Assembly: GCF_003326015.1 (NCBI RefSeq)
Contig: NZ_CP023860.1
Coordinates: 744,001 to 808,000 of the forward strand
Direction: 5' to 3'
DNA: 64,000 nt
From: Candidatus Thioglobus sp. NP1
GTDB taxonomy: Bacteria > Pseudomonadota > Gammaproteobacteria > PS1 > Pseudothioglobaceae
In this document: piece after piece, positions 1-64,000 of the stretch
Layout of the letters: every line of letters begins with the position of its first letter
Numbering within the stretch: the first letter of the stretch is position 1
The notes under the pieces: model-generated
Databases searched by the model: none
Seen by the model: the letters and a program-made list of their open reading frames with translations, nothing else
What the model was told of the DNA's origin: nothing
Program-made: the position numbers and the translations under genes

Positions 1-400
1 ATGTTAGGATAGGAGTATCACGAAGTCTACAGACTTCCATTAGTTTGATAGTTCTTTGTTCAACACCCTTAGCAACATCAATAACCATCAAGGCAGAGTC
101 TACAGCGGTTAGAGTGCGATAAGTATCTTCAGAGAAGTCCTCATGACCTGGAGTATCTAATAAATTTATAATATGATTATCATAAGGGAACTGCATTACT
201 GATGAGGTAATAGAGATGCCTCTTTCTTTTTCCATCTCCATCCAATCACTTGTAGCATGACTATCAGCTTTTCTTGCTTTAACACTTCCAGCGGTCTTAA
301 TTGCACCACCATAAAGAAGAAGTTTTTCAGTAACAGTGGTTTTCCCAGCATCTGGATGAGAGATGATCGCAAAGGTGCGACGCTTAGAGAGTTCAGACAT
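1..400 (-). CDS. prfC: Peptide chain release factor 3 (RF3), N-terminal part, cut by window edge
   Basis: Translating the minus strand from the ATG at 400–398 gives about 133 residues of a translational GTPase and the frame runs off the window start. Visible motifs are the P-loop SHPDAGKTT near residue 14, the switch I region with ERGISI, and the G3 motif DTPGHEDF. This combination, including [10 protein letters not shown] and [13 protein letters not shown], is typical of RF3, which recycles RF1/RF2 from the ribosome after termination. It lies 5 bp downstream of dcd on the same strand and is probably the last gene of the ppi–mraY–dcd–prfC run seen here. The C-terminal two thirds are outside the window. 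Confidence 0.95.
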
Positions 401-405
401 ATTAG

Positions 406-972
406 TTAAGTCTTAGGAAGGGTGACGCCAGTTTGACCCTGGTATTTTCCATCTCTATCTTTATAAGACGTCTCACATACTTCGTCTGATTCAAAAAAAA
501 GCATCTGAGCAACACCTTCATTGGCATATATTTTTGCTGGTAACGGTGTGGTGTTAGAAAATTCAAGGGTCACATGTCCTTCCCATTCAGGCTCAAGTGG
601 AGTGACATTAACAATAATCCCACATCTTGCATAAGTTGATTTTCCTAAGCAAATAACAAGAGTCGAACGAGGAATTTTAAAGTATTCAATTGTGCTTGCT
701 AGGGCAAAAGAATTAGGAGGAATAATGCATTCATTGGAATTGACCTCAACAAAGCTTTGCTCATCAAAATTTTTAGGATCAACAATATTATGATTAATGT
801 TTGTAAATATTTTAAATTCTGTCGAACAGCGAACATCATAGCCATAGCTTGATGTTCCATAAGAGATAATTTTTTGATCATTTACCTTGCGGAGTTGATA
901 GGGTTCAAATGGAGAAATCATGCCTTCTTCTAGAGACATTTTTCTTATCCAATTATCAGACTTTATACTCAT
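406..972 (-). CDS. dcd: dCTP deaminase
   Basis: This 188-residue protein has the length of the proteobacterial enzyme that deaminates dCTP to dUTP, the main route to dTMP in many proteobacteria. The family signature GKSTYAR (about residues 110–116) and the following segment ending in TLEFSN are present; Glu137 in that segment corresponds to the catalytic glutamate. The C-terminal tail [11 protein letters not shown] is also typical and closes over bound nucleotide. The gene sits between mraY (33 bp upstream) and prfC (5 bp downstream), so co-transcription is likely. Nothing looks damaged. Confidence 0.96.
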
Positions 973-1005
973 AAATTTATATTTTACAGTGCCAAAGTAT
1001 TTGTA

Positions 1006-2091
1006 TTATCGAATCTTTATACTGGCTAGACTAATTAGAACTAGTATTAGGGTAATTATCCAAAAGCGAACAATAATTTTTGGTTCAGCTAGTCCTTTTT
1101 TTTCATAATGATGATGAAGGGGTGCCATCAAAAAAATCCTTTTTTGAGTTCTTTTATAATAACTTATTTGAATTATTACTGACAAGGTCTCAGCTACAAA
1201 TACGCCTCCCATTAAGATTAATAATATCTCCTGATGAACAATTATTGCAATTACTGCTAATATTGCACCTAAGGCTAATGATCCTGTATCACCCATAAAT
1301 ATCTCAGCTGGATAAGTATTAAACCAAAGAAAGCCAAAACCTGCCCCTATTAGTGCAGCACATAATACAAATACTTCTCCAGTCCCAGGCATGAATGGCA
1401 TATTAAGATAGCCAGAGAAATTATAGTTTCCCCCAATATATGCAAAAACTGCTAAAGCACCACTAATCAGAATAACGGGCATTATTGCAAGACCATCTAG
1501 ACCATCTGTAAGATTGACAGAGTTGGAGCTTCCTACAATTGCAAACCAACCAATAATTAAAAACCCAAATATATTTAATGGGATAATAAGATCCTTAAAG
1601 AAAGGAACTAAAAGCTCAGCACCAATTGTTTTAGAATTTAAGCTAATTAACCATATACAAATTAATATTGCACTAATTGATTGTGCTACGATTTTTTGTC
1701 TACGACTTAGACCATCTGAGTTTTGTTTTTTAATTTTCAGATAGTCATCCATAAACCCAATCGAACTAAAAAGCAGTGCTGTAACTACTACAATCCAAAG
1801 GAAAGGATTATTCCAGTCTCCCCAGATAATAACACTTAAGAAAAAAGCAAAAAGAATTAAAACCCCTCCCATTGTTGGCGTACCTTTCTTTTCAAGATGA
1901 GACTCTGGACCATCATCCCTGATTACTTGGCCAATTTGATAATGTTGAAGTTTTGATATAATCCATTTACCAAGAACTAGAGTAATTAAAAGCGCAGTCA
2001 TCATTGCAAATACTGCTCTAACAGTTAGATAGCTTAAAACATTAAAGCCTGAATCAAGTGAAGAAAGGAAGCTTATTAGTTCAAGAAACAT
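1006..2091 (-). CDS. mraY: Phospho-N-acetylmuramoyl-pentapeptide-transferase
   Basis: A 361-residue polytopic membrane protein with about ten hydrophobic segments. It contains the conserved MraY motifs: the DD pair in GFMDDYLKI (residues 115–116), [10 protein letters not shown] near residue 193, [10 protein letters not shown], and the C-terminal [10 protein letters not shown]. MraY transfers phospho-MurNAc-pentapeptide to undecaprenyl phosphate, making lipid I at the inner membrane. In most gammaproteobacteria it lies in the dcw cluster between murF and murD; here its neighbours are a periplasmic peptidyl-prolyl isomerase (2 bp away) and dcd, so it has been separated from that cluster. Length and motifs are intact. 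Confidence 0.97.
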
Positions 2092-2093
2092 TA

Positions 2094-3092
2094 CTAATTA
2101 CCTTTAGCTTCAATAAGATTTATTTCAAAAATTAAATAAGAATCTTGGGGGATATTTGTTTGTTGGCTTGAGGCACTTCCAAAAACGTCCTCATATAATG
2201 CAATAATAGTTCGTTTTTCACCAATAGACATTTGAGCAACGCTACTATCAATTAAGCTAAGTATGTCGCCACTTCCAATTGTAAATTGAATTGGATTGCC
2301 AGGTTCACGAATAACCTGACAACAATGTGCAATAAGAGCAATATCAACTGTAACAACCTGACCTTTAGTAGCCTTTAATCCATTACCTTCATTGTTTACC
2401 TCACTAAAAATACCTAATTCATCTTTTAAAGCGTTAGGATAATTTGATGAGACATAATTTTCAAAGTCTTTAATGCGTAATTCTTGCTGCGCAATTAATC
2501 CCTCATTGATAATCAACATTTGGGCTCTAAATGATTCCTCATTAGCTAAAAATTGATTAGCATCATCTCCAATACGCTTTATCACTAAACTTTCAATAGT
2601 GTCTCCTTGCTTAATTGAATTGACAACATCCATACCATTAACAACAAAGCCAAATACGCTATGCTTTCCATCTAACCAGGGAGTTGCAACATGTGTAATA
2701 AAAAATTGAGAGCCATTCGTATTTGGCCCTGAGTTTGCCATTGAAAGCACTCCTGGTTTATCATGTATAAGGTCACTAAACTCGTCTGAAAAGTTATACC
2801 CAGGTCCTCCAGTCCCATTACCCGCAGGATCCCCACCTTGAATCATAAAGTCTTCAATAACGCGATGAAAGGATATTCCATCATAAAAAGGAACACCCAG
2901 CTCCTTGTTGCTATCTTTTGTGCCCTCAGCAAGCCCTATAAAATTAATGACAGTGAGGGGTGCTTTTTCATATGCAAGCTCTACAATTATTTCGCCCTTA
3001 TTGGTATTGATATGGGCATATATACCATCTTCTAAGTTGGCAAATGAAAGTGAAGAAAATAAGAAAGTGAAGATAAGTATAAGTGATCTCAT
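2094..3092 (-). CDS. Exported two-domain peptidyl-prolyl isomerase (cyclophilin plus FKBP-like)
   Basis: The 332-residue product starts with a signal peptide (about residues 1–18, ending SFA). Residues ~22–175 form a cyclophilin domain with FHRVI, MIQGGDP and SQFFI motifs, so cis–trans proline isomerisation in the periplasm is likely. A linker of about 55 residues follows. Residues ~235–330 resemble an FKBP fold: a V-V-D-I strand, a P-x-x-F-x-I-G-S-G-D segment, M-S-I-G-E-K-R, and a final I-P-x-D-S-x-L-x-F-x-I strand. Several FKBP active-site aromatics seem replaced, so this second domain may be a binding rather than catalytic module. It precedes mraY by 2 bp. The cyclophilin call is firm; the FKBP call is inference from pattern. 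Confidence 0.85.
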
Positions 3093-3199
3093 AATAACCC
3101 TAAAAAAAATAATTATTAATGATACCGAATATCATAATTATTTTTGTATTGATACGTTAAAATATGCTCGGTTTCTTGAAAAAAATCCAACTCTAGTGA

Positions 3200-3472
<273 letters not shown>

Positions 3473-3475
3473 AAT

Positions 3476-4585
3476 TTACAAAGTTTCTTTTAGTGCCGCC
3501 AAACAAAGTTCAATATTTTCTTTCCTTGATGTGTGACCCATTAACCCAATTCGCCATATCTTTCCAGAAAGGATTCCAAGACCTGCGCCAATTTCAATGT
3601 TGTATTTATTAATTAATGATGAGCGCACCTTTTCATCATCGGTATTTTTTGGAATAAATATACTATTTAGTTGAGGAAGACGACTCGATTCATCAACTAG
3701 GAAGTTAATTCCTAAATTTTGTAGCCCATCCCTAAGAAGAATATGATTATCTTGATGACGCTGCCATGAATTTTCTAGCCCTTCTTCAGTAAGCATAATC
3801 AAGGACTCATGTAAGCCGTATAGAGTGTTAACTGGAGCAGTATGATGATAGGCTCGTTTTGCGCCCTTACCCCAGTAACCCATTACTAAGTTCAGATCTA
3901 AAAACCAACTAGTAACAGCCTTTTTTCTATGTGTGATCTTGTGAATTGCTCTTTCACTAAAACTAACAGGTGAAAGCCCAGGCATTGCAGATAAGCATTT
4001 TTGTGAACCAGAGTAGATTGCATCAATACCCCATTCATCAACCCTTAATTCTGAACCTACTAACGAAGTTACAGCATCAACAATTGTTAGACAGCCATAT
4101 CGATTGGCAATTTGACAAAGTAATTTTGCATCTGACAGGGCTCCTGTTGAAGTTTCAGCATGAACGAACGCAACTATTTTAGTATCAGGATTTTCAATTA
4201 AGGCTTGTTCAAGTTTGTCTGAGCTTACTGGCTTGCCCCATTCATCTTCAATAACTACTGCATGACCACCAATTCTTGTTACATTCTCTTTCATACGAGA
4301 ACCAAAGACACCATTAATGCAAACAATTACCTTGTCACCTGACTCAACAAGATTAGTAAAACAAGCCTCCATACCTGCTGATCCAGGGGCAGAGATAGGC
4401 ATCGTTAGCTCATTATCAGTTTTGAATGCATACTTGAGCATTTCTTTAATTTCATCCATCATATCTATAAATACAGAATCTAAATGGCCTATTGTTGGCC
4501 TTGACATTGCTTCAAGAATTCTTGGATGAACATCTGCAGGCCCAGGACCCATTAAGACTCTAGAAGGGGGAATAAAAGATTTCAT
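3476..4585 (-). CDS. Class V PLP aminotransferase, alanine/serine–glyoxylate type
   Basis: A 369-residue fold-type I PLP enzyme. The N-terminus carries the MGPGP motif found in serine–glyoxylate, alanine–glyoxylate and serine–pyruvate aminotransferases, and the PLP lysine is Lys196 in SGSQKCLS. The mid-domain Asp in TIVDAVTS should contact the PLP pyridine nitrogen. The likely role is glyoxylate detoxification or the glycine/serine branch, with alanine or serine as amino donor. Substrate preference between alanine and serine cannot be set by eye. It is a single gene with convergent ferredoxin downstream and a metallo-hydrolase 114 bp upstream on the same strand. Confidence 0.9.
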   Translation of the reverse strand: MKSFIPPSRVLMGPGPADVHPRILEAMSRPTIGHLDSVFIDMMDEIKEMLKYAFKTDNELTMPISAPGSAGMEACFTNLVESGDKVIVCINGVFGSRMKENVTRIGGHAVVIEDEWGKPVSSDKLEQALIENPDTKIVAFVHAETSTGALSDAKLLCQIANRYGCLTIVDAVTSLVGSELRVDEWGIDAIYSGSQKCLSAMPGLSPVSFSERAIHKITHRKKAVTSWFLDLNLVMGYWGKGAKRAYHHTAPVNTLYGLHESLIMLTEEGLENSWQRHQDNHILLRDGLQNLGINFLVDESSRLPQLNSIFIPKNTDDEKVRSSLINKYNIEIGAGLGILSGKIWRIGLMGHTSRKENIELCLAALKETL

Positions 4586-4699
4586 TTTTTTTGATATGAA
4601 AATTAATTTAAATAAAAAATATTATTTTAATTATCATAGATGCTGTAAATTTTTTTATTAAAAAAATTCATAACTAATTGAATTTTATTTTTAAAAAAA

Positions 4700-5626
4700 C
4701 TAATTTTTTTGTTGCCAATAAATTAAGCCTTGAGTATTAATTTTTACATCAAGGTCAAGCCTTTCTCTACAAAAATTTAGATCTGCAACGCCAATTTTTG
4801 AAAGTCCTTTTAAAAAGTATTCCATCATCTTTTCACGAATAATTAATTCTGCATCATTATGGGCGGCATATTTTTTTGCCAGATCGCTTACAAATTTGAT
4901 GCCATCTATCAACTGCTCAACAACCTGCTTTGAGGGCTTAATTGCAGAAAAATGCGTTAAGCAGACTCTATGAGGATTATATTCCATTATTTTATTGATA
5001 CTCTCAACAAGCGCCTTAGGATCAAACTGAACAGGGCTAGTACTTGGGAAAATATATACTTCACCATCCTTATCAAGATCTCTATATGAGATTCCAAATG
5101 TATCACCTGTGAACATGGTTCCTGTTTGTTTATCCCATATACAAAAATGATGTTTTGCATGTCCTGGGGTATCAATAAATTTAAGTTCTCTACCTTCAAA
5201 ATCTAGTAGAAAGTTGTCTTCTGCTTCAATAACTTTATTTGCCTCTATTGGAATAATATCTCCATAGAGTTCTTTAAATTTCTTTTCACCATAAACTGCC
5301 GTAGCCCCTGCAATTAATTTTTGAGGATCTATCATATGTCGGGCACCACGAGGATGAACTATTAGCTTTGCATCTTTACATTGTTTCATGAGTTGACCTG
5401 CGCCACCGGCGTGATCAAGATGAACATGAGTAGGTATGACATAAGCTACATCTGAAAAACTTAGGCCATCTTTCTCAAGTGCTTTTTGGATATTTGACAC
5501 ACTAAAGTAATTTCCAGTCTCAATTATGGCAACTTTATCATCCTTTCTTAGAATATATATTGAGGCAAAGTCTTTACTGTAATAACCTGAATCGATAACT
5601 TTAATTCCATTTGCAATCTTTGTCAT
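4700..5626 (-). CDS. Metallo-beta-lactamase-fold hydrolase
   Basis: A 308-residue MBL-fold protein. The metal-binding motif THVHLDH lies at residues 66–72, with later ligands in TPGHAKHH (His near 156) and TGDTFG (Asp near 175). The first ~200 residues are the MBL core; the last ~80 are helical and may form the acceptor or substrate cap. Family members include glyoxalase II-like thioesterases, lactonases and other hydrolases, so the substrate is unknown. The close aminotransferase gene downstream (114 bp) could be co-transcribed. No signal peptide is seen. Confidence 0.85.
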   Translation of the reverse strand: MTKIANGIKVIDSGYYSKDFASIYILRKDDKVAIIETGNYFSVSNIQKALEKDGLSFSDVAYVIPTHVHLDHAGGAGQLMKQCKDAKLIVHPRGARHMIDPQKLIAGATAVYGEKKFKELYGDIIPIEANKVIEAEDNFLLDFEGRELKFIDTPGHAKHHFCIWDKQTGTMFTGDTFGISYRDLDKDGEVYIFPSTSPVQFDPKALVESINKIMEYNPHRVCLTHFSAIKPSKQVVEQLIDGIKFVSDLAKKYAAHNDAELIIREKMMEYFLKGLSKIGVADLNFCRERLDLDVKINTQGLIYWQQKN

Positions 5627-5866
5627 ATTTACTCGAATAGTTATAAATTTATGAAAACATTCAAAGTGCTTTATATTTATTAATTATTGTATACTTTATC
5701 TAGAAAAAATATTACTTTTTCTAATATGAATAATCATAACAACTGAGGGTTGGATGTCAGTAGTTTCTCAGTTTTGCTTTATAAATACTTCAATCAAGAA
5801 TTCATATATATTGGCACTCTAAAGGAACTTATTCAGTCTTTAAAAATGAGATATTAAAGCAACTAA

Positions 5867-7189
5867 ATGGCTAGAAGAAGAAAACTCAAAGAAAAAATCT
5901 ATGAACTAGATATCGAATCCTTGTCTCATGAGGGTAGGGGTATTTCTCATTATGATAATAAAATCATTTTCACTCGTGGCGCACTCCCTGGTGAGAAAGT
6001 TATTGCATCTCGCTCTCTTTCTCGATCAAAGTACGAGGAAGCAGACATGATTGAAATACTTGAAAAATCACCTGATAGAATTAAAGCAAAGTGCGAAGTT
6101 TATGGAGTATGTGGAGGATGTTCTTTTCAACACCTTTCTTCAGAAAATCAAATTAGTGTTAAAGAGAGCTGGCTAAAAAGTGCTTTTATGGGTCAAGCAA
6201 AAAGTGCACCAAAAAAATGGCTAAATCCACTTCAGGTTGATAGTTGGGGTTATCGGCGAAAAGCTCGATTAGGGGTTCGCTATGTAGCGAAAAAAGAAAA
6301 AGTGCTTGTAGGCTTTCGTGAAAGGAAGTCCTCATTTATTACAGTAATGAGTCGCTGTGAGGTTCTTCATCCATCACTTGGTGAAAATCTTGAGCTACTA
6401 GGAGAGTGTATTGGTAAGTTAAGTATCAAGACACATGTCCCTCAAATTGAGGTTGCTATTGCTGAATTAGATACTATTCTAATTCTAAGGCATCTCGAAC
6501 CATTAACTAAAGAAGATGAAGTTATTCTTAAAGAATATGGAGATAAGCTGGCTATCACTTGGTACACTCAGAGCGGTGGTTTAGATACTGTTAGGCCTTT
6601 AATTGATAACATAAATTTAACTTATTCTATTAAAGATCACAATATTGAGATGACTTTTTTGCCTAATGACTTTACTCAGGTAAACTTTGAAATTAACCAA
6701 AAAATGATCAATTTAGCAATTGATTTATTAGAATTAGATGCTGATGATGAAGTAATAGACCTTTTCTGTGGGTTAGGCAACTTTACCCTACCAATTTCTC
6801 GATATGTTAAAAGGGTAGTTGGTATAGAAGGGGATAAGGGTTTAGTAGAAAGGGCTAAATCAAATGCCATAATGAATGCTATTACTAATACCTCTTTTTA
6901 TAAGGCAGACCTTTTTGACGATGTCTCAGGCTCTGAATGGTTTAGGGGTCAGAAGTATAACAAAGCTCTTATAGATCCAGCAAGAACTGGTGCAATAGAA
7001 ATAGTAGAGCTGCTTCCAAAGTTAGGTGTTGAGCATTTAGTCTATGTTTCATGCAATCCTGCTACTCTAGCGAGAGATACTGCTCGATTAATTGAATTAG
7101 GGTTTAATTTGATGAGCGCAGGGGTAATGGATATGTTTCCACAAACAGCCCACGTGGAGTCAATTGCTGTCTTTAAACGTAAAAAATAA
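5867..7189 (+). CDS. rlmD: 23S rRNA (uracil-1939-C5)-methyltransferase
   Basis: A 440-residue RumA/RlmD enzyme. An N-terminal TRAM RNA-binding domain (about residues 5–65) is followed by the iron–sulfur cysteines C76, C82 and C85 in KCEVYGVCGGC, with a fourth near residue 163 in SRCEVLHP. The SAM domain has DLFCGLGNFTLP near residue 298, and the nucleophilic cysteine and base motif is YVSCNPATLARD near residue 395. It forms m5U1939 in 23S rRNA. The 240-bp upstream region holds no clear gene; a rhodanese gene follows 42 bp downstream. Length agrees with the family (about 430–450). Confidence 0.96.
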   Translation: MARRRKLKEKIYELDIESLSHEGRGISHYDNKIIFTRGALPGEKVIASRSLSRSKYEEADMIEILEKSPDRIKAKCEVYGVCGGCSFQHLSSENQISVKESWLKSAFMGQAKSAPKKWLNPLQVDSWGYRRKARLGVRYVAKKEKVLVGFRERKSSFITVMSRCEVLHPSLGENLELLGECIGKLSIKTHVPQIEVAIAELDTILILRHLEPLTKEDEVILKEYGDKLAITWYTQSGGLDTVRPLIDNINLTYSIKDHNIEMTFLPNDFTQVNFEINQKMINLAIDLLELDADDEVIDLFCGLGNFTLPISRYVKRVVGIEGDKGLVERAKSNAIMNAITNTSFYKADLFDDVSGSEWFRGQKYNKALIDPARTGAIEIVELLPKLGVEHLVYVSCNPATLARDTARLIELGFNLMSAGVMDMFPQTAHVESIAVFKRKK

Positions 7190-7231
7190 ATTTGATTATG
7201 TTAATATTGATTAATTCTTTGGGAAAAATAA

Positions 7232-7645
7232 ATGAGCTATAAACGTGACTTATTGCCAAAAATGGCATTAGAAAGACTAAGTGATAATCCAGGCGCTCTC
7301 TTCGTTGATGTGAGGAGTAAGGCTGAGCATAAGTATGTTGGTTATCCTGAGAATTCAGTCCTTATACCATGGATAGACGAGCCAAATTGGGAGCCAAATC
7401 CTGATATTTTTCATGATGCAGTGATTGAAGCATTAGGTAACCGTAACGATAAATTAGAGTCAGAAGTGATTTTGATTTGTAGAAGTGGGTTTCGCTCAAA
7501 TGAGGCACTAAAGTGTCTTCAATCTAAGGGCTTTAATAATGTAGCACATGTTGCTAGTGGTTTTGAAGGTGACCTTGATGAAAATAATCATCGTGGGAAT
7601 CTAAATGGTTGGAGGTATGACGGTATGCCTTGGACTCAAAGCTAA
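7232..7645 (+). CDS. Rhodanese-like domain protein
   Basis: A 137-residue single-domain rhodanese. It has the N-terminal FVDVRSKAE motif and a catalytic Cys83 in LICRSGFRSNEA, the six-residue active-site loop expected of sulfurtransferases. The C-terminus ends in GNLNGWRYDGMPW, seen in stand-alone rhodaneses from sulfur-metabolising proteobacteria (recollection, not searched). It probably transfers sulfane sulfur in the cytoplasm; the acceptor is unknown. It follows rlmD by 42 bp and its last bases overlap by 4 bp the 3' end of the convergent uvrD gene. Confidence 0.9.
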   Translation: MSYKRDLLPKMALERLSDNPGALFVDVRSKAEHKYVGYPENSVLIPWIDEPNWEPNPDIFHDAVIEALGNRNDKLESEVILICRSGFRSNEALKCLQSKGFNNVAHVASGFEGDLDENNHRGNLNGWRYDGMPWTQS

Positions 7646-9810
7646 ACTATCTCAAGGTTAGCGTAAGAGCTAATTAGCCACTTTGTTCCAGCTCTTTGAA
7701 AATTAATTTGCAGTCGCATTGAATCGCCACTACCCTCATAATTTAAAATAGTGCCAAGTCCAAATTTAGCATGCTTAACGACCTGACCAATTGAATAAAT
7801 TGAATCTGAAGTCGCAATCATCTTATTACTTACATTAGTATTTTTTTTATATCCTTGGTAACTATTTTCAGTGCTTTCATTTTTAATATAGTTCAAAAAA
7901 CTCTTTGGTATTTCATCAAGAAATCTAGAACTTAGTGAATAAAAAGATTGACCATGAAGGAATCGCCGACTAGCATAAGAGAGTGTTAAAGACTTCATAG
8001 CTCTGGTCATTCCAACATAACAAAGGCGTCTTTCTTCATCAAGAAGATGAGGCTCATCCTTGCTTTGTCTGGAAGGAAATAAATCCTCTTCCAAGCCTAC
8101 TAAAAAAACTACAGGAAACTCCAGTCCTTTTGCCGAATGCACAGTCATAAGTTGAACAGAACTCTGATTACTTTGATTAGACTCGCCACTAGAGTCTAGT
8201 GTTGCAAGAGCAATAAAACCTTGGGTTTCATTCATTTCATTATCTTCTTCATGAACATATTGCGTTGCAGCAGTTACAAGTTCGTCAAGATTTTCACGTT
8301 TACTTCCTGCTTTGTCACTTTTATCATTAGCGTAGTGAGACATTAACCCAGATTGTAAAAGGATAGAGTCTACTTTTTCATCAAGTATAAGATTTTTTGA
8401 ACTATCACTAATTGCTTCAATTAGATGAATAAAGCTTTGTAAAGCGTTTGCTGCTCTTGATGGGAGGCTATCAATAATAGCAATTGATGACTGAAAAAGG
8501 TTAGTTTGATTTTCGTTTGCATAAGACCTAATTTTTTCAATCGTAGAAAGACCAATCCCACGGGTTGGAAAATTCACAATCCTCTCAAAAGCGATATTGT
8601 CTGAAGTATTCTCAATAAGTCGGATATAACCCATTGCGTCTTTTATTTCAGCTCGCTCAAAAAATCGTAAACCACCATAGATTCTATAATTCAGATTTTG
8701 TTTAATTAGAGATTCTTCAAAGACTCGAGATTGCGCATTTGAACGATAGAGTATCGCGCATTCATCTAGATTCCTACCCTGATTAAATTGAGTTTGGATT
8801 TCACCAACAACATATTGTGCTTCCTCAGTTTCTGTTCTTGCGTTTAATACATTTATCAAGTCACCATCACCTGACTCCGTCCAAAGAGACTTTTCAAGAC
8901 GGTTTTGATTATTAGCTATTAAGGCATTAGAAGCACTAAGGATATTTCCAGTTGATCGATAATTTTGCTCAAGCTTAATAACTTGTATTGGTTTGAAATC
9001 ATTCTCAATCTTTTGAATATTTTCAATTTTGGCTCCTCTCCAGCCATAAATGGACTGATCATCATCACCAACACAGAAAACATGATTAGTTTGATTATGA
9101 AGTATTTTAATAAATTGGTATTGAATTCGATTAGTATCTTGAAACTCATCAACTAAGATATGGCGAAACTTATTTTGATAATGCTCTAAAAGAGATTGAT
9201 TATTTTTTAAGAGCCCATAACTTTTTACCAATAAGCCAGCAAAGTCAACCAAGTCATTTACTTGACAATGCTTCTCATAGAGGTCAAAAACATTTGCACT
9301 TTGCTTTACAAAAAAGTTGTATCCTGCATCTATCTCATGAGGGAGGATGCCTTCATCTTTCTGTTGATTAATAAACCACTGAACTTTTTTTATTGGAAAT
9401 TTTGTTTCATCTACGCCATTTTCTTTCATCAAGCGTTTAATAATTCGAAACTGATCTTGAGCATCTAGAATTTGAAATGTTGGCGAAAGGTTTGCCTCTA
9501 TAGGGTGAGTTCTCAGAAGTCTATGAGCAAGTGAGTGGAAGGTGCCAACCCACATCCTACCAATTGGTCTTCTGAGAAGATCACTCAAACGCTCTTTCAT
9601 TTCATTAGCAGCCTTATTGGTAAAGGTAACTGCAAGGATGTCATCGACATGATAATTCTTTGTTGAAACTAAATAATGTATTCGATGCGTTAAAACCCTT
9701 GTTTTGCCACTTCCAGCACCTGCTAAGATCAGAGCGTTAATATCTTCATCTAGTGCAACTGATTGCTGCTGCTTTTCATTTAATCCATCAACAATAGGGG
9801 GAGAAATCAT
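7642..9810 (-). CDS. uvrD: ATP-dependent DNA helicase II (UvrD)
   Basis: A 722-residue superfamily I helicase, matching the usual UvrD length. Motif I is AGAGSGKT (residues 30–37), motif Ia covers TFTNKAANEM, motif II is VDEFQDTN, motif III GDDDQSIYGWRGA, motif IV QNYRS, motif V TVHSAKGLEFP and motif VI VGMTRA. The C-terminal segment from about residue 650 with GQVVKHAKFG and GTIL is the Tudor-like tail typical of UvrD rather than Rep. It works in nucleotide-excision and mismatch repair. The gene is monocistronic and divergent from epmB across a 148-bp spacer. Confidence 0.95.
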   Translation of the reverse strand: MISPPIVDGLNEKQQQSVALDEDINALILAGAGSGKTRVLTHRIHYLVSTKNYHVDDILAVTFTNKAANEMKERLSDLLRRPIGRMWVGTFHSLAHRLLRTHPIEANLSPTFQILDAQDQFRIIKRLMKENGVDETKFPIKKVQWFINQQKDEGILPHEIDAGYNFFVKQSANVFDLYEKHCQVNDLVDFAGLLVKSYGLLKNNQSLLEHYQNKFRHILVDEFQDTNRIQYQFIKILHNQTNHVFCVGDDDQSIYGWRGAKIENIQKIENDFKPIQVIKLEQNYRSTGNILSASNALIANNQNRLEKSLWTESGDGDLINVLNARTETEEAQYVVGEIQTQFNQGRNLDECAILYRSNAQSRVFEESLIKQNLNYRIYGGLRFFERAEIKDAMGYIRLIENTSDNIAFERIVNFPTRGIGLSTIEKIRSYANENQTNLFQSSIAIIDSLPSRAANALQSFIHLIEAISDSSKNLILDEKVDSILLQSGLMSHYANDKSDKAGSKRENLDELVTAATQYVHEEDNEMNETQGFIALATLDSSGESNQSNQSSVQLMTVHSAKGLEFPVVFLVGLEEDLFPSRQSKDEPHLLDEERRLCYVGMTRAMKSLTLSYASRRFLHGQSFYSLSSRFLDEIPKSFLNYIKNESTENSYQGYKKNTNVSNKMIATSDSIYSIGQVVKHAKFGLGTILNYEGSGDSMRLQINFQRAGTKWLISSYANLEIV

Positions 9811-9898
9811 ATTAAGTAATTGAGTACATATAGATATTATTCTTAGTAAATATCATCGTTATATTAGTCAGTATAGATAAATTATAATCACTAATTGA

Positions 9899-9912
9899 AT
9901 CATTATAATGAT
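9899..9912. promoter_or_regulatory. Perfect 14-bp palindrome ATCATTATAATGAT between uvrD and epmB
   Basis: The sequence equals its own reverse complement over 14 bp and lies in the divergent promoter region, 86 bp upstream of uvrD's start and 46 bp upstream of epmB's start. A related ATTATAAT core occurs about 20 bp to the left. It could be a dimeric regulator site, but in AT-rich DNA such palindromes also arise by chance. No regulator family is assigned. Confidence 0.35.
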
Positions 9913-9958
9913 GACTGATTATTTAATAGTGGTTAAGCTAATTAACTAGTAAATATAG

Positions 9959-10900
9959 ATGAATAAAACCTGGAATGAAAGTGTTAGAAATTCTTTAAAA
10001 ACTGCTAGTGACTGTAATGAATATTTTGATCATGATGGGTTCCAAGAGGGTAGTTTTCCAATCAAGATTCCTCTTGAGTTTGCCCAAAGGATTAATAAGT
10101 CAGACCCCTTAGATCCTCTACTGTTGCAAATCCTGCCCAAGGAAACTCAAAGCTCTAATGATTTTCTTGATTCACCTGTTTCTGATGAGAGGCATTCTCC
10201 AGTTAAGGGACTGATTCATAAATACCCTTCAAGAGTCCTCTTAATTTCGAGTAGTGTTTGTGCAATTCATTGCCAGTATTGCTTTAGGCAAAACTTTGAT
10301 TATCAGGATAATGACATTTTAAAAAACTGGCCTGATATTGATAGCTATCTTTCAAGGAGTAAAGAGGTCAATGAGGTTTTATTAAGTGGCGGTGATCCTC
10401 TTACGTTGAGTGATAAAAAACTTAGCAAAATATTAAAAAAAATTGAAAGCATTAGACATATAAAAACGCTGAGAATTCATACAAGGACAGCCGTAGTAAT
10501 TCCTTCAAGAATAACTAAAGAAATAATATCAATGCTTAATAAAACTAGATTAAAAGTAGTGATTGTTTTTCATATTAATCATGCCCAAGAAATATCAGAT
10601 GACTTTATAAAAAATGTAGAGGCTCTAAGGAATCTTACATTACTTAATCAGTCAGTATTTTTAAAGGATGTGAATGATGATGCAAAAGTCTTAGCTAAAT
10701 TATCCTATAAGCTTTTTGAGTCATCTATATTGCCATACTATATTCATCTGCTAGATAAAGTAACAGGCGCAGAACGTTTTTTAATTTCGGATAACAAGGC
10801 TAACGAAATTTTTATAAAGCTACAGAAACTAGTTCCAGGATATTTACTACCCAGACTTGTAAGGGACGAGGGAGGTGAGTCTAAGAGATTGGTATTATAA
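9959..10900 (+). CDS. epmB: EF-P beta-lysylation radical-SAM protein (lysine 2,3-aminomutase-like)
   Basis: A 313-residue radical SAM enzyme with the cluster motif C101-x3-C105-x2-C108 in CAIHCQYCFRQNF. The length (shorter than true lysine 2,3-aminomutases of ~410 residues), the LSGGDPL motif and the RIHTRTAVVIPSRI segment match EpmB/YjeK, which converts (S)-alpha-lysine to (R)-beta-lysine for attachment to elongation factor P by EpmA. epmA and efp are not in the window. The last 20 bp overlap tail to tail with the convergent thioredoxin-like gene. No strong ribosome-binding site is visible. Confidence 0.93.
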   Translation: MNKTWNESVRNSLKTASDCNEYFDHDGFQEGSFPIKIPLEFAQRINKSDPLDPLLLQILPKETQSSNDFLDSPVSDERHSPVKGLIHKYPSRVLLISSSVCAIHCQYCFRQNFDYQDNDILKNWPDIDSYLSRSKEVNEVLLSGGDPLTLSDKKLSKILKKIESIRHIKTLRIHTRTAVVIPSRITKEIISMLNKTRLKVVIVFHINHAQEISDDFIKNVEALRNLTLLNQSVFLKDVNDDAKVLAKLSYKLFESSILPYYIHLLDKVTGAERFLISDNKANEIFIKLQKLVPGYLLPRLVRDEGGESKRLVL

Positions 10901-11408
10901 ATTTATTGAGATCTTCGATCGTTACTTCACCCATAAATGTTTGTAGTAATTCTCCTTCTGGGCTGTAAATTTGAGTTGTTGGCATTCCTAGAATTTCACC
11001 AAAATTTGAGTATTCTGAGTCATTCCGATGATCATAAAGTATTATTGGATAATTAATATTGAAGCGTTCAATAAACTCATTAATAATTTCTATGTTGACA
11101 GGTTCAAAATCAAGACCCAATATCTCTACATGATCAGAGTTTTCTTTATAGAATTTAACAAATGCGGGAATCTCTTTTAAACAAGGCGTACACCAAGTAG
11201 CCCAAAAATTAACTACAAGATACTTCCCTTCAGTATTTTTTTCTGTAAATACATTTCCCTTTATATCAATCAACTCAAATGTTAATTCTGGTTGTTGCTC
11301 ATACCATGGCATCAAGGGTTTTGCCCAGTCAACTATATCAGTAATGCTTAGCGCCTGGCTAGTATGAATTGGCGATATAAGCAAGAGTATAATAAGAAAT
11401 TTTTTCAT
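10881..11408 (-). CDS. TlpA-like periplasmic thioredoxin-fold protein
   Basis: A 175-residue protein with a short signal peptide (MKKFLIILLLISPIHTSQA) and a thioredoxin fold. The redox motif is WATWCTPC with Cys73 and Cys76. The cis-proline region appears as LGMPTTQI. TlpA/ResA/DsbE-like proteins reduce periplasmic disulfides, often for cytochrome c or oxidase assembly; which partner applies here is unknown. It overlaps the 3' end of epmB by 20 bp and begins only 11 bp from the divergent ArsC-like gene, so its promoter must lie within or overlap arsC coding DNA. Confidence 0.9.
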   Translation of the reverse strand: MKKFLIILLLISPIHTSQALSITDIVDWAKPLMPWYEQQPELTFELIDIKGNVFTEKNTEGKYLVVNFWATWCTPCLKEIPAFVKFYKENSDHVEILGLDFEPVNIEIINEFIERFNINYPIILYDHRNDSEYSNFGEILGMPTTQIYSPEGELLQTFMGEVTIEDLNKFIIPIS

Positions 11409-11419
11409 GAGTAAAATTA

Positions 11420-11767
11420 ATGAGTGCTAAGATTTATCACAATACACGCTGCTCTAAATCAAGAGCAACAGTTGCCATTTTAGAACAAAATGATGTCGAC
11501 TTTGAAGTTGTTAACTACCTAGTTGAACCACCAAGTGAAATAGAACTTAAAGATATTTTGAAAGATTTGGGGATAAGTGCCCGAGAGCTTATGAGAAAAG
11601 GGGAGACTAAATACAAAGAGCTTGGATTATCAGATAAGTCATTAAGTGAAAAAGAGCTGATTAGCGCAATGCTCGAATTTCCAATACTTATTGAGCGCCC
11701 TATAGTAAGAACTGAAAAGGGTGTTGCTATTGGCAGACCACCTGAGAATATTAACGCAATTATCTGA
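11420..11767 (+). CDS. arsC: Arsenate reductase, glutaredoxin-coupled ArsC family
   Basis: A 115-residue protein with Cys11 in the NTRCSKSR motif, the catalytic site of glutathione/glutaredoxin-dependent arsenate reductases. The expected IERPIV segment and a following arginine (RPPENI near the end) are present. It would reduce arsenate to arsenite, though ArsC/YffB-like proteins sometimes have other redox roles and no arsenite pump lies nearby. Start codon is 11 bp from the divergent thioredoxin-like gene. The convergent rlmH gene ends 7 bp downstream. Confidence 0.88.
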   Translation: MSAKIYHNTRCSKSRATVAILEQNDVDFEVVNYLVEPPSEIELKDILKDLGISARELMRKGETKYKELGLSDKSLSEKELISAMLEFPILIERPIVRTEKGVAIGRPPENINAII

Positions 11768-11774
11768 TCTACTT

Positions 11775-12251
11775 TTATTCCCGATGATATGGATGATTAC
11801 TAATTAAGCTAAAGCCCCTATAGATTTGTTCGACTACTAGTAATCTTGCCATTGAATGAGTCAAAGTAAGATTTGAAAGTCCCCAGAGGTGGTGGCATTT
11901 TTTCTTAAATTCAGAGGATAGTCCATCAGCACCGCCAATAATTAGCGCAACATTTTCACTTTGGAGCTGCCAGCTTTCAATTGATTTTGCAATTACTTTA
12001 CTCGACTGCTGACTGCCCATCTCATCAAATGCAATTAGAATAGTAGAATCTTTTGCTGCTTCAAGAATAAGCTTTGATTCGAGTTCTTTTGTTTTTTCAG
12101 TGCTATCTGATTTTCGGCTTTGAGAGTCTATAGCAGTAATTGTAAAATGGTAATGAGAAGGAAGTTGTTTTTGGTAATGCTCAATACCAGTCGAGATCCA
12201 ATTGGGCATCTTCCTACCAATTGTTATAAGGTTAATCCTCATCTTCCTCAC
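11775..12251 (-). CDS. rlmH: 23S rRNA (pseudouridine-1915-N3)-methyltransferase
   Basis: A 158-residue SPOUT-class methyltransferase, close to the family length of about 155. The C-terminal knot has the IGGADGLS motif near residue 112 and the SNLTLTHSMARLLVVEQIYR segment is highly characteristic; the tail NHPYHRE is also conserved. It methylates pseudouridine 1915 in helix 69 of 23S rRNA. It overlaps the end of rsfS by 20 bp. The rsfS–rlmH–nadD grouping is a classic bacterial arrangement. An alternative start at the third residue (Met) would remove most of that overlap. Confidence 0.96.
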   Translation of the reverse strand: MRKMRINLITIGRKMPNWISTGIEHYQKQLPSHYHFTITAIDSQSRKSDSTEKTKELESKLILEAAKDSTILIAFDEMGSQQSSKVIAKSIESWQLQSENVALIIGGADGLSSEFKKKCHHLWGLSNLTLTHSMARLLVVEQIYRGFSLISNHPYHRE

Positions 12252-12567
12252 TAGTCCATAATTTTTCTAATTTATAGAATTCCCTAGTTTTTTCAGTCAT
12301 GACATGGACAATTACCTCTCCAAGATCAACAAGAACCCATTCGCTAAATTCTGCTCCCTCAGTTCCAAGGACCATCATATTTAGCCTTTTTGCCTCCATA
12401 CTAACATTGTTAGCTATACCCCTGACATGCTGAATTGATCGACCAGTTGCTATAATAATTGCCTCCATATCGACGCACTGACTCATAACATCTAGAGTAA
12501 CAATATCTTCACCCTTTAGGTCATCAATAACATTTTTGACAACACTTATTTGTTCATCAAGATTCAT
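12232..12567 (-). CDS. rsfS: Ribosomal silencing factor RsfS
   Basis: A 111-residue RsfS/YbeB (Iojap) protein. The pattern D-x-V-x-L-D near residue 20, ATGRSIQHVRGIA, and the strand EWVLVDLGEVIVHVM followed by TREFYKLEKLW match the family. It binds uL14 on the large subunit and blocks subunit joining under starvation. It overlaps nadD by 4 bp upstream and rlmH by 20 bp downstream, indicating translational coupling in one minus-strand operon. Confidence 0.95.
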   Translation of the reverse strand: MNLDEQISVVKNVIDDLKGEDIVTLDVMSQCVDMEAIIIATGRSIQHVRGIANNVSMEAKRLNMMVLGTEGAEFSEWVLVDLGEVIVHVMTEKTREFYKLEKLWTSEEDED

Positions 12568-13166
12568 AAATTATTTAGGTAGTTAATAACGGATTTAGGC
12601 AAGAATTTATCAAGACTTTGATTTTCAGAAATTCGACCTCTAACAGCAGTTGAAGAAATATTTATCATTCCAGTATTAGAAAAATATAACAATCCATTTG
12701 CTTCAGATTTAATTTGCTTAATATCTGAACTAACCTCAAAAGTTTCAAGACCTTTTACAAGTGGTTGTTCGCCTTCTCTTGGCAGAACAATCAAATGAAT
12801 TATTTTAGAGAATTCATCCCAATTTTTCCATGTTTTAAAATTAACAAAGCTATCCATACCAATCACTAAACAAATTGATTCATTATTAAGTTTAATTTTT
12901 AAGTTCTTAAGAGTGTCAATCATATAAGAGTTTCCACCTCGATCAATCTCACTAGTGTCAACTTCAAGTTCAGAGAAATCTTTGAGCCCAAGATTTAGGA
13001 TTTCAAGTCTTTGAGAGGCTGTGTAATGAAGAGGTTGTCTATGAACTGGTTGATTGCAAGGTAATAGAAGCATCCTGTTGAGACCAAGTTCATGTTTTAT
13101 AAATTTTGCTGTTTTAAGGTGCCCCAAATGAATGGGATCAAAAGATCCGCCATAAACTCCTATCAT
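12564..13166 (-). CDS. nadD: Nicotinate-nucleotide adenylyltransferase
   Basis: A 200-residue nucleotidyltransferase. The N-terminal GGSFDPIHLGHLKTA contains the HxGH-type motif, and ISSTAVRGRI near residue 173 is the second nucleotide-binding signature. It makes deamido-NAD from nicotinate mononucleotide and ATP. It sits between an MBL-fold hydrolase (4-bp overlap upstream) and rsfS (4-bp overlap downstream), so all four minus-strand genes 13885–11775 likely share one transcript. Confidence 0.95.
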   Translation of the reverse strand: MIGVYGGSFDPIHLGHLKTAKFIKHELGLNRMLLLPCNQPVHRQPLHYTASQRLEILNLGLKDFSELEVDTSEIDRGGNSYMIDTLKNLKIKLNNESICLVIGMDSFVNFKTWKNWDEFSKIIHLIVLPREGEQPLVKGLETFEVSSDIKQIKSEANGLLYFSNTGMINISSTAVRGRISENQSLDKFLPKSVINYLNNL

Positions 13167-13885
13167 AACAAGGCGTTGACCTCTTCTAATGTCATAGGGG
13201 ACATTGGATATTTTCTTGTTGAGTCATGAACGTGCATGCGATAACGAACAAACGTGTCTTCATCTTCAATTAATAAAAACGGATTAGCCCTTTTTTGTTC
13301 TGCGATTGTAGTTGATATTTCTGACCCATAGTTGTGCCCACATAACAAAATAATATTATCATCTACTTGAGATAACAATTTTTTGAGAGAATGAAATAAA
13401 GTGATAGGATTAGAGCCCTGAAGACTACAAATACCAACACCATAAACAAATAAAGTATCACCAGCAATTAAGTGCTCATCAAGAAGATAACAAACACCTC
13501 CAGCAGTGTGACCAGCTGTTTCAATAACTTTAATATTTAATTCACCTAGCTTTATAGTATCTCCATCAGACACAGCATGGACTTCATTTTCAATATTTAG
13601 ATGTGGAATCTCGTTTATGCCCGCAGTTATTTTTGCACCAGTCATATTGGCTATATCATCCACTGCATTAGTATGATCACCATGCCAATGAGTTACCAAG
13701 ATGTCAGTTAAGGTATATCCAGATTCCTGAATTTTTTCTATAAATAAATTAGGTTCCCATGCAGGGTCTACTATTGCACATGTTTTAGTTGCCTTATCGA
13801 AAATAAAATGAATTGAATTTTCAAGGGCACCAATGTGGTAGAGCACATCTATTGAATAATTTTTACTGTCGAATGTTTGTTCCAT
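13163..13885 (-). CDS. Glyoxalase II-like MBL-fold hydrolase
   Basis: A 240-residue metallo-beta-lactamase-fold protein. The motif THWHGDH (residues 65–71), a later ETAGHTAGG with a histidine ligand, and the LIAGDTLFV aspartate give a full di-metal site; CGHNYGS supplies the last histidine. The pattern resembles hydroxyacylglutathione hydrolases and persulfide-dioxygenase-like relatives, but the thiol ester or persulfide substrate is not determined. It is the first gene of the nadD–rsfS–rlmH run, overlapping nadD by 4 bp, and is divergent from the tRNA cluster. Confidence 0.87.
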   Translation of the reverse strand: MEQTFDSKNYSIDVLYHIGALENSIHFIFDKATKTCAIVDPAWEPNLFIEKIQESGYTLTDILVTHWHGDHTNAVDDIANMTGAKITAGINEIPHLNIENEVHAVSDGDTIKLGELNIKVIETAGHTAGGVCYLLDEHLIAGDTLFVYGVGICSLQGSNPITLFHSLKKLLSQVDDNIILLCGHNYGSEISTTIAEQKRANPFLLIEDEDTFVRYRMHVHDSTRKYPMSPMTLEEVNALL

Positions 13886-13911
13886 AATACCAATATTTTA
13901 CCAATTTTGAC

Positions 13912-13939
13912 TTGACTAAAAGAGGATACAGATTATAAT
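13912..13939 (+). promoter_or_regulatory. Sigma-70-type promoter of the tRNA cluster
   Basis: TTGACT (13912–13917), a 16-bp spacer and a perfect TATAAT (13934–13939) lie 29 bp upstream of the tRNA-Ala gene. This is one of the best promoter matches in the window and fits a strongly expressed stable-RNA operon. Confidence 0.7.
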
Positions 13940-13968
13940 CTACGTTTTGCTAAACAACCTAGTTATTT

Positions 13969-14044
13969 GGGGCTATAGCTCAGCTGGGAGAGCGCTTCGC
14001 TGGCAGTGAAGAGGTCGGCGGTTCGATCCCGCCTAGCTCCACCA
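13969..14044 (+). tRNA. tRNA-Ala (anticodon GGC)
   Basis: A 76-nt cloverleaf with encoded CCA. The acceptor arms GGGGCTA and TAGCTCC pair with one G-U. The anticodon loop CTGGCAG between CTTCG and TGAAG gives GGC, reading GCC and GCU alanine codons. The T-arm GGCGG-TTCGATC-CCGCC is perfect. It is first in a three-gene tRNA cluster. Confidence 0.95.
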
Positions 14045-14063
14045 AGCAAAAAATGTTTTTAAT

Positions 14064-14138
14064 GTCGCGTTCGTCTATCGGTTAGGACTCCAGGTTTTCA
14101 TCCTGGCAAGAGGGGTTCGATTCCCCTACGCGATACCA
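14064..14138 (+). tRNA. tRNA-Glu (anticodon TTC), first copy
   Basis: A 75-nt cloverleaf with encoded CCA. The anticodon stem CCAGG/CCTGG holds the loop TTTTCAT, giving UUC for glutamate. The T-arm AGGGG-TTCGATT-CCCCT is perfect. The acceptor arm GTCGCGT/ACGCGAT pairs fully apart from a G1-U72 wobble. It lies 19 bp after tRNA-Ala. Confidence 0.93.
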
Positions 14139-14195
14139 AATTTGTTATTTATTATAGTGCTTTGTTAAATTTCCTTTCGTTAGGAAACCCTTTCT

Positions 14196-14272
14196 GTCCC
14201 GTTCGTCTAGTGGCCCAGGACGCCAGGATTTCATCCTGGAAACAGGTAGTTCGAATCTCCTACGGGACGCCA
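14196..14272 (+). tRNA. tRNA-Glu (anticodon TTC), second, divergent copy
   Basis: A 77-nt cloverleaf with CCA. The acceptor arm GTCCCGT/ACGGGAC is perfect, and the anticodon loop ATTTCAT in stem CCAGG/CCTGG again gives UUC. It differs from the first Glu copy in the acceptor, D-loop and T-arm. The variable loop is one base longer, and the T-stem GGTAG/CTCCT contains one T-C mismatch. A small hairpin (14170–14187) separates the two Glu genes. It may be functional or a decaying copy. Confidence 0.85.
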
Positions 14273-14295
14273 ATTTAAATTAGGAAGGTTTATAA

Positions 14296-15132
14296 TTAGT
14301 TTAAGTCTTTTTTTGCTACAATCCTAATACCTCCTAACTTCCCATTAGAAAAATTTTGGCCAACAAAATTGTAGAATGAGCTCAAGCTTTCAAAAACTTC
14401 TTTACCATGCACTCTTATATTTCTATCTTTTTCAGAATTATAGGTTTTAATTCTAGTTTTAGTAAATTCTGTCCAGGAATTTGACATATCTTCACTAGAA
14501 ACCACACTAAATCCATTATGCTCAAGGTTTGAGATGTATTTATCAAAAGAGGGGAGATGCTTTCCATAAATTTCTTTTTCAATATCTTTAAGTTCAGCAT
14601 CACTTAAATCAACCCTACTAGTTATATCTTCTGTATAAAAAAAACCATTTAGATTTAATAAATCATTTAGCTTTGTTAATAAAATTTTATGATTTGTTAT
14701 ATGATACAAAGTAAGCCAACTAACAACAGCATCAAATTTTTGGCCCTTAAAATCATAATCAAGTATGTCTCCGCAAAGGTGATTTACTTTAGTGGCTAGG
14801 CCACATCTATTGGTTAGGTTACTGGCTAAGTTATTTTGATCTGATTGGAGTTCAATCGCTGTTACTTTGGCACCCGTTTTGCTGGCAATGTACCTTGCTG
14901 GTCCTCCGATACCTGAGCCAACGTCTAATATTTTTGAATTACTATTTATTTCAAGTAAATCAATAGCAATATCAATTGCATCTGTTCCATGATAGTGAAA
15001 TTGATCAAATTTCGTTAAATCTTTAATTGATAGATTATCTGAATCTGATTTGCCTATTTCATTAAGTTCATTAAATATCCTATCTACATTATTGTAAAGG
15101 TTCATAGATTTGATATTTAAGCTGCCATTCAT
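14296..15132 (-). CDS. SAM-dependent class I methyltransferase
   Basis: A 278-residue methyltransferase. SAM motif I is ILDVGSGIGGPARYIA (about residues 68–83), followed by an acidic motif II strand VTAIELQSDQ. The central part has VVSWLTLYHI as motif IV. The overall look is of the small-molecule methyltransferase group that includes sterol, tocopherol and sarcosine/dimethylglycine methyltransferases; the substrate is not known. It is the last of five minus-strand genes running from the flavin monooxygenase, 11 bp after the alpha/beta hydrolase. The downstream end faces the tRNA cluster. Confidence 0.87.
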   Translation of the reverse strand: MNGSLNIKSMNLYNNVDRIFNELNEIGKSDSDNLSIKDLTKFDQFHYHGTDAIDIAIDLLEINSNSKILDVGSGIGGPARYIASKTGAKVTAIELQSDQNNLASNLTNRCGLATKVNHLCGDILDYDFKGQKFDAVVSWLTLYHITNHKILLTKLNDLLNLNGFFYTEDITSRVDLSDAELKDIEKEIYGKHLPSFDKYISNLEHNGFSVVSSEDMSNSWTEFTKTRIKTYNSEKDRNIRVHGKEVFESLSSFYNFVGQNFSNGKLGGIRIVAKKDLN

Positions 15133-15143
15133 TATTTAAGAAA

Positions 15144-15998
15144 TTAAATTAGCCAATCCTTTACCTTTATGAAAATTTCAGAGTCTTTACTGGCAAGTCT
15201 CTCAACCACACCAAAGTGATCTACATCAGGCTCTGCATGATAATCAAGAGGAGCATCATGATCTTTCCATTTTTCAACAAATTGATTGGTTTGCCAATGG
15301 AATTCAGGCGTCTCTGCACCACCAAGAGTTACGAGAATTGGAGCATCTGTTTTTGGTTCAAAGAAATGTGGGCTTAATTCAAGGCTTTCATTGTCATCTA
15401 AGCCCAGAGCATCACCAATTGTTGTTTCTCTAATAGGATCAAGTTGATAAAGTCCACTTATTGGTATGCCAGTTTTTACTATATCCTGAGGAAGGTCATT
15501 AGCTATTTTTTGCCAGTCCGTTGCAAGAATCATACCTGTAATATGACCACCAGCTGAGTGACCAGAGACATTAATTCGATTTTTTGAAATTGAGTGCTTA
15601 TCAGCATTTCGCCACAACCAAATGATAGCCTCTTGTATTTTTTCAACAATATTGGTCATGCTTGCATCTGGGCATAGTTGATAACCTATAAGAGCAACAT
15701 CGATTCCTGACTTTACAAATGACTCAGCTACAAAGCTATAGAATGATTTATCACCTCGCTGCCAGTACCCGCCATGAATAAAAATGAATAGGGGGGCATT
15801 ATCTTGTCCACAACGAAAAATATCTAGCTTATCTTTTTCACCACTTCCATATTGACAATCAATTGATGAATCTACAGTAGCTCTGAAAGCTGCACTTCTT
15901 TTAGTCCATTTATTAATAAGTCCATCAAAATCATCAACTAATAATCTGACGTTGTAACCCTTTTCTAATATTGGGTCAATGGGTTTAGTTCTTGTCAT
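15144..15998 (-). CDS. Alpha/beta-hydrolase, arylformamidase/esterase-like
   Basis: A 284-residue alpha/beta hydrolase. The oxyanion motif HGGYWQ (residues 75–80) and nucleophile elbow GHSAGG with Ser148 match the kynurenine formamidase and carboxylesterase groups; a C-terminal DVDHFGVVE near residue 260 supplies the likely catalytic histidine. No signal peptide is seen. No other tryptophan-kynurenine genes are nearby, so a different ester or amide substrate, perhaps a product of the upstream monooxygenase, is plausible (inference). It follows the SnoaL-like gene by 14 bp. Confidence 0.87.
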   Translation of the reverse strand: MTRTKPIDPILEKGYNVRLLVDDFDGLINKWTKRSAAFRATVDSSIDCQYGSGEKDKLDIFRCGQDNAPLFIFIHGGYWQRGDKSFYSFVAESFVKSGIDVALIGYQLCPDASMTNIVEKIQEAIIWLWRNADKHSISKNRINVSGHSAGGHITGMILATDWQKIANDLPQDIVKTGIPISGLYQLDPIRETTIGDALGLDDNESLELSPHFFEPKTDAPILVTLGGAETPEFHWQTNQFVEKWKDHDAPLDYHAEPDVDHFGVVERLASKDSEIFIKVKDWLI

Positions 15999-16012
15999 TT
16001 AAAATCCCTTTT

Positions 16013-16420
16013 TTAGTTAGTTCTATTTTTATAAAAAGTATCTTTGTGGATAATTAGTCCATCACGGAATGTCAAGATATCAATGCTCAAAAAGTCTTGA
16101 ATTTCACCAGATTTGAGTTTTGCAAGTCGATGAAATTCACAATAAGCTTTGTCGCCAGAAATCCGGGTGTCAATTGGGGTCCATTGGACACTCTCAACAT
16201 TATTAAATAGTCCCTCGAATATTTTTCTGATATTATCCAAACCAGAAAACCGAGTACCATTAATATTAGGTCCTGCTGCATGGTCGAATAGTGCATCTTC
16301 TGCAAAAAATGACATTACTTTATCAATATCATTTTGATTGTAGGCATTAGTAATTTTAGCAAGCAGGTCAGAAGTTATTCCTGCCTCTTTTGTTGATGTA
16401 TTTGAATTGGAGATTGACAT
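16013..16420 (-). CDS. SnoaL/NTF2-like small protein
   Basis: A 135-residue protein with the cone-shaped NTF2/SnoaL pattern: an N-terminal helix with AYNQNDIDKVMSFFAEDALFDHA, the loop GTRFSGLDNIRKIFEGLF and three C-terminal strands ending HKDTFYKNR. Such proteins are isomerases, hydrolases or ligand-binding partners of catabolic and polyketide enzymes. It lies between the GST gene (9 bp) and the alpha/beta hydrolase gene (14 bp), so it probably serves the same pathway. Specific activity unknown. Confidence 0.82.
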   Translation of the reverse strand: MSISNSNTSTKEAGITSDLLAKITNAYNQNDIDKVMSFFAEDALFDHAAGPNINGTRFSGLDNIRKIFEGLFNNVESVQWTPIDTRISGDKAYCEFHRLAKLKSGEIQDFLSIDILTFRDGLIIHKDTFYKNRTN

Positions 16421-16429
16421 AAAAGTTAA

Positions 16430-17101
16430 TTATAAATTTTTCTCACCTTTGGTTTGTAATTCCAAGAATTCATCAGGTGAATTACCAAATGGCTGCATTG
16501 CGTGTTCTTTGAAAGGATTTCTCTCGGTTAGTTTTTGATACCATGCTTCGATCCCTGGCATTGTTGGTCTTTTAATATCAAGTACAAAGTACTTATGTAG
16601 TAAAACGCCGAGAGGGATATCACCATATGTGAACTCATCACCAGCAACAAATTTATTATTAGCTAGATGCCCCTCAAGCACTTTCAGTACTTCAGCACTC
16701 TGCTTTGCCATTTCAGTAATTTTGTTATAATCTCTTTGTGATTCCTCAGTTCGAACAAGCTGCCAAAAAACAGGAAAAAAAGTTCCCATAAAGCTATCTG
16801 TAGACCAGGTCATCCATTGATCAGAGATTGCCACCTTTTGAGGATCCTCAGGATAAAGATTACCAAAACCATACTGCCTTGCAAGATAGCGAATTATTGT
16901 ATGTGATTCCCACAATACAAAACCATTATCACGAATAGTAGGAATTTTTGAATTAGGATTAAGGGATTTATAATCATCTGTATCTAGATCACCTGATTCA
17001 GTTCCTATAGAATGCCTTTCATAATCAATATCTAACTCAGAGAGAGTCCAAAGGACCTGTATAACTTGATTAGCATTTTTTCTACCCCAAATTTCTAGCA
17101 T
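16430..17101 (-). CDS. Glutathione S-transferase family protein
   Basis: A 223-residue GST. The N-terminal thioredoxin-like domain begins LEIWGRKNANQVIQVLWTL and includes the cis-proline glutathione-binding segment SKIPTIRDNGFVLWESHTI; residues 85–215 form the all-helical domain. Family roles are conjugation, dehalogenation or ring-opening isomerisation with glutathione. It lies 18 bp after the flavin monooxygenase and 9 bp before the SnoaL-like gene. Its place next to a monooxygenase suggests handling of a reactive oxygenated intermediate (inference). Confidence 0.9.
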   Translation of the reverse strand: MLEIWGRKNANQVIQVLWTLSELDIDYERHSIGTESGDLDTDDYKSLNPNSKIPTIRDNGFVLWESHTIIRYLARQYGFGNLYPEDPQKVAISDQWMTWSTDSFMGTFFPVFWQLVRTEESQRDYNKITEMAKQSAEVLKVLEGHLANNKFVAGDEFTYGDIPLGVLLHKYFVLDIKRPTMPGIEAWYQKLTERNPFKEHAMQPFGNSPDEFLELQTKGEKNL

Positions 17102-17119
17102 TCGTCTTATTTCCTATTC

Positions 17120-18280
17120 TTAAACACCATCTGGATTAAACCTTGGCATAACTCTCTCAGAGAATAGAGCCATGCTTTTGAGTATTTTTTGATAGTCAAA
17201 TCCTGGGAATTGCTGAAGCAACATAATATGATTGAGACCAATTGATTTATTAAGCTTATCAATTTTCTCAGCAACATAGTCTGCATCACCAACCCATATC
17301 AATTCATACTTCATAAGGAAATCAAACCATTCTCCATTGAGGTCTTCATCAGTTGGATTGGCATCATCATCTAGATAGGCTTTTCGGGTCCAACTTCCTT
17401 CTGGCCTAGAGCCACTTAGGTATTCATAATAGCCATTGATTGCAGCTCTAGCATCTTTGTCAGCCTGCTCCATTGTTTCCGCAACATAAATGACAGTGCA
17501 TACTCCAACACCATCTCCTCTTTGGTATTTTGCCCCATCATGTGATTCTGCATTGGCATAAGCATCCCAACAACTTTCAAGTTTCCCTGGAGGGCTTGAC
17601 ATACCAATCACCTTAAAGCCTCTTTCAGCAGCCAATTTATAAGTGTGTGGTGAATTAGACATTAGCCAGACTGGAGGATGAGGATCTTGATAAGGCCGAG
17701 GATGAATATACATGCCAGTATATTCTCCTTTTTCTGAGTGATACTCTTTTTCAAGAGGCATTAAGAAGCGATTTGTTTCCTTCCAACCAGGAACAGGAAA
17801 CTCATAAAATTCACCCTTGTGTGAAAAAGGATCCTTAGTCCATGCTTTTAATATGACCTCAAGGGACTCCATAAATAAACGATAACTCTTTTCATTATCT
17901 CTTCGATCAGCATCTTTGTTAAATTGCAGTGTCACTCTCTCATTAATACCTTTTGCGACACCAAAATCAACTCTTCCCTCAGTCATATTATCAAGAAGTG
18001 CTATATCCTCTGCTACCCTTAATGGATGCCAATCAGGAAGGACAATAGGCGCCTGTCCCACTCTTATTTTTTTTGAGTGAGAGGCTAGATCAAGAGACAT
18101 CATTATTGGGTTTGGAGGAGCATTAAGATAGCCATTATGAGCAAAGTGATGCTCAGTAAGCCAAACGGTTGTAAAATCAGCCTGCTCAGCTAAATTTGTT
18201 TGCTCACGCATCATTTTAACAACCCTATTCCAAGGAATATTTTCTCCTGGATTAAAGAAGGGTACAAAATCAAATCTCAT
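17120..18280 (-). CDS. Flavin-dependent luciferase-like monooxygenase (LLM class)
   Basis: A 386-residue protein of the bacterial luciferase superfamily. It has the N-terminal strand MRFDFVPFFNPG, TTVWLTEHHFAHNGY near residue 38 with the conserved EHH, the VGQAPIVLPDWHPLRVAEDIA segment split over strands 4–5, and RVDFGVAKG. Members use FMNH2 or F420 with oxygen; which cofactor and substrate apply is not readable here. It leads a five-gene minus-strand cluster (GST, SnoaL-like, hydrolase, methyltransferase) with 9–18-bp gaps. Dimethylsulfide monooxygenase is in the same superfamily, but nothing in the sequence identifies that substrate. Confidence 0.88.
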   Translation of the reverse strand: MRFDFVPFFNPGENIPWNRVVKMMREQTNLAEQADFTTVWLTEHHFAHNGYLNAPPNPIMMSLDLASHSKKIRVGQAPIVLPDWHPLRVAEDIALLDNMTEGRVDFGVAKGINERVTLQFNKDADRRDNEKSYRLFMESLEVILKAWTKDPFSHKGEFYEFPVPGWKETNRFLMPLEKEYHSEKGEYTGMYIHPRPYQDPHPPVWLMSNSPHTYKLAAERGFKVIGMSSPPGKLESCWDAYANAESHDGAKYQRGDGVGVCTVIYVAETMEQADKDARAAINGYYEYLSGSRPEGSWTRKAYLDDDANPTDEDLNGEWFDFLMKYELIWVGDADYVAEKIDKLNKSIGLNHIMLLQQFPGFDYQKILKSMALFSERVMPRFNPDGV

Positions 18281-18405
18281 ATAATTATGTATTAATTATT
18301 CTAAAAAAAATTATATATTGTTTTTTTATAATCTAGAAAACTTTCTAAGGAAAAATTCTATCTAATTGGCATATATAATAGCTTAGATTATTTTTTAATT
18401 TTTTA

Positions 18406-19023
18406 ATGAATAAATATTTGAAGATGAAAAGCACTAATATAATTTATCATCAGGCAACAGTCACTCGCCAAAGACGGAATAAATTAAACAATCATCGTTC
18501 AATTGTTCTCTGGTTTACTGGACTTTCTGGATCTGGTAAGTCGACTCTGGCCCACTCATTAGAAGAAAGACTATTTCAAAGGGGTTGTAGCACTTTTGTC
18601 CTAGATGGTGACAATGTTCGTCATGGTTTGAACTCAAACCTTGATTTTAGTGAAGTTGGTAGAACTGAAAATATTCGCAGAATAAGTGAAGTTAGTAAGC
18701 TGATGTTAGAGTCTGGCTTAATTGTAATGACTGCTTTTATAAGTCCATTTAGCAAGGATCGAAATGAAGCAAGAAAATTAATTACAAGTGATGATTTTGT
18801 AGAAATCTACTGCAAAGCTAGTTTGCAAAAATGTGAATCTAGAGATGTTAAAGGTTTATACAAAAGAGCAAGAGCTGGAGAAATTAAAAATTATACGGGT
18901 ATTGACTCTCCATATGAGATTCCCCAAAATCCAGAGTTAATTATTGATACAGAAAATCAAGGCCTAGAGGATTCAGTGTCAACTATTCTAGAATTTTTGG
19001 AATTAAATGGAATAATTAAATAG
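18406..19023 (+). CDS. cysC: Adenylyl-sulfate (APS) kinase
   Basis: A 205-residue APS kinase that phosphorylates APS to PAPS. Walker A is GLSGSGKST (residues 39–47); [10 protein letters not shown], the serine motif FISPF with Ser113, and [18 protein letters not shown] complete the active site. A second ATG at residue 7 could be the real start and would also keep the whole kinase. cysD/cysN are not beside it. The gene is convergent with, and 5 bp from, the TPR-sulfotransferase gene, so PAPS supply for neighbouring sulfotransferases is an attractive role (inference). Confidence 0.95.
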
Positions 19024-19028
19024 CTAAA

Positions 19029-20855
19029 CTACTTTTTCAAGTATGGCTCTAGTCCATGTATTAGAGGTTTAATATGACCTGCATATTTTCTCCAAGCATC
19101 TGAGCTTCCTTGGTACATTTTTTCCCTAACTTGCATAGAACTAGCCGTTTTGACAGCTCGTTTATTTTTATGAAAATTAAGGCATTTCTCATCCCAATCT
19201 AACTCACAATACTCCAATAAGTTTCTAGTCTCATATTCTTGGTTAGTTGTTAAGTCTTCATAGCAAATATCATAAATTTTTCCTGGGAACTTTTCATGCC
19301 AAAAATTCATCAACTTAGAGTACAAGCCGTAATAACCAACTAAATCATCCATATTGTAAGAAAATCCATAGCCATTTCCACTCCATTTAGACTTATAAAT
19401 TGACCAACATGTTGCTCTAGGATCCCTTTTTAGATGAATAATTTTTGCATTAGGAAATATGGAAAGAATAATCCCTATATATTGGAAATTTGCTGGTGTT
19501 TTATCCGAGATGATACTCTCAGAAGTATTTAATTGATTAAGAGAATCTAAGTATTTTTCTCGAATTAGTATAAGATCTTTTTCAGAATAAGTATTTGTAT
19601 GTTTTTCATTAGAAAGTTTACCCTCTATTAAAGGAAGGCAAAGCTTCATCAAAATGCTTAACTCACCTCCACCATAAACAGCTTGATGGCTGGAAAGAAT
19701 CTGCTCAACCAGACTTGTTCCAGAGCGGGGCATACCAAGAATAAATAGAGGACTTTTATTTGATGTATCATTATTTTTCAAGGACTTTTTAATAGAATTA
19801 GGTCTTTCAGCAAATATTTTATAAATAATTGAAATTATTTTCTTAGAGGTATTGAATGAATAATTTAGGTCTATTTTTCGTATTCGATTACCCTCATTAA
19901 GGTAATTAAAAAACATGTCATTATTTCCTGAATTTTCGTTAACAGCTGCTAATGCAAAGTTTATAGCTACTAAGTTAGATTGATCCATGTCATCAGTCTG
20001 AAGAATTGATTGCATATTTTTAATCTGCTTTTCACTAAAAGAATAATTATTAAATTGACTTAAATTATAGTAAGCATTTGCATAATTTGGATCTACTGAT
20101 AAAGCCTTTTCAAAAGATCTAATTGAGCTATCAGTTTTATTTAACTCTTTCTCAGTAAGACCAATATTATTATGAGCATCAGCTAGCTTTGGATTAATTG
20201 CCAGTGATTTTTCATAATATTCGATAGCTTTTTCAAGATCACCAGTATTCTGAAAAATACCACCACGATGATTAGCAGCTTCAGCATAACCAGGATTAAT
20301 GGCTAATGCTTTGTCAAAGTTTTTACCAGCCTCAAAGTCATTTTCAAGACTTTTATATGCAAGTCCTAAATTATTATATGCTTGCGAGAATTTAGGATTA
20401 ATGGCTACTGCAAAACTAAAATGTATAATAGCATCATCGTATTTCTTCAAGGTTATAAGAGCATTGCCGAGATTGTAATGAGCATTTGGATAAGCATGCT
20501 TTAAAAGAATGGCATTCTTGTAACATGAAATAGCTTCTTCTATTTTGCCAAGTTCACGTAGAGTAACACCTAGATTATAATGAACTTCTGAATACTCTGG
20601 TTGAAGGGTTAGTGCTTTCTCAAATTTTTTAACAGCTAAATCAAGTTGACCAGTGGATTGATAAAAAGAGCCGCAAACATTGAATAGTAATGCCTCTAAA
20701 GGAAAGTCTTTAGTTAGGATTTCTATTGCAATAATTGCCTCTTTTTTTTGTCCATTTGAAAAGCTATCAATAATGGATTGAATAACTTCTCTAGGAGGGC
20801 CTTGTTGATTTTTGGCGTGTTGTAAACTAACAGATCTTTTTTTTTGTTTCTTCAT
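19029..20855 (-). CDS. TPR protein with C-terminal sulfotransferase domain (608 aa)
   Basis: Residues ~50–265 carry about six TPR units; residues ~370–600 form a sulfotransferase domain. The PAPS 5'-phosphosulfate loop is GMPRSGTS (374–381), and the 3'-phosphate site is LKRDPRATCWSIY near 475–487. The C-terminus has the SMQVREKMYQGSSDAWRKY segment also found in the 691-residue relative encoded at 26376–28451. It likely transfers sulfate from PAPS to a hydroxyl on a protein or glycan held by the TPRs. It is the last gene of the TPR run, separated by 114 bp from the nucleotidyltransferase gene, and faces cysC. No signal peptide, so cytoplasmic. Confidence 0.88.
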   Translation of the reverse strand: MKKQKKRSVSLQHAKNQQGPPREVIQSIIDSFSNGQKKEAIIAIEILTKDFPLEALLFNVCGSFYQSTGQLDLAVKKFEKALTLQPEYSEVHYNLGVTLRELGKIEEAISCYKNAILLKHAYPNAHYNLGNALITLKKYDDAIIHFSFAVAINPKFSQAYNNLGLAYKSLENDFEAGKNFDKALAINPGYAEAANHRGGIFQNTGDLEKAIEYYEKSLAINPKLADAHNNIGLTEKELNKTDSSIRSFEKALSVDPNYANAYYNLSQFNNYSFSEKQIKNMQSILQTDDMDQSNLVAINFALAAVNENSGNNDMFFNYLNEGNRIRKIDLNYSFNTSKKIISIIYKIFAERPNSIKKSLKNNDTSNKSPLFILGMPRSGTSLVEQILSSHQAVYGGGELSILMKLCLPLIEGKLSNEKHTNTYSEKDLILIREKYLDSLNQLNTSESIISDKTPANFQYIGIILSIFPNAKIIHLKRDPRATCWSIYKSKWSGNGYGFSYNMDDLVGYYGLYSKLMNFWHEKFPGKIYDICYEDLTTNQEYETRNLLEYCELDWDEKCLNFHKNKRAVKTASSMQVREKMYQGSSDAWRKYAGHIKPLIHGLEPYLKK

Positions 20856-20944
20856 TTTGAGTATTGCTGAGGTCTGAAAAAAAATTAAACTTTAATTATT
20901 ACAGGTTAGCAATTAAACAGTCTCAGTTTAAATGAAACCAAATG

Positions 20945-20950
20945 ATTATA
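20945..20950 (-). promoter_or_regulatory. Possible -10 element for the 608-aa TPR-sulfotransferase gene
   Basis: A perfect TATAAT on the minus strand lies 90 bp upstream of the start at 20855, inside the 114-bp gap after the nucleotidyltransferase gene. The -35 position offers only a weak match (TTAATC). It could give this last gene its own promoter, but read-through from upstream is equally possible. Confidence 0.3.
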
Positions 20951-20969
20951 ATATAATTAAGGTGCGGGA

Positions 20970-21704
20970 TTAACTATCATAATTTTTAGAAAGTAGTTTC
21001 CCTACTTCTTCCCATGTCCCTAAATCTTTATATTCCTCTACTAAAATAACCTTGCTGCCAAATATATTTGTTTCTTCAATGACAATATTGGGTTTTTTGA
21101 GCTTCAAGGTGCTTTGTTCCATAAATGAGATGCACTCATCAAAAACTTCTTTTTTAAAAGCAAAAGCACACCAGTATCCATTAAATCTATCCATATTTTG
21201 TGAGGGCTTATCCTCATAATCTATCACTCTATTATTTTTATCTAGCTGCAAGCACCCTTTAGTATTAAGCATTTTTTCGTTTGATTCTGGCTTAAATAGG
21301 AAAGAAAATCCCTTCTCCCTTAAATTTTCTTGAAGCTCGCTGATTAGATCAACACCATCTGATAATTCTAAGATCGTGTCAGGTAGAAGTACAATATTAT
21401 TTTCTCCAAAAAGATGCTTTGCGCTTTTAATCGCACCAGTGTATTCAATCTCATTCGGGTTTTGATATGTAAAACTGATATTATATTGAGATTTATATTT
21501 TGATAAATACTTAATGATTTCTGTTTTTTCTTCGCTTATAACAACTATAAATTCTACATTCTCACGATTCAATTTACTAAAGAGGTCAAAGCTATTATCA
21601 ATCAAAGCCTTTTCTTTGTCGACCCTTAATATCTCTTTTGGATATGGCAAATTAAGTCTGGAGCCCTTACCAGCTGCAGGAAGGATAACTGTTAGCTTAT
21701 TCAT
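20970..21704 (-). CDS. Sugar-phosphate nucleotidyltransferase family protein
   Basis: A 244-residue GT-A-fold nucleotidyltransferase. The N-terminal LPAAGKGSRL (residues 8–17) and PKE (22–24) are the nucleotide-binding signature, with LPD (107–109) as the metal-binding aspartate. It resembles glucose-1-phosphate thymidylyl/uridylyltransferases but is shorter, so the nucleotide and sugar are uncertain. Its start overlaps the end of the upstream TPR-glycosyltransferase gene by 4 bp, a sign of translational coupling. It may make the activated sugar used by the two OGT-type enzymes (inference). Confidence 0.85.
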   Translation of the reverse strand: MNKLTVILPAAGKGSRLNLPYPKEILRVDKEKALIDNSFDLFSKLNRENVEFIVVISEEKTEIIKYLSKYKSQYNISFTYQNPNEIEYTGAIKSAKHLFGENNIVLLPDTILELSDGVDLISELQENLREKGFSFLFKPESNEKMLNTKGCLQLDKNNRVIDYEDKPSQNMDRFNGYWCAFAFKKEVFDECISFMEQSTLKLKKPNIVIEETNIFGSKVILVEEYKDLGTWEEVGKLLSKNYDS

Positions 21705-23884
21705 AATACTTCAAACTCTTGTGGTGGAAGTCCATTTGTGTATCTTTCAAAAGCCTGAGTATAGGCTTTTTCTAAATTCTTTGTATAAGTTTTAGTATCA
21801 AATAGAGGTGCTGTAGTTCTTTTATCAGCTAATTTCTTTTTGATTGTTGCAAGCTTTTCAGGATTGCTAGCTAAGTTAAGTGCCAACGCTTCATACTCCT
21901 TTTCTGAATTTGTAATAAGCTCAGGTACTTCAAGAGAAGTAAGAAGACTGCCAGCAACTCTAGCTGCAAATCCTTTTCCAATTTTTGTCAAAACCGGTAA
22001 GCCGGCCCATAAAGCATCACTTGCTGTTGTATGCGCATTAAAATTAAAAGTATCTAAAAACAAATCAGCTAGTCTCTGTCTGGCTAAATGCTCTTCAACT
22101 GCTATCTTATCGGCAAAAATTAAACGATTAGGCTCAACACCACGTTTTTTTGCTTCACTCTTTAAATTATCCTCAGACGATTTATTTGATTTTATAAGCC
22201 ACAGGACACTCCCATCAATCTTGCTGAGTAGCCGCATCCAAATATCAAATTCTTTTGGAGTGATTTTGAAACTATGATTAAAGCAACAAAAAACAAAACC
22301 ATCTTCCGGTAAATTACACTCTTGTCGAGTTATTAATTTGTTAGAAATCTGTCTGGAGCTGTCTTGAGGCATATAACAACTTGGTAAATAAATAATATTT
22401 TCAGAATAATTCCTTTTTTGTTCTTCTGGAATTATGATTTTATCAGCTATTATATAATCATAAAAATCAGCCCCCATAGTGCCTGGGTATGCTAAATAAT
22501 TTATCTGAATTGGAGCTGGATGATAGGCTAGTATACCAACTCTCTCATCTTTCATGAATCCATTAAATTCAATCGCAATATCAATTTCAAGTTCCAAAGC
22601 TAAGTTAGCAATCTCCTTATCTGACATATGAGAAACATTTATGAAATGATTAAAAGTGGAAGTAATCCTTTGATTATATTTATCCTGAATATTCGGGCCA
22701 TAATGGAAGGCATAAGTTTCAAAATTTTCCTTATCTGCTAACTCCAACATCTCGATGCTTAGCATTGATACTGGGTGTTGTCTAAAATAGCTTGAAAAAT
22801 AACCAACCTTAATGTGATTAGATTTCTTAATAGGTCTAGAATTAAATATAGGTCTGAATTTGTAGTCACTTTTTACTAATTCAGTTGATCTTCTATGATG
22901 CATTGAGGGATTATCATCTAAGGATAAAAGTCCATAAACTGATAAATTTCCCTCAAGTAAACCTATAGATAGATTTTTTTCTAAGGTTTTGGCGTATGAC
23001 CAGTCTGACATTACTATTGCTAAATAGTGAGCTTGAGATAAGGCTGGAGCATTTTTAGGTTTTATCTTTAGAGCCTTTTTATAACTTGCAATAGCATCTT
23101 CTAAATCACCTTTCCCCTTTAGTGAAACTCCTATTTGGTAATAAGCTTCGGCATAATCAGGTTTTATCTTTAAAGCCTCCTTATAACTTACAATAGCTTC
23201 TTCTAAGTCACCAACGTCATTTAGGGCAATACCCATATTAAAATAAGCATCATAAGATTTGGGCTCTATATTTAAGGAACTTTTATAACTTTCAATAGCT
23301 GCCTCTAAATCACCAACATCTTTTAATGCAATACCCAAATTGTAATATGCATCAGCATAGTTAGGTTTTATCTTTAGAGCCTTTTTATAACTTTCAATGG
23401 CTAACTCTAAATCATCTTGATTCTTTAAAATATTACCAATATTGAAATAAGCCTCAGCATAATCAGGATTTATCTTTAAAGCCTCTTTATAACTATCAAT
23501 AGCAGATTCTAAATCACCTCGATTTTTTAAGACATTTCCAATATTGTAATGAGCAGCTGCATAGTTAGGTTTAATCTTTAAAGCCTCTTTATAACTTTCA
23601 ATAGCTGATTCTAAATCACCTTTATCTTTAAATGCAATACCCATATTGTAATAAGCATCAGCATAGTCAGGTTTAATTCTTAAAGCCTCTCGATAACTAG
23701 TAATGGCGGCATCAAATTCCATTAAACCCGCATTACAAGCTCCAGAAATATTATGAAGGACGATTGAGTATGGAAATTTTTCCAGTATTTTATTAGAGTC
23801 AGAGAGAGCTTTATTTAATTTTCCTTTATTAAAGTTATCAATGATGGGCTCCAAAAATTCATGAGGAGGATCTTGATTTTTCAT
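21701..23884 (-). CDS. TPR protein with OGT/SPINDLY-type glycosyltransferase domain (727 aa)
   Basis: Residues ~25–285 contain eight or so TPRs of 34 residues, unusually alike (YKEALKIKPDYA-type units). The catalytic GT41 region runs from GYFSSYF near 361 to the end, with the YPGTMGADFYDY segment near 466 and the UDP-binding-lobe motif FNAHTTASDALWAGLPVLT. Bacterial and eukaryotic relatives move a sugar from a nucleotide sugar to Ser/Thr of proteins. One N-lobe motif reads EFNGFM where the 831-residue paralogue has DLGGFT. From about residue 455 the sequence is almost identical to that paralogue. It overlaps both neighbours by 4 bp. Cytoplasmic; donor sugar unknown. Confidence 0.88.
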   Translation of the reverse strand: MKNQDPPHEFLEPIIDNFNKGKLNKALSDSNKILEKFPYSIVLHNISGACNAGLMEFDAAITSYREALRIKPDYADAYYNMGIAFKDKGDLESAIESYKEALKIKPNYAAAHYNIGNVLKNRGDLESAIDSYKEALKINPDYAEAYFNIGNILKNQDDLELAIESYKKALKIKPNYADAYYNLGIALKDVGDLEAAIESYKSSLNIEPKSYDAYFNMGIALNDVGDLEEAIVSYKEALKIKPDYAEAYYQIGVSLKGKGDLEDAIASYKKALKIKPKNAPALSQAHYLAIVMSDWSYAKTLEKNLSIGLLEGNLSVYGLLSLDDNPSMHHRRSTELVKSDYKFRPIFNSRPIKKSNHIKVGYFSSYFRQHPVSMLSIEMLELADKENFETYAFHYGPNIQDKYNQRITSTFNHFINVSHMSDKEIANLALELEIDIAIEFNGFMKDERVGILAYHPAPIQINYLAYPGTMGADFYDYIIADKIIIPEEQKRNYSENIIYLPSCYMPQDSSRQISNKLITRQECNLPEDGFVFCCFNHSFKITPKEFDIWMRLLSKIDGSVLWLIKSNKSSEDNLKSEAKKRGVEPNRLIFADKIAVEEHLARQRLADLFLDTFNFNAHTTASDALWAGLPVLTKIGKGFAARVAGSLLTSLEVPELITNSEKEYEALALNLASNPEKLATIKKKLADKRTTAPLFDTKTYTKNLEKAYTQAFERYTNGLPPQEFEVL
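21706..22520 (-). repeat. Near-identical direct repeat, copy A (C-lobe of 727-aa glycosyltransferase)
   Basis: This 815-bp stretch matches 23883–24697 at a constant offset of 2177 bp with no indel. Positions 21706–22188 are identical to their partner (483 bp read base by base); about a dozen substitutions lie in the remaining part. Beyond 22520 the two genes diverge at once. Confidence 0.95.
23059..23695 (-). repeat. Tandem 102-bp DNA repeats encoding TPR units
   Basis: Within the 727-residue protein gene, units of 102 bp repeat about six times with strong DNA-level similarity, for example recurring TTATAACTTTCAATAGC and CTAAATCACC blocks read on the plus strand. Each unit encodes one 34-residue TPR. 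Units are more alike than in the other TPR genes here, suggesting recent expansion or homogenisation. Confidence 0.85.
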
Positions 23885-26376
23885 ACTTCAAACTCTTGTG
23901 GTGGAAGTCCATTTGTGTATCTTTCAAAAGCCTGAGTATAGGCTTTTTCTAAATTCTTTGTATAAGTTTTAGTATCAAATAGAGGTGCTGTAGTTCTTTT
24001 ATCAGCTAATTTCTTTTTGATTGTTGCAAGCTTTTCAGGATTGCTAGCTAAGTTAAGTGCCAACGCTTCATACTCCTTTTCTGAATTTGTAATAAGCTCA
24101 GGTACTTCAAGAGAAGTAAGAAGACTGCCAGCAACTCTAGCTGCAAATCCTTTTCCAATTTTTGTCAAAACCGGTAAGCCGGCCCATAAAGCATCACTTG
24201 CTGTTGTATGCGCATTAAAATTAAAAGTATCTAAAAACAAATCAGCTAGTCTCTGTCTGGCTAAATGCTCTTCAACTGCTATCTTATCGGCAAAAATTAA
24301 ACGATTAGGCTCAACACCACGTTTTTTTGCTTCACTCTTTAAATTATCCTCAGACGATTTATTTGCTTTTAAGAGCCACAGGACACTCCCATCAATCTTG
24401 CTGAGTAGCCGCATCCAAATATCAAATTCTTTTGGAGTGATTTTGAAACTATTATTGAAACTACAAAAAACAAAACCATCTTCCGGTAAATTACACTCTT
24501 GTCGAGTTATTAATTTGTTAGAAATCTGTCTGGAGCTGTCTTGAGGCATGTAACAACTTGGTAAATAAATAATATTTTCAGAATAATTCCTTTTTTGTTC
24601 TTCTGGAATTATGATTTTATCAGCTATTATATAATCATAAAAATCAGCCCCCATAGTGCCTGGGTATCCTAAATAGTTTATTTGAATTGGAGCTGGATTA
24701 ACAGCGAAAATTTCTGCTTTATTATTTGCTGTAAAGCCTCCTAAATCAATTGCAATATCAATCTCTAAAGATCTTGATAATAATGCTATGTCATTATTTG
24801 ACATCTTTTCAACATTATAAAACTTATCAACTCCTGCCTTAATTCTAAGATTCATTTCATCTTGAGTATTTGGTCCAAAAGAAAATGCAAATATTTCAAA
24901 GTGGCTCCTATCATGAAGTTCATAAAGTTTAGCTGACAAAAAAGACACAGGATGTTCTCTAAAGTCTGCAGAAAAATAACCTATCCTAATTTTTTTATGA
25001 TTTAAATAGCTATTTTTTTTAGAGAGGGCATTATTCTTTGAGGTTATTTCTTTGGAAAAAATTTTTGCATTTTTAAGCTGAATCTTTGCATCATCAATTA
25101 AGGCAGACAAACTAAATGGGTCAATAGTCAGCTCACTATTATTAATTCTGTTATGTATTTCTTTAAGATTTATAGAAAAATTATCCCAATTACATAAGTG
25201 CATTTTGCAATGAAATAAATTTCCAAAATTAAAATCAATTCCAGGCTTTAATTTAATTGCATACTCATAATTCGAAACTGCTTCATCCATTTCATTGAGA
25301 TCCCATTGAAGATTTCCAAGATTAAAGTAAACTTCTGCATATTCTGGATTAATAGAAATTGCTTTTTTGTAACATTTGAGTGCTTTTTCAAATTGACCAG
25401 TTTTGTTTAGAACAATTCCCATACCATTAATAAACTGACTATTATTTGAATCTATAGATATGGCTTTTTCATAGCTTTCAATGGACGCATTAAATTGGCC
25501 TAAGTCATATGAAATATTACCAAGCTCATAATGCACCTCAGCTTTATCTGGTTCAATTATGAGCGCCATTTGATAACATTTAACTGCTTTATCAAATTGA
25601 CCTAGATCTTGTAAGATATTGCCACTTGCATAATGTGGTTCAGCATAATGTGGATTCATGGCTATTGCGTTTTTATAACAATCTAGTGATTTATCAGATT
25701 GATTTAGTTCTTTATAGGCATGACCAAGATTATAAAATGCTTCTGCAAATTCTGGAGAGATTCTCACAGCCTCTTTCAAGTGTTTTAGGGCAGAATCAAT
25801 ATCATCTATTCGAAGATATAGAACTGCTAAATTATTATGTAATTCTGCAAAATCTGGCTTAATCAACAGAACAACCTCATAATGTCTAATTGCTGATGTA
25901 ATATTATTAAGATCTTGGAATATTTCACCTAAGCTGAAATGAGCTTCAAAATAACTTGGTTTTATTTCTATCGCTTTCTCAAAACTCTTAATTGCATTAT
26001 CAAAATGACCAAGCTCTTTAAAAACGTTTCCAATATTGTTATTTGCTTCTGCGTAATCAGGTTTTATAGAGAGAGCTTTTTCAAAACTCTCAATAGAGGC
26101 ATCCAGCATACCTAGCTCATGAAATAAGCCTCCAAGATTATAATGGGCCTTGTAAAAACTGGGATTAATAGCTATTGCCTTTTGATAATTTTCAACAGCA
26201 GTATCAAGTTGACCAAGACCCTGATAGCATGCGCCCCTTAAATTAAAAAGTAAAGACTCACGAGGAAATTTATGGCATAAGACAGCAGTTTTCTCTAATG
26301 CTTCTTTAAACTTCCCAATTGAAAGAATTGAAACAATAGAATTAATTTGTTCTTCCGAAGGGCCTATATTTGTCAT
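23881..26376 (-). CDS. TPR protein with OGT/SPINDLY-type glycosyltransferase domain (831 aa)
   Basis: Residues ~25–385 hold about ten TPR units; a linker follows, and the GT41 catalytic region begins at GYFSADFREHPVS near residue 466. IDLGGFT, YLGYPGTMGADF, FCSFNNSFKITP and FNAHTTASDALWAGLPVLT match the canonical OGT motifs, so activity is expected. The last ~270 residues are nearly identical to the 727-residue paralogue downstream, while the TPRs and N-lobe differ. The start overlaps the stop of the 691-residue TPR-sulfotransferase gene by 1 bp, and the stop overlaps the next gene by 4 bp. Probably cytoplasmic, with a protein acceptor. Confidence 0.9.
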   Translation of the reverse strand: MTNIGPSEEQINSIVSILSIGKFKEALEKTAVLCHKFPRESLLFNLRGACYQGLGQLDTAVENYQKAIAINPSFYKAHYNLGGLFHELGMLDASIESFEKALSIKPDYAEANNNIGNVFKELGHFDNAIKSFEKAIEIKPSYFEAHFSLGEIFQDLNNITSAIRHYEVVLLIKPDFAELHNNLAVLYLRIDDIDSALKHLKEAVRISPEFAEAFYNLGHAYKELNQSDKSLDCYKNAIAMNPHYAEPHYASGNILQDLGQFDKAVKCYQMALIIEPDKAEVHYELGNISYDLGQFNASIESYEKAISIDSNNSQFINGMGIVLNKTGQFEKALKCYKKAISINPEYAEVYFNLGNLQWDLNEMDEAVSNYEYAIKLKPGIDFNFGNLFHCKMHLCNWDNFSINLKEIHNRINNSELTIDPFSLSALIDDAKIQLKNAKIFSKEITSKNNALSKKNSYLNHKKIRIGYFSADFREHPVSFLSAKLYELHDRSHFEIFAFSFGPNTQDEMNLRIKAGVDKFYNVEKMSNNDIALLSRSLEIDIAIDLGGFTANNKAEIFAVNPAPIQINYLGYPGTMGADFYDYIIADKIIIPEEQKRNYSENIIYLPSCYMPQDSSRQISNKLITRQECNLPEDGFVFCSFNNSFKITPKEFDIWMRLLSKIDGSVLWLLKANKSSEDNLKSEAKKRGVEPNRLIFADKIAVEEHLARQRLADLFLDTFNFNAHTTASDALWAGLPVLTKIGKGFAARVAGSLLTSLEVPELITNSEKEYEALALNLASNPEKLATIKKKLADKRTTAPLFDTKTYTKNLEKAYTQAFERYTNGLPPQEFEV
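23883..24697 (-). repeat. Near-identical direct repeat, copy B (C-lobe of 831-aa glycosyltransferase)
   Basis: Partner of 21706–22520. The repeat includes the stop region shared by both genes and ends in the codons just before YPGTMGADF on the protein. Its sharp boundary in the middle of the catalytic domain argues for gene conversion rather than simple old duplication. Confidence 0.95.
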
Positions 26377-28451
26377 TAAAGTTTCTCTTGATAATAACCA
26401 ATAGAATTAATAAGAGGTTTTAAATATTCTTCATATTTTTTCCAGGCCTCAGAACTTCCTTGATACATTTTTTCTTTGACTTGTAATGCACTTGCTGTTT
26501 TTGTAGCTTTTGCGTTATTATAAAATTTAAGACAGTTTTCATCCCAATCTAATTCACAATAATCCAGTAGTTTTCTAGTCTCAACCTCTTGATTAGTGGT
26601 CAAGTTTTCATAACTAATATCATATATCTGATTAGGAAATGCGTCATGCCAAAAGGCCATCAATTCTTCATAAGAGAGATAGAATAGCGCTAAATCACTC
26701 ATGCTGTAGGGAAAGCCTAGTGCTCCATTTGGAAAATACCGTTGATATATTGACCAGCAAATTGCCATGGAATCTCGTTTAAGATGGATAATTTTTGCTT
26801 CTGGAAAAGCCTTTAAAATAAACCCTATATTTTCAAAATTTGTAGGCATTTTGTCAGTAATAATGCCCTCAGAAGAATTTATGTTAGATAAATGGTATTG
26901 CGTATATCCTTGGCGTATATTTAAAAAGCTTCTTTCAGAAAGAATATTATTATTAGATAAATAGGCATTAAATATTGGAGTAATAAGATTATCTAAGGTG
27001 GGCAATTCTCCCGCACCCTTGACTTTGTTGTGACTAGAGATAATTTGTTCAACTAGGGAGGTTCCAGAACGAGGCATTCCAACAATAAAAATTGGTCTAA
27101 CAGCGAGAGGCTTATAAGATGATGACTCTTTAATGGCTAATTTAAAAATATTTTTTAATTTAGTATGTTTTTTTAAGTCACTCTCAATTGAATAATTTAA
27201 TTCCTCTTTTCGAAGTTTATTGCCCTCATTTAAGATTTTAAAAAATTCATCTTTCTTCCCTAAATCTTCATATGCTTTTGCTAAGGCAAAGCACAAATTT
27301 ATCCTTTCTGACTTACTAATGGAAGAACTAGAGAGCAGTGATTGTATTTGAATAAGTTGTGTATCCCCCTCTTTAAAGTTTTTTAGTGTTGATAAATTCC
27401 GGTGAATATTAGCGTTTTCAGGTTCTAAAGCTAGAGCATAAACATAGCTATTAAATGCTTCATCTGATTGGCCCATTTCCTGAAGAATAAGTCCTAAATT
27501 TTCATAAACTGCAGCAAAGTCAGGATTAATTGATAATGCCTTTCTATAATAATTGAGAGCTTCCTCGGGTTGACCAAGATCATAGTACAAAATTCCAAGG
27601 TTGAAAAAGACATCAGCAAAGTTTGGATTAATAGTGATTGCATTCATGTAGCTTTTAATAGCTTCATCCAATTTACCAAAAGCCTTGAGAGCAGTGCCAA
27701 GATTATTATGAGCTTCAGCATAATAAGGATTAATAGCTATTGCTCTTTCATAATGCTTAACTGCTTTATCCATTTCACCAAGTTCATTGAGCGTGCTTCC
27801 AAGATTATTGTGAGCTTCTCCATAATCAGGATATATAGCTATCGCTTTCTCATAATGCTTAACTGCTTCATCCAATTGACCTAGATCATTTAGAATATTA
27901 CCAAGATTGTTATGAACCTCAATATGGTTTGGCTCAATTTCTAATGCTTGATTATATGACTTAATAGCCTCATCTAATTTTCCAAGTTCAGTTTGGATAT
28001 TGCCAAGATTATTTAATGCATCTACAAAGTCTGGTTGTAAACTTAATGCTTCTTTATAAGATTTAATTGCATCATTATTCTGCCCAAGCTCATTATAAAT
28101 AATACCAAGGTTGTTATGAGCCTTGGCATAGTCAGATTGAATAGTTAATGTTTCTTGATAACTCTTTACTGCATCATCCAGATGATTTAGCTCTTGGTGA
28201 GTAAGCGCCAGGTTGTAATGAGCATCAGCAAAGTCTGGTTTAAGATTAATAGCACTCTTAAAAGATTGAGCCGCCATTTCTAATTTTCCATTCGCTTTCA
28301 AACATACACCATTAATGTTATAAAGTATTGATTCGTTTGGATTTTGACCTATTAAGATTTCAATAGATTCTAATGCATCTGATATTTGTCCAGAAGAATA
28401 GAGCTCAATAATAGAATTGATTTTATTATTTAAAAGGGGTGTTGAGTTCAT
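26376..28451 (-). CDS. TPR protein with C-terminal sulfotransferase domain (691 aa)
   Basis: Residues ~36–350 carry nine to ten TPR units with the NNLG...LDEAIKSY pattern. The sulfotransferase domain spans ~450–690: PAPS loop GMPRSGTS (459–466), 3'-phosphate motif LKRDSMAICWSIYQRYF near 557–575, and the conserved ALQVKEKMYQGSSEAWKKY near the C-terminus. It is a longer homologue of the 608-residue protein at the other end of the cluster. Start is 9 bp after the 233-residue TPR gene; stop overlaps the next start by 1 bp. It likely uses PAPS on a TPR-bound acceptor; acceptor unknown. Confidence 0.88.
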   Translation of the reverse strand: MNSTPLLNNKINSIIELYSSGQISDALESIEILIGQNPNESILYNINGVCLKANGKLEMAAQSFKSAINLKPDFADAHYNLALTHQELNHLDDAVKSYQETLTIQSDYAKAHNNLGIIYNELGQNNDAIKSYKEALSLQPDFVDALNNLGNIQTELGKLDEAIKSYNQALEIEPNHIEVHNNLGNILNDLGQLDEAVKHYEKAIAIYPDYGEAHNNLGSTLNELGEMDKAVKHYERAIAINPYYAEAHNNLGTALKAFGKLDEAIKSYMNAITINPNFADVFFNLGILYYDLGQPEEALNYYRKALSINPDFAAVYENLGLILQEMGQSDEAFNSYVYALALEPENANIHRNLSTLKNFKEGDTQLIQIQSLLSSSSISKSERINLCFALAKAYEDLGKKDEFFKILNEGNKLRKEELNYSIESDLKKHTKLKNIFKLAIKESSSYKPLAVRPIFIVGMPRSGTSLVEQIISSHNKVKGAGELPTLDNLITPIFNAYLSNNNILSERSFLNIRQGYTQYHLSNINSSEGIITDKMPTNFENIGFILKAFPEAKIIHLKRDSMAICWSIYQRYFPNGALGFPYSMSDLALFYLSYEELMAFWHDAFPNQIYDISYENLTTNQEVETRKLLDYCELDWDENCLKFYNNAKATKTASALQVKEKMYQGSSEAWKKYEEYLKPLINSIGYYQEKL

Positions 28452-28460
28452 ATTGAAACT

Positions 28461-29162
28461 TTACTGAGATCTGAGTTCTTCTAAATTTGCCTTTGCTTGA
28501 TCATTATCAGGTTCGATATCCAAGACCCTTTCAAAACAATAAATAGACTCGTCATTTTGTCCAAGATCTTTGTGAATAAGGCCAAGATTTAAAATTGCCA
28601 TAGTATAACTTTGATTAATTTCAATAGCCTTTTCAAAATTTTTAGTTGCATTACTTATTTGGCCAATACTTTTATTAGCAACTCCAAGGTTATTATGAGC
28701 TTCAAAATAATCATATTTGTATGCTACTGCCCACTCTAAATGCTCAATAGCATCATCATATTGATTTAAATTTAAGAAAGTCACACCAAGTTTGTTATGT
28801 GCTTCAGAATAATTTGGAAGAAGATCAATTGCTTTTTTAAAGCTTGTAACTGCGAGTTCTAGATCACCAGATTCACTTAAAGCAGTTCCATGGTTCATAT
28901 ATGCTTCAGCATAGTCAGGCTTAATTGTGAATGCACTCTCAAAAAACTGTGCAGCAGCACCAAATTGCCCGAGTTGATTGTAACATGCACCAAGTAAGTT
29001 GAATAGAAGAGGTACATTAGGGTAGTCTTCATTTAAAGCTTTAATTGCCTCAATTGCCTCATTAATCTTACCAGTGGCATAAAGATCCATTACCAAATCA
29101 ACTTGCTCTTTCGGGAGTTTAAGTGGAGTATTTGTGATATTTTTTTCTTTTTTATTATTCAT
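28461..29162 (-). CDS. TPR-repeat protein (233 aa)
   Basis: The whole chain after residue ~20 is about six TPR units (YAEAYMNHGTAL, YSEAHNKLGVTF, YFEAHNNLGVAN and so on) with no catalytic domain. It starts the minus-strand TPR operon, 9 bp before the 691-residue protein. It resembles the N-terminal halves of its neighbours and may be a stand-alone adaptor or a relict of a larger enzyme that lost its catalytic part. The 198 bp upstream separates it from divergent rluD and must contain the operon promoter; no convincing -35/-10 pair was found for it. Confidence 0.87.
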   Translation of the reverse strand: MNNKKEKNITNTPLKLPKEQVDLVMDLYATGKINEAIEAIKALNEDYPNVPLLFNLLGACYNQLGQFGAAAQFFESAFTIKPDYAEAYMNHGTALSESGDLELAVTSFKKAIDLLPNYSEAHNKLGVTFLNLNQYDDAIEHLEWAVAYKYDYFEAHNNLGVANKSIGQISNATKNFEKAIEINQSYTMAILNLGLIHKDLGQNDESIYCFERVLDIEPDNDQAKANLEELRSQ

Positions 29163-29360
29163 TTATAGCCTTATTGTGCATTACATTATAGGATTTAATT
29201 AAGTAATTTTTAAGTATTTATTTTACATATTATCTTGAATATTGATGTCTATTTAATTATCTTATCTGGACGCATATGATATTCATTTATTATTAAAACT
29301 TAACTTTTATAATTTATCAAGATCATTAAGTTTATTAAAGATATCAATTAAAATGATTGC

Positions 29361-30302
29361 ATGAAAATTTTAAATATTATCATTCCAAATAGGATGATAG
29401 GAAATAGATTGGATTCTTCCCTATCTATCATGCTTCCTGATTATTCTCGTTCAAAAATAACTGCATGGATTAAATCTGGTGATGCTTTAATTAATCAAAA
29501 AACTTTTAAGCCAAAAGATAAAGTTAATGGTAGTGAAGTTGTTAACCTAACTTTAAATCAAAAGCAAAATAATAACTGGATTGCTGAAAAAATTCCCTTA
29601 AATATTATTTATGAAGATGAAGATATCATTGTCATAAATAAGAAGTTTGGTTTGGTTACGCACCCAGGGGCAGGAAACTGGAGTGGCACCCTTGCAAATG
29701 CTCTTCTTTATTATGATTCCTCCCTATCGATTCTTGCTAGGGCTGGTATTGTTCATCGATTAGATAAAAATACCTCAGGCCTAATGGTTGTTGCAAGAAA
29801 TGAAAAATCGCAAAAACATTTAATTGAACAGCTACAAAATCATTCTATTCAGAGAGAGTATTCTGCCATAGTTTATGGACATATGATTGCTGGAGGAACT
29901 GTCGATGAGCCTATAGGCCGTGACCCTAAAGATAGAGTTAAGCAGGCTGTTACAATAAGTGGAAAAGCCGCAGTGACTCACTTTAGGGCGATTGATCGTT
30001 TTAAAAGCCATACTCATGTGAAAGCAATTCTTGAGACTGGGCGAACTCATCAAATACGTGTCCACCTTTCTCATGTAGGACATTCTTTGGTAGGAGATCC
30101 AGTATACGGTGGTCGAGTACGTTTCCCAAAAAAAGCAAGTGTGGAATTAAAAGAAGCACTAATTAATTTTAAACGGCAAGCGCTTCACTCAAAAAAATTA
30201 ACCCTTATGCATCCTGTATCTGGAGAACAAATGTCATGGAAAGCCCCACTTCCTGATGATATGCAAAAACTTTTAGATATCTTAAAAAAATATGACTCTT
30301 AA
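29361..30302 (+). CDS. rluD: 23S rRNA pseudouridine synthase (RluD type)
   Basis: A 313-residue RluA-family enzyme. An N-terminal S4 RNA-binding domain (about residues 12–70) precedes the catalytic domain, whose HRLDKNTSGL motif has the catalytic Asp135. The GRTHQIRVHLSHVGHSLVGDPVYG stretch, split around residue 230, is typical. The S4 domain and length favour RluD (U1911, U1915, U1917 in helix 69) over RluC, but RluC is not excluded. pgeF follows by 24 bp, an arrangement also seen in E. coli (rluD–yfiH). Confidence 0.92.
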   Translation: MKILNIIIPNRMIGNRLDSSLSIMLPDYSRSKITAWIKSGDALINQKTFKPKDKVNGSEVVNLTLNQKQNNNWIAEKIPLNIIYEDEDIIVINKKFGLVTHPGAGNWSGTLANALLYYDSSLSILARAGIVHRLDKNTSGLMVVARNEKSQKHLIEQLQNHSIQREYSAIVYGHMIAGGTVDEPIGRDPKDRVKQAVTISGKAAVTHFRAIDRFKSHTHVKAILETGRTHQIRVHLSHVGHSLVGDPVYGGRVRFPKKASVELKEALINFKRQALHSKKLTLMHPVSGEQMSWKAPLPDDMQKLLDILKKYDS

Positions 30303-30326
30303 TGATTTTTTTAGTTAAATTAATTT

Positions 30327-31055
30327 ATGAAACTTTTTCCAATTAATGTTAAATTAATTTCAACGCCAAGATTTATTCTTGGTGGAAAAAGCAGTAATAA
30401 TTTTGATAATTTTAATTTGGCTCTTCATGTAGAAGATAATTTGAGTTCTGTAATGGCAAACCGAGATCTATTGATGAGTCAGTTTAACTTACCATCAATG
30501 CCAGTATGGATTAATCAAACTCATTCAAATATTAGTGTTAATGCTGATTCAATATCAAAAATAGTCGAAGCTGATGCAAGCTATAGCAAAAAAATAGGAA
30601 CTGTTTGTGGGGTACTTACAGCTGATTGTCTACCCGTTTTTGTCAGTAACAAAGAAGGAACTAAAGTTGGAATTGCTCATGCTGGTTGGAGAGGCTTAGT
30701 TGATGGAGTAATTGAATCTTTAATAGAGTCTATTAATTCAAATGGGAGTGACTTAGTTGTTCATTTAGGACCAGCTATTTCTCAATTATCTTATGAGGTG
30801 GGTAGGGAGGTTAAATCCAAATATCTTTCTAAAAATAAGAAATTTGAAAGTTGTTTTAACTTTGAAAATGGTAGATACTATCTTGATTTATATGAGGCAG
30901 CAAGAGTAGTTTTAAGAGATTTTGGTATCGCCTCTATTAGTGGTGGTAATCAATGCACTTATAATGAGGAAAATCAATATTTTTCATACCGAAGGGATGG
31001 TAAATTTTCTGGAAGAATGGCTCATTTAATATGGATAGAAAGCGCTAAGATTTAG
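30327..31055 (+). CDS. pgeF: Peptidoglycan editing factor / polyphenol oxidase family protein
   Basis: A 242-residue YfiH/LACC1-family protein. The metal-site residues are visible: a histidine in WINQTHSN, the cysteine in LTADCLPVFV and the histidine in IAHAGWRG; SYRRDGKFSGRMA closes the C-terminus. E. coli PgeF removes wrongly incorporated L-serine from peptidoglycan precursors, and family members were earlier called polyphenol oxidases. It follows rluD by 24 bp as in many proteobacteria. Converges on mutM with a 53-bp gap. Confidence 0.92.
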   Translation: MKLFPINVKLISTPRFILGGKSSNNFDNFNLALHVEDNLSSVMANRDLLMSQFNLPSMPVWINQTHSNISVNADSISKIVEADASYSKKIGTVCGVLTADCLPVFVSNKEGTKVGIAHAGWRGLVDGVIESLIESINSNGSDLVVHLGPAISQLSYEVGREVKSKYLSKNKKFESCFNFENGRYYLDLYEAARVVLRDFGIASISGGNQCTYNEENQYFSYRRDGKFSGRMAHLIWIESAKI

Positions 31056-31108
31056 CTTCCTTGCCTTTACCTTTTTTCACGAAACTGATATCTGCATTCT
31101 TCTTTAGT

Positions 31109-31921
31109 CTAATGCTGACATTTTGGGCAGTAGTAGGTGGCGCGTTGATTTTGTACAATTTTTTTAATTGTTCCACTGCATCTATTACATGGCCTATCTT
31201 TGCGATCATATACAGATAAAATTTGATAAAAATAACCAGCCTCACCTCCAACATTCGAAAAATCATTTAAGGTAGTGCCACCATTATTAATAGATTCTAA
31301 CAGTACATCTTTAATGCACTTAACAAGAATCTGATAACGCTTCTTAGAGGTTTTCCCTGCCTTTCTTTTAGGAGATATTCCGGCGCGAAATAAACTTTCT
31401 GATGCATAAATATTTCCTACACCAACGACAACATGGCTATCCATAATAAATGTTTTTATATTTATAGTCTTACCAATGGCAGCCTCAAAAAGTGTACCTT
31501 CATCGAATTCATAACTTAAGGGTTCTGGACCTAATTTTTTAAGTAAAGAAAGTTGTTCGTTATTTTTTTGCCATAGTATTGAGCCAAATCTTCGTGGATC
31601 ATGAAACCTCATGCAAGTATTGTTATCCAATTTTAGTTCGAAGTGATGATGCTTTTTTAAAGGTTCAGAATCAGAAACAACGCTGATTGATCCGGTCATT
31701 CCGAGATGCATAACCAGTTGCCCATCACTAAAGTCAACAAGTAAGTATTTTGCACGCCTGGAGATTTTTTGGATAGTTTGATTTTTTAAAGTAGTAACCA
31801 GATGCTTAGGAATTTCCCAGCGCAGCTTTTTTTTATAGATATGAACAGAAGTAATTTTTCTTTTAATTATTAGAGGTTCGAGCCCTCTTTTAGTAGTTTC
31901 AACCTCAGGAAGTTCAGGCAT
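31109..31921 (-). CDS. mutM: Formamidopyrimidine-DNA glycosylase
   Basis: A 270-residue Fpg. The N-terminal PELPEVET supplies the catalytic proline (after Met removal) and Glu3; Lys58 lies in RRAKYLLVDF. The helix-two-turn-helix segment includes NIYASESLF, and the C-terminal zinc finger is CNRC...CPKC. It excises 8-oxoguanine and formamidopyrimidines and nicks the backbone. The gene follows the acyl-ligase gene by 6 bp on the minus strand. Confidence 0.96.
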   Translation of the reverse strand: MPELPEVETTKRGLEPLIIKRKITSVHIYKKKLRWEIPKHLVTTLKNQTIQKISRRAKYLLVDFSDGQLVMHLGMTGSISVVSDSEPLKKHHHFELKLDNNTCMRFHDPRRFGSILWQKNNEQLSLLKKLGPEPLSYEFDEGTLFEAAIGKTINIKTFIMDSHVVVGVGNIYASESLFRAGISPKRKAGKTSKKRYQILVKCIKDVLLESINNGGTTLNDFSNVGGEAGYFYQILSVYDRKDRPCNRCSGTIKKIVQNQRATYYCPKCQH

Positions 31922-31927
31922 AAGTCT

Positions 31928-33583
31928 TTATGCCTGATCGTTAACTAAGGCAATTTTTTTTGTTGCACTAAAGTCAGTTTTACCACTACCTAGTTTTGGA
32001 ATTTCATCAACATTTAAAACATTAGATGGATGATAAAGAGGATTTATTTTGGCATCTGAAAGTATTTTCTTAAGTGCTACTTTATCAATATCTGTAGTAG
32101 CTAGAAGAACAATCTTTTCACCCTTACGTTGGTCAGGTAGGCAAGTTGCTGCAATTTCTAAGTCTTTATCATTGCAAGCATCGAGAATCTCCTCTTCAAC
32201 TGTTGTTAAGCTAATCATTTCACCACCAATCTTGGCAAACCTTGAGTAACGATCAACAATCGTTAAAAAACCATCTTTATCTAAATGTCCCTTGTCGCCT
32301 GTTCTATACCATCTAAATCCATCAATTATTTCAATAACCTCAGCAGTTTTCTCTGGCATTTTGAGATAACCCTTCATGATTTGAGGACCACCTATTAATA
32401 TTAGTCCATCTTCTCCATTTGCAATAGGATCAAGTGAATCGGGGTCAACAATTCGAAACTCAGTGCCACTAAATGCTCTTCCTACAGTTCCTGGCCTATT
32501 GCGCAGCTTTTCAGGCGCATTATTAGATGCAGGAATATCAGGTAGGTTAACTGATGCTCCTGGAGAAGTTTCTGTTGTCCCATATCCCTCATATACAGGC
32601 ATATTAAATTTTGATTCAAAGCCTTCTCTGACTTCTGATCTAAGTTTCTCTGCTCCAGCAACGACAAGTCTTAAGGATTGCATTGACTCAGTAGTGACTT
32701 TTTTACTAATTGTGTACATTCTCAGAAAAGTAGGAGTTCCAACTAAGATGGTGCCTGAATATTTTTCAATTCCAGATGCTATTGTTGCCACATCTTTTGG
32801 ATCAGCATGACAAACAATTGGAATACCCTCTGAAAGGGGCATTAGGGTTGTAATAGCAAAACCAAAGGCATGAAAGGTTGGAAGAGTAGACATAATAACG
32901 TCACTTCTAATTGCACCTAATTCGATGGCAGCTTGTTTAGCATTAGCAGCAATATTGCTATGAGATAACTCTACACCCTTAGGAGAACCTTCGCTACCGC
33001 TTGAAAACAATATTGCAGCAGTATCATTCATAGAGACCTTTTTAAAATAGCTTTTTCTAATTAGGTTTGTTGGCATTAATATTGCTTTTAAAAGGGTGCC
33101 TAGTCTTGTTAAAGTTGAAATTTCCTCTTTAATATCTTCCAGCATAAAAAGTTTTGAGTTTGGAAAAAATGATTCCAAATTTATTCCTCTCTCAGCCATC
33201 TTGTCTAAAAACTTTCTAGAGGTATAAATACTTTTTACTTCAGCTTGTTCAGCTGCAGACTTCAATGCTTTTTTACCAGCAGTAAAATTTAAGTTTACAA
33301 TTGTCTTACCTAGTGCAAGTATCGCCATAGAGGCAATCGCTCCACCACCACTACTAGGAAGTAATAAGCCAACATTCTGTTCAGGGCTATAAGTTGCAAT
33401 TTTTTTTGAAAATAAAAGAACGCCAGTTAGAAACCTTTTGTGTGATATTTCAACACCCTCAATATCAGCAACTGCAAAGGCAGTCTTTGATTTTTTAGCA
33501 TTCTTAAGCCAAGCTATATGAACTGGATCAAGCGTTGCAGGATAATCTTGCCAATCTTTAAAAGTACTAGGAGGATTTGACAT
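31928..33583 (-). CDS. AMP-forming acyl-CoA/acyl-ACP synthetase family protein
   Basis: A 551-residue adenylate-forming enzyme. The P-loop is LFSSGSEGSPKGVELSH near residue 191, followed by YEGYGTTETSPG near 344 and YRTGDKG near 436. The C-terminal lysine motif LGSGKTD near 533 is the adenylation lysine. The sequence resembles the synthetase half of Aas (acyl-ACP synthetase) and long-chain fatty-acid ligases; substrate chain length is not readable. It lies 5 bp after the chalcone-isomerase-like gene and 6 bp before mutM, so the first two may act together on lipids (inference). Confidence 0.88.
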   Translation of the reverse strand: MSNPPSTFKDWQDYPATLDPVHIAWLKNAKKSKTAFAVADIEGVEISHKRFLTGVLLFSKKIATYSPEQNVGLLLPSSGGGAIASMAILALGKTIVNLNFTAGKKALKSAAEQAEVKSIYTSRKFLDKMAERGINLESFFPNSKLFMLEDIKEEISTLTRLGTLLKAILMPTNLIRKSYFKKVSMNDTAAILFSSGSEGSPKGVELSHSNIAANAKQAAIELGAIRSDVIMSTLPTFHAFGFAITTLMPLSEGIPIVCHADPKDVATIASGIEKYSGTILVGTPTFLRMYTISKKVTTESMQSLRLVVAGAEKLRSEVREGFESKFNMPVYEGYGTTETSPGASVNLPDIPASNNAPEKLRNRPGTVGRAFSGTEFRIVDPDSLDPIANGEDGLILIGGPQIMKGYLKMPEKTAEVIEIIDGFRWYRTGDKGHLDKDGFLTIVDRYSRFAKIGGEMISLTTVEEEILDACNDKDLEIAATCLPDQRKGEKIVLLATTDIDKVALKKILSDAKINPLYHPSNVLNVDEIPKLGSGKTDFSATKKIALVNDQA

Positions 33584-33588
33584 GATGA

Positions 33589-34149
33589 TTAACCTCCAAG
33601 CATTGCTTGTTTCAAGTTCTTCTGAATTGGATCATTAGATAACCAGATCCCAAAGAAGGCTTTTTTGAATTCAAGACCAGTTATTGTATCAATGTATTCA
33701 GAGTTTTTAAGGACATTTGTTCCAGAATCTGGAATATAAATAAATTCAAAAAAATCACTGTCAGTTACATCGCTATTAAAGGCGGCAATGAGTTGATTGA
33801 TTTCTTCAGTAATAGGGCCAATATTATTTCCAGTTGATTTAACTAATCCTGAATTTAATGCATCTTTCATTGCATCAGTTGTAACCATTGTGGATGTTAC
33901 ATCAAGACGAATAGCCATGGCCTCATCAGTACTGAGTATTTCTTCCGCATTTGAATTGGATGAAACTAAATAAAGACTCGTATTGTAAACTTTCATAAAG
34001 AACCTTACTCGAGTTCCCTCACCATTAAGAGTTAGTTTTACTCCTTGATACTCCATAGAGCTAGGGGCTGCTGCAGCACAAACTGAAGTCAAAGCTAATG
34101 AGCTAACCAAGGTTAATAATAGAGGCAGTATTTTTGATTTAATTGTCAT
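33589..34149 (-). CDS. Exported chalcone-isomerase-like protein
   Basis: A 186-residue protein with a signal peptide (cleavage near residue 26, ...SVCAAA). The remaining sequence, with YQGVKLTLNGEGTRVRFFMKVYNTSLYL, matches the chalcone isomerase-like fold found in many marine gammaproteobacteria. Related eukaryotic folds bind fatty acids, and true chalcone isomerase activity is not expected here. It is first in a three-gene run with an acyl-ligase, which fits a lipid-binding role (inference). It is divergent from the small membrane protein gene at 34276. Confidence 0.8.
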   Translation of the reverse strand: MTIKSKILPLLLTLVSSLALTSVCAAAAPSSMEYQGVKLTLNGEGTRVRFFMKVYNTSLYLVSSNSNAEEILSTDEAMAIRLDVTSTMVTTDAMKDALNSGLVKSTGNNIGPITEEINQLIAAFNSDVTDSDFFEFIYIPDSGTNVLKNSEYIDTITGLEFKKAFFGIWLSNDPIQKNLKQAMLGG

Positions 34150-34182
34150 AAAATTTTCCTTAATTTTTCATTCAAATTTGAG

Positions 34183-34202
34183 TATATCGTATTATCGATA
34201 TA
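34183..34202. promoter_or_regulatory. Perfect 7-bp inverted repeat with 6-bp spacer
   Basis: TATATCG (34183–34189), spacer TATTAT and CGATATA (34196–34202) form a perfect dyad in the 126-bp gap between two divergent genes, 34 bp upstream of the chalcone-isomerase-like gene's start. Its symmetry and placement fit an operator for a dimeric regulator or a bidirectional control site. Confidence 0.45.
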
Positions 34203-34217
34203 AATTATAAAAAAACC

Positions 34218-34244
34218 TTTACTGATTTGTGAACTATTTATAAT
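34218..34244 (+). promoter_or_regulatory. Candidate promoter for the gene at 34276
   Basis: TTTACT (34218–34223) and a perfect TATAAT (34239–34244) with a 15-bp spacer lie 31 bp upstream of the ATG. An AAGGAA ribosome-binding site follows at about 34261. Spacer is short of the optimum, so confidence is moderate. Confidence 0.45.
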
Positions 34245-34275
34245 AATAACTTTATATCTAAAGGAAATAACTATT

Positions 34276-34875
34276 ATGAATCCATTAACTTCCGTCAAAG
34301 GTACTATTGCCTCAGGCTTTATTTTGGCGATTATTGTTGCTTTTTATTTATCACCAGAAAACTCTTATTTATCGACTCGTAACTTGAGCATATGGATGCA
34401 TGCTCTAGCAGGAGTTACCTGGGTGGGTTTATTATATTATTTTAATTTTGTTCAAGTTCCTGCAATGGCTGAAGCCTTAGCTGATGAGGGTGGACCTGGA
34501 CCCGCAGCGATTGGAAAATATGTTGCTCCAAAGGCTTTATTATGGTTTCGAATGGCAGCAGCAGTAACCTGGTTAACTGGTGCATGGGCACTATCTATTT
34601 CTCCTCAGTATGGTTTTGTAGATACTTTTATTTTTCAAGCGCCTGCAGGGCATATGATGAGTATTGGAGTTTGGCTGGGAACTATTATGTTATTTAATGT
34701 TTGGGTTCTTATATGGCCGAATCAAAAAAAGATCCTTGGAATGGTAGAAGCAACTGCAGAAGAAATTGCTAAGGCTAAGTTTACTGCCGCTATGGCCTCA
34801 AGAACAAACGTCGTCCTATCGGTACCTATGCTGCTTTGCATGGTTGGTGCTGGGCACGGTGGCTATTTATTCTAG
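34276..34875 (+). CDS. Small membrane protein of the urate-oxidase-N-terminal (PuuD-like) family
   Basis: A 199-residue protein with four to five hydrophobic helices: near residues 10–27, 36–58, 92–110, 127–150 and 180–197. The pattern LSIWMHALAGVTWVGLLYYFNFVQVPAM with a membrane histidine (His42) and later GHMMSIGVWLG suggests a haem or metal-binding membrane domain of the Urate_ox_N kind. No cytochrome c domain is fused as in PuuD, so urate oxidation is not claimed. It is monocistronic, followed by a strong terminator. Confidence 0.75.
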   Translation: MNPLTSVKGTIASGFILAIIVAFYLSPENSYLSTRNLSIWMHALAGVTWVGLLYYFNFVQVPAMAEALADEGGPGPAAIGKYVAPKALLWFRMAAAVTWLTGAWALSISPQYGFVDTFIFQAPAGHMMSIGVWLGTIMLFNVWVLIWPNQKKILGMVEATAEEIAKAKFTAAMASRTNVVLSVPMLLCMVGAGHGGYLF

Positions 34876-34899
34876 GTATATAGGTTTAATGTAGAATTT

Positions 34900-34924
34900 A
34901 AAACCGGGCTTGCCCGGTTTTTTA
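34900..34924 (+). terminator. Rho-independent terminator after the membrane protein gene
   Basis: AACCGGGC and GCCCGGTT form an 8-bp GC-rich stem with a TT loop, followed by a T run. It starts 25 bp after the stop codon at 34875. Confidence 0.9.
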
Positions 34925-35098
34925 TTGAAAAAGATAAAAAATACAACAAAACTGCAAAAAAGTAACAAAAAGACTAAGAATTTATAAAAATGAATTTTAA
35001 TCAGTGATTATTGATCTAAAAATTCTTTCATAATTATTGATCAAGTACCTATTCTGTCAGCCTTAAAGGAAAAATAAGGACTAATTGTTGAAAAAAAA
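34925..35098. other. Gene-free AT-rich spacer upstream of the porin-like gene
   Basis: Part of a 363-bp stretch without a gene. This section carries many short A and T runs and no reading frame of note. The remainder of the stretch (35099–35238) holds a dyad, promoter, leader hairpin and ribosome-binding site, listed separately. Confidence 0.6.
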
Positions 35099-35129
35099 CA
35101 ACTAAATGTATTATTTATACAAATAGTTG
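35099..35129. promoter_or_regulatory. 31-bp dyad (operator candidate) abutting the -35 element
   Basis: CAACTA at 35099–35104 pairs with TAGTTG at 35124–35129, and inner arms TGTAT/ATACA also pair around a TATTT centre; only symmetric AA/AA positions break the symmetry. It ends exactly where the -35 hexamer begins, a typical activator-binding position, although a repressor could also bind there. Confidence 0.5.
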
Positions 35130-35158
35130 TTGACATTAGTATAAGAATTGGTTATTAT
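35130..35158 (+). promoter_or_regulatory. Strong sigma-70-type promoter of the porin-like gene
   Basis: A perfect TTGACA (35130–35135), a 17-bp spacer and TATTAT (35153–35158). Transcription would start near 35165, giving a leader of roughly 74 nt before the ATG at 35239. Confidence 0.75.
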
Positions 35159-35191
35159 TATTATATTGTTACTCGAATGGGTAGCAAAAGC

Positions 35192-35211
35192 TGCTAAGGG
35201 GGTCCTTAGCA
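35192..35211 (+). promoter_or_regulatory. Leader hairpin in the 5' UTR of the porin-like gene
   Basis: TGCTAAGG (35192–35199), loop GGGT and CCTTAGCA (35204–35211) form a perfect 8-bp stem 27 bp before the start codon. There is no T run, so it is not a terminator; mRNA stabilisation or a regulator site are options. Confidence 0.6.
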
Positions 35212-35238
35212 ATTAATATATTCTAAATGGAGAATAAA

Positions 35239-36066
35239 ATGAAAAAACTAATCGCATTATTCGCAGTATCTGCAGTAGCTACTACTTCAGCAGTTGCGGG
35301 TGTAGCAATCAGTGGTGCTGCTTCAGTATCATATGATGATAACGGTAGTGGAGCTTCTGCAACTTCATACGACGCTGACTTAAGCTTCGTAGGTACTGCT
35401 GGTGCAACAACTGTAACAATCGGTATGGATGTAGATGCTGCTGCTTCAATTACAGGTGTTGCTATGTCAACTAAAATTGGTCCAGTAACTGTTGCTGCTG
35501 ATATGTTCAATGAAGCTTCTATCGGAACTAGTTCTGGTGGTAACCTTCGTGAAGGTACTGCTGCTGAAGATACTGGTGTTACTATCAGTTTAGATGCTCC
35601 AATTGGTGACGCTACAGTTGGTGTAGATAACTCTGGAAACGTAACTATTTCTGGTTCTTGGTCTGGTGTTACTTTGAGCCACACTTCTAAATCAGGTGGT
35701 GATACAACTACAGCTTCTGCAGCAATTGCTGGTATGGACGTTAGTGTAACTAATAAAGCTGGTGATACTACATGGTCTCTAGGTACAACTGTTAGTGGTG
35801 TTGCTCTAACATTGGCTAGTAGCCAGAAAGTTACAGCTACATTTGGTCTAGCTGGTAACACGATGACTGTTACTGCTACTCCTAAGAGAGCTTCAGCTGC
35901 TTCAGTTGCTTCTTCAGCTACTGTTCGTGGTACACGTGTAGTAAATGCACAAGCTGCATTCTCATCTGTTGCAATTTCTCGTGATTTAACTTCAGGTGCA
36001 ACTCTAGCTGCAACTTATAGCACGCTAGATGATTCACTTACACTTAAAGCTTCTGTTGCATTCTAA
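35239..36066 (+). CDS. Porin-like outer-membrane beta-barrel protein
   Basis: Starting at the ATG at 35239 gives 275 residues; an in-frame ATG 12 bp upstream is less likely because GGAG (35229–35232) sits at the right distance for the later start. A signal peptide (MKKLIALFAVSAVATTSAVA) is followed by alternating strands rich in Ala, Thr, Ser, Gly and Val, ending in a C-terminal Phe (TLKASVAF), the usual outer-membrane insertion signal. It is shorter than typical 330–400-residue porins. Codon use is biased toward GCT, GGT and ACT, suggesting high expression. Strong promoter and terminator make it a single-gene unit. Transported solute unknown. Confidence 0.78.
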   Translation: MKKLIALFAVSAVATTSAVAGVAISGAASVSYDDNGSGASATSYDADLSFVGTAGATTVTIGMDVDAAASITGVAMSTKIGPVTVAADMFNEASIGTSSGGNLREGTAAEDTGVTISLDAPIGDATVGVDNSGNVTISGSWSGVTLSHTSKSGGDTTTASAAIAGMDVSVTNKAGDTTWSLGTTVSGVALTLASSQKVTATFGLAGNTMTVTATPKRASAASVASSATVRGTRVVNAQAAFSSVAISRDLTSGATLAATYSTLDDSLTLKASVAF

Positions 36067-36111
36067 ATTCGTTTAGATTGTACAGTTGACTTAGGAATAA
36101 GTTAGTACACT

Positions 36112-36142
36112 AAAAACCCAGAGCTTGCTCTGGGTTTTTTTT
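36112..36142 (+). terminator. Rho-independent terminator after the porin-like gene
   Basis: AAAACCCAGAGC, a TT loop and GCTCTGGGTTTT form a stem of about 12 bp followed by eight T residues in all, 46 bp after the stop codon. Confidence 0.93.
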
Positions 36143-36209
36143 ATCTCTAATAGAAAAGAAACCCATTAATATTGATAAAATGTAACTATTTAAAGAGTTA
36201 TAAAAAAAT

Positions 36210-37037
36210 ATGTTTATCCATCTTGAAAATCGTGCCCTTTTAAAAGTGTCTGGCTTAGATTCTGAAACTTTTCTTCAGGGCCAGCTTAGTAATGATATTA
36301 ATCAGTTAAACACTTCAAGTGTTCAATTGAATGCATATTGTCAACATCAGGGAAAAATCTTGGCACTGTTCTGGGTAATGAAATATGAAGATAGTTTTCT
36401 CCTTTCCTTTCCGTTAGATCTACTTGAGACTATAAAGCCTAGACTTCAAATGTTTGTCATAATGTCTGATGTAACTATAGATGACGTGACCTCTAGTTAC
36501 CTTCAAATTGGTTCAATAGATGAGGAACATCAAAACGCATATGTAATTAATGATAAATTATCATTAATCATCGATGATAAAAAAAATAGTAATAAATTCA
36601 ATATGGATTCATTAGATATTTGGAATATAGCCTGTATCGAGTCAAGTCTCCCCGAAATCTACCTTGAGACAAGTGAAAAATTAGTTCCTCAAATGCTTAA
36701 TCTAGATATTAATGAAATAGGTGTTAACTTTTCTAAGGGCTGCTATCCAGGCCAGGAGGTCGTCGCAAGACTCCACTATCTTGGATCAGCAAAAAGAAGA
36801 TTATTCACATTTAAATCAGAAGCCGAACTTAATATAGGTGATTCCTTGTATTGTGCCTCATCAAAGACAGCAAAAATTCGAGGAGACAGGTATAAAGGGA
36901 GCGGAATGATCTTAAATAAGGTAAAATTTAATTCGTTATTTCATTGCTTAGCGACACTTGATGTGGAATTAATAGATAATGAGATTACTCTTAATAATGA
37001 ACATGGACCAACACTAAAAATAATACACAATGAATAA
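36210..37037 (+). CDS. ygfZ: Folate-binding Fe-S/tRNA-modification protein YgfZ
   Basis: A 275-residue GcvT-like protein. The hallmark K-G-C-Y-x-G-Q-E motif begins at Lys176 and includes the conserved redox-sensitive cysteine. The N-terminal half has FLQGQLSNDI, matching the folate-binding fold. In E. coli YgfZ uses folate to support iron–sulfur enzymes such as MiaB. The 3' end overlaps nhaD by 8 bp. Length is a little under the E. coli protein (326). Confidence 0.92.
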   Translation: MFIHLENRALLKVSGLDSETFLQGQLSNDINQLNTSSVQLNAYCQHQGKILALFWVMKYEDSFLLSFPLDLLETIKPRLQMFVIMSDVTIDDVTSSYLQIGSIDEEHQNAYVINDKLSLIIDDKKNSNKFNMDSLDIWNIACIESSLPEIYLETSEKLVPQMLNLDINEIGVNFSKGCYPGQEVVARLHYLGSAKRRLFTFKSEAELNIGDSLYCASSKTAKIRGDRYKGSGMILNKVKFNSLFHCLATLDVELIDNEITLNNEHGPTLKIIHNE

Positions 37038-38406
37038 AATACTGCTAATCCTTATAAGTCTAATTCCAAGCATCAGTTTTGCTACTTCATCTTCAGAAAA
37101 CCTTGATTTAACAAGTCATATGGCTGGTTATATTGCATTAACAATATTTGCTTTAGCATATATTTTTGTGATGCTTGAAGAGTTCACTCACCTTCGTAAG
37201 TCAAAGCCAGTAATTTTAGCTGCTGGAATTATATGGGCAATCATAGGTTGGGTCTATGCTACAAATGGAATCCCTCATGCTGCAGAGGTTGCAGTAAGGC
37301 ATAACTTTTTAGAGTTTGCTGAGTTATTCCTTTTTCTATTAGTCGCAATGACCTATATTGAGTCAATGAGAGAGCGCCTAGTATTTGATAAACTTAAAGT
37401 CTGGCTTGTATCAAGAGAATTTACTTACAGACAACTCTTTTGGTTAACAGGTTTTATAGCTTTCTTTATGTCACCGATAGCTGATAACCTAACGACTGCG
37501 CTTGTTATGGGTGCGGTAGTTCTTGCGGTAGGTGCCGGCAATGCCCGTTTTATCTCAATCGGATTTGTAAACATTGTTGTGGCAGCCAATGCAGGTGGTG
37601 CTTTTAGCCCATTTGGAGATATTACCACTCTAATGGTCTGGCAAAAAGGACTAATTGATTTCCAACAGTTTTTTGTTCTATTCTTACCATCAGCGGTCAA
37701 TTATCTTATACCTGCGAGTATCATGCATTTTGCAATTAAAAATGAAAAACCTAAAGCAACTGATGAAACTGTCGATATCAAGACTGGTGGTATTTTAATA
37801 ACTATCTTATTTCTGTTTACGATCGCTACAGCAGTAAGTTTTCATAACTTCCTTCACCTTCCACCAGCAATGGGAATGATGACAGGATTAGGTTACCTAA
37901 TGGTTGCTAGCTACTTTATTAAACGTCAAGCACCTAAAGAGAAAGATTCTGAAAGATTTAATATTTTTACTATGGTATCAAGGGCTGAATGGGATACACT
38001 GCTATTCTTCTTTGGTGTGATAGTTAGTGTTGGTGGGCTTGGTTTCATGGGTTATCTAGCTCTTGTTTCAGAAGCAATGTATGTGCAGTTAGGCGCTACC
38101 TATGCAAATGTGCTGGTAGGTATTCTATCCGCTATTGTAGATAATATTCCTGTTATGTTTGCGGTTTTGACAATGACACCTGACATGTCATTAGGGCAAT
38201 GGCTCTTGGTTACTTTAACTGCTGGAGTTGGTGGAAGTCTCTTGTCAATTGGCTCTGCAGCTGGAGTGGCGTTAATGGGGCAATCTAAAGGTTACTATAC
38301 ATTTGTCTCTCACCTCAAATGGATATGGGCCATAGCTTTAGGTTATGGTGCTAGTATTGTTACTCACTTATGGATAAATGCAGCACTCTTTGATGTCCCA
38401 ATCTAG
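37030..38406 (+). CDS. nhaD: Sodium/proton antiporter NhaD
   Basis: A 458-residue ion transporter with about twelve hydrophobic segments and a possible signal-like N-terminus (MNKILLILISLIPSISFA). Motifs SPIADNLTTALVMGAV near residue 148 and VDNIPVMFAVLTM near 373 are the paired conserved regions of the NhaD family (arsenite-permease superfamily). It exports Na+ for H+ at the inner membrane, consistent with a marine host. It overlaps ygfZ by 8 bp and its 3' end overlaps coaX. Confidence 0.93.
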   Translation: MNKILLILISLIPSISFATSSSENLDLTSHMAGYIALTIFALAYIFVMLEEFTHLRKSKPVILAAGIIWAIIGWVYATNGIPHAAEVAVRHNFLEFAELFLFLLVAMTYIESMRERLVFDKLKVWLVSREFTYRQLFWLTGFIAFFMSPIADNLTTALVMGAVVLAVGAGNARFISIGFVNIVVAANAGGAFSPFGDITTLMVWQKGLIDFQQFFVLFLPSAVNYLIPASIMHFAIKNEKPKATDETVDIKTGGILITILFLFTIATAVSFHNFLHLPPAMGMMTGLGYLMVASYFIKRQAPKEKDSERFNIFTMVSRAEWDTLLFFFGVIVSVGGLGFMGYLALVSEAMYVQLGATYANVLVGILSAIVDNIPVMFAVLTMTPDMSLGQWLLVTLTAGVGGSLLSIGSAAGVALMGQSKGYYTFVSHLKWIWAIALGYGASIVTHLWINAALFDVPI

Positions 38407-39085
38407 AACTTATATCGATATTGGTAACTCGGCTGTTAAGTGGAGAACAAATGAATCTGAGGTTTTTTCAAAAAATATAGATGGTTTCTCAATAAAATCT
38501 TTACCTAGTTCGGATGTTTTTTGGATCAGTTCAGTTGCATATCCAGAAACTGTTAATTCCATTAAAAAACATTTTACTAATGTTCATGAGGTCCAATCTT
38601 TAAGGGAATTTGGAAAATTAGTTTTATCTTATGACAAGCCTTCAGGGCTTGGAGTAGATAGATTTCTTGCAATGTTGGGCGCTCAATTGCATTTTCCTGA
38701 TAAAGATTTATTAATTATTGATGTTGGAAGTGCGATTACTTTTGATGTTATTAAGAGCAGTGGGCATCACCAGGGAGGCCTCATAATGCCTGGATTAAAG
38801 GCTCTCAGATTGAGTTTTAAAAAGTTCTCAACCACCAGTCAAACCTTAGAATCTTTTTCAATAAAGAGTAATACTAAAGAGGCTTGGAGTAGTGGGACTC
38901 ATGCAATGATCCTGTCATCTATTAATCAACAAATTAATGATTTCAAATTAAAATACCCAGATGGTGAGGTTTTAATTTCTGGTGGAATAGTAAAAGAAAT
39001 TCTTAAAGATCTACCAAAATCAATCAATTACATTGATAATTTGGTTTTGGATGGTTTGGAAAGCTACAGTGAAATTGTGGGATAA
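38393..39085 (+). CDS. coaX: Type III pantothenate kinase
   Basis: A CoaX protein of 230 residues from the ATG at 38393; an upstream in-frame ATG at 38378 would give 235. The later start is preferred because family members begin only a few residues before the YIDIGNSAVKW phosphate motif. Other motifs are PSGLGVDRFLAML near residue 78 and IIDVGSAITFDVI near 100 with HQGGLIMPGL. It phosphorylates pantothenate, the first step of CoA synthesis. Overlaps nhaD by 14 bp (or 29 bp with the longer start); trpS follows 36 bp later. Confidence 0.92.
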   Translation: MSQSRTYIDIGNSAVKWRTNESEVFSKNIDGFSIKSLPSSDVFWISSVAYPETVNSIKKHFTNVHEVQSLREFGKLVLSYDKPSGLGVDRFLAMLGAQLHFPDKDLLIIDVGSAITFDVIKSSGHHQGGLIMPGLKALRLSFKKFSTTSQTLESFSIKSNTKEAWSSGTHAMILSSINQQINDFKLKYPDGEVLISGGIVKEILKDLPKSINYIDNLVLDGLESYSEIVG

Positions 39086-39121
39086 TTAACACATTAATAT
39101 AAACAGCCTAAATAATATCTA

Positions 39122-40321
39122 ATGAAAGATCACCGCGTATTATCGGGAATGCGTCCAACAGGTCAGCTTCATCTAGGTCACTACCATGGTGTTCTTAAAA
39201 ATTGGGCTAGACTCCAAAATGAATATGACTCCTACTATTTTGTTGCTGATTGGCATGCATTTACAACGCATTATTCAGACAAAATAGATTTAGAGAAAAA
39301 TGTTGCAGACATGATTGTTGACTGGCTGGCTACGGGACTCAATCCAAATACAGCAACTCTCTTCGTGCAGTCCAAAGTTCCAGAACATGCTGAACTCCAT
39401 CTGTTGCTTTCCATGTCAACGCCACTGAGTTGGCTTGAGAGAGTTCCATCATTTAAAGATCAACAAGAAAAACTTAAAACAAAAGATCTATCGACCTATG
39501 GTTTTTTGGGCTATCCTCTGCTCCAGAGCGCAGATATTTTAATCTATAAGGCTGGGCTTGTTCCAGTTGGTGAGGATCAGGTTGCTCATGTAGAATTTAC
39601 TCGTGAGGTTGCTAGGCGATTTAATTATGTCTATGGTAGGGAGGCTAATTTTGAGGATAAAGCTGAAGTTGCCATTAAAAAAATGGGTAAAAAACAATCT
39701 AAACTTTATAGAGAGCTTAGAAAATCATATCAGGAGACTGGCGATGATGAGTCTCTAATTAAAGCAAAAGCATTGCTTGGAGAGCAGCAAAACATAACTT
39801 TGGGTGACCGCGAAAGATTACTTGGCTATATTGAAGGTCTGGGTAAGATTATTCTAACTGAACCTGAGGCGCACCTAACCAAAGCCTCAAAGATGCCAGG
39901 ACTTGATGGTCAAAAAATGTCGAAGTCATATAATAATACGATTTCGTTAAGAGAGGGTCCTGAGCTGGTTAAGCAAAAGATTAATAAAATGCCTACTGAC
40001 CCTGCAAGAATAAAATTGACAGATCCGGGTGATCCCAATAAATGCCCAGTTTTTCAGATGCATAAAATCTACTCCTCAGAGGATACAATGAATTGGGTAA
40101 CTGATGGTTGTAAAAATGCCAAAATAGGCTGTATTGACTGTAAGAAACCTATCATTGACAGCATTATTTCAGAATTGGTACCAATTCAAGAAGAAATAGC
40201 AAAATACCAATCTAATCCTAACCTTATTCAAGAAATTATTTTTGAGGGCTCTGAAAGAGCTAGGTCTGTTGCAAGAGCAACAATGGAAGAGGTCCGTGAT
40301 GCCATGGGTATAACATACTAA
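39122..40321 (+). CDS. trpS: Tryptophanyl-tRNA synthetase
   Basis: A 399-residue class I synthetase. LHLGHYHG near residue 16 is the HIGH-type motif and QKMSKS near 264 is the KMSKS loop. It is about 65 residues longer than the E. coli enzyme because of an internal insertion (residues ~175–240); this longer form is also familiar from betaproteobacteria. It charges tRNA-Trp. rluB follows 15 bp later on the same strand. Confidence 0.96.
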   Translation: MKDHRVLSGMRPTGQLHLGHYHGVLKNWARLQNEYDSYYFVADWHAFTTHYSDKIDLEKNVADMIVDWLATGLNPNTATLFVQSKVPEHAELHLLLSMSTPLSWLERVPSFKDQQEKLKTKDLSTYGFLGYPLLQSADILIYKAGLVPVGEDQVAHVEFTREVARRFNYVYGREANFEDKAEVAIKKMGKKQSKLYRELRKSYQETGDDESLIKAKALLGEQQNITLGDRERLLGYIEGLGKIILTEPEAHLTKASKMPGLDGQKMSKSYNNTISLREGPELVKQKINKMPTDPARIKLTDPGDPNKCPVFQMHKIYSSEDTMNWVTDGCKNAKIGCIDCKKPIIDSIISELVPIQEEIAKYQSNPNLIQEIIFEGSERARSVARATMEEVRDAMGITY

Positions 40322-40336
40322 CCTTAATCTAAGCAT

Positions 40337-41071
40337 ATGCCTGAAAGACTTCAAAAACTAATAGCCAATGCTGGTTATGGCTCTAGGCGATGGGCTGAAA
40401 GGCTTATTGAGCAAGGCAGGATCTCTGTTAACAACCATGAAGCAAAGCTCGGAGATAAGGCGATTATTGATGACAAAGTAACGATTGACGGGCGACCAAT
40501 AGACCTCAAGCGTTATTCAGAGGTTGAAACAAAAGTTTTAATTATTAACAAGCAGGCTGGCATTATTTGTTCCAATAAAGATGAAGAGGGACGAAAAAGT
40601 GTATTCGATTTTCTTCCAGAAAATACACGCTGGGTAATGGTTGGCCGATTAGATTTAAATACATCAGGCTTACTGTTATTTACAAATAATGGTGATCTTG
40701 CCAATAAACTTATGCATCCAAGTTCTGAGATTGATAGGGAGTATGCTGTGCGTGTTTTAGGTCAAGTTGAGGAAAAGCATATTAAACAATTAACCTCAGG
40801 AATTGAACTTGAAGATGGTTTTGCTAAATTTCATAGGGTTAATCTTGGAGGAGGTGAGGGGGCGAACCGGTGGTACCACGTCGTCGTAAGAGAGGGCAGA
40901 AAGCGTGAGGTAAGAAGGCTTTGGGAGGCATTAGAATTTAAAGTTTCACGTTTAATTCGAACAAGGTTTGGTGATATTCGCCTGCCAGATAATTTACGCG
41001 CAAATCAGACTGACTATTTAAAGCCTAAGCAGGTTGAAGCCCTAATGAAGGCAGTTAATCTCAAGGAATAA
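40337..41071 (+). CDS. rluB: Pseudouridine synthase of the RsuA/RluB family
   Basis: A 244-residue enzyme with an N-terminal S4 domain (ERLQKLIANAGYGSRRWAE) and the catalytic motif GRLDLNTSGLLLF with Asp near 105. The REGRKREVRRLWEAL segment is typical of the RluB group that modifies U2605 of 23S rRNA. RluE and RsuA are alternatives, but RluE lacks an S4 domain and sequence feel favours RluB. Close spacing suggests co-transcription with trpS. Confidence 0.88.
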   Translation: MPERLQKLIANAGYGSRRWAERLIEQGRISVNNHEAKLGDKAIIDDKVTIDGRPIDLKRYSEVETKVLIINKQAGIICSNKDEEGRKSVFDFLPENTRWVMVGRLDLNTSGLLLFTNNGDLANKLMHPSSEIDREYAVRVLGQVEEKHIKQLTSGIELEDGFAKFHRVNLGGGEGANRWYHVVVREGRKREVRRLWEALEFKVSRLIRTRFGDIRLPDNLRANQTDYLKPKQVEALMKAVNLKE

Positions 41072-41122
41072 TCTTTTAGTTTTTACAACTGCTATTTTTA
41101 CTTAACCTTAGTGTTTTCAATC

Positions 41123-41150
41123 TTGTGAGACCATATGCGTCAAGTATAAT
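41123..41150 (+). promoter_or_regulatory. Candidate promoter for the ileS–aroB–gatCAB run
   Basis: TTGTGA (41123–41128), a 16-bp spacer and a perfect TATAAT (41145–41150), 32 bp before the ileS start, in a 111-bp gap after rluB. No T-box or attenuator structure was seen. Confidence 0.5.
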
Positions 41151-41182
41151 GGCATTTTTTAAATAGAATTATTTTGTAATTA

Positions 41183-43951
41183 ATGTCTGATTATAAAACT
41201 ACCTTAAATCTTCCTGCAACAGATTTTCCAATGAAAGCAAATTTAGCTAATCGTGAAGGCGGTTTTTTAAAGAATTGGCAGGATCAAGATTTGCATAAAC
41301 AAATTCGTCAAAAATTTAAAGGAAAACCAACTTTTGTTCTTCATGATGGCCCTCCTTATGCCAATGGAGATATCCATATTGGTCATGCTGTAAATAAAGT
41401 CCTTAAGGACGTCATTGTTAAAAGTAAAACCTTATCTGGTTTTGATGCTCCTTATGTTCCTGGATGGGATTGCCATGGCCTTCCAATTGAACATATGGTT
41501 GAGAAAAAGAAAGGCAAGGTTGGACAAAAGATAAATGCGGATGATTTTCGAGCAGCATGTAGAGAATATGCTGATAAACAAATCGAGAAGCAAAAAATTG
41601 ACTTTAAACGACTTGGAATAATTGGTGATTGGGATAATCCTTACCAAACTAAAAACTTTAAGTATGAAGCTGATATTGTAAGGTCTCTTGGAAAAATAGT
41701 TAAAAATGGACATATCTCTAAGGGCTTTAAACCAGTTCATTGGTGCACAGAATGCTCTTCAGCCCTTGCTGAAGCTGAGGTTGAATATAAAGATAAGGGC
41801 TCTGATACTGTCGATGTCTCATTTAAAGTTGTAGATGATTTTTTTGACTTAGACAAGCCTGTTTCTATTATTATATGGACAACAACTCCATGGACATTAC
41901 CAGCAAATGAAGCTGTCGCATTACATCCAGATCTTAACTATGTTTTGGCAGATATTGGAGATAAATTCATAATTCTTGCTGATGAGCTCTATGCAACTGC
42001 TTTAGAAAGATATGGTATTAAAAATGCAACTAAACTTGATAGGGTCTATAAAGGGTCTGATCTAGAGGGTATTATGACACAGCATCCCTTTTATGATAAA
42101 AAAGTACCAATCATATTGGGTGAGCATGTAACAACAGAAGCTGGAACTGGGGCAGTGCATACCGCACCCGCACATGGCCAAGATGATTATATTGTTGGTC
42201 TTAAGTATAACTTGCCAGTTGACTGTCCTGTAGATGGCAGAGGGATATTTATTGACTCGACAAAATATGTTGCAGGTGAATTCATTTTTAAAGCTAATGC
42301 AACAATTATTGAGTTATTAGAAAATAAAAAAACTCTTTTAAAACATGATCCAATAAATCATTCATACCCCCATTGTTGGAGGCATAAGACACCAGTTATA
42401 TTTCGAGCAACTCCTCAATGGTTTATTTCTATGACTCAAAAAAAGTTAAGGGATAAGGTTAATGAAGAAATTCTTAATGTTAAGTGGATACCTAATTGGG
42501 GGCAGAAACGAATTGAGCTAATGGTCGGCAATAGACCAGATTGGTGTATATCTAGGCAACGCTATTGGGGTTCGCCAATCACTTTATTTATTAATAAAAT
42601 AACTGGCGAAATGCATCCAAATACAGAAGAGCTATTTGAGATCGTTGCTAAAAAAATTGAATTGGAAGGAATTGAAGCATGGTTTAAACTCAAAATTGAA
42701 GACATTTTAGGTAAGGAAGCATCTGAGTATGAGAAAACTACTGATACGCTTGATGTTTGGTTTGACTCTGGTGTTAGTCATTATGCAGTATTAAAGGCGA
42801 GTGATCATCTAACAGATGTTGCTGACATGTACCTAGAGGGTTCAGACCAACATAGAGGGTGGTTTCAATCATCTCTTATAACGTCTTGTGCAATAAATTC
42901 TAAAGCACCTTATAAACAAGTTCTAACGCATGGCTTTACAGTTGATCAAAAGGGATACAAGATGAGTAAATCTTTGGGTAATGTTATACCTCCCCAAAAG
43001 GTTGTTAATTCGCTTGGTGCTGATATTTTAAGATTGTGGATAGGTAGTACGGATTATTCAGGCGAAATGACAGTTTCTGATGAAATTCTTAATCGAAGTG
43101 CAGATAGCTACCGAAGAATAAGAAATACAATGCGTTTTATGTTGGCAAATATGCAAGGCTTTGATTGTGATAAGGACCTTATCAAGGCAGAACAAATGCT
43201 ACTTTTAGATCAATGGATTATTGCAAAAACTGCTGAACTTCAATCTCAAGTTATCAAAGGTTACGATGAGTACAATTTTCATCACGTAATGAAGATGATT
43301 CTAAATTTTTGTACTAATGATCTTGGTGGCTTTTACTTAGACATAATTAAAGATAGGCAATATACGACACAAACTGACTCCTTAGCAAGGCGTTCTGCTC
43401 AGAGTGCTTTATTTCATATCTCTCATGCAATGGTGCGATGGTTGTCACCAATACTCTCTTTTACTTCAGAAGAGATATGGCAATTTTTACCTGGCGCTTC
43501 AAAAGAAAGTATTTTTTTACAGACCTGGTATAAAGGCTTAGAGGGTAATTTTGAAAATCATTCAATTGAAGTTGCTAGGGATATAAATGTATATCTCCGA
43601 AAGGAGCTTGAGCAAATGAGAAGAGACAAGATTATTGGCTCTTCACTTGATGCTGAAGTGGATATTTATTGTAGCGATAAAATCCATACAGCGCTTCTCG
43701 AATTAGAGAGTGAATTAAGGTTTGTATTTATAACTTCAGAGGCTTTGATTCATCGATTAGGAGATAAGCCAAAAGATGCTGTAGATGTTGATGAAAACTT
43801 AGCTGTAAGAGTCAGAAAAAGTAGTTATCAAAAGTGTGTGCGTTGTTGGCATCACAGAGTTGAGATTGGAGAAAATAAACAACATAAAGAGCTTTGTGGT
43901 CGTTGTATAGAAAATGTCTCAGGTGAGGGAGAAAAGAGGGTATTTGCCTAA
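41183..43951 (+). CDS. ileS: Isoleucyl-tRNA synthetase
   Basis: A 922-residue class I synthetase. HIGH is at residues 65–68 and the KMSKS loop near 593. The central editing domain (about 190–390) includes [10 protein letters not shown] and [18 protein letters not shown]-terminal zinc finger has CVRCWHHR and CGRC. It charges tRNA-Ile and clears mischarged valine. In E. coli lspA follows, but here aroB does, sharing one base with the ileS stop. Length fits bacterial IleS (about 930). Confidence 0.97.
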
Positions 43952-45042
43952 TGAGCAGCTTACATAAAATATTAGACGTTGAACTAGGAAATAAATCTTA
44001 TCCAATCTACATTGGAAGTAAATTACTGTCCAATAAATCCTATCTTGAAAACCATATTAGTGGAAAGCAAGTGATGATTATTACCAATTCAACTATTGCT
44101 CCTCTTTATTTAGATAAAGTTAAAAAGTTATTAGAAAAGTTCATTGTGGAAGTTACAATTTTGCCTGATGGTGAAAAGTATAAAACACTTGAGACGACTA
44201 AAACTATATTTGATGCTTTGCTTGAGGCACAATTTGATCGAAGTGCTACCTTAATTGCCTTAGGTGGTGGTGTTATTGGTGATATTACTGGTTTTGCAGC
44301 GGCTTCATACCAAAGAGGGATTAATTTTATTCAAATACCTACTACGTTGCTTTCTCAAGTAGATTCAAGTGTAGGAGGAAAGACGGGTGTTAATCATGAG
44401 CTAGGTAAAAATATGATTGGTGCATTCCATCAGCCTGAAGCAGTTATTATTGATGTTGATACATTAGAGACTTTAAATGATCGTGAATTTTCTGCTGGTA
44501 TGGCAGAGGTTATCAAATATGGTTTTCTGGGAAATATTGGTTTTTTAGCAATGCTTGAAAAAAATATTGATGCAATAATGAGCCGAGATAAAAATCTGAT
44601 TATTGAAGCTGTTTATCAATCATGTGAAGATAAGGCAAAGGTTGTTGCTGAAGACGAATTTGAGAAAGGTAAGAGGGCATTATTAAACCTTGGGCATACC
44701 TTTGGTCATGGTATTGAAAATGTTTTAGGTTATGGAACATATCTTCATGGTGAGGCTATTTCAATTGGAATGTATATGGCGGCTAAACTATCTGAACTTG
44801 AAGGGCATCTAAAACTTGAAGACGTTGAGCGTGTTAAAAATATTCTAATTAAGGCAAAGTTACCTACTAGTATTGATGGCAAAGTTACAAGTGAAGAATT
44901 AATTAAGGCTATGTCAATTGATAAAAAAGCTATTGATGGTAATATACGTTTGGTGCTTTTACAAAATTTAGGTGATTCTTATTTATCGGATGATTATTCG
45001 TCAGATAATTTTTATCAAGTAATATCTATTTTTTCTAAATAA
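43951..45042 (+). CDS. aroB: 3-dehydroquinate synthase
   Basis: A 363-residue NAD-dependent, zinc-binding enzyme. Motifs include LPDGEKYKTLET near residue 72, GGGVIGDITGFAAASYQRGI near 108, PTTLLSQVDSSVGGKTGVN near 132 and the zinc histidine segment NLGHTFGHGIE near 247. It makes 3-dehydroquinate in the shikimate pathway. It overlaps ileS by 1 bp and is followed after 10 bp by gatC. Confidence 0.97.
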   Translation: MSSLHKILDVELGNKSYPIYIGSKLLSNKSYLENHISGKQVMIITNSTIAPLYLDKVKKLLEKFIVEVTILPDGEKYKTLETTKTIFDALLEAQFDRSATLIALGGGVIGDITGFAAASYQRGINFIQIPTTLLSQVDSSVGGKTGVNHELGKNMIGAFHQPEAVIIDVDTLETLNDREFSAGMAEVIKYGFLGNIGFLAMLEKNIDAIMSRDKNLIIEAVYQSCEDKAKVVAEDEFEKGKRALLNLGHTFGHGIENVLGYGTYLHGEAISIGMYMAAKLSELEGHLKLEDVERVKNILIKAKLPTSIDGKVTSEELIKAMSIDKKAIDGNIRLVLLQNLGDSYLSDDYSSDNFYQVISIFSK

Positions 45043-45052
45043 CAATAACTTT

Positions 45053-45340
45053 ATGTCATTAGATCAAAAACAAGTTAAAGAGATTGCATACCTGGCAAGG
45101 TTAAATGTGAGTGATTCTGAGTTGGTAAAAAGCACAGAGGAGCTTAATAATATACTCAATTTAATGGAAGAGCTTGGTGATATAGACACTGGTGAAATAG
45201 AGCCAATGGCCCATCCATTGCATATGTCACAGCGCTTAAGAACTGATGAAGTTACTGAAACTGATTTATCAAAGGAGTTTCAAGAAATAGCCCCAAAGAA
45301 GGGTAAAGATCATTTCCTTGTTCCAACAGTGATTGAGTAG
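45053..45340 (+). CDS. gatC: Asp/Glu-tRNA(Asn/Gln) amidotransferase subunit C
   Basis: A 95-residue GatC. It has the typical [16 protein letters not shown] start, a middle helix with [13 protein letters not shown], and PMAHPL before a flexible C-terminus. GatC bridges GatA and GatB. The stop codon overlaps the gatA start by 1 bp. Its presence implies indirect synthesis of Gln-tRNA and/or Asn-tRNA in this organism. Confidence 0.95.
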
Positions 45341-46785
45341 TGATGCATAAATTATCCATAGCTGAACTTTCTAAAGGTTTAAAAAATAAAGAATTTTCAT
45401 CAGTTGAATTGACCCAACATTTCCTTGATAGGATTGGGGTTTCTTCATTGAATTCATATATTACAGTTACTGATGAATTAGCACTTTCTCAGGCAAAACA
45501 GGCTGATCTTAAGATTGCTAAGGGCACTGGCACTATATTGACTGGAATACCATATGCCCATAAAGATATTTTTTGTACCTTGGGCGTAAAAACTTCTGCT
45601 GGGTCAAAGATGCTTGATTCATTTATTTCTCCTTTCAATGCGACTATTACTCAAAAGTTTAATGATGAGAATATGGTTATGCTTGGCAAGACAAATATGG
45701 ATGAGTTTGCTATGGGATCATCGAATGAAAATTCTTTTTATGGGCCAGTCAGAAATCCTTGGGATCAAGATAGAGTTCCTGGGGGCTCATCAGGAGGATC
45801 TGCTGCTGCGGTAGCAGCTCGGATAGCGCCATTTGCAACTGGAACTGATACTGGAGGAAGTATTCGACAGCCGGCAAGTCTTTGTGGCATTACAGGTATT
45901 AAGCCTACTTATGGACGAATTTCAAGGTACGGAATGATTGCTTATGCATCCAGTTTAGATCAAGCAGGTCCAATGACTAAAACTGCAGAGGATGCTGCTA
46001 TAGTATTAAATTCAATGGCAGGGTTTGATCCTAAAGACTCAACCAGTGCTCAAAAAGAAACGCCAGACTATACAAAAAATTTAGGTAAGTCTATAAAAGG
46101 TTTAAAAATTGGTCTTCCTAAGGAGTTTTTCTCTGAAGGCTTAGATAGTAATGTTGAGCAAGTTATTATGCAGTCAATAAGTGAATTTGAGTCTATGGGG
46201 GCTAAAATTCATGAAATATCACTTCCAAACTCAGCATATGCTATCCCAACATATTATATTGTTGCGCCATGTGAATGCTCATCAAATTTATCAAGATTTG
46301 ATGGGGTTCGCTATGGATATCGATGTAAAGATCCAAAAGACTTAAATGATTTATATCTCAGGTCTCGTTCGGAGGGTCTTGGTGAGGAGGTTAAACGCCG
46401 GATCATGATTGGTACGTATGCTCTCTCTGCCGGCTACTATGATGCGTATTATCTTAAAGCACAAAAAGTGCGACAATTAATAAGTGAAGATTTTAAAAAA
46501 GCCTTTAAAAATGTAGATGTAATAATGGGCCCTGTTTCACCTACTACTGCATTTGAAATGGGATCTCACAAAGACTCAGTTTCAATGTATTTAGCTGATA
46601 TTTATACACTTTCAGCAAATCTTGCCGGTCTCCCAGGTATGAGTATTCCAGCTGGATTTTCCAAAAATTTACCTGTTGGACTTCAGTTAATAGGTAACCA
46701 TTGGTCTGAAGAAACTTTACTTAATGCTGCACATCAATTCCAATTACAAACTAATTGGCATTCTCAGTTACCTGATGAATCATAA
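45340..46785 (+). CDS. gatA: Asp/Glu-tRNA(Asn/Gln) amidotransferase subunit A
   Basis: A 481-residue amidase-signature protein. The catalytic lysine lies in PYAHKDIF near residue 76 and the Ser-cisSer pair in [15 protein letters not shown] and [13 protein letters not shown], the usual amidase triad. It releases ammonia from glutamine (or asparagine) and delivers it to GatB. It is in the gatCAB order with 1-bp and 12-bp junctions. An ATG two bases upstream of the neighbouring stop shows translational coupling. Confidence 0.97.
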
Positions 46786-46797
46786 AGAGGAAAGATA

Positions 46798-48225
46798 ATG
46801 GCTTGGGAAACAGTAATTGGTTTAGAAATACATTCACAGTTAAAAACTAAATCAAAGATTTTTTCTGGAGCGTCCACTGCATTTGGAGCAAAACCAAACT
46901 CTCAAGCTTGTGCTGTTGATCTTGGTTATCCAGGAGTTTTACCTGTCCTTAATAAAGAGGTAGTAATGATGGCACTAAGTTTTGGCTTAGCAGTTAACGC
47001 TAAAATTAACCAAAATTCAATTTTTGCAAGAAAAAATTATTTCTATCCTGACCTTCCTAAGGGCTATCAAATTTCTCAGTTTGAGTTACCAATAGTTGGT
47101 GAAGGAGAAATTGAAATACCTTTGGATGATGGCCAGAATAAGCTTATTGGTATTACACGCGCTCATCTTGAAGAGGATGCTGGAAAATCAATTCATGACT
47201 TATATGACGACTATACTGCAATTGACCTTAACCGAGCAGGAACTCCTCTCTTAGAGATCGTTTCTGAACCTGATATGAGTAGTGCAAAAGAAGCAGTCTC
47301 TTATGCTAAAAAAATCCATTCCTTGGTCCAATACATTGGTATTTGTGATGGAAATATGCAGGAGGGTTCATTTCGATGTGATGCAAATGTTTCAGTTAGA
47401 AGACAAGGAGCTGAGCTAGGAACTCGCGCTGAGTTGAAAAATATAAACTCATTTAAATTTTTAGAGAAAGCTATAAATTTAGAGGTAGTAAGGCAGATTG
47501 ATATTCTTGAGGATGGTGGCGCGATTGTTCAAGAAACAAGGCTTTATGATGCTGTTAAGAATGAAACTAGATCGATGCGTTCAAAGGAGGAGGCTAATGA
47601 TTATAGATATTTCCCAGACCCTGACTTATTACCAATTTCCATTGATGATGACCTTTTAACTGAAATTAAGAATAGTCTTCCAGAGCTTCCAACAGAAAAG
47701 AAGATTAGATTTATGGACAACTTTAAACTTAGTGAGTATGATGCAGAAAATTTGACTGCACACAAAGAAATTTCTGAATACTTTGAGTCTATGATTAGCC
47801 ATGGTGCTGATGTAAAGATTGCCGCTAACTGGGTGATGGGTGAGCTATCAGCTTCACTAAATAAAAGTCAAATTGAAATCAATGAATCACCTATACCAGC
47901 CCTTCAGTTATCTGAACTTATTAAAAAAATTAGTGATAATACAATTTCAGGAAAAATTGCTAAAGATGTCTTTAAATTGATGTGGGAAGGTAAAGGAAGT
48001 GTCGAAGCTATTATTGAAGAACAGGGATTAACTCAAATGACTGATATTTCTGCATTGGAGACGGTAATTGATGAAATTATTGGCAATAATGGTCAGCAAG
48101 TTGAGCAGTTTAAAGCTGGAAATTCTAAACTTTTAGGTTTTTTTGTGGGGCAAGTTATGAAGGCAACTAGTGGCAAGGCAAATCCAAAACAAGTTAATCA
48201 AATTTTAAATGATAAGCTCTCTTAA
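46798..48225 (+). CDS. gatB: Asp/Glu-tRNA(Asn/Gln) amidotransferase subunit B
   Basis: A 475-residue GatB. The N-terminal cradle starts [13 protein letters not shown], followed by [23 protein letters not shown]-like [13 protein letters not shown], and [18 protein letters not shown]. The C-terminal YqeY-like tail domain (about residues 330–475) binds tRNA and ends with [10 protein letters not shown]. It phosphorylates and amidates misacylated Glu-tRNA-Gln or Asp-tRNA-Asn. An AAGAGGAAAG ribosome-binding site precedes it. Its last 17 bp overlap selO. Confidence 0.97.
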
Positions 48226-49597
48226 ATTTACAGAACTTGGGGAAGACTATTTTTCAAGAGTTACTACTCAAGAGCTAAAAAATAGTCATCTAATCCATAT
48301 CAATAAAGATTTACAAGCTAGTCTTGAGATAAAACTTTCAAATGAAGAGCTCCGAGCAGTATGTTCGGGAGAAGAAAAATTTGAAAAAGTTGAGCCAATT
48401 GCTAGTGTTTATGCGGGTCATCAGTTTGGTTATTTTGTGCCTCAGCTTGGTGATGGCAGGTCTTGCTTAATTGGGGAGATAAAAGGCTATGAACTTTCGT
48501 TAAAGGGGGCAGGCACTACACCATTTTCAAGGGGTGCTGATGGTCGTGCTGTTCTTCGATCTAGTATACGTGAATATTTATGTTCGATTGCAATGGAAGG
48601 GTTGAATATTGCTACTACTAAATGTCTTGCTATTGTTGCTAGTGATAGTGATGTTTATCGTGAGCATGTGGAGAGTGGTTCAATTGTAACTCGTGTTTTT
48701 GAAAGTAATATTCGATTTGGACACTTTGAATTTTTTGCTGCTAACGGCCAAACTGAAAATGTTAAAAAACTCGCTGATTTTGTTTTAGAACATTATTATC
48801 CTCAATTAAAAGGAAAAAATTGTTACCTTAATCTCTTTAAGAAAATAGTTCAAACAACTGCTTCAATGATAGCTGGCTGGCAAGCTCAAGGGTTTGCTCA
48901 TGGTGTTATGAATACTGATAATATGTCAATTTTAGGACTTACTATTGATTATGGTCCTTTCAGTTTTATGGAGAACTATAACCCATCTTTTATTTGTAAT
49001 CACTCAGATAATCAGGGTCGTTATTCATTTGAGAGGCAGCCAGGAGTTGCTTTATGGAACCTAGAGCGACTCGCTGACTCACTCAAAAATTTGATCAGAG
49101 AGGCTAATTTAAAAGATGCGTTGGCAGAATATCAACCCACTTTAATTAAAGAGTATTCAGCTCTAATGAGGCGAAAGTTTGGACTACTTAAAAATATTGA
49201 AGGGGATAGTGAACTAATTAATGATTTTTTAGAATTACTTTATATCAATAAAAAAGATTATCATCGATCAATGAGGCAGCTAACGTCATTGGAGGGGCAA
49301 ACTTTAGGCGCCAACTTTAATTCTTGGTTTAAAAGATATTATGAGAGAGTTGAAAAAGAAGATGAAAAAGCTAACGAAAGAAATAAATTGATGAATTCAG
49401 TTAATCCAAAGTATGTTTTAAGAAACTATCTGGCAGAAGTCGCTATTAGGAAGGCTGAAGATTTAAATGATTATGAAGAAATTGATACTTTATTTAATCT
49501 ATTAAAGTCACCATTTGAAAACCATGAGGGGTTTGAAGCATATGATAATGAAGCGCCAGATTGGGCTCAAAATCTGGAACTTAGCTGCTCATCATAG
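48209..49597 (+). CDS. selO: Protein adenylyltransferase SelO (YdiU)
   Basis: A 462-residue pseudokinase-fold protein. Motifs [17 protein letters not shown] near residue 70, [22 protein letters not shown] near 95 split around the ATP site, and [20 protein letters not shown] near 230 match SelO, which transfers AMP to Ser/Thr/Tyr of proteins and responds to oxidative stress. The C-terminus ends CSS, where eukaryotic homologues have selenocysteine followed by SS. The start overlaps gatB by 17 bp. It converges on the M50 protease gene with a 22-bp gap. Confidence 0.95.
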
Positions 49598-49619
49598 TAA
49601 ATTTTAATTCCCATTAAGG

Positions 49620-50243
49620 CTATATAAACGATATGAAGAATAGTTGAATCTGATTAACTATTGGCAATACGACAAGTTGAAAACCCCCTATATACATTAA
49701 TCCTAATAGTATTAGAAATCCATACTGCTCAAATTGGCCATATTTGTATGCTAATGGACCAGGTAAAAGGGCACTAATAACTCTCGAGCCATCAAGAGGA
49801 GGAATGGGTAGAAGATTGAAAACTGCAAGTAAAATATTAAAAAATATACCAATACCAGCCATTTTTAAAAATATTGGTTGATTTAAATTAATTGAAATTA
49901 TGGCAACAATTACCCAACCAATAGCCATAAGGAAGTTAGCTCCAGGTCCAGCAAGTGCAACTAAGATCATTCCTGATTTTTGAGATTTAAGTGCTCGAAA
50001 ATTAATTGGAACTGGCTTTGCCCAGCCAAAGATAAATCCTACACTCATAATTACTAATAATAATGGAACCAATATTGTCCCAACTGGATCAATGTGTTTA
50101 ACAGGATTTAAAGTGACTCTTCCCATCATTCTAGCTGTATGATCCCCTAATTTACTTGCAGCCCAGCCATGTGCTGCCTCATGAAGAGTAATTGCAAATA
50201 GAAGTGGAATAATATAAATTAATAAAGTTTGAAAATCTGGCAT
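49620..50243 (-). CDS. Site-2 protease family (M50) membrane metalloprotease
   Basis: A 207-residue polytopic protein. The zinc motif HEAAH (His21, Glu22, His25) lies in the first membrane segment, and the third ligand region NLLPIPPLDGSR near residue 142 is present. No PDZ domain, unlike RseP, so this belongs to the small YwhC/SREBP-like group. Its substrate is unknown. It is divergent from proS with a 39-bp gap. Confidence 0.9.
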   Translation of the reverse strand: MPDFQTLLIYIIPLLFAITLHEAAHGWAASKLGDHTARMMGRVTLNPVKHIDPVGTILVPLLLVIMSVGFIFGWAKPVPINFRALKSQKSGMILVALAGPGANFLMAIGWVIVAIISINLNQPIFLKMAGIGIFFNILLAVFNLLPIPPLDGSRVISALLPGPLAYKYGQFEQYGFLILLGLMYIGGFQLVVLPIVNQIQLFFISFI

Positions 50244-50282
50244 TAGGTAAAATAAAATTTTTTGGTATGAATACTATTTTAT

Positions 50283-51986
50283 ATGAAAAGCACTGACGCA
50301 TTAATCTCTACTATAAAGGAAGCACCAAATGATGCTCAGATTATCTCGCATCAGTTAATGATTCGAGCTGGTTTAATTTCAAGATTAGCTTCAGGCTTGT
50401 ATTCTTATCTTCCTATGGGCCTCAAAATTGTCCAAAAAGTTGAAAAAATTGTTCGTGAGGAGATGAATAAATCTAAGGCATTAGAGGTATTGATGCCAAT
50501 AGCTCATCCTGCTGAACTTTGGCAAGAATCTAAAAGATGGGAGGAGTATGGACCTGAATTGCTTCGCTTTAAAGACAGGCATGACAGGGACTTCTGTTTT
50601 GGACCAACTCATGAGGAAGTCATTACAGATATAGCTAAGCAGTATCTGAGAAGTTATAAGCAGCTGCCAATAAATTTTTATCAAATTCAAACAAAATTTA
50701 GAGATGAAATTCGACCCCGATTTGGGGTAATGCGCTCGAGAGAGTTTATTATGAAAGACGCTTACTCGTTTCATATTAATGAAAAATCACTTGGTGAAAC
50801 TTACAAGGTTATGCATCAAACTTATTGTAATATTTTTGATAGAATTGGCTTTGATTACAGGCCTGTTTTAGCTGATTCTGGAACTATTGGAGGTGATAGC
50901 TCACATGAATTTCATGTTCTAGCAGATTCTGGTGAGGATGCAATTTGTTTTTCTGATGGGTCAGACTATGCAGCTAATATAGACCGAGCTGAAACGTTAC
51001 CTCAAGAAACACCTAAATCTCCAAAAGAGAATCTGGAACTTGTTGAAACTCCCGGAGTTAAGACTATTAATGACGTATGTGATTTATTAAAAATTAAGCC
51101 TGTTAACTCTATCAAAACGCTTATTATTGAGGCTGAAGATGATAGTCTTATTGCAATTGTCTTGAGAGGAGATCATGAACTTAATGAAGTTAAAGCTTCA
51201 AAAATATCAGGTATCAAGAAACCCTTAAGGATGGCTGAAGAGGAAAACGTTAAGCAACAATTAGGATGTTCATTTGGCTCAATTGGAGTGGTAAATCTTG
51301 ATATTCCAATTATTGTAGATTATGCGGCAGCTTCGCTTTCAGATTTTGTCTGTGGTGCTAATATTAATGATAAGCATTATGTAGGTGTTAATTGGAAGCG
51401 TGACACAAAAAAAATAACACCAAGGGATTTGCGTAACGTTATTGCTGGTGATCCTTCTCCAGATGGTAAAGGAAAGCTTGAAATCAAGCGTGGAATTGAG
51501 GTTGGCCATATTTTTCAGCTAGGCACAAAGTATTCTGACTCTATGAATGCAAATGTTATTGGTGAAGATGGAAGGGCAGTTAATATGAATATGGGCTGCT
51601 ATGGTATAGGTGTAACAAGAATTGTAGCAGCAAGCATTGAGCAAAATTATGATGATAGAGGGATAATTTTTCCAGAGTCAATAGCCCCTTTTCAACTTGT
51701 TATAGTTCCAATAAATTACAATAAATCAAGTCGAGTTAAGGCCCTAGCTGATGAACTTTATAAAGATTGTTTAGCTCAAGGTATTGATGTCTTATTAGAT
51801 GATCGTAAAGAGCGTCCTGGAATTATGTTTGCAGACTCTGAGCTCCTTGGAATACCTCATCGTTTTGTCTTAAGTGATACGCATGCGGATAACGGAAAAG
51901 TTGAATATAAATCTAGGAAGGAAGCTGAAAAAGTTGAAGTTGATTTTAAATTAGCTGTTAACTTTATTCTTGATAAGCTTGAGTAA
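50283..51986 (+). CDS. proS: Prolyl-tRNA synthetase
   Basis: A 567-residue class II synthetase of the bacterial type. Motif 2 is in [21 protein letters not shown] (split around residue 145), motif 3 near 445 in [13 protein letters not shown], and an inserted YbaK-like editing domain spans about residues 225–395 with [12 protein letters not shown]. It charges tRNA-Pro and clears Ala-tRNA-Pro. The last base of its stop is shared with the psd start. Confidence 0.97.
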
Positions 51987-52801
51987 TGGTTTTTTTGCAA
52001 TACATCATACCTCAGCATTTTTTATCCAGTCTGATGTTTCGGTTTACAAGAATAAAAGTCTTGTGGATAAAGAATACTTTTACAAGATGGTTTGTTAAAA
52101 AGTATCAGGTTAACTTAGCAGAAGCTGAAGTTGAAAAAATTGAGGACTTTATTCATTTCAATGATTTTTTTACACGAGCTCTTAAGCCAAATTTAAGGCC
52201 AATATCGGACTCTAAGCTAATCTCTCCAGTTGATGGCGTTGTTTCTCAATCTGGGAAAATTGAAGACTCTCAAATCTTTCAAGCCAAAGGGCATCAATAT
52301 TCTACAAATAATCTTCTTGCAGATAAGTCCTCAACAGTTTTTAATAATGGAAAATTTGCTACAATTTACTTATCTCCTAGGGATTATCATCGCATTCATA
52401 TGCCTTGTGATGGAATTTTGTTAGAAATGAAATACATCCCAGGAAGTCTATTCTCGGTTAATCAAAAAACTGTTAGTAATGTTGAGAGAGTTTTTGCAAG
52501 AAATGAACGTTTAGTCTGCCTATTTAAAACTGAATTTGGGCAAATGGCTTTTATATTAGTTGGGGCAATCTTTGTAGGATCAATGCAAACAATATGGGAG
52601 GGTCAAATCACCCCTCCATATGGAAAAAAAATTACAAACTATAACTATAAGGATAAAGATAAAGTGATTAAGCTCTCTAAGGGAGATGAATTAGGTCGAT
52701 TCAATATGGGTTCGACGGTAATTATGCTCCTGCCAAAGGATTCAATAGATATAAATCTTATTGAGGGACAGGAGCTTAAAATGGGACAAGAGATTATTTA
52801 A
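51986..52801 (+). CDS. psd: Phosphatidylserine decarboxylase proenzyme
   Basis: A 271-residue type I Psd. The self-cleavage site is MGST near residue 242 (LGST in E. coli), where the serine becomes the pyruvoyl group. SPVDGVVSQSG near residue 75 and YLSPRDYHRIHMPCDG near 130 are the conserved Asp and His regions. It makes phosphatidylethanolamine at the inner membrane. It overlaps proS by 1 bp. The L-to-M change before GST is tolerated in the family (recollection). Confidence 0.94.
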   Translation: MVFLQYIIPQHFLSSLMFRFTRIKVLWIKNTFTRWFVKKYQVNLAEAEVEKIEDFIHFNDFFTRALKPNLRPISDSKLISPVDGVVSQSGKIEDSQIFQAKGHQYSTNNLLADKSSTVFNNGKFATIYLSPRDYHRIHMPCDGILLEMKYIPGSLFSVNQKTVSNVERVFARNERLVCLFKTEFGQMAFILVGAIFVGSMQTIWEGQITPPYGKKITNYNYKDKDKVIKLSKGDELGRFNMGSTVIMLLPKDSIDINLIEGQELKMGQEII

Positions 52802-52811
52802 TTTTAGATGC

Positions 52812-53067
52812 TTAAGAATCTCCACTCTTTATAGCTACTGCAGTTTCTAACACGGATTGTTTAAATGGTATCGGCGTCCAATCGAACATTTCGCGTGTCT
52901 CTGAGTTGTCACAACTCACGTCCATTCCAAGGTAACTAACTAAGCATACCTTTAGCTTCGCGATCGAAAAGTGCTACTACACGCAATAGAAAATGCGTAG
53001 CCTGCCTCGATTAATTCTTTAGCGCAATGCAACCCAATGCGCCAGTAAGCAAAACTATTTCAGTCAT
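52812..53067 (-). pseudogene. Remnant of an NAD-dependent epimerase/reductase, internally deleted and frameshifted
   Basis: Reading the minus strand from ATG 53067–53065 gives MTEIVLLTGALGCIA, an N-terminal Rossmann start, then a stop; shifting frame after GALG gives GLHCAKELIEAGYAF, the expected next helix. After a junction with another frame change, the sequence YLGMDVSCDNSETREMF and DWTPIPFKQSVLETA follows to a stop at 52814–52812, matching the C-terminal tail of extended SDR epimerases. About 250 codons are missing in the middle. It lies 14 bp downstream of the SbmA-like gene. It cannot encode a working enzyme. Confidence 0.8.
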
Positions 53068-53081
53068 AGTTTCCAACCTCA

Positions 53082-54080
53082 TTAAGCCTCTATTTCAGTC
53101 TCTTTCTCTGTCATTAATTCGATTTGCCTCTCAAACTCTCTTAGACGCTTATAAACACTCGCTAGTTCGATAATCGTAGGCCATGAGTTAAATAGATACT
53201 GGAGTGAGCCCTCAACCCTTCCAAATGCTCTAATTATTTGTTGCATTACTCCAAGAGTCATTACTCCTGCAACAATGGCTGGGGCAAGAACAATATAAGC
53301 CACTAAGACATTAACCTGAAGGTATGCAAGTCTTCCAATATTAAAGTATAGATACTGTAAATAACTCTTGTAATGAATTATTCTTACTCCTTCAAAAAGT
53401 TCTTCAAGAGTTTTGGGTCTGATAGTGCCATCATCTTCTGCAATAACGAGTATTTTTCTATAAGCTGCCTCTCGTTTTTGAAGGTCATATTCAATACCAA
53501 CAAGTCTTAATACCCATGCAAGTGCAATCATTAGAATTGTTCCACCAACAGCCCAAATAAAGGCAGCGGTGACTAATCCATACTCCCAATCACCAAACCA
53601 CAAAATTGGAATCCCTATTGCCAATCCCATCAATAATGGGAAATATTCAATAAGGACCATAATAGAGGAAATTAAACTTGTTCCAAGTCCTTCCATGATA
53701 CGAGAAAATCTAATGGTATCTTCCTGAACACGCTGAGAAGCACCTTCAATTGTTCTAGCTTTATCATAGACACCATGATAAAACTCAACCATTGATGCTC
53801 TCCATCTGAATAGGAAATGTGAGGTAAGAAATGACGTTGCAAGGGCAAGAACAATATACATAGCAGCAAGTTTAGCAAAGCTCCATAAGCCATCCATATA
53901 CTCATCCATTGTGATTGCATTTGGAGTCCCAAGTGCTTTTTGAATCATATCGTAGAAACCACCAAACCACTCATTGATTTGGACATCAATTTGGACTGAT
54001 AACCACAAAGAGGTTAGGATAACTGCGGAGCCCAGATAAGCCCATAAAAACCACTGTTTCTGTGTAAAAAATTTAAACAT
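53082..54080 (-). CDS. SbmA/BacA-family peptide transporter
   Basis: A 332-residue inner-membrane protein with about six hydrophobic segments. It matches SbmA along its length: FGGFYDMIQKAL near residue 40, FLFRWRASMVEFYHG near 89, GASQRVQEDTIRFS near 112, REAAYRKILVIAEDD near 202 and the C-terminal YLFNSWPTIIELASVYKRLREFE. E. coli SbmA imports proline-rich peptides, bleomycin-like compounds and microcins using the proton gradient. The E. coli protein (406 residues) has about 70 extra N-terminal residues that are absent here. The neighbouring pseudogene suggests local decay. Confidence 0.85.
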   Translation of the reverse strand: MFKFFTQKQWFLWAYLGSAVILTSLWLSVQIDVQINEWFGGFYDMIQKALGTPNAITMDEYMDGLWSFAKLAAMYIVLALATSFLTSHFLFRWRASMVEFYHGVYDKARTIEGASQRVQEDTIRFSRIMEGLGTSLISSIMVLIEYFPLLMGLAIGIPILWFGDWEYGLVTAAFIWAVGGTILMIALAWVLRLVGIEYDLQKREAAYRKILVIAEDDGTIRPKTLEELFEGVRIIHYKSYLQYLYFNIGRLAYLQVNVLVAYIVLAPAIVAGVMTLGVMQQIIRAFGRVEGSLQYLFNSWPTIIELASVYKRLREFERQIELMTEKETEIEA

Positions 54081-54127
54081 TTATTTTCCTTAAAGTTTTA
54101 AGTTTGACTAATTGTCTAAGATAATAC

Positions 54128-55375
54128 CTAATTAATCTTGTCAATCTTAACAAGTTTAATCCCTTGTTTGCTTACTTGAACAATTTCAATTATTAGTGAC
54201 TCAATTTTAATGGATACGTTATGTTCAGGGAATCCTTGAAGATGCTCAAGGATTAGTCCATTAAGTGTCTTAGCGTTATCAATTGGTAGTTTTATTTTTA
54301 GTTCATAATTAATTTCACGAATGCTAATTCTAGGATCTACTAAATAACTTCCATCTTTTTGTTTATTTATTTCATTAATGCTTTCTCCTTGGCTAGAAGT
54401 AAATTGACCTACAATCTCCTCTAAGATATCATCTAAAACAACCATTCCTTGAACCTCTCCATATTCATCTACTACAATACCAAGTCTTCTTTTATGTTTT
54501 TTAAAGTGTTCAAGTTGCTGAGATAGTGGAGTTCCTTCGGGAACAAAATAGGGCTCTCGAATTAACTCCCTGATTGAATCCATATTAATTTCATTTTTGG
54601 CATAAATATTTACAATATCACGCATGTGAATTGTGCCGATAATATTGGTCTCAACTCCATCAAAAATAAGTAGGCGAGTATGCTGAACACGTTTGAATTG
54701 ATCAAGTAGTTCCTCTTCATTATTGATATCTGCACTCACAAGCTCATGGTGAGGAATCATAATATCCTCAACCTTAACCTTCTCTAGATCAATAATATTA
54801 AGAAGCATCTTGCGATAATTCTTACTCAGCATAGGTTTTGAATCAACTACAGCCATTCGTAGTTCTTCAGAATTCAAAATATCATTATTTGTATTTTTTA
54901 ATCCAAATAAATTCAGGATTAATTTAGAGATATAAGAAATTAAAAATATTAATGGTCTAAATAGCTTAATCAATAATTCAATAAGCCAGGAGGCAGGTAA
55001 TGCAATTTTTTCTGGATTTTTTGCAGCAAAAGTCTTTGGTGTATTTTCCGCAAAGATTAATATGACTATAGTTAAAGCAAATGAGGCAATAATTACTGAC
55101 CCTTCACCCCAAAGTTTAATTGCAAGAAGAGTAGCTATACTTGCTGCAAGTATATTTACAAAGTTATTACCTAATAAGATACCACCTATCAAATAATCAA
55201 GATTTGTAAAGAGTTTTTCAACCCTTTTTGCTTGCGTATTATTTTTGGCACTAAGGGTTTTTAGACGATAGCGGTTTATAGCCATCATTGAAGTTTCTGA
55301 GGCAGAAAAAAAAGCCGAAGCTAGAATTAGAACAAATAATATAACACTTAGCCAGAAGGTTGACAGTGATTCCAA
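54128..55375 (-). CDS. HlyC/CorC (CNNM) family transporter
   Basis: A 415-residue protein: DUF21 membrane domain with four helices (residues ~8–190, including ASAFFSASETSMMAINRYR), two CBS domains (~195–325, with VEDIMIPHHELV and GIVVDEYGEVQGMV) and a CorC_HlyC C-terminal domain (~330–410). The E. coli YfjD/CorB group is linked to magnesium or cobalt efflux. Substrate is not proven here. It is transcribed alone, 47 bp upstream of the SbmA-like gene, and follows eno by 58 bp. Confidence 0.9.
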   Translation of the reverse strand: MESLSTFWLSVILFVLILASAFFSASETSMMAINRYRLKTLSAKNNTQAKRVEKLFTNLDYLIGGILLGNNFVNILAASIATLLAIKLWGEGSVIIASFALTIVILIFAENTPKTFAAKNPEKIALPASWLIELLIKLFRPLIFLISYISKLILNLFGLKNTNNDILNSEELRMAVVDSKPMLSKNYRKMLLNIIDLEKVKVEDIMIPHHELVSADINNEEELLDQFKRVQHTRLLIFDGVETNIIGTIHMRDIVNIYAKNEINMDSIRELIREPYFVPEGTPLSQQLEHFKKHKRRLGIVVDEYGEVQGMVVLDDILEEIVGQFTSSQGESINEINKQKDGSYLVDPRISIREINYELKIKLPIDNAKTLNGLILEHLQGFPEHNVSIKIESLIIEIVQVSKQGIKLVKIDKIN

Positions 55376-55433
55376 TCAGTTTTCCATTGTAGTTAATAAG
55401 ATTATATTTTAACCTTAAAGTGGTAAAGAAGTT

Positions 55434-56729
<1,296 letters not shown>

Positions 56730-56796
56730 TTAAATTAAAGAAGAATTAAATTTTATAGTAAGAACAATTTTTACTTTGTATCAAATTGCTTCATAT

Positions 56797-57900
56797 TTAC
56801 TCAAAGAAAGACTTCATTTTACCAAAAAATGAATTTGACTCTGGATGATGTTTGGCCTCACAAGAACTTGAAAACTCTTTTAATAATTTCTTTTGCTTTG
56901 AATTAAGATTGACTGGTGTTTCTACTTTAACTTGGCAGAGTAAATCACCCGAACCACTATATCTCATTGCAGGCATTCCTTTTCCTCTTAATCTAAAGAG
57001 TTTTGAGGTTTGAGTTCCTGATGGAATATTGATTTTAAGTTTACCATCTAAGGTTGGGACTTCAATTGAACCTCCAAGTGCTGATGTAGCAAAATCAATT
57101 GGAACTTCGCAATACAAATCGTTGCCTTCACGTTCGAAAATTGGATGTTCTTTAATATGAATTTGAACATAAAGATCACCAAATGGACCTCCACGCAAGC
57201 CAGCTTCTCCCTCACCACTCAATCTAATTCGATTACCAGTATCAACTCCAGCTGGAATTTTTACCGAAAGTGTTTTCTGTTTTCTTACGATTCCTTGACC
57301 ACGACAAGTTCCACATGGTGACTCTATCTTTTCACCAGAACCTTTACATTCATTACAGGGTCTCTGAACCGCAAAAAAACCTTGTTGCATTGTTGTTTGT
57401 CCTGTTCCACGACAATTTGTACAAGTTTTTACAGAGGTTCCAGTTTTTGCACCAGTTCCAGAACAAGTGTCACATGTATCATTTTTGGGCACACGAATTT
57501 TTACAGTATCACTCTTTGCAGCCTGCTTTAAATCAATCTCTAGATCGTATCTAAGGTCTGGGCCTCTATTGTCTGGCTTTGAACTACCACCACCAAAAAT
57601 GTCACCAAAGATATCACCAAATCCACCAGCACCACCAAAAGGGTTTCCACCTCCAAAGCCACCAGCTCCTTGTTCTACACCAGCATGTCCAAATTGATCA
57701 TATGCTGATCTTTTTTGAGGATCAGAAATAATATCATATGCCTTACGAACTTCTTTAAATTTTGTCTCTGCTCCAGATTTATCATCTGCATTTCTATCAG
57801 GATGATATTTCATTGCAAGACGCTTATAAGCCTTCTTAATTTTGGCTTCATCTGCACCTTTATCAACACCTAAAACTTCATAGTAATCTCTATCTGACAT
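56797..57900 (-). CDS. dnaJ: Chaperone protein DnaJ
   Basis: A 367-residue type I DnaJ. The J domain (residues 1–70) has HPD in [10 protein letters not shown]; a Gly/Phe-rich linker with [14 protein letters not shown] follows; four CxxCxGxG zinc motifs lie about 143–208 ([32 protein letters not shown]); then the substrate-binding C-terminus. It stimulates DnaK ATPase. It is 74 bp downstream of dnaK with a stable hairpin between them. Confidence 0.97.
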
Positions 57901-57918
57901 TGTGTCCCTTATATTATT

Positions 57919-57949
57919 AAACCTCCCAAGAATGAATCAAGGGAGGTTT
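57919..57949 (-). promoter_or_regulatory. Hairpin between dnaK and dnaJ
   Basis: AAACCTCCC and GGGAGGTTT form a 9-bp stem around a 13-nt loop in the 74-bp gap. On the coding strand the tract after the stem (TTTAATAATA) is only weakly T-rich. It may partly stop transcription, protect the dnaK 3' end, or set dnaK above dnaJ levels. Confidence 0.55.
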
Positions 57950-57974
57950 ATTTTATATCAGTATTTTTAATTGC

Positions 57975-59882
57975 TTATTTCTCTTCTTTTACCTCTTCAA
58001 AATCAGCATCTACAACATCATCATTTGCCTCAGCTCCTCCTTCTGAAGGACCTTCTGAACTAGCTTTTTCTTGAGCTTTTTGCGCTAAAACTTCCGCTTT
58101 TTCACTTAAGTTTTGAACTTTAGCATCGATGGCTTCTTTATCATCACCTTTAATACTCTCTTCAAGCTCACTAACTGCAGCTTCAATGGCTGTTTTTTCG
58201 TCTTCAGAAATCTCATCCTTAAGCTCTTCAAGAGTTTGTTTTGTTGAATGCACAAGAGAATCAGCCATATTTCGAGATGTTACAAGTTCTTGGAATTTTT
58301 TATCTTCTTCAGCATGCGACTCAGCATCTTTAATCATTTTATCAACCTCTTCATCTGAAAGACCACTAGAAGATTTAATTGTTATTGATTGTTCTTTACC
58401 AGTATTCTTATCTTTTGCTGAAACATTTAAAATACCGTCTGAGTCAAGGTCAAGAGTTACTTCGATTTGTGGTTGACCTTTTGGTGCTGGAGCGATACCC
58501 TCGAGATTAAATTGACCTAGAGATTTATTAGCACTTGCAATCTCTCGCTCACCCTGAAGGACATGAACTGTAACCGCTGATTGATTATCTGCAGCAGTAG
58601 AGAAAACTTGAGACTGATTTGTTGGAATAGTTGTATTTTTCTCAATCAATTTAGTCATTACACCGCCCATAGTTTCAATACCAAGAGAGAGAGGAGTTAC
58701 ATCAAGAAGAAGAACATCCTTTACATCACCACCCAAGACACCAGCCTGAATAGCAGCACCCATTGCAACTGCCTCATCTGGATTTAAATCTCTTTTAGGT
58801 TCTTTACCAAAGAAATCTTTAACCATTTCTTGAACCTTAGGCATTCTAGTTTGTCCTCCAACGAGGATAACTTCATCTACATCTCCACTTGATAAACCTG
58901 CATCTTTAAGCGCAGTTTTACATGGGTCAATAGAGCGTTTTAGAAGGTCAGCAACTAAAGACTCAAGTTTTGATCTAGTAATTTTAATATTAAGATGTTT
59001 TGGACCTGCAGCATCTGCGGTAATATATGGCAAGCTCACTTCGGTTTGCTCAGATGAAGATAGTTCTATCTTCGCTTTTTCAGCAGCTTCTTTTAATCTC
59101 TGAAGAGCCATAGCATCTTTAGTAAGATCAAAACCCTGTTCTTTTTTAAACTCTTCGACTAAATGATTGATTATTCGCTGATCAAAATCTTCACCTCCTA
59201 AAAATGTGTCTCCATTTGTAGAAAGAACTTCAAAATGTTTTTCACCATCAATATCTTCCATTTCAATAATGGAGACATCGAATGTTCCACCACCTAAGTC
59301 ATATACTGCAACCTTTTTGTCACCAACTGTTTTATCTACACCATAAGCTAGGGCAGCTGCAGTAGGCTCGTTAATAATTCTCTTAACATTTAAGCCGGCT
59401 ATCTTTCCAGCATCTTTAGTAGCTTGACGTTGAGAGTCGTTAAAGTATGCAGGAACAGTAATAACTGCCTCTGTAACTTCAGTTCCAAGATAATCTTCTG
59501 CGGTTTGTTTCATTTTTTGAATTACTCTTGCAGAAATTTCAGGTGCAGCCATTTTTTTCTTATTAACCTCAACCCAAGCATCACCATTTTTAGCTTTTAT
59601 AATTTTATATGGAACAAGATCGATATCTTTTTGCACTGCCTCTTCCTCAAAGCGACGTCCAATCAATCTTTTAATTGCATAGAGTGTATTCTCAGGATTT
59701 GTCACAGCCTGTCTTTTTGCAGGTTGACCTACTAAGATTTCATCTGAATCTTTTGGATATGCAATAATAGAAGGAGTTGTACGGTTCCCTTCTGAATTTT
59801 CAATAATCTTAGCAACACCACCGTCCATAACGGCAACACATGAGTTAGTTGTTCCTAAGTCAATTCCAATAATTTTTGACAT
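57975..59882 (-). CDS. dnaK: Chaperone protein DnaK (Hsp70)
   Basis: A 635-residue Hsp70. [14 protein letters not shown] opens the ATPase domain; [16 protein letters not shown] near residue 140, [13 protein letters not shown] near 167 and [11 protein letters not shown] near 194 are the signature segments; the substrate-binding domain starts after [10 protein letters not shown] near 390; the helical lid ends with the acidic EEVKEEK tail. It folds proteins with DnaJ and GrpE. AAGGAG lies 9 bp before the start. A sigma-32-like promoter lies upstream. Confidence 0.98.
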
Positions 59883-59913
59883 TTTATTTACTCCTTGTAT
59901 TTGATATAACCCC

Positions 59914-59943
59914 TATTTAGGGATATAAAATCTTATTTCAAGG
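59914..59943 (-). promoter_or_regulatory. Sigma-32-like heat-shock promoter of dnaK
   Basis: On the minus strand CCTTGAA (59943–59937), a 14-bp spacer and CCCTAAATA (59922–59914) closely follow the gammaproteobacterial heat-shock consensus (CTTGAA and CCCCATnTa). It ends 32 bp before the dnaK ATG and falls entirely in the coaD–dnaK gap. Confidence 0.72.
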
Positions 59944-59954
59944 CATTTATGGAA

Positions 59955-60437
59955 TTATTTTAAAGGTGTCTTATGAAGTATTATCTTGACTGAGTCTGGG
60001 ACAAAGGCAGATATATCTCCACCTAATGTATAAATTTCACGAACTAAAGATGAAGAGATATTGGCAAATTCTTCGGAAGGAGTCATAAATAAAGTTTCAA
60101 TCCCAGGATTAAGACGTTTGTTCATTCCACTTAATTGAAACTCGTACTCAAAGTCAGAAACTGCCCTCAAACCACGAATGATGATTTGTGCATTATGCTC
60201 TGATGCAAAGTCTACTAGTAAAGAGTCAAAACTTAATACTCGAGTATTGTCTAGTGCCGTTATTGATTTGTTTACAGCATCAACTCTTTGATCAATAGAT
60301 AAAAAACTTGATTTATTGGCATTCTGCGTTATAGCAATAATTACCTCATCAAAGAGCTTTGATGCTCTTTTTATTAAGTCTAAGTGCCCATTAGTTATTG
60401 GATCAAATGAGCCAGGATAGATTGCAATTTTTTTCAT
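59955..60437 (-). CDS. coaD: Phosphopantetheine adenylyltransferase
   Basis: A 160-residue nucleotidyltransferase with YPGSFDPITNGHLDLI (the T/HxGH nucleotide site), RGLRAVSDFEYEFQ near residue 90 and the ISSSLVREI motif near 128. It makes dephospho-CoA from 4'-phosphopantetheine. Its ATG overlaps the rsmD stop in an ATGA arrangement, the common rsmD–coaD pairing. Length matches the family. Confidence 0.96.
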   Translation of the reverse strand: MKKIAIYPGSFDPITNGHLDLIKRASKLFDEVIIAITQNANKSSFLSIDQRVDAVNKSITALDNTRVLSFDSLLVDFASEHNAQIIIRGLRAVSDFEYEFQLSGMNKRLNPGIETLFMTPSEEFANISSSLVREIYTLGGDISAFVPDSVKIILHKTPLK

Positions 60438-61012
60438 AAGGTATTAAAGCTTATCAAACAATAATGAACATTGCCTGATTTTTTTTGTTTAGTAATTGTA
60501 CATTGATATTTAATATATTGATTTAGGATTTCACTCGTTATTTTGTATTCAGATTCAATATAAAGTTTAGTATTATTAGCTAAAAAATTATTTTTTGATA
60601 GCATTTTGAGAATCTGAGGTATTAAATCATTTTCAAAGGGTGGGTCTAAAAAAATTAAATCAAAAGGCGTTACATTTTTATTATTAAGATAAGTTAGGGA
60701 ATCCTGATTAAGCAGTTTATATTCTGAATTATTTAATATTTCTAAGTTAGATTTAAGTTTTTTAAATACTTTTAGACTTTTTTCAACTAATAAAACTTTT
60801 TTAGCCCCTCTAGATATTGCCTCAATACCAAGTGCGCCGCTACCAGCAAATGGATCTAAAATTATTTTATTAGCTATATCAAATTGAAGCCAATTAAAAA
60901 GTGTTTCTCTAATCTTGCCTGAAGTAGGACGGAGTCCAGTTTCATCAGGAAACTGAAATTTTCTTCCCTTGAGTTTTCCAGAAATAATATTGAAAGTATT
61001 GTTTTTAATAAT
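60434..61012 (-). CDS. rsmD: 16S rRNA (guanine-966-N2)-methyltransferase, with non-standard start codon
   Basis: The minus-strand frame between rnd and coaD encodes a full RsmD: IISGKLKGRKF, GLRPTSGKIRETLFNWL, SAM motif DPFAGSGALGIEA and catalytic DPPF. The frame is open from the TAA at 61033–61031 to the TGA at 60436–60434, yet has no ATG, GTG or TTG before the conserved IISGKLKGR. The start given here, ATT at 61012 (followed by ATT at 61009), is a guess; ATT at 61030 is another option. The result is about 192 residues, near the family's usual 180–200. Its stop overlaps the coaD start (ATGA). A 9-A run at 61014–61022 should be checked for sequence error. Confidence 0.85.
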   Translation of the reverse strand: MIKNNTFNIISGKLKGRKFQFPDETGLRPTSGKIRETLFNWLQFDIANKIILDPFAGSGALGIEAISRGAKKVLLVEKSLKVFKKLKSNLEILNNSEYKLLNQDSLTYLNNKNVTPFDLIFLDPPFENDLIPQILKMLSKNNFLANNTKLYIESEYKITSEILNQYIKYQCTITKQKKSGNVHYCLISFNTL

Positions 61013-61025
61013 ATTTTTTTTTAAT

Positions 61026-62057
61026 TTAATTTAAATTCTGTGAAATCTTTTTTCTCCAGCCTCTATTTATAGAAACTGATAAATCACCCCTTATAAATTT
61101 TACAAGAGATTTAGAAGAACAAATAAGCTCAGGAGCAATATTGTGTTGAGTAGACAAATTTTTTATCTGTTCCTGTAATTTCTTCTTTTTATTTTTTTCA
61201 TCTAAGTTTAAAGGCTTATTGGCTATTAAATTACTCACAGTATCTATCTCAAATTCTATATTTTTAGAAAATTCATCTAAAAGTTTTTTAGACTTTAATG
61301 ACAATAATTTTTTTCCACAAACATAGTCAATTAAATCATCATCAGACATTATCCACTTTCGAGGTTTGTTTTTTTGTTGTGCGATACTTTCTCGCCAAAG
61401 GATTAAATTAACGGCATCTTTTTGAAAGCTATAGTTGATTTTTGTAATCCCTTTTGTTTTTTTAATAATTTGCATGAAATTTGGCTCATACAAGCTTTGA
61501 TGGAGAAGGAAATCCACCTCTTCTTCCATCCATTCTAATTTGTTGCTATTAATTAACTCATTTTTAAGGAACTCATAATTTTTAAATAAATATCTAACAT
61601 CGTCTAAAGCATATTTTAAAACGTCTATAGGAAGAGGACGAATCGTCCAGTCAAACCGAGTATGTTTTTTTTCTAAATATATATTTTGTATTGATTCAGT
61701 AAGTGATTGATAGGAAATTTGTATGGGAAAATTTAATAGGGAAGCAGCAATTTGAGTATCAAAAACTGAAATTGGTATTCTTTCTGATAAGCAAAAAAGA
61801 GCTTCAATATCTTGTCTGGCAGAATGCACAATCCATGAAGTCTTTTCGTTGTAAAGTTTTTTAAATAGTGGCTCCAAATCTTTAATAGCAAGGATATCAA
61901 TACATTCTATAGAATTTGAAGTTGCTATTTGGATAAGACAAAGTTCTGGATAGTAAGTATCTATTCTTTTGAATTCAGTATCAATTGCCAATTTTGATTC
62001 ATCTTTAATGACTTTGAGATAATTCTCTAATTGTTGGCTAGTACTTATCAAGGGCAA
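61026..62057 (-). CDS. rnd: Ribonuclease D
   Basis: A 343-residue DEDD 3'-exonuclease. Exo I is LAIDTEFKR (Asp26, Glu28), Exo II WIVHSARQDIEAL near residue 75 and Exo III YALDDVRYL near 149. A first HRDC domain covers about residues 205–285, with a second, degenerate one behind it. It trims tRNA 3' ends. The stop lies next to the presumed rsmD start, so the two genes may be coupled. It is divergent from the kinase gene across 87 bp. Confidence 0.94.
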   Translation of the reverse strand: MPLISTSQQLENYLKVIKDESKLAIDTEFKRIDTYYPELCLIQIATSNSIECIDILAIKDLEPLFKKLYNEKTSWIVHSARQDIEALFCLSERIPISVFDTQIAASLLNFPIQISYQSLTESIQNIYLEKKHTRFDWTIRPLPIDVLKYALDDVRYLFKNYEFLKNELINSNKLEWMEEEVDFLLHQSLYEPNFMQIIKKTKGITKINYSFQKDAVNLILWRESIAQQKNKPRKWIMSDDDLIDYVCGKKLLSLKSKKLLDEFSKNIEFEIDTVSNLIANKPLNLDEKNKKKKLQEQIKNLSTQHNIAPELICSSKSLVKFIRGDLSVSINRGWRKKISQNLN

Positions 62058-62144
62058 TAAAAAAATCTAATTGTTGCATTTTATCAACAACTAATGCATT
62101 TATGAGATAATTAAGGTACTTTAATAGATTGTCAACAAAATTTT

Positions 62145-64000
62145 ATGTTGCTAAATCAAGCTTTTTCAATCAAAGAAGCTCCCCGTGCACTTTTTTGGAT
62201 TAGCATTTTCTTAATCTCATTTTCTGGCATGTTCTATCTTGGCCTGAATGCTGAATTGATAGAGAAGTGGTATCTTGTCCTGGTTATTTTCAATGTGGTA
62301 ATGAGTTTAGTCGCTATTTACTACATTGTGCTTTCAATGAAGAAGCTGAAGATGAATACTCAAGAAGGTGTTATTGGTTCAAAGTTTACTTGGTCATTTA
62401 TAAAGATTGTTCCAGTCTTGGTATTAGTTCCTGTTCTATCTTTTTATCTTTTTTCTTTTGGCTCAATAAGAGATAATCTCCAAATTGCTGAGAGTAAATT
62501 TGATGAGTTTAATCTTAAAGTTGGTGGAGAAGTTGATGAGCTTTATCGCAATACAAGTAATGTTGCAATTAAATATTATGATGACAGAACACGAAATATT
62601 GGAAAGCTTGTAAATTACTTTGACGCTCCTAGTAAATCAGCTGAAGAAATGCAAACAGTTTTAAATCTTTTAGTCCAAGATTCATGGGCTTGTGAGCTAA
62701 AGCTTTATGACAGCAATATGAATCTCGTTGCAAGTAGCAAAAGTGATTTAGTTTGCTTGAAAGATGGAATTACTGCTTCGACAAATGAATTTTCATTAAT
62801 TGCACATTACTCTTCAGATTTTAGTATTGATAGTTTGACCTCCAGAATGACACGTTTTAGAGATGCGGCTAAGGATGCAGAATTAACACTTAATTCATCT
62901 ATTATTAAAACTCGATTTATGATTGACTTTTCATCAACAATTTTATTAGCCGTTTTAAGCGCATTATTAATTGTTCTTAGAATGATAGATCAATTAATGA
63001 GACCAATGCATAATTTATCAATAGCAACTAGAGAAATTTCTTCAGGTAATTATGATGTGCAAATTGAGCAGAGCCCAAAAAATACTGATATGAATGACTT
63101 GATAGAACATTTTAATGAAATGAGTAGCAGAATCAAAATGTCTAGAGAAGGGCTTGATACCCATAATTTGTATCTTGAGACAATTTTAAAATATTCTTTT
63201 GGAGTTATTGCTTTAAACCAATATAAAAAAATACAACTCATAAATCCTGTAATTGGGAAAATGCTTCAAATTAAAGATGAGACAATTTTTATTTCAAAAT
63301 CCTATGATGCCATAATCAAAGATTACCCAAATTTAGAGCCTCTTTTTTCATTTATTGAGAAAAAGATAGGTGATGATTTACCTGAATGGAATGGAGAAGT
63401 TGAACTGACATTAAAAGATCGATATCGACTTATATATTGCCAGGGAGCTGTTCTTGATATTGAAAATAAATCACTTGGATACGTTATTATAATAAATGAT
63501 ATTTCAAAATTAAATCGCGCCCAGAAAAAAGCTGCATGGGGTGAGGTTGCAGTTCGAATGGCACATGAAATTAAAAATCCACTAACTCCAATATTGCTAT
63601 CTGCGCAAAGGTTACGCAACCTTTTTTTAGATAAATTAGATACTAAAGATTCTGCAATTATTAATAAAACAACACAAACTATTATTGATCAAGTTGCCTC
63701 TATGGATTCAATGGTAAGCGCCTTTGCAAACTATGCTAATACACCTGAAATTGTGAAAGTTTCTACCTCACTAAATGCTTTGATTAATAAATCTGTTGCT
63801 CTTTATGATAATAATGAAAATTTAAGAATTGATCTTGATTTGAGTGGTGACTTGCCAGAATTACAGATAGATAAAGATGCGGTTTCTAGGGTTATAATTA
63901 ATTTGATTAAAAATTCAATTGAAGCTAAGAAAGATGATGGTATTTTAAATATTAAAATTAAATCAAGATTCAAAAAAGATGAAGGCTTAGTTCGTTTTAC
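62145..64000 (+). CDS. ntrY: NtrY-like sensor histidine kinase, C-terminus cut by window edge
   Basis: The frame from ATG 62145 stays open to the window end (about 618 residues visible). Two or three membrane helices lie in the first 115 residues, a periplasmic or extracytoplasmic region follows, another helix near 270, a HAMP domain near 290–340, a PAS-like domain near 350–450, the H-box RMAHEIKNPLTPI with His about 474, and the N-box VIINLIKNSIEA near 583. The ATP-binding G boxes are beyond the edge. NtrY pairs with NtrX, usually encoded next; nitrogen or redox control is likely. Confidence 0.9.
   Translation, partial: MLLNQAFSIKEAPRALFWISIFLISFSGMFYLGLNAELIEKWYLVLVIFNVVMSLVAIYYIVLSMKKLKMNTQEGVIGSKFTWSFIKIVPVLVLVPVLSFYLFSFGSIRDNLQIAESKFDEFNLKVGGEVDELYRNTSNVAIKYYDDRTRNIGKLVNYFDAPSKSAEEMQTVLNLLVQDSWACELKLYDSNMNLVASSKSDLVCLKDGITASTNEFSLIAHYSSDFSIDSLTSRMTRFRDAAKDAELTLNSSIIKTRFMIDFSSTILLAVLSALLIVLRMIDQLMRPMHNLSIATREISSGNYDVQIEQSPKNTDMNDLIEHFNEMSSRIKMSREGLDTHNLYLETILKYSFGVIALNQYKKIQLINPVIGKMLQIKDETIFISKSYDAIIKDYPNLEPLFSFIEKKIGDDLPEWNGEVELTLKDRYRLIYCQGAVLDIENKSLGYVIIINDISKLNRAQKKAAWGEVAVRMAHEIKNPLTPILLSAQRLRNLFLDKLDTKDSAIINKTTQTIIDQVASMDSMVSAFANYANTPEIVKVSTSLNALINKSVALYDNNENLRIDLDLSGDLPELQIDKDAVSRVIINLIKNSIEAKKDDGILNIKIKSRFKKDEGLVRF

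Follow-up and report, generated by a model that had tools for sequence, protein, structure and literature searches.

A candidate protein sulfation and glycosylation island linking TPR-sulfotransferase, TPR-GT41 and APS-kinase genes in Candidatus Thioglobus sp. NP1

Where the acceptors of GT41 glycosyltransferases are known, they are proteins, and bacterial protein sulfation has, to our knowledge, been seen in just a few cases, RaxST/RaxX among them. The closest described systems each resemble one part of the locus reported here: Caulobacter FlmG is a cytoplasmic flagellin glycosyltransferase with an N-terminal TPR region, which binds the acceptor, and a C-terminal GT-B domain (PMC7591256); OGT and SPINDLY (SPY) are GT41 enzymes of TPR-GT41 architecture (PMC9715652); the tyrosylprotein sulfotransferases TPST1/2 have a PAPS-dependent fold, with Xanthomonas RaxST (PMC6637879) being of a related kind by description; and the CysNC/CysH pathway of cysteine biosynthesis uses an APS kinase to make PAPS. 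Here we describe a 10.8-kb island, at positions 18406-29162 of a 64,000-nucleotide stretch of the genome of Candidatus Thioglobus sp. NP1 (the window), that unites such parts. Each is known in itself (TPR-GT41 glycosylation, TPST-like sulfation, dedicated PAPS supply), and a search of the open-access literature found no description of their combination, nor of protein sulfation combined with OGT-type glycosylation more generally, in line with the earlier, sequence-only reading of this DNA, which knew of no system of this exact composition.

The island comprises seven genes (Table 1), assigned by Pfam as cysC, a TPR-only gene, two TPR-sulfotransferase genes (ST; Sulfotransfer_3), two TPR-GT41 genes ("OGT"; Glyco_transf_41) and one nucleotidyltransferase gene (NTase), all full-length at the coordinates given. 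The minus-strand block runs from the TPR-only gene through TPR-ST_B, TPR-OGT2, TPR-OGT1 and NTase to, after a gap of 114 bp, TPR-ST_A, and cysC on the plus strand is convergent with these six genes. The five TPR genes of the sequence-only reading, two with ST and two with OGT domains, are thereby confirmed, and so is its 4-bp OGT/NTase overlap (ATGA); the coupling also spans the ST_B/OGT2 junction, a TAATG start-stop overlap, and the OGT2/OGT1 junction, a further ATGA overlap, and because of these three junctions ST_B, OGT2, OGT1 and NTase are one translationally coupled chain. Promoter and terminator scans gave no signal above chance level. By genome-wide family search, the window genome (1.69 Mb, single contig, completeness 99.9%) has two GT41 and two Sulfotransfer_3 genes, all four of them in the island, and since this linkage also recurs in congeners, the clustering is not due to chance.

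Table 1. Genes and homogenised segments of the island, in window coordinates.
Feature	Position	Strand	Evidence
cysC, adenylyl-sulfate kinase (PAPS-making)	18406..19023	+	Pfam APS_kinase 8e-66; TIGR00455 and PRK03846 above cut-off
TPR-ST_A, TPR repeats and TPST-like ST domain	19029..20855	-	Sulfotransfer_3 2e-42
NTase, sugar-1-phosphate nucleotidyltransferase-like	20970..21704	-	NTP_transferase 7.5e-9, weak
TPR-OGT1, TPR repeats and GT41 domain	21701..23884	-	Glyco_transf_41 9e-88
Homogenised GT half of OGT1, codons 466-727	21701..22489	-	Nucleotide comparison with 23881-24666
TPR-OGT2, TPR repeats and GT41 domain	23881..26376	-	Glyco_transf_41 2e-92; PDB OGT 6e-80
Homogenised GT half of OGT2, codons 571-831	23881..24666	-	Nucleotide comparison
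TPR-ST_B, TPR repeats and TPST-like ST domain	26376..28451	-	Sulfotransfer_3 3e-40
TPR-only protein, first of the minus-strand block	28461..29162	-	TPR match only (Pfam)

Across the genus (29 genomes including the window genome, many of them incomplete, with tests that count genomes irrespective of phylogeny), ST was found in 15/29 genomes and OGT in 10/29, all of them ST-bearing (10/15 ST-bearing versus 0/14 ST-lacking genomes; Fisher p 2e-4), leaving five genomes with ST and no OGT. Outside the genus, ST was nearby at 1/79 OGT loci, so that pairing ST with OGT looks like a speciality of this genus. G003, G006, G019 and G026 repeat the arrangement of ST followed on the same strand by OGT(s), and the GT-domain tree shows that the slot after ST has been filled by at least two unrelated OGT lineages. 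Sugar-nucleotide genes directly follow the OGTs in G003 (RmlB and RmlA together with a DegT aminotransferase, an epimerase-like protein and an isomerase), G006 (RmlB, RmlA, RmlC and RmlD, each passing its NCBIfam cut-off, next to three OGTs) and G019. In G004 a set matching that of G003 adjoins an OGT fragment where the contig ends, and the OGT of G014 has RmlB, RmlA and an aminotransferase as neighbours. Positionally, the island sits between rluD and an LLM-type oxidoreductase gene in the window, G003, G014, G019 and G026, and beside rluD in G006, G023 and G025. For four of the seven genes (TPR-only, ST_B, ST_A and cysC), orthologues (64-87%) stand side by side as one block in G025, and the same is largely true of G023 (ST_A 69-70% in both, ST_B 64% in G025, TPR-only 65% in both and 44% in G026); unlike in the G025 block, OGT2-OGT1-NTase here stands between ST_B and ST_A. 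The linkage of OGT, ST and cysC that the sequence-only reading proposed to search for thus holds genus-wide, without the NTase of its five-gene set, which is not conserved.

From the perspective of sulfur metabolism, the window genome encodes sat, then aprB and aprA, by gene content a module of the sulfite-oxidation type with APS as predicted intermediate; a SulP sulfate permease gene is close by, and the genome has neither CysH nor CysD (PF01507 gave one 19-bit match, below cut-off). Since sat-aprBA is present and CysH/CysD are absent, CysC has no visible role other than making PAPS for the sulfotransferases, and sulfation appears to be the sole use of PAPS in this genome. The proposal that the convergent cysC provides PAPS for sulfation is thus supported by this absence. 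Relative to the CysNC/CysH pathway, the island gene is alike in enzyme and product but differs in that the genome lacks CysH and CysD and in that cysC stands apart from sat and is linked to sulfotransferases. Within the genus (n=29), cysC occurs in 12/15 ST-bearing versus 3/14 ST-lacking genomes (Fisher p 0.003), with three ST-bearing draft genomes lacking a detected cysC, and CysH/CysD occur in 5/29 genomes, none with ST or cysC (Fisher p 0.017 for exclusion from ST). cysC adjoins ST in G008, G010, G023, G025 and G028, with a decayed copy in G009, and the pair is twice accompanied by an inositol-phosphatase-family (PAP-phosphatase-like) gene. That family was rejected as a discriminator, being present in all genomes.

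Structurally, the PDB sequences nearest to the ST domain are tyrosylprotein sulfotransferases (E 1e-5), and a model of the ST_B domain (pLDDT 83) has TPST as its top Foldseek match (6e-10), with the TPST fold clearly ahead of other sulfotransferase classes in VIA Z (22.5-23.1 for TPST, 18.1 for polyketide/olefin-synthase sulfotransferases and ~14 for heparan 3-O-sulfotransferases). Arg461, Glu482, Lys534, Arg559 and Ser567 of ST_B are invariant in an alignment of 21 homologues and align with the PAPS site and the catalytic Glu/Lys of tick TPST. The Arg/Ser/Glu scheme of the TPST/RaxST-type active site has been described (PMC6637879); the likeness in sequence and fold given here was computed against TPST. 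Compared with TPST1/2, the island ST domains share the PAPS-dependent fold, the PAPS-site Arg/Ser and the catalytic Glu/Lys positions, but are fused to a long TPR domain and only about 17-20% identical. A shared fold is no proof of acceptor class. Among the island genes, no RaxX-like peptide and no RaxAB or peptidase-containing ABC exporter was recognised beside the STs. Since the ST domains are TPST-like (Z 23 versus 14 for heparan sulfotransferases), protein is a more probable target of the sulfate than sugar.

For the glycosyltransferases, Glyco_transf_41 matched in two stretches, with N-terminal TPRs, in both OGT genes (Pfam), and the GT domain of OGT2 aligns with insect and human OGT (E 6e-80). 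Lys645 of OGT2 (Lys206 of the domain), invariant in 14 genus sequences, aligns with the corresponding Lys of OGT and is the equivalent of SPY K665, the essential nucleotide-phosphate Lys (PMC9715652), and the HTT motif is kept in the window OGTs, which thus share with OGT and SPINDLY the TPR-GT41 architecture, this Lys and the HTT motif. They differ from both by their operonic sugar-nucleotide genes and sulfotransferases and by the residue at the donor-size position, which is Cys917 in human OGT, Tyr744 in SPY and Phe in an HMW1C-type glucosyltransferase (PMC9715652). Both window OGTs carry Phe there, and the aligned congeners carry Tyr. Phe rather than Cys at this position argues against UDP-GlcNAc, and thus the donor is probably not GlcNAc. 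No strong RmlB-like protein was detected in the window genome (best PF16363 match 130 bits, versus 309 for the RmlB of G003), so the donor here probably differs. The active-site positions of both the ST and GT41 domains, whose inactivity the sequence-only reading had named as telling against it, appear to be intact in these alignments.

The two OGT copies have sharply different halves. Over their last 262 codons OGT1 and OGT2 are 98.9% identical in nucleotides (8 differences, with a 483-bp exact run), versus only 53-67% just upstream of this stretch. The same homogenisation is seen in G026 (about 400 codons identical) and among the three OGTs of G006, partially in G019 and G004 and not in G003, while between species the GT domains are only about 60% identical in nucleotides; exact identity in draft genomes may partly be an assembly effect, and the window genome is one contig whose copies differ at 8 sites. 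In trees, the OGT GT domains mostly cluster by genome, and the ST domains by position across species. The closest counterpart of the TPR half of OGT1 is the TPR part of a G025 protein whose C-terminal domain is unrelated and unassigned. Because GT halves are near-identical within genomes while TPR halves diverge, the pattern suggests that gene conversion may hold one donor specificity per genome as the TPR halves, and with them acceptor choice, diversify.

Evolutionarily, the NTase stands apart. It is absent from the islands of congeners and from 366/368 further genomes of the class, with weak matches only in the remaining two, and it is therefore an accessory gene outside any conserved set; the claim of sugar activation beside the OGTs thus stands for the coupled NTase here and for the rml/aminotransferase genes of congeners, while this gene itself is not conserved. 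Its best NCBIfam match was AglF (44 bits, far below cut-off), three weak relatives on Streptomyces plasmids had a gene context that fixed no substrate, no relatives in viral contigs or phages were confirmed, and its structure model (pLDDT 46) was too poor for use. The only close relative found, 69% identical, is in a marine alphaproteobacterial record (L049, Rhodobacteraceae AG-319-F15), where it shows the same ATGA coupling to an OGT, immediately beside a flagellin gene. The GT-domain tree, whose bootstrap is not fully settled, groups the window OGTs with L049 (support 100/98) and outside the separate main OGT clade of the genus (100/99). Given this grouping, the NTase relative and the shared coupling, the OGT-NTase pair looks like a transferred, foreign unit. 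As FlmG does, the pair in L049 probably glycosylates flagellin; no flagellin was found near the other 78 OGT loci outside the genus, and in G066 an OGT lies about 3 kb from flagellin. In the window genome the acceptor must differ from the flagellin of L049, because neither Flagellin_N, which is without a match in any congener as well, nor an N_methyl type IV pilin was detected in it. Flagellin and type IV pilin were rejected as acceptors here, neither having been found in the window genome. The island OGTs thus resemble FlmG (PMC7591256) in their TPR plus C-terminal GT layout and in that their nearest relative outside the genus adjoins flagellin, but differ in lacking a flagellin, in a donor that by gene content is not a nonulosonic acid, and in their coupling to STs and cysC.

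We posit that the island encodes a cytoplasmic protein-modification system that adds sugar and sulfate to the cell's own proteins, with the sugar donor and PAPS made by island genes, and we give this reading an even chance; we infer enzyme activity, protein acceptors, donor identity and the action of ST and OGT on the same proteins. APS would be available via Sat/AprBA, whose genes are present and whose flux is presumed, and CysC, given its strong family assignment, would convert it to PAPS. By analogy with FlmG, each TPR superhelix would recognise an acceptor protein that the C-terminal domain then modifies: the TPST-like domain would transfer sulfate from PAPS, most likely onto protein side chains, as fold and residues suggest, and the GT41 domain, judging from its retained residues, would transfer a small hexose or deoxyhexose that is probably not GlcNAc. 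Coupling and adjacency suggest that the donor nucleotide sugar is supplied by NTase here and by RmlAB(CD)/aminotransferase genes in congeners, and coupling and co-occurrence that ST and OGT may act on the same acceptors. With one common catalytic domain, the OGT copies would use one donor, and with differing TPRs several acceptors. More tentatively, it is possible that one set of proteins is modified both by GT41 enzymes that TPRs guide and that use non-GlcNAc donors (dTDP-L-rhamnose in certain species, UDP-hexose-like here) and by TPST-like enzymes guided in the same way, with an acceptor range that evolves via the TPR halves while gene conversion keeps the GT halves uniform.

Two separate systems, sulfation with CysC and glycosylation with NTase, could instead serve different acceptors and share the rluD/LLM-oxidoreductase site as a surface-modification hot spot, which would fit the five genus genomes that have ST without OGT, the TPR-only/ST/ST/cysC block that stands without OGT in G025 and G023, the OGT-NTase pair that stands without ST in L049, and the OGTs of L036 and L038, which have no ST nearby. 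We consider this rather unlikely, however, as ST_B is start-stop coupled to OGT2, OGT never occurs without ST in the genus, and the ST-then-OGT order recurs with unrelated OGT lineages.

The sequence-only reading had the island activate a sugar, glycosylate a protein and sulfate the product. Its linkage, PAPS supply, donor genes and catalytic residues hold up, but its last step, in which ST sulfates the sugar added by OGT, is the weaker reading and strikes us as improbable: operon coupling and co-occurrence would suit it, and sulfated glycans are common in marine organisms, but the ST domains are TPST-like (Z 23 versus about 14 for heparan sulfotransferases) and persist without OGT in those same five genomes. 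It is more improbable still that the island acts not on protein but on a surface polysaccharide, a lipid or a small molecule. Surface-polysaccharide loci typically have rml and aminotransferase genes, and the second-best ST folds are polyketide/olefin-synthase sulfotransferases (Z 18); yet none of the scanned island genes was recognised as a polymerase, a flippase or an ordinary glycosyltransferase, GT41 enzymes of known acceptor act on proteins, and both catalytic types carry acceptor-type TPR superhelices.

For the enzyme families, GT41 domains that occur beside varied sugar-nucleotide genes allow a direct test of GT41 donor specificity, and the pattern of homogenised GT and diverged TPR halves offers a clean test of whether TPRs set acceptor choice. 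For the organisms, that small-genome marine bacteria without CysH keep a PAPS-making gene suggests that sulfated products matter to them, and we speculate that these products may play a role in the evasion of phages or predators.

Within the genus, the cysC/sulfotransferase type of sulfate use and the CysH/CysD type exclude each other: ordinary sulfate assimilation of the CysH/CysD type was found in five genomes (G001, G017, G018, G020 and G027), in contrast to those bearing sulfotransferases. In the NP1 genome, which lacks CysH, the sat-aprB-aprA locus is a module of the sulfite-oxidation type, with a SulP sulfate permease encoded near these genes. Across the family, sat is widespread, including among members with neither cysC nor cysH.

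Features at and beyond the island
Feature	Location	Strand	Source
Gene block with assignments made from the sequence alone: hydrolase-like, SnoaL/NTF2-like, GST-like, LLM-type oxidoreductase	window 15144-18280		NP1
Sulfotransferase, inositol-phosphatase-family (PAP-phosphatase-like) gene, cysC; second site	L037:7528-10775; L044:9211-12427		G008 and G028
Decaying island copy (cysC, sulfotransferase, OGT; frameshifts or stops)	L041:9300-12641		G009
sat, membrane-like protein, aprB, aprA	L045:5281-12869 (G000:C1:35281-42869)		NP1
TPR protein, OGT1-like TPR half	L035:11685-13298	-	
TPR protein, OGT1-like TPR half	L043:5850-7205	+	
TPR-OGT close to flagellin	L150:1474-6404		G066, gammaproteobacterium
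TPR-OGT close to flagellin	L049:5493-11399		marine alphaproteobacterium

The block adjoining the island shares 78-94% identity with its counterparts in congeners, where it also lies beside the island. Two congeners carry, at a second genomic site, what is apparently a self-contained sulfation unit. Joint decay of the island cysC, sulfotransferase and OGT was seen in one congener, G009.

The TPR half of OGT1, one of the two TPR-glycosyltransferases of the island, is 55-62% identical to the TPR halves of the L035 and L043 proteins, whose C-terminal domain had no match in Pfam and possibly represents a third modifying activity on the same TPR. The two TPR-OGT/flagellin loci are candidates for flagellin glycosylation loci resembling that of Caulobacter FlmG.
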